From: Halichondria panicea
Taxonomy: Eukaryota > Porifera > Demospongiae > Suberitida > Halichondriidae
Length of the DNA stretch: 22,500 nucleotides
Assembly: GCF_963675165.1 (NCBI RefSeq)
Contig: NC_087385.1
Span: 5,929,412-5,951,911 of the forward strand
Direction: 5' to 3'
The first letter of the stretch is position 1. Each line of letters starts with the position of its first letter. Under the pieces are notes generated by a model, which was given only the letters and a program-made list of their open reading frames with translations, had not been told where the DNA came from and searched no databases. Of the stretch, positions 1-22,500 are shown piece by piece. The translations under genes were made by a program, and so were the position numbers.

Positions 1-258
1 TGTCCACAATGTAACTGTTGGTGCTCACTGAATGCACTTTGTCAGTAAACTGCTAACTGCATGTGCCTTTGCGAGTAAGCATCGATCTAATGTCTATTCC
101 CAAATCTCATGTGTATGTGTGTGTACAATGTACATGTATAATTATGTAGGACCGTACTTGAGTTTGAAATATTGATCAGCTCTAATTAAGCCCAAGCGTA
201 TGATGAGAGTTTTGGTCTCTTTTGATGGTCCCATTACAATAACCCACCTGTTTCACAG

Positions 259-2667
259 AGTCCTGAGATTCGCAAGTACAAGCGCAAGTTCAGTGGTGAG
301 ATCTTGTGTGGAGCACTGTGGGGGGTCAACCTCCTGGTCGGTACTGACAACGGACTCTTGTTACTGGACAGAAGTGGACACGGAAAAGGTGAGCAAAGCG
401 GCGTAAAATATAGTTCCCCGATATACTGATACTGATATCATATATATTGTAATGCATAATGTTTTAATTTGCTCCATCCTTTCTTTGTCAGTGTTTCCTC
501 TGATCAACCGGAGAAGGTTCTCTCAGATTGAGGTACTGGAGGGGCTCAATGTGCTGGTGTGTATCAATGGCCGTAAGAACAAGCTACGTGTCTACTACCT
601 TTCCTGGCTCAGGAACAAGATTCTCAAGGGAGATGATGTGAGGAAGAAACAATTGCAGTTACTGTATAGCCTCATGCCTCATGTTTGTGTGTGTGTCTAA
701 TGTACTTGGCCATTTCAGACAAGGCTGATTATTTGGAGAAAATGTCTCTCAACTTAGTATAATGTTTACCTAGGCTATGCTACATGTACTTCTATGTGTT
801 ATGTGGATTGACTGTACTTGTTGTGTATGTGATGCAGTTTGAGTCTGGGCACAAGGTGAGGAATGGCTATGTGTCTGTAGGAGACCTGGAGCAATGCATA
901 CACTACAACGTTGGTGAGTGGGTATCCAGTCATACACTACTGACACCAAATTTGCTGCTCTTCAGATATTGCGTGTGTACTGTTTGCTTAACCATGCCCC
1001 CCCCCCCACAGTTCAACATGATAGAATGAAGTTCCTGTGTATTGGCACTACAACGGGAGTGGAGGTGTACGCTTGGGCCCAGAAACCATACTCAAAGTTC
1101 ATGGGCTTCAAGGTAAGAGTCTGCACACACAGGCAATGTGTAGCTATGAGATCACGACGAATGGCAGCTGTGGCCACATTCCAGCTAGTCTATGAATATG
1201 CCTGAAAAAACAATTTGTATAAAGTTCCAGTAGTAAAAAAAATCATTCTCCCTGCAGTCATTTCATGACCTCCCCCAAAAGCCAGTGCTGGTAGACATGG
1301 TGTGTGAGACCAACAACAGAACCAAGGTCCTCTACGCATCCAGCGTCGGTTAGTGTACCTCATAATCACCCGCTATTTGTGTTTGTAATTACATATCAGA
1401 TTGTTTTACCTCTTAATTGAGTCCTAGCTGCCTCTAGCCAAAATGGTAATTTAATAAGCCCAAAGTGTCAGCCATTATCCTTTGATTAGAGTTGAATGGG
1501 TTTAATTGGCGTCCTCCCAGCTAATTGTGCTTTACCTCTACTCATGATTGTCATGTGACTATTGATGTGATGATTGTACACCAGGTTTCCATGGCATTGA
1601 TCTGGATACGGGTGCTGTGCAAGACTTGTTCCTACCGAACCCCTCTCGTGGTATCATCAAACCCCACGCCATCATCACCCTACCTCGCTCTGAGGGGATG
1701 GAGCTACTGCTCTGCTTTGACAGTGAGTGTAGTGTGTCCATTAGCCAAGAGGAACTGCTATTATGTATGTATGTGGGTAGGGGTAACCCAACCCTCCCCT
1801 TCATGTGTTGTCTCAAAGTCAGAGGAGGTCCGACATGCGTGCACGAATCACTACAAGTGTTAGTGTATTTCGCCTGGACATATCACGTGGCCGCAATTAC
1901 ATCAATGCACTGATCAAGTAGCCTGACCTATCTATACTCTGTAGCTAGTTTTGACATGATTGTGACTCACTAAGCATATGATGCACATTACTTCTCAATA
2001 CTAGTCTTGTATTACTAACATCCTCTCTCTCTCTCTCTGTGTGTACCCAGATGAAGGTGTCTATGTCAACTCTAATGGAGGACAGGTAAAGGACTCTAGG
2101 TTGCAATGGGGAGAGGTTCCTTCTTCCATAGGTGAGCCACGTGTACTGTGTGTGTACATACCTACCTTCATGTGATTATTGCAACATGTTTCTGTATAAT
2201 GAACCCCCCCCCTCCTCCTCATACAGCTCTAATTGGTGACTCCCACGTCATGGGTTGGGGTAGCAAGGCCATCGAGATTAGAGCAGTGGAGAACGGACAG
2301 CTGGACGGAGTGTTTATGCACAAGAGGATACAAAAACTTCGGTTTCTCTGCGAGAGGAACGATAAGGTGAAAACCCATCACTGATCAGTATATAGCCATG
2401 TGTCCAAAGCTTCCCATGTCCCATTCCTACTGTTCCTACGTGTAGTTCTCATGACTACATGTAGTTACCCTAATAGTGACAGTTTAGTCCATTTACATGT
2501 TTGTAGGCTAATTGAGCATACAAATAGAAGAGTAGTTACAATCTTCCATATGTTTACATAATTATACCACACACACACACACACACACACAGGTCTTCTT
2601 TGCCAGTATCCGCTCCTCCAGTAGCAGCCAAGTGTACTTCATGGCCCTGAACAGAAGACTAGTCTAA
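259..2667 (+). CDS. MAP4K4/TNIK/MINK1 (misshapen)-type kinase, C-terminal CNH domain, 5' part off window
   Basis: Exons 259-388, 492-637, 838-913, 1012-1112, 1258-1348, 1585-1722, 2051-2131, 2227-2366 and 2593-2667 join in phase to 325 residues ending in a TAA. The encoded chain is the citron-homology (CNH) beta-propeller of germinal-centre kinases. It reads [11 protein letters not shown], then [94 protein letters not shown] and a short tail ending LNRRLV. This closely follows the vertebrate TNIK/MINK1/MAP4K4 C terminus, where the CNH domain binds small GTPases such as Rap2 and the whole kinase feeds JNK and cytoskeletal signalling. The N-terminal Ste20-type kinase domain and linker would lie left of base 1, so kinase activity cannot be judged here. 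Bases 1-258 look like intron. Vertebrates have three paralogues; this could be their single ancestor-like copy. Assignment to the subfamily is firm; exact orthology is inferred. Confidence 0.93.
1723..2050 (+). other. Longest intron of the CNH gene (328 bp)
   Basis: The GT donor after the LLLCFD exon and the CAG acceptor at 2048-2050 bound this intron. It is one of the few gene-free stretches above 300 bp. Just before the acceptor is a CT-rich run (about 2021-2038) that would serve as the polypyrimidine tract. No other element is recognisable. Confidence 0.7.
2568..2592 (+). repeat. (CA)n microsatellite forming a 3' splice site
   Basis: About 12 CA units run directly into the AG acceptor of the last exon of the CNH gene. 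The repeat replaces a conventional pyrimidine tract. Confidence 0.9.
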
Positions 2668-3138
2668 TGGTCCTGTTCTACATGTCTTGTTTCTTTGCCG
2701 TTAATTTGCCAGATTATTCTTATAATAATTATCAAGAACCTAAGTTGTTATGCATGTGCATTAATTTTAAATGAATGGTCAGCAAACCATACTAAACAGC
2801 ACAGCACCCTCTGTGTACGTGTTACTTTTTAGTAACTGTGTAGTCAGACTTGTATAGTGTTATTATGAATGTACTTGTTTTTTTTTCTGTTATGTTTTAT
2901 CTGAGCACATATAAACACCATCCTTAGTGTATTTATACATGATGTGAATAATATTGGGCATAATTATGATAAACCTGGTAATTACGGTCAAACAAATAAA
3001 CACTAATCAGCCTATACATAAATATGGTAAAGGTCGTCAAACATACAACATCAACGCAAAAAAACAGTCAGCTAAGCGTAGAGCCCTACACAACACACAC
3101 ACACATTTCACTAGAAGTTCCACACACACACACACTAG
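2668..3138. other. Tail-to-tail intergenic region between the CNH kinase and ATG3
   Basis: About 470 bp of AT-rich sequence lies between two convergent stop codons, so it holds the 3' UTRs of both genes. An AATAAA at 2995-3000 on the plus strand is a candidate polyadenylation signal for the kinase gene. Short CA runs occur at about 3091-3104 and 3121-3134. No coding potential is visible. Confidence 0.6.
2995..3000 (+). terminator. Candidate polyadenylation signal AATAAA (CNH kinase gene)
   Basis: A canonical AATAAA lies about 330 bp after the kinase stop codon, in the convergent intergenic region. It is the first exact hexamer that I found downstream of the stop. Confidence 0.45.
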
Positions 3139-4426
3139 CTATGCAGAAGTGATGGCAATCTGTTGAGTGAAGTCGTACTCGATGGTAGGTATGACAACCT
3201 GTACGAACTTGAGGAAGACGAGCAGGTAAGAGTGGACCTCCAGCTCCCGCCCGTCCTCCTCCATCATCGTCATTATTTTCTTCATTACCTGGTGGTGTGT
3301 TTGGGATAGGTGGTACATTAGTGGACTAAATTGGAGGGTAGCAAAAAATTATGTGAAAAAATTCCTGTGTATGGGGATATGAGAACATTTATTGTCTAGG
3401 CATTGCTTACAACTGTGTGGAGATTGTTACACGATTGGTAGTGTGTGTGTGTGGGGGGGGGGGGGATCACCTCAGCATGCCTGCAGGGGTGCACTGACAT
3501 TCTGGGAGGAGGGGGCAGGTGTGGGTGAGTCTCCAGAGTCACCGTCTTGTTTAGATGATCCTGCAAAAAGAATAACAGTTAATTTCTAGAACAAACACTG
3601 TCACTAAATCAGCATTTTGAGCTGAAATAAGTAAGCACTGTGCTCCAGTTACCTGACTGACGTCCTCATACGTCTCATCGTCATTGAGTGGCTTCTGGTT
3701 CTCGTTGTACCCAAACAGCCAGAGTCGAGGGGTCCGGTACAAGTTATCGTAGGTGATCTGTAGGTCATAAGTACGAGTGGAGAGTATTCCAATCTCATCT
3801 GCATTGTCTTTTGATTTAGGGACTGGAACAGGATTGGCCGGTAGAGCAGCCTACAAGTGGAGGAGGGGGGGGGGGGGGGGGGCAAATCAGCTAGTCAAAT
3901 AGTGAATTCTACTTGGGAAATAAAATAGCATTCATGATAGCAATACAAACTGAAACAGTACAACTATGAGACATAGCACTTCTACTAACGCACAGGGTCA
4001 TCCCCTTCATCAAGATCATAGTCATCTATATCCAGGGCCGGACCCGAGTCAGTGTCTGAGTCATCATCCTCTGCTCCCATACCTCCCACCAACGGCATGT
4101 CTGGCTTATCAACCTTCACCGTCTTCTCTTTGACATCGTCCATCTTCATCTCTGACATCTTTTCCACATTTTTATCGAGAGCTACAGAGGAAGTAAAAAT
4201 GGTAACTACTTGTGTGCATAATTGCTATACAATACCACGCACAGTAAACAATACTATAGGCTATGTGTATAGATAGAGTGCTCACAATAGTGTACACTGA
4301 CTTACTGACTCCGTGGTGAGTGTCCACCCAACCCTCGTCCTCATCATCATTCCCCTCCAACTGAATCAACTTCTCGTTCTCAGGGATCACTCTCATCTGA
4401 CTGCATCGTCTGTAACAGGGCACTGT

Positions 4427-4483
<57 letters not shown>

Positions 4484-5009
4484 ATGCGTGTGTGTGTGTG
4501 TGGAGGATGGTGAAGTATGCTTATTATAATATATCCAACACAAATCATCAAAGTGTTATTTGTCAATTAGAACATATTAGAGTGAGAAGAAGATAACAGT
4601 GTGCTATATGTATACGTAATCAAAAAGACACACTATTCACTCACCATTCTTGGTGACCAGGAACTGCTTGTCTGGGTTAAGATAGGACTTTTGCTTGGAA
4701 GCTTCTCCAGAAGCCCTGCGATGCATATAAACTATAAGCAAATATTTCTAGTCTACAGTTCCTCACCAGCTCCAGGTGGGGCAGTGGTGAACGAGGAAGT
4801 CACCGGCTAACATGAACTCATCTGGAGTGATCTTCCCACTCTCCTTGAACTCAGTTTTCTGTCCGTGCAGAGGTACATACAATGTGTGTATACATGGTAT
4901 GCATTTAATACTTGGATATATCCACCTGCAGAATAGGAGTAATGGAGTCTCTGAACTCTCTAGCATGACTCTTGACTTTGTTCACTATGTTCTGGATCCC
5001 ACTTGCCAT
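3139..5009 (-). CDS. ATG3: ATG3, E2-like enzyme of ATG8/LC3 lipidation
   Basis: Minus-strand exons in order: 5009-4926, 4858-4767, 4715-4645, 4422-4306, 4181-3994, 3850-3653, 3560-3471 and 3288-3139. They give 329 residues, against about 314 in human ATG3. The enzyme takes ATG8/LC3 from ATG7 and transfers it to phosphatidylethanolamine during autophagosome formation. Family landmarks in order are [27 protein letters not shown], an acidic [12 protein letters not shown] patch, an Asp/Glu-rich flexible insert (about residues 150-185), [13 protein letters not shown], the catalytic HPC motif with Cys at about 276, and the C-terminal [17 protein letters not shown] segment. The acidic insert is where the ATG7/ATG12-binding flexible region sits in yeast and human. 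The start ATG follows a plausible N-terminal amphipathic helix, [13 protein letters not shown]. Nothing is broken; the gene looks functional. Confidence 0.96.
3865..3882 (-). repeat. Poly-G/poly-C run of 18 at an ATG3 splice acceptor
   Basis: Eighteen consecutive G on the plus strand are C on the transcribed strand. They lie just upstream of the AG acceptor of ATG3 exon 3850-3653, so the homopolymer acts as part of its pyrimidine tract. Length here is likely polymorphic or error-prone in assembly. Confidence 0.85.
4428..4502 (-). repeat. (TG)n microsatellite in ATG3 intron
   Basis: Uninterrupted TG dinucleotides span 4428-4482, followed by a short CATGCG break and more TG to about 4502. On the gene strand it is a long CA repeat ending beside the AG acceptor of exon 4422-4306, which encodes PCYRRC. 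It lies entirely in the intron. Confidence 0.95.
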
Positions 5010-5212
5010 GGTTAGAAAAACAGCTAGCTAGCTAACTAGAAGATGCTTTATCACTGCCTTGATCAATACTGTGTAGGCCACCACACCCACTTTATTTTCT
5101 GCCGACTCATGCAAAAGACAGCTACCCACGTGGCAATTCTGAGAGTTTTAGAGTTGTTCTGCTCCTGCATGCTATATCTAGTGCAAAGCTCTCCAGTCCT
5201 GGAAGCAGAAGC
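5010..5212. promoter_or_regulatory. Shared divergent promoter region, ATG3 / NUDC
   Basis: Only 203 bp separate the start codons of ATG3 (minus) and NUDC (plus), so both promoters and 5' UTRs must lie here unless there are untranslated upstream exons. A GCTAGCTAGCTAAC run is present at about 5024-5037. No clear TATA box was identified. Confidence 0.6.
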
Positions 5213-7034
5213 ATGGCTGATGATCAAGATGAGGGGAAGTTTGACGGTCTACTTCTGAGTATGGCCCAGCAGCATTCTGGAGGAATCACCGATGTAAGAC
5301 CCTGATGGAGAATGCAAGCTTGATCAAACATTTGTCAATCCTCACTCGTATTGTACACATGCATGCAGCTTCTGGGCACGTTCTTCAGCTTTTTGAGGAG
5401 AAAGACAGATTTCTTCACTGGTGCTGGCAAAACTCAAGCAGAGAAGGTGAGAGCTGATGGATGTGGATAGCTCCTCGATCATCGTACAATATTGATAGGT
5501 AACATTGGAAGTGCTTAGAAAGCAACAGAAACTGGCTGAAGAGGAGGAGGTGTGTACATGTAGCATTCGTTTAGTTTATTGTTGTGTGTGGTAGGAGAAG
5601 CCAAAGCCAAAAAAGGCAAAGCCAGCTAAGAAAGTCGAGGCTGCTAAGAAGGTTAAGCAGCCTCTCTCTCCAACGTCTGTGGAGAAAGAACCAGAGATCG
5701 CAGAGGTTAGCAACTGATTTGTAGACTGTGGAAAATGTTCCCTACCAGACAAAATACTTATCTGAATCTACACTGCTTTCCCCAGATAACGGACGAGGAA
5801 GCCAAGCAGATTGAAGAGGAGGAAAAAAAGAGAAAGGAAAAGAGCACTCAAGACAGTACAGTACCTCCTAAAACTGAAAATGCTGAAAAGGTGATGTAAA
5901 TTACCTTCTAATCTAGTAGCCGTGGAATGGCCATCATATTGCACTACTCTATGATATGGATAAGATTTCTATCGTACTGGTGTTGCACTCCCACAGAGCG
6001 ACAGTGAGGAGGAAGATGAGGATGCTAAAGGAAAGATGAAACCTAACAGTGGCAATGGAGGGGATCTGCCAAATTACAAGTGGACTCAGGTACGATGTAT
6101 AATTATGCTGAACTTGAGAATGTTTTAAAATATAATTTTCTCCCCTATAATTATGCTTACCCTTATCAGACGCTGACTGAAGTGGAGGTTAGTTGAGTGG
6201 CTGTTATCTCTGTAATGAACTGAGCTCATTGTACCAACAGATTCGTGTTCCATCTGGCCTCTCTGTGCCAATCAGGAGTAGGGACTTGACAGTGGACATT
6301 CAACCCAAGGCAAGTCGCGATTCCTAGTCAAACCTTCCGTTTACCCATCACTCCATTTTTCTTTGCAGAAAATAAAGGTTCAAGTCAAAGGTCAAGAGGC
6401 CATCATTGATGGAGAGTTGTATAACAAAGTGAGTTTGTCGTATGTTATAATCTACCTATTTAAATAATTATATAGGTTAAAGTTGAAGATTGTTTTTGGA
6501 CTCTCGAAGATCGTGAAGTGGTCATTATCCACCTAGAAAAGGTTTGAACTAGCTACTACGTGTAATTATAGTCAGGCTTTCGTTGTATTACAGCAAAACA
6601 ACATGGAATGGTGGAGTAGGATTGTCACAACTGACCCAGAAGTCAACACTAAGAAAGTACAGCCAGAGAACTCAAAGGTACAGACTGTAGCAAAACACCT
6701 GTTTGGAATGTCTAAGTGTAAATGGATATTCTCTGCAGCTATCAGATTTGGATGGTGAGACGAGGGGAATGGTGGAGAAGATGATGTACGATCAGAGACA
6801 AAAGGAGGTGGGTAAACTCAATACTTCTCTAAGCTTGTTGTGCAATGTACTGCATGTGCACACATTTTTCAGATGGGTTTGCCTACATCAGATGAGCAGA
6901 AGAAAGAAGATGTACTAAAAAAGTAAGCTATGTCAGCATCGACATTATTGGCTGGTTAATTTTATTATTTATTCTAATACAGGTTCATGGAACAACACCC
7001 AGAAATGGATTTCTCCAAAGCCAAGATAAACTGA
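5213..7034 (+). CDS. NUDC: NUDC, nuclear distribution protein C (CS-domain co-chaperone)
   Basis: Exons 5213-5293, 5369-5446, 5499-5549, 5595-5705, 5786-5890, 5997-6089, 6170-6187, 6241-6309, 6369-6428, 6476-6541, 6594-6677, 6739-6807, 6873-6922 and 6983-7034 give 328 residues (human 331). The protein is an Hsp90-linked co-chaperone of the dynein/LIS1 pathway. The N-terminal helix reads [15 protein letters not shown] and [13 protein letters not shown] Lys/Glu-rich coiled segment follows (about 70-160), then [14 protein letters not shown] opening the CS domain, [32 protein letters not shown], and a conserved tail with [20 protein letters not shown] and MDFSKAKIN. Exon 3 (starting VTLEVLRK) has a pyrimidine-poor acceptor and is the least certain boundary. 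The gene holds an 18-nt microexon (6170-6187) and a GC-AG intron (6310-6368). Confidence 0.95.
6310..6368 (+). other. GC-AG intron in NUDC
   Basis: Exon 6241-6309 ends CCCAAG and is followed by GCAAGT rather than GTAAGT; the acceptor TTTGCAG ends at 6368. No GT in the right phase is available, and joining at GC restores the NUDC CS-domain sequence without gap or stop. The donor AAG|GCAAGT matches the known GC-AG class consensus. Confidence 0.85.
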
Positions 7035-7143
7035 TTGTTAAAACAATGACTAATTAATGACAATGGTTCATGTCACTGATTTATGTTATTTGTTGTAATT
7101 ATTATAATTATTATTGTTCCGAGTGCCTTGAATGAAGTATTGT

Positions 7144-8588
7144 TCACTTTGTGATGATTTTGTCCCAAATACCCCTGCAAATTGGGAACAATAAAATAGT
7201 GTACATACCCGATTCCTCGTGTGTACTTACCGGAAGTTCTCTGCAAAGCCTTGTATCTGGAGCTGTTCCCATAACGCCCCTTTCCACTTCTAAAAGTATA
7301 ATTATTATTAGGGCATTGGGAGAGTAGTCATGATTATGCTGTACCTCAATTTCTTGTAGTAGATGCTCACTATGTCTCTGGTACTTCTGAGTTTCAATCT
7401 GTAGAGACGATAGTCATGTCATAATGATTGCGTTACACTCCACTGTAATTACAGCGCTACCTCGGCCTCTCTCAGGCACTGCTCCAGGTTGTGACACACT
7501 GATAATGGGATCTTCCCCTTCCTATGGTAGATGGTGGTGGCTATGGCTTGCCTCTCCTCAGCTATCTGAATGTAAGTGGTGGTACATTTGTAGGCTCCTT
7601 TGAAATGTTTGCAGAGACCTACTTTTAATTGGAGGCTTTCTACTTGAGTTGCATAGTCTTGTACATGTGTGGAAGAGGTGTAAGGGGAGACTGGGTGGTT
7701 CTTCAGGGAGTCTGTTGGGTACAGTAAATCACATAATATTATAATTATTTTGATACTCACCTATCCTTGCCATTTCTTGATGCTTGCGATGCGTATGATG
7801 TTCTTTTTCTTTGCTTAGCTCTTCTCTCAACCTGAACAGAAGAAAGCCGTACAGTTGCTGTGCATGTGATCATGATTGTTAAAGTTATTGTACCTATTGT
7901 TGTCCTGTAGGAGGACTCTTGATTCCACCTCTAGGTGATGAAGTTGCTTTTTTAGCTGAAGTAGATCTTTAGAGGTTCCCTTCTCGTCAGGAGTGCTTAG
8001 TGAGAGATCTTGAGTGATACTCCTGGTTGGTTCGTATTCTTGTTGCTGGCTTACAGCTGTCATAAGGTACTGATTGTATATGTTCTGAGAAATCAATAGT
8101 CAACAAAATAGGCTCTAAGATGGGTACCACAGCTTACTTGTATCTCGTTCAATAGTGGTGAGAATGCTCCACTTGTCTTCACTATCTCCTCGAAAGCATC
8201 ACGGTATTCTGATAGACGATCAAATGACACCGTCTTTTTTTGGTCTCCCTTTAAACTCTTGAGACGCTGTAGATACGAATACAGTACATATAGCTATAGT
8301 TCAAATCACTTCGTTATAGCTAATATTTACCTCATTCAACTGCCTTGATATTCTGTCCAAGTCATTGGTGGTTTTAAGCGCATTTCTAACATGAGCTTTG
8401 GATCTCTGCAAGCCATTTCTGTCAAACTCCCTCAAGCTGCTGTATCTCTCAGCCTTTGTGGCTGCAGATCTAGATGTGAGATGAGGTAGACCAAAGGGGG
8501 GAGGGGCTGGCTCTCTGGGGGATCTTCCTGAGACACTCTTATGATGAATAGACGGCAGGTAATGCACAGGGCCTTGGGTTTGCTCCAT
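7144..8588 (-). CDS. Coiled-coil protein of unknown function, possible TSNAXIP1-N-like segment
   Basis: Minus-strand exons 8588-8331, 8266-8138, 8084-7894, 7831-7761, 7711-7623, 7565-7461, 7398-7345, 7289-7231 and 7174-7144 join in phase to 328 residues. The N-terminal 60 residues are Pro/Ser/Arg-rich and probably disordered. A helical part follows: DRLSEYRDAFEEIVKTSGAF then SPLLNEIQNIYNQYL (about 100-145). Next come a coiled coil (LLQLKKQLHHLEVESRVLLQ, about 170-215) and a second helical stretch near the end (LEQCLREAEIETQKYQRHSE). The motif F..I....GAFSPLL..I...Y resembles, from memory, the N-terminal domain of translin-associated-factor-X-interacting proteins. That match is weak and the gene has no firm name. 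The start is the ATG inside CATCATGG; an upstream ATG at 8752 opens a different frame. The last exon codes only nine residues and a stop. Confidence 0.72.
7190..7195 (+). terminator. Candidate polyadenylation signal AATAAA (NUDC)
   Basis: This is the first AATAAA after the NUDC stop (7034), 156 bp downstream. It lies past the stop codon of the opposing coiled-coil gene (7144-7146), so a NUDC transcript ending here would overlap that gene's last exon in antisense. Confidence 0.6.
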
Positions 8589-8784
8589 GATGCTGATGCA
8601 GTAGATCTACCCCCAGTAGCAGGAAAGTAGCTTTTGATACTAAAAGGGTGATGCTTGGGTAATGGTTTCCAGGGTAATGTGACATCACCGTTTGCCAGTT
8701 CAGCAGATATTAAACTGATCGTCAAGTCCTCTGATCGATCCTCCACTGACACCTTTTATCTGGACTGGCAAACAGGGTCTATAG
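8589..8784. promoter_or_regulatory. Shared divergent promoter region, coiled-coil gene / RCAN
   Basis: The two start codons are 196 bp apart in opposite directions. On the minus strand most of this space is also open from an upstream ATG at 8752, in a frame different from the coiled-coil gene. A TCTGATCGATCC tract occurs near 8730. No TATA box is evident. Confidence 0.5.
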
Positions 8785-9869
8785 ATGTCTCAAGTAGAGA
8801 AGAGTTTATCTACTGCCAGTTTCTGGGTGGCTAGAGTGCCAGAGAGTGTCTACTCCACTGACCCAGTCATATCTCTCAGAGTGAGTTCAATTCAAGGATT
8901 AAGTTTTATATAAACCATCTTTGCACAGTCTGAGTTTGAGGTGATCTTCAGAGCCTATGATGAGAATGTTCAGTTCAACTATTTGAGGAGTTTCAACCGT
9001 GTCCGTGTTACATTCTCCTCTGTACCCCTGGCTGAGCAGGCTAGGGCCACTCTCAACAATTGTAGATTTCAAGGGACCGATCTCAAAGTACGACCTGTCG
9101 TTGTAAGTCATTAATAATGCAGTACAACAAGATAGATAGATAGAAATTCATTTTCATTTGAATAGGACAACAACAAGCAATGTGTACCGTAAATTCTAGC
9201 TATTATACAAGTAAGTCCAAACATTAATTATAAGACAAGGCAAGACCTGTGGCTTAGATGTAGAAGACGGTATGCATACCATTAGCTACTCCTATGTATA
9301 TTCACTAATATCCTCCCTGTCCAGCCTATCAAGATTGGTGCTGCCACACTGGGGGTACCAGAGAAGACCAAGCAGTTCCTCATTTCTCCTCCTGCCTCCC
9401 CTCCAGTCGGCTGGGAACAGTCAGCCGAGGCCCAGCCTTGTGTGGATTTCACCCTTGTCACTGCCCTAGCCAGCCTCCAGCTACCAGGTACTCTCCCTCT
9501 GAGCATTGGTTAGGGTACAAGGTGTGTACAAGGAAGTGTACTGTGTACACAAAGATCCATAATGTTCACTAGGATTCATAAAAATGTGGAATAGTGTAAG
9601 CTTATGATAGACCTACGTAATGACAATGAGTATAATGTGACATTTTTGTGCATTATTCCCAATGTATTATTTTTCTCACAGGTGACTGTCATGAAGTGCA
9701 TGAAGGGTCGCCCTCCACCCCCAGTATATTCGTGGTCACTCCAGACGATGGCATGGAGACTGAGCTAGTACCAAGTGTTCTCAGGGACGAGAAGGAAAGA
9801 GAAACGATTAGCATGGCAGCATTGCCTCGTTCTGTTGTACAAACATCTAGACCTCCCTCGAAATCATAG
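8785..9869 (+). CDS. RCAN / calcipressin, regulator of calcineurin
   Basis: Exons 8785-8880, 8929-9102, 9325-9487 and 9682-9869 give 206 residues, the usual RCAN length. RCAN proteins bind and modulate the Ca2+/calmodulin phosphatase calcineurin. An RRM-like N-terminal domain (about 12-92) includes the family stretch FNYLRSFNRVRVTF. The signature KQFLISPPASPPVGWE (about 106-121) is the SP-repeat that is phosphorylated and competes with calcineurin substrates. A PSIFVV motif (158-163) fits the PxIxIT-type docking site, and QTSRPP near the C terminus fits the TxxP motif. All calcineurin-contact elements are therefore present. Vertebrates have three paralogues; this looks like a single ancestral type. 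The last intron is the loosest (194 bp) but joins in phase. Confidence 0.94.
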
Positions 9870-9908
9870 TCATCATCCTGTTTTACGTTTTGTCATACAC
9901 ATGAACTG

Positions 9909-10000
9909 CTATATAAGGGCGGCGATTACTCAAAAATTAATGGCCACTAATAAGAGGGCGGCATAATTACAATTGTGGAGTACCTCAATTATAAGGCGGC
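9909..10000. repeat. Three spaced copies of a TAAG(AG)GGCGGC motif, with TATATAAG
   Basis: Between RCAN and RagA, three similar strings occur about 40 bp apart: ATAAGGGCGGC (9913-9923), TAAGAGGGCGGC (9951-9962) and ATAAGGCGGC (9991-10000). The first overlaps a TATATAAG box-like string at 9911-9918. They could be promoter elements of RagA (ATG at 10154) or the remnant of a dispersed tandem-type repeat. Confidence 0.5.
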
Positions 10001-10153
10001 CTATATTCAAGGCTACTGGAGCTAACACCATGTTCTCCATTTAGAAAGTTTGTCACATGATTTTACCATAACCACAAGCTCTCAGCTAACTGCTCTATCT
10101 CTGTCCTCTCTCCTACTACTGGTACTCTGCAGCCCAGACTAAAGGACCCAATC

Positions 10154-12008
10154 ATGAAGAAGAAGGTGAGTTGTTGTCTCATCTTGAGTCTGTATTAAGG
10201 CCAGCTAGCTAGTGACTGTGTAAATTGGTGAGCCAACCCATCCCATGATTTCATCACCCCTTGTGTGTGTACTGCAGGTGCTGTTAATGGGGAAGAGTGG
10301 GTCAGGAAAGACTAGTATGAGATCAATCATCTTTGCAAACTATATTGCGAGGGACACAAGACGACTAGGAGCAACAAGTAAGGATTCATTGTTTACTATA
10401 GTACCCCATTAAAACACGTGTTCTGTTCTATAGTTGATGTGGAGCACTCACATGTTCGATTCCTTGGCAACCTGGTCTTGAACCTGTGGGACTGTGGCGG
10501 GTACGTATACAGTACAATCATATATAGCCACTTATACCCAATTGGCTAATCACTATCCACACACACCCACACACAGACAAGAAGCGTTTATGGAGAACTA
10601 TTTCACGAGTCAGAGAGATAATGTGTTTCGCAATGTGGAGGTGCTGATCTATGTGTTTGATGTTGAGAGCAGGGAGGTGGAGCGAGACATGCACTATTAT
10701 CAGTCCTGTCTGGAGGCCATCTTGCAGAACTCACCTGAAGCCAAGGTCTTCTGTCTCATCCACAAGATGGATCTCATCCCAGAAGACCAAAGAAGTGTGG
10801 TGAGTGTGTGACGTACAGACTGTACAATGTGTAGTGCCTGCAATTTTTCAGGTCTTGGTTTTTAAAATACATGTAGATTGTAGGGTCGCCTAGCTATCTT
10901 AAATTCTGTGCCAAAATCTGTTGTATTTACTTAAGCTTCACTGTTCATTGTGATTCCCTCAGATCTACGACAAAAGAGAGTCTGAGTTAAAGAAGAGATC
11001 TCTCCCATTGGATTGTACTTGCTTCAAAACCTCCATTTGGGACGAAACCCTCTACAAGGTAAACAAATGTAGTGATGCAATAAGTATATTTACAAGTATG
11101 TATTGTATGTTTCTCCCAGGCCTGGTCAAACATAGTGCATTTACTCATCCCCAATGTCCACTACCTGGAGTCCAGTCTAAGCAACTTTGCCACTATCTTG
11201 GATGCTGACGAAGTGCTTCTCTTTGAGAGAGCCACCTTTCTGGTGAGTCATAGTAGCAACCCATACCTGGGCCAAGAGATTGTTGTGTGTGGAGGAATAT
11301 ATGCTTTGTGTTCTTGGTGTTGAGTCAGTTCTTAATGAGTATCTCATTTGTCCATTCATAATAGACAAGTTGCTTGTGTGTAGCTCCGCTTACGTAGTTA
11401 TTATGTGTGTGTGTTCGAGACGGTATTGTGAGGACGGTTCTCCTGCACAGGTGATAGCCCACTCTGTGCGGCGGCCTCACGCGGATGTCCATCGCTTTGA
11501 GAAGATTAGTAACATTGTCAAGCAATTCAAGCTCAGTTGTAGGTGAGTATCTGATCACACTTTGCTCTGAAGAGGTTTGTATTGTACCTGTCTCCATTCC
11601 AGTAAACTCCAAGCCCAGTTCCAGAGTATGGAAGTCAGAAATTCATGTTTTGCTTCTTTCATCGACATCTTTACTCCAAACACATACGTGATGGTCATCA
11701 TGTCCGACCCTGACATACGTGAGTCAATTAAAAAGAGAACATAGATATCAGAATTGTCAGTATAATTATATGTATATAGTAGTCTGGGAGCCAGACCTTT
11801 CTTTGGAGAGCTGCTCTCCTTGATTTTGCCCCCGAGAATAGGTCTGGCCCCCCAGACTAATGTATATAGAAGTTTACCACATTGCTTGCTCCTCACAGCA
11901 TCAGCCGCAACTCTGGTGAACATCAGAAATGCTAGGAAATACTTTGAGAAGATTGAGCGGTTAGAAGGCACTCTACCGGCCACTGCAGTACCGCCAAAGT
12001 TCCAATAA
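10154..12008 (+). CDS. RagA/B-type GTPase of the mTORC1 amino-acid pathway
   Basis: Exons 10154-10165, 10278-10377, 10434-10500, 10577-10799, 10963-11058, 11120-11242, 11451-11542, 11603-11718 and 11899-12008 give 312 residues (human RagA 313). RagA/B pairs with RagC/D on the lysosome and brings mTORC1 there when amino acids are plentiful. The P-loop GKSGSGKTS (9-17), switch I region ending GATID (35-39), WDCGGQ (56-61) and HKMD (122-125) are intact, so it should bind and hydrolyse GTP. The C-terminal half (about 175-312) is the roadblock-type dimerisation domain, including [15 protein letters not shown] and [13 protein letters not shown]. The first coding exon is only 12 bp (MKKK). A fused, degenerate copy follows 214 bp downstream in the same orientation. 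Confidence 0.96.
11781..11858. mobile_element. Foldback (MITE-like) inverted repeat in the last RagA intron
   Basis: AGTCTGGGAGCCAGACCT (11781-11798) is mirrored by AGGTCTGGCCCCCCAGACT (11840-11858): near-perfect inverted arms about 18-19 bp long. A shorter palindrome between them, GGAGAGCTGCTCTCC, lies at about 11805-11819. AT-rich TATATA-type flanks lie on both sides. There is no coding capacity, so at most this is a non-autonomous element. It sits wholly within intron 11719-11898. Confidence 0.6.
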
Positions 12009-12131
12009 GCAATATTAATGGACCTATCAGTGTGATGCTTTTTTTGTTTGTTCAGTATTAAATGTGTATTGTATATCTTTTAAATCGTTGGCACATAATA
12101 ATTATTGTACAAAGTTATGAATATCATGTAT

Positions 12132-12137
12132 AATAAA
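12132..12137 (+). terminator. Candidate polyadenylation signal AATAAA (RagA)
   Basis: An exact AATAAA lies 124 bp past the RagA stop and 85 bp before the start of the downstream Rag-kinase gene. This supports two separate transcripts rather than one read-through gene. Confidence 0.55.
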
Positions 12138-12221
12138 TTCGTGAACCTCACTCTGATCTGGTGATACTCTTTTAATCATCTCAAGATCTAAGCATGTAAG
12201 CTTCAGCAAAAAGTTGTAAAA

Positions 12222-14950
12222 ATGAGGAAGGTAAGCTAGCTGTATGTTTACAGTAATTACTCTAATAAACTGCTTCTCTGCAGGTCATCTTGATGGGTGA
12301 AAGCACTGGTGTCGGGAGCATGAGGAGAATCGTGTTCTCAACCTTTTTACCATGGGAAGCCAGTACGTGTGCCATAATAGCTAGACGACTGCGTGTGGTG
12401 TTATGCTTGTAAACACATGTATCAGCATTATAAATATTTCAGAGACAAAGCCGCCAGTTTCTCCCTTGGTAAACGTACTCTTTGACAAATTTGAGATTGT
12501 TACAGTCAGGGCTAAAAGATACAGGTAGAGTCTAAACTCCAAGCAATTTCCAATGCCTGATCGATGCATATGTCTTTTTTTGTGTCTACAGTGGGGAGGA
12601 TGGCAGCCAGCTCTTTACTGATGTTGAAGCAGTCATTTATGTTATGGATGTGAAAAGCAAGGAATGTGAGAAAGATATGGACGATTACAAGACATGTCTG
12701 TTTGAACAGATTATTAAGTATTCTCCTACTGCTAAAGTGTTCTGTCTTGTTCACCAAATGGACCTTGTTCCTAAGAACCAAAGAAAAATGGTTATTAAAA
12801 ACAAAAATGTTAGTGATTAATAGACTATATCAAGTGCTTTTTCCACTAGATCTTCAAAAAGAGAGAGGACGAAATTGAGAAGAATTCGCTTCCGTACAAG
12901 TGTGTTTGTTTTGCCACCTCAATTTGGGATGAGACGTTGTACAAGGTATATATGCTGTAACCATGTTCACTGATTACATCTAATAGTTTGTGTGCTGTTG
13001 TGCAGGCATGGTCTGCTATCGTCCGCTCCATTGTCCCTAATCTTAGCCAGCTGGATGCTTGTGCAAAACACCTTAGTGACTTGTTGGATGCCAACGAAGT
13101 TGTACTGTTTCACAAGCTCACATACCTGGTATCAAAATTAATTATGCGTTTGTGTTGAACCCAAAATTATTGTGATATGATTTCAGACCCTAGCACATGT
13201 AGTGCGTAAACCCCATTCTGATAACCTCCGATTTGAAAAGATCAGCAACATTATGAAGCAGTTTAAACTCAGCTGTGCCATGTAAGTGGCTTATAAAACA
13301 ACCAATTTTGCATCATTTTGTCAATTTGTTAATTACTGTCGCAGGAGGCTCTGTGCTGTTCAAGATATGGAGGTGCGGAACTCGTGTTTTGCTGCTTTCA
13401 TATGCAGTTTCACGGCAGACCTTATCGTAATGATTGTTTCAGCCAATCCAAAGCTACGTGAGTGTCTTATTGTCAAAGTCTATTTTTCTTCTGTCATAAG
13501 TTATATTATGCAGAACTTTTCACTGTAAAAAGAGTTCTTCAGGGGAATTTGGATATGGTAGTGCCACCAGCCACTGTGATACCTGAATTGGATGGTAGGT
13601 CTATCAACTTTTTTATTTATACTTATAGTAACCACACACACATTCACAGTGGAACAAAGTGCTAGAGAAAAGTCAGATGTTAGACAAGCTGTTGACCAAC
13701 CTTCTGATCACGAGCAATCGTGTCAAGCCAACGTGGACAGTCCATTGAGTGCAGTGGCTAAAGAGATTGAAGAAGCAGAATCACGAATCAAAGAAGCTAA
13801 GAAACTTTTGGAGGAGGTGACCGCTCAGCAACAAATGGAAAAACAACATGATGCTGGTTCAAAGTCGAATGAAGAAGAAAAGATCCAATTCATGAAACAA
13901 TTGCTTGACAAGCAAGATATATGCATCTGGAATCAGTTTGTTCGAGTGAAGCAGTTAAAACAACAATGCAAGGAACAGGAACAACTACAAGAGGAATCAC
14001 AGCAGACAAATATGGAATTGGAACGAAGAGTTGAGGCTGCTGAGCAACTAAAAGAGGACTCACAGCAGACAAACATGGACTTGGAACGAAGAGTTGAGGC
14101 TGCTGAGCATCTACAAGAGGACTCACAGCAGACAAACGTAGAATTGGAACGAAGAGTTGAGATTGCTGAGCAAAGAGTGACAGAGCTGGAGACACAGTGG
14201 GTTGTCAATAGAGAGGAGATCGATATGACAGACCAAGAGCTTGGTGTGGGCGCTTGGGGAGTCGTGAAGGTCGCCATGTTTCGAGGAACTGAAGTAGCTG
14301 CCAAAATGATGCACCAGCAAATCCAATCCGATTACTATCGCGATCTATTCGTTCGTGAAATAAACAATGCAGCTCGACTTCGACATCCAAACCTCACACA
14401 ATTTATTGGTGCAACCATTGAAGGTGACATGATAATTCTAACAGAGCTTCTCCACACAAGTCTTAGAAAAAGTCTTGAGCAAAGTGGATCCATCTCTCGA
14501 GAACAGATCATTGGAGTCAGTTTGGATGTTTGCAAAGCATTGAACTATCTACATCTAATGCGACCTGAACCTTTCGTGCATCGAGATGTGAGCAGTGCAA
14601 ACGTCCTCTTGGAAAAGCTCTCAGAAAATCTGTGGAAAGCCAAGCTAGCTGATTATGGAACTGTTAATTACTTGTGTCGACTTGAAACAGAGGTACCTGG
14701 AAACATAACGTATGCAGCACCCGAAGCTGTCTCCCCTTCCCAGCAATCACCTAAAATGGACGTGTTCAGTTTTGGAATTCTCCTGATTGAGATGTGTACT
14801 GGAAAGTTCCCTGAGGTCGATGCTCGCAACCGACTTATCAGTCAGATAAAGGATCGTTCGTTTGTAAAACTTCTCCGAAAATGCATAATTCATAACAAGG
14901 ACAAAAGACCAGAAATTACTGAAGTATTGTTTGATCTGTCTAGATTTTAG
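12222..14950 (+). CDS. Pseudo-RagA GTPase - coiled coil - TKL-like protein kinase fusion
   Basis: Exons 12222-12230, 12284-12362, 12443-12524, 12592-12790, 12850-12945, 13006-13128, 13187-13281, 13345-13457, 13514-13594 and 13650-14950 give 725 residues. Residues 1-292 are a diverged RagA/B copy. Its P-loop is GESTGVGS (no Lys), the DCGGQ switch is absent, and HKMD is HQMD; the C-terminal dimerisation part is well kept ([36 protein letters not shown]). Residues about 320-480 are a coiled coil with three 21-residue repeats. Residues about 485-725 are a kinase: Gly loop LGVGAWGVV, Lys511 in VAAK, Glu529, HRD 603-605 with Asn610, DYG 627-629, APE 649-651, DVFSFG. All catalytic residues are present, so activity is expected. 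One donor (12790) is uncertain, with 12808 as an alternative. Inferred role: a kinase tethered through Rag-type dimerisation. Confidence 0.85.
13978..14166 (+). repeat. Three tandem 63-bp coding repeats (21-residue coiled-coil units)
   Basis: Units at 13978-14040, 14041-14103 and 14104-14166 each encode a variant of EQLKEDSQQTNMDLERRVEA. A 63-bp period equals three heptads, so added or lost units keep both the reading frame and the coiled-coil register. The copies differ by only a few bases, so the expansion looks recent. Confidence 0.92.
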
Positions 14951-15154
14951 AATCATTATGACATTGTGTTTGAGTGTGTGTCTATTAAATTTTTCATATA
15001 ATTATGGTGTCAAGCAAAGGGTGTGGCATTGGAGTGGGCGTGGCTGAATACCCACATGGTCATGGTGTAGCTACATGTACATTGCAGAGAATCGCTCTCT
15101 TGTTCAGTTCTTACCGCTAGCTAGCTCAAGCTACGCACCCGTTCACCGTTCAAG
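14951..15154. other. Intergenic region between the Rag-kinase gene and UCKL1
   Basis: ATTAAA at 14984-14989, 34 bp after the kinase stop, is a candidate polyadenylation signal. The rest must hold the UCKL1 promoter and 5' UTR. A GGGCGTGG string near 15036 is GC-box-like. No coding signal was seen. Confidence 0.5.
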
Positions 15155-17959
<2,805 letters not shown>

Positions 17960-18177
17960 TGCATGAACCCTCCAATCTGAGAAAAACTTTTTCTATGTAC
18001 AAAATTATCCGTTTGTTTGGCTCAATAATTATATCTTTTTATAATTACGATAATAATTTTGTTGTGCAAATTCTTTTTTTTTAAGTTTCACATGTGTATA
18101 CATAATTATTGTAAATAAATTATTCTGATTCAAATAACATAAGAGTAAATTTGTTGTTGCAGACGCTATTCTTAGAG
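17960..18177. other. Convergent intergenic region UCKL1 / TMEM214-like
   Basis: This is 218 bp of AT-rich sequence between two facing stop codons. AATAAA at 18114-18119 on the plus strand is the likely UCKL1 polyadenylation signal, so UCKL1 transcripts would end close to the stop of the facing gene at 18178. Confidence 0.6.
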
Positions 18178-21006
18178 CTAGAACAGTTCAAGTAGTTTGT
18201 TAGTCATGTTGTCCCAGAGCTGTACACACAGGGACAGGGCCCTCCACATGACATCAGTGCACTGGTTCAACCACTCCCCCCTCACAGGAACGTACTGTTG
18301 CATCACCTCCACCATCTTACCAGGCCCTGGGCATGGACATGGGAGAAAAAATGAAACGTGATGTCAAAATAGGTAGTAACACAAAAAGTTGGGAGACAAA
18401 GAGTTACAGTTGCTCATAGCTAGAACAAAGAGAACGAGCTATACATACATACCCAACTTGTAAACGTAGCTGTAAGCATTTACCGGTTCTGGCTAGCTGG
18501 AGAAGTAGTAGAGAGAGTAGAACGAGATAGACAATACTGAGCAGTACGATGAGGAAGCCACACCCACTACACCACCCTCCTGCTGTGTCCAGCGTCTTCA
18601 ATTCACCAATCTCACGTTGTTTTTTCTGACTGGTACGAAACAAAGCGTTGTGGCGAGTGAGAAGACCCTAGTGTAGACAGTGGTAATGAAAATTAATATC
18701 AGACAATGTAGTACATGTACACAGGTAACCACAAACCACACACATGCATACAACGCTGCCGGGCCTCACCTGTGCTAGGGTCTTCTCCTCTGGGCTTCCC
18801 CTGGCCACTATCTGATAGAGTGTGAGGGAGATCTCGTGGAGGGGGAGGTCAGTGGAGAGCTGCTCTTGTCCGGCCAGTTCCTTGAGGAGGACTTGAGAGG
18901 AAAAGGGGAGAGAGGGGAACAGTGTACACCAGCTACGGACACTGAATACAGAGTGGGAGAGACAACACATCGCAAAGGAAATAGCCACCTAAGAGAATAG
19001 AGACATTGCCTTGTTCACAAGGAACACGTGTTAAGCAAAGAAGGCACATACCTCTGATTGCTTGTCTTCAGACAGTCTCTTAAAGACGGCTGTGAAGTAT
19101 CTATTGACTTCTCTGTCAGAGGATGAGCCAATCAGAGTTGTCTGGGGGAAGAGTGAGTGAGGACAGAACAACACGACATGTTAATATACCTCTAGCTGAT
19201 GAAGCATCTCTTGCACATTTGTCTGCATTCTGAGTCAAATTAAAAACAACAGAGTGAAACACACTGCACTAGTCTAAGAGTGCTTATAAGCTCACTTCCT
19301 GGTACTGAGCAGTGGGGATGCCAGTAGAGCACACAAAGTGGTAGGAGGTAGCTTGAAGGCCAGGTCAGTACCACCTCTCTCATCAAGCACCCTGTAAAGG
19401 CAGTATAAAGGCAATTTAGAAGAAAACGGCGGTATGATAGAATGGAGGAACTTTTTTGAAAGTTACATACTCAACTAGTTTGTTACCTTAGTAGAACACA
19501 GGTGTAGTCGACAGCATAGTTGAGTACTTGCCGAGGGACGTTAGGGGTAGAGTACAGGAGGGGGAGGCACAGCTCTGGCCATGCATCCAAAGCAGACACA
19601 AGGTATAGCTGGGGGTGTGGTAACCCTGCCCACAACAGAGAGAGAGCTTCCGGAACTTTGCTCAGGCTGGATTGCAAAAGTAGCTTGATCTGTGGTTAAG
19701 AGAAAACTGATAAAGTGCTCTAAAATCCAACGAACTTTACACACCTTCTGAGTACACTCAGTACATGTGCTTGGTTTGCAGTTAATGAGAAGTTGTAGGA
19801 TGATCCTAGAGCCATAGGTGGGTAGCCCGGTTCTCACCTCAGTCAGGAGCGTGTCCAAGCAGTACCTGAAGATGCTCTCTTGTACCAGTGGTGGACAGGA
19901 GCGGGTCAGTGAGATGAGTGGCTTCTTACACGGGTCAGATAGAGCGTTGAGAGGGTAGCCTGTGTTGGGGGGGTACATAGTCACATGAATGGTTGTGGAA
20001 ACATGTGCAGGGAATCACACACAACACTATGTAAAGAGGATGGATCTTTGAAAGCACACTTGTGTTCACCTGGTGTTCTGTTGGTGAAGGCAAACTCTCT
20101 CTCCACCTCCACATCTCCAAACAGCTGCTGCAGCTGTTGTGTCACCTCCTTGAGCAGATTCTAGACCACAATACAACAACAGTGAATCAGGAACTGAACT
20201 AAGAGATAAGAAACACTAACAGTTGTATGCTTTCTCACCTGTGAATGGTTTGGGTACTTCTGACGAGCCTCTTTGGTGAGGTTTTGGAGAGTTTTGGGGT
20301 CCAGCTGTGGTGGTATAATATCTGTTAATTCATCACCGTTCCTAGTGTAACATCAACCACACAACTGGCAAACACAGCAATTTTTTCCCCACAATTCATA
20401 CGATTAAAATTTCTTATCTACCACTGCTTTTTTTAGCACACATATTACATTACATCACTTTTGGTGAGCGTGCAATTCCCTTTGTGTATGGAAACAACAG
20501 AACAAAAACTTTACATCATAATTCATCTTCAACGCTCTAGTTAACAATTACAATTAATAATTATTATCGCATACATTAATTTAAATGACCACCCACCTCT
20601 CTAACAAACTCGTCATAGTCATATTTCTGCTGAATCTTTGGTTTCTTGGTGATAGTTCTCTTCTTGACAGGGGCCTCAGTGTTGTTGGTAGGGCTCACTT
20701 TCTGTCTGGTCTTGGTAGAGGAGGAGGCATCCTTAGGTGGCGGTGGCTTACTCTCATCTTCTTCCTCAACCTGACGGGAGAACTGGGCAAAGGTTCCGGT
20801 AGACTCCTGTAGACCACCTGTACAAACGATAGTTAGGTTAGCTCTGCAGTGTTCATACAACATGTAATGACAAGGTAGCAAGTAGCTAGTAAATATTTTA
20901 TACAGGTCGTGTAGCTACCTATTTTCTTTGAGTTTGCCTCCTTTACAGCAGCTGTTGGGGCCCTCTTCCCTCCAGTCCCAGCCACCACTGTCCACTTAGT
21001 ACTCAT
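18178..21006 (-). CDS. TMEM214-like membrane protein
   Basis: Minus-strand exons 21006-20919, 20817-20597, 20304-20239, 20160-20070, 19959-19745, 19689-19487, 19391-19296, 19229-19190, 19141-19052, 18988-18770, 18667-18484 and 18326-18178 give 553 residues. After a basic, disordered N terminus (MSTKWTVVAGTGGKRAP, then SKPPPPKDASSS and KKRTITKKPK) comes an alpha-helical body. Its blocks GYPLNALSDPCKKPLISL, FRYCLDTLLTEV, SLLWAGLPHPQ and LDAWPELCLPLLY correspond, from memory, to human TMEM214 (DYPYSLVSRELRG, FDHCLFTMLQEL, IMWALGQAG, LKVWLGIMLPVLG). A single strong membrane segment lies at about 480-501 (FLIVLLSIVYLVLLSLLLLQ). Human TMEM214 is an ER protein of about 689 residues linked to stress-induced caspase-4 recruitment; this one is shorter, mostly after the membrane helix. 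The family call is probable rather than certain. Confidence 0.78.
20305..20596 (-). other. Large AT-rich intron of the TMEM214-like gene (292 bp)
   Basis: It is bounded by a GTGGGT donor after GAG (20597) and a CCACAG acceptor (20305). Its middle is AT-rich with TAATTATTATCG-type runs. No other feature is recognisable. Confidence 0.6.
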
Positions 21007-21274
21007 GATCAGGCCAAATCCTTATGAAGAGTACTCACTACTCAACTAAACTTCAGCACTAGTATAGTAACATATAACTTCAGCAAGCTATGAAAATCAC
21101 CAACACACGTGTGGTAAGTTTTATTCCATCACTTCCTGTACCAAGCTAGTGGTTACAACACCCACGCAAACACTTGTTTTTGCACACACAATCATGATTG
21201 TAAACAATTACACTGCATGAAAAGAGCATAAAAACTTGTCCTATGTAACTATTGCTAATAATTATGAGTCAGTG
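21007..21274 (-). other. Intergenic region between the EFHC-type gene and the TMEM214-like gene
   Basis: This is 268 bp between two genes on the same strand. It must contain the 3' end of the EFHC-type gene and the promoter of the TMEM214-like gene. No exact polyadenylation hexamer or promoter box was picked out. Confidence 0.45.
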
Positions 21275-22500
21275 TCAGTGTGTCTTAAGGTCCTCGATGA
21301 GAGCATTGTAATGAATGGGTCCAAGTGTGCTTGTCCATCCCTCTACACTGGCGCTCCATGAACCAGACGTGCCAGCAGCAACCTGCAACAACACAGTCAA
21401 TGTTAATACAGCACACACACAGACTTATCATAATTACATAAGGCTGGTGTGTAACTGCTTACTTTGGTTCCAGTTTCGACTGGGAGAGGGTGGTCCTTCC
21501 AGTTGAGGAGTTGCACAAACTGGTTGTAGTCAATAGGCCCCCCAAACTTGCTTCCACAACTGCAAATGAATCAAATGAAAGCCTGCAGGTGGTATGATTA
21601 TTATATCACTCACTTCATGACAGCTCCATCAACAAGCTGATCAGACAGTGGTAACCCTATGGTATGGCACACATGTCTCAGCTTCTCTTTGCTGACAAAC
21701 CCCTCGTCATACTTATCACATGACTTGAGGGCTGCGAGCAGTTGTGAGAATCCAGTGAAGTTACGCAGTTTGAGGTCCTTCTGTATAATACGTATGAGTG
21801 AAGAGAGGAGAGGGTAGACCTTGTCTCCGTAGTGTCGTGCCAGTGTCATCAGCTCGTGGTCGTTGAGCATCCCTTGAGCCAAACTCAGCGCCACAACTCT
21901 GTAGGGAGAGTACAGAGATAACAAACCAAATAGTTAGAGCACATCAGGCCTACGGTATAATTATAATAGGGGAAGTTTTAATATTAACCTAAATTTGTCG
22001 AATGGTAGCTGTTTTTTGTTGTCAATATCAGCACCAGCGAAAGCGTCCTCCACATGTTGAATGTATGAGGCTGCTGGACCCCTCAGTTTGGATAGGATCA
22101 GGGAGATATTCGCATGAGGGAACTGCAGAGTAATAGTTGCAGTATGAAGCCAATGTTCTATATTTACTGTAGGAGTTTGTGCCCACCTGATCGCTGTGTT
22201 TCTCCATGTACCTCAGTGCATACTCATCAGCATCGATGAACACAAATTTGTGTTTGTTGAACTCGACCCTGCTGCCAATGTACAGGTCCTCTGCCTGGTA
22301 GTGACTGGTGGGGTCTGACTCCGACCTCTTGGGCTTGGCTATGGGACCTCGTTCGAGAAACTTGCCACCAATAATGCCTACAGTGCACATGGTCTCAAGC
22401 TATATAATTATTACGTAAGGTTGTCTCACCGGAGTTTCTCTGAGGAGGTTCAAACACTGTGAAGGTGTCATCGGAGAGGTGATAGAATACAATGAATCGT
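21275..22500 (-). CDS. EFHC1/EFHC2-type DM10 and EF-hand ciliary protein, C-terminal part
   Basis: Minus-strand exons (22500)-22430, 22377-22187, 22122-21989, 21898-21614, 21559-21463 and 21382-21275 join in phase; the 5' part runs off the right edge. The chain opens FIVFYHLSDDTFTVFEPPQ then RNSGIIGGKFLERG, which is the end of a DM10 domain and the EFHC inter-domain signature. A DM10 domain follows (AEDLYIGSRVEFNKHKFVF, IDADEYALRYMEKHSDQFPH). The C terminus has EF-hand-like helices: VEDAFAGADIDNKKQLPFDKF, SCDKYDEGFVSKEKLRHVCH and GGPIDYNQFVQLLNWKDH. EFHC proteins sit inside the doublet microtubules of cilia. The calcium loops look degenerate, lacking a full set of Asp/Glu ligands. The region after DM10 seems longer than in human EFHC1. 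The choice between EFHC1 and EFHC2 is open. Confidence 0.87.

Follow-up and report, generated by a model that had tools for sequence, protein, structure and literature searches.

Does a degenerate copy of the RagA gene share one polypeptide with a protein kinase, and if so, how could such a protein have come about and what might it do? The question is raised by positions 12222-14950 of the window, by which we mean the whole stretch of 22,500 nucleotides analyzed here (contig C9, 5929412-5951911, of the 131-Mb genome that was searched, G000). Gene models for RagA and for the Rag-kinase gene were both assembled manually on the basis of splice sites and protein similarity, and RagA served as the guide for the choice of splice sites. 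The features are as follows.

10154-12008, + strand: ordinary RagA gene, the parent of the copy; nine exons, 312 amino acids in the spliced frame, Gtr1_RagA at 327 bits
12132-12137, + strand: AATAAA hexamer, 3' of RagA and 5' of the copy (hexamer scan)
12222-12524, + strand: exons 1-3 of the copy, beginning of the G domain in degenerate form, without P-loop, switch I and DxxG; RagA intron phases 0, 1, 2
12592-12945, + strand: exons 4-5 of the copy, well-kept second half of the G domain; 34/65 and 22/32 residues identical to RagA
13006-13457, + strand: exons 6-8 of the copy, most of the C-terminal roadblock domain; 17/41, 22/30 and 19/37 residues identical to RagA
13514-13594, + strand: exon 9 of the copy, RagA C-terminal helix unrecognizable; 5/26 residues identical to RagA
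13595-13649, + strand: putative fusion intron (the ninth), 55 bases, phase 1; donor in the top 3.1% of GT in the window, acceptor at 13649 in the top 14.2% of AG
13650-14197, + strand: start of the kinase exon, coiled coil; three 63-base repeats and a predicted helix
14198-14950, + strand: protein kinase region (from residue 482) and stop codon; Pkinase at 123.2 bits, residues 493-723
14984-14989, + strand: ATTAAA hexamer 3' of the kinase (hexamer scan)

Gene model

Ten exons (12222-12230, 12284-12362, 12443-12524, 12592-12808 or 12592-12790, 12850-12945, 13006-13128, 13187-13281, 13345-13457, 13514-13594 and 13650-14950, all on the forward strand) join into a single stop-free frame of 731 residues that terminates at 14950. 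All nine introns are of the GT..AG type, and the 2196 coding bases contain neither a stop nor a frameshift. Exon 4 has two in-frame donors, after 12790 or after 12808, whose alternative use omits or adds six residues (window 12791-12849). Compared with RagA, exons 1-8 of the copy have changed in length by -3, -21, +15, -6 or -24, 0, 0, +3 and -3 bases, every one a multiple of three. Pfam recognized Gtr1_RagA in the model protein at 160.2 bits (residues 3-225; cut-off 22) together with Pkinase at the score given above. The GC content at third codon positions is 0.47 in the Rag copy versus 0.39 in the kinase exon, which counts against one gene. An earlier, sequence-only reading had placed the RagA copy, the coiled coil and the kinase in one chain; phase-compatible introns indeed link all the parts, and the junctions that it had proposed, 13457/13514 and 13594/13650, were recovered in the rebuilt model. 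On this hand-built model, the Rag copy and the kinase very probably constitute one fused coding gene.

Origin and fate of the Rag copy

The parent RagA is an ordinary one, whose G domain agrees with that of human RagA at 148 of 175 residues. It is separated by 213 bases from the second gene, which starts at 12222. Introns 1-8 of the Rag-kinase gene match those of RagA in both position and phase (0, 1, 2, 0, 0, 0, 2, 1), and a RagA query of the genome matched only its own gene and the copy. The RagA gene at 10154-12008 was duplicated in tandem together with its introns, and the Rag copy is the product. Retroposition was ruled out as its origin, because all eight RagA introns are retained.

The losses are concentrated in the first part of the G domain. 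Identity to RagA is 11/26 residues in exon 2 and 3/19 in exon 3. The ten residues of the RagA P-loop align with GES-TGVGSM in the copy, and switch I and DxxG are unrecognizable, exon 3 being devoid of a DxxG. The earlier claim that the nucleotide-binding motifs had been lost is thus borne out by the alignment, and it is unlikely, judging from these residues, that the Rag half functions as a GTPase. Further along, HKMD of RagA is HQMD in the copy, and both SIWDETLYK, which we take to be a strand, and a 15-residue segment, presumably a helix, are retained. Among solved structures, human RagA was the best match of the copy by sequence (E=4.7e-66); over residues 183-302 of human RagA, 47 of 107 aligned residues are identical, and exon 9 makes up the last, poorly matching part. 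We infer that alpha-3 is encoded by exon 9. Toward the end of this exon, 13 of 18 ungapped bases (13567-13584) agree with the RagA codons for PATAVPP, the best non-self 18-mer on the forward strand of the window. A local DNA alignment of this exon with RagA exon 9 was not significant, 175 of 2000 shuffles being as good, and lends no support to homology of the two exons as wholes.

We simulated neutral change of the copy alongside a constrained RagA lineage (300 runs, 224 aligned codons from exon 4 on). The Rag copy has no stop in its 224 codons; the simulated copies had 5.8 on average, and at least one stop arose in 300/300 runs. The amino-acid identity of the copy to RagA, 0.53 versus a neutral mean of 0.52 in the same simulation, is indistinguishable from neutral drift. 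This simulation replaced a first one, run likewise on 224 codons from exon 4 on, in which all change was placed on the copy (mean 7.6 stops, minimum 2; identity at most 0.36 versus the 0.53 observed) and which was less fair. With the fairer simulation the argument from identity falls away, leaving only the absence of stops. As evidence, dN/dS was discarded as uninformative, since the synonymous sites are saturated (pS 0.85). The frame of the Rag copy has been kept open; constraint at the level of residues finds no support in the identity, which is at the neutral level.

Coiled coil and kinase domain

The three repeats of 63 bases, each of 21 residues or three heptads, lie at 13982-14173 (Tandem Repeats Finder). 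AlphaFold, run on the kinase exon alone from the single sequence, predicted a helix over residues 71-189 of the exon, with block pLDDT values of 64-87 up to residue 180; the kinase part had pLDDT below 50 and is not interpretable in that model. The sequence-only reading had listed a glycine loop, the VAAK lysine, the alpha-C glutamate, HRD, its asparagine, DYG and APE as all present. A motif check (LGVGAWG from 496, VAAK at 514-517, REI at 534-536, HRDVSSAN from 609, DYG at 633-635, APE at 655-657) and an alignment with the paralogs confirmed the list; the Lys, the Glu, HRD, the Asn and the D and G of DxG are kept in 20/20 aligned paralogs. Two positions after HRD, the window kinase and 20/20 paralogs have Ser. 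Many active kinases have Lys or Ala at this place. The kinase looks intact and is putatively active, with the Ser after HRD counting against activity.

Among the 60 of 1804 PDB matches considered, the kinase matched CTR1, TAK1, TNNI3K, MAP3K12 and IRAK4, assumed here to be TKL kinases, but also CSK, ITK and MEK1, assumed to belong to other groups; MAP3K9 was matched as well. On this mixed list, an assignment to the TKL group would be tentative. A search with six short peptide patterns of the fusion found nothing in viral_contigs and, in genome_contigs, one kinase-like match (query residues 496-686) in a bacterial record; neither collection was built from animal genomes. Downstream of the kinase gene, an open frame at 15460-15747 carries a P-loop, GGSASGKTT, and resembles uridine kinases by eye.

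A kinase exon family with exchangeable fronts

A protein search of the genome with the kinase exon returned at least 97 matching stretches, the window included. By contig, the matches listed comprise 68 on C9 (nearly all below 2.5 Mb), 18 on C3, three on C10 and a few elsewhere. One kinase family is greatly expanded in this genome. The window kinase is unlikely to be a collapsed or mis-assembled copy from the kinase array, as its closest match among the 20 paralog kinases of the tree reaches 62% identity.

For a survey of the modules 5' of the kinase exon, 21 loci were fetched (L001-L021). Upstream on the same strand we found Kelch at ten loci, Neuralized at four, a CYLD-like module at two, UEV at one and Hsp70 at one, with none recognized at three (L010, L019 and L011, the last being a short stretch only). 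The Kelch loci are L001-L007, L014, L018 and L021, Pfam having been run on four of them. Neuralized scored above the Pfam cut-off at L012 and L015 and just below it at L016 and L017. The CYLD-like module of L020 matches PDB 2vhf (4.4e-13), and L013 is at 88% to L020; the module retains NSCYLDS, which we take to contain the catalytic Cys. L020 also has a CAP-Gly-like stretch below the cut-off, and in both L013 and L020 the deubiquitinase part lies on the same strand as the kinase exon. L008 has a UEV exon of the TSG101 type 5' of a kinase exon whose kinase reads DCG instead of DFG. At L009 (G000:C16:2688500-2695500, minus strand), a single uninterrupted frame of 1034 residues encodes both Hsp70 (597 bits) and the kinase and needs no splicing model, and at L012 the second half of Neuralized and the kinase likewise share one frame without a splicing model. 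The remaining fusions rest on exons found upstream on the same strand.

The Kelch loci bear most directly on the window gene. A phase-1 donor and acceptor were found by pattern at 8/10 of them and the donor alone at 2/10, the phase having been read from the frames at L004, L007, L014 and L018. Seven of the eight Kelch-type kinase frames read have their first Met as late as residue 131-243, within the coil or beyond it; the eighth, that of L004, opens with an ATG inside intron sequence. Kelch-type kinase exons seem to need upstream exons, because in those seven the first Met comes so late. The common phase-1 intron makes splicing from the RagA copy into the kinase exon credible.

A kinase tree was computed from the window and 20/21 loci; L021, with a stop interrupting its kinase frame, was excluded. 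The kinase of the window forms a group with eight VAAK kinases (L001-L007, L011; support 96/94), on a long branch whose placement the tree program calls unsure. Two of the Kelch loci, L014 and L018, have kinases of another subtype, which branch elsewhere in the tree. In L014, L018 and L019 a Kelch-type linker precedes this other kinase subtype (VAVK/VAIK, DLG), a pattern such as recombination between two kinase genes within the coiled coil would leave. L021 (G000:C16:3896900-3902500), with its stop codon in the kinase frame, is a Kelch-kinase locus outside C9. It seems that a kinase exon has been joined to different fronts several times, the Rag-kinase gene being one of the results. The kinase is not specific to Rag, its family being found behind Kelch, Neuralized, CYLD-like, UEV and Hsp70 modules as well.

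The fusion junction and alternative readings

The donor of the fusion intron sits about one codon upstream of the RagA stop position, as judged by the 13/18-base match. The donor is fair and the acceptor mediocre by rank; the acceptor of RagA's own third intron is in the top 17.9% of AG. The final junction, 13594/13650, is plausible and unproven, because its acceptor is only in the top 14.2%. The unspliced Rag frame continues for 23 residues to a stop at 13663, and a Rag-only product is possible by retention of the fusion intron. Within 13580-13960, the only ATGs in the kinase frame are 13592 (at the donor), 13835 and 13892, and translation of the kinase from 13592 is possible. In 3 of the 97 matches listed, paralogs are already similar from exon residues 5-10 on, upstream of both 13835 and 13892. 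AATAAA or ATTAAA hexamers occur at 12057 and 12132 after RagA, at 12264 (AATAAA) and 12794 (ATTAAA) inside the copy, at 14359 inside the kinase exon and at 14984; the scan of the window found neither hexamer between 12794 and 14359.

These observations bear on a reading with two adjacent genes, in which a degenerate RagA copy ends at 13663 by intron retention and a separate kinase gene begins at ATG 13592 or 13835. The open Rag frame to 13663, the in-frame ATGs at both places, the weak fusion acceptor and the L004 kinase frame, likewise opened by an ATG within intron sequence, all agree with it. However, the stretch between 12794 and 14359 lacks AATAAA and ATTAAA, a start at 13835 would forfeit the sequence conserved in paralogs from exon residue 5-10 (in those 3 of 97 matches listed), a start at 13592 would translate the T-rich intron as a hydrophobic N-terminus, and the nearest paralogs seem to depend on an upstream exon of the same phase. 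We consider two genes improbable. It is also conceivable that the fusion arose and no longer makes a working protein. Exons 3 and 9 are almost unrecognizable, amino-acid identity is no better than in the conservative neutral simulation, and the saturated synonymous sites yield no useful dN/dS, all of which would suit a fading pseudogene; set against this are the 2196 coding bases without stop or frameshift, the fact that 0/300 simulations remained stop-free, and the retention of the catalytic motifs that were checked. A pseudogene is quite unlikely in our estimate, somewhat more so than two genes.

A different function for the whole family was weighed as well, namely that its members are immune-type receptors whose modules copy host proteins attacked by pathogens, the dead Rag being the bait of an integrated decoy and tampering with it activating the kinase. 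The size of the family (at least 97 related kinase stretches, 68 of those listed on C9, the window included), the swapping of front modules that resemble host proteins and a Rag module without GTP-binding motifs are in keeping with this idea, and excerpts of two papers offer precedents from immunity in plant NLR-IDs and the wheat Lr9 tandem kinase fusion (PMC4759884, PMC10260399). Against it, the present analysis contains no link of the kinase family to immunity, and degeneration does not extend to every module, since the CYLD-like one still has NSCYLDS. We rate the decoy reading as unlikely, between the two readings above. By analogy with the plant proteins, the broader proposal would be an animal family of modular receptor-like kinases that act as decoys or sensors, in which the dead RagA would be a bait that signals when the lysosomal nutrient-sensing hub is attacked or disturbed; this is a speculative suggestion, to which we give as little credence as to the pseudogene.

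Proposed mechanism and significance

In the fusion reading that we prefer, the RagA gene would have been duplicated in tandem, introns included, and the downstream copy would then have lost the use of its own stop codon, being spliced instead through a phase-1 intron to a large intronless exon for coiled coil and kinase. The product would be one protein of 731 residues. Its Rag part, no longer GTP-binding, would act as a fixed docking module; with a dead G domain, the protein, if working, would be a fixed adaptor rather than a switch. Docking would most likely take place by pairing of the roadblock domain with RagC, the coiled coil would dimerize the protein, and two kinase domains would be brought together at lysosomal Rag-containing complexes. 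Taken as a whole, this explanation (duplication, fusion to a shuffled kinase exon, a dimeric kinase docked on RagC) seems to us reasonably probable. The pairing with RagC is plausible, since the copy has preserved the central helix and much of the remainder, with 22 of 30 residues of exon 7 identical to RagA, and binding of the Rag part to RagC is suggested tentatively on the strength of such residues. The presumptive RagC of this genome is a match at C13:6546665-6547273. Placement on Ragulator, as earlier envisaged, is weakened to the point of being doubtful, because the last helix, that of exon 9, is unrecognizable (5/26). A search for the LAMTOR family had no match in the genome or in any of all 14 controls, and is hence uninformative.

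If the gene is expressed, a Rag relic would deliver a kinase to RagC-containing complexes, a possible direct coupling of phosphorylation to the lysosomal nutrient hub. Beyond this gene, six kinds of module (Rag, Kelch, Neuralized, CYLD-like, UEV and Hsp70) stand before related kinase exons in the window and 21 loci of one animal genome. The family makes exon shuffling of a signaling output directly observable and testable.

Comparison with known systems

The sequence-only reading knew of no described Rag-kinase fusion, and the literature search agrees: neither such a fusion nor the kinase exon family appears in the titles or abstract starts among the top open-access PMC matches listed. The copy resembles RagA/Gtr1 in sequence, in intron positions and phases, and in most of the second half of the G domain and the roadblock domain; it differs in having no P-loop, switch I, DxxG or recognizable C-terminal helix, and in the attached kinase. 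In the leucine-zipper MAP3Ks DLK (MAP3K12) and MLK1 (MAP3K9), a dimerizing coil adjoins the kinase. Their kinases are similar to that of the fusion, which differs in domain order and in its N-terminal Rag module. In Roco proteins such as LRRK2, too, one chain carries a Ras-like domain and, after it, a kinase, and LRRK2 is a distant PDB match of the kinase (8tzg). The fusion differs in that its Ras-like part is a dead Rag copy, a coiled coil lies between the two, and Roc and COR have no match. Membership in Roco was rejected, the only Pfam families at E<=0.01 being Gtr1_RagA, Pkinase and PK_Tyr_Ser-Thr. The comparison with Roco/LRRK drawn earlier is the wrong frame, because the kinase belongs to a large exon family placed behind many modules.

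In plant NLR-IDs and wheat tandem kinase fusion proteins, a signaling protein has repeatedly been fused to other host domains, according to excerpts of the two papers cited above (PMC4759884, PMC10260399). Repeated fusion with host domains is common to those systems and to the present family; Pfam found no NB-ARC, LRR or second kinase in the fusion. The Kelch-coiled coil-kinase genes of the same genome have a homologous kinase exon (the closest in the tree being 62% identical), a coiled coil and a phase-1 intron, and differ in carrying Kelch exons where the window gene has its Rag copy. With its homologous exon, its coiled coil and a phase-1 join upstream, as in the Kelch branch, the fusion gene fits the family of coiled-coil kinase exons.
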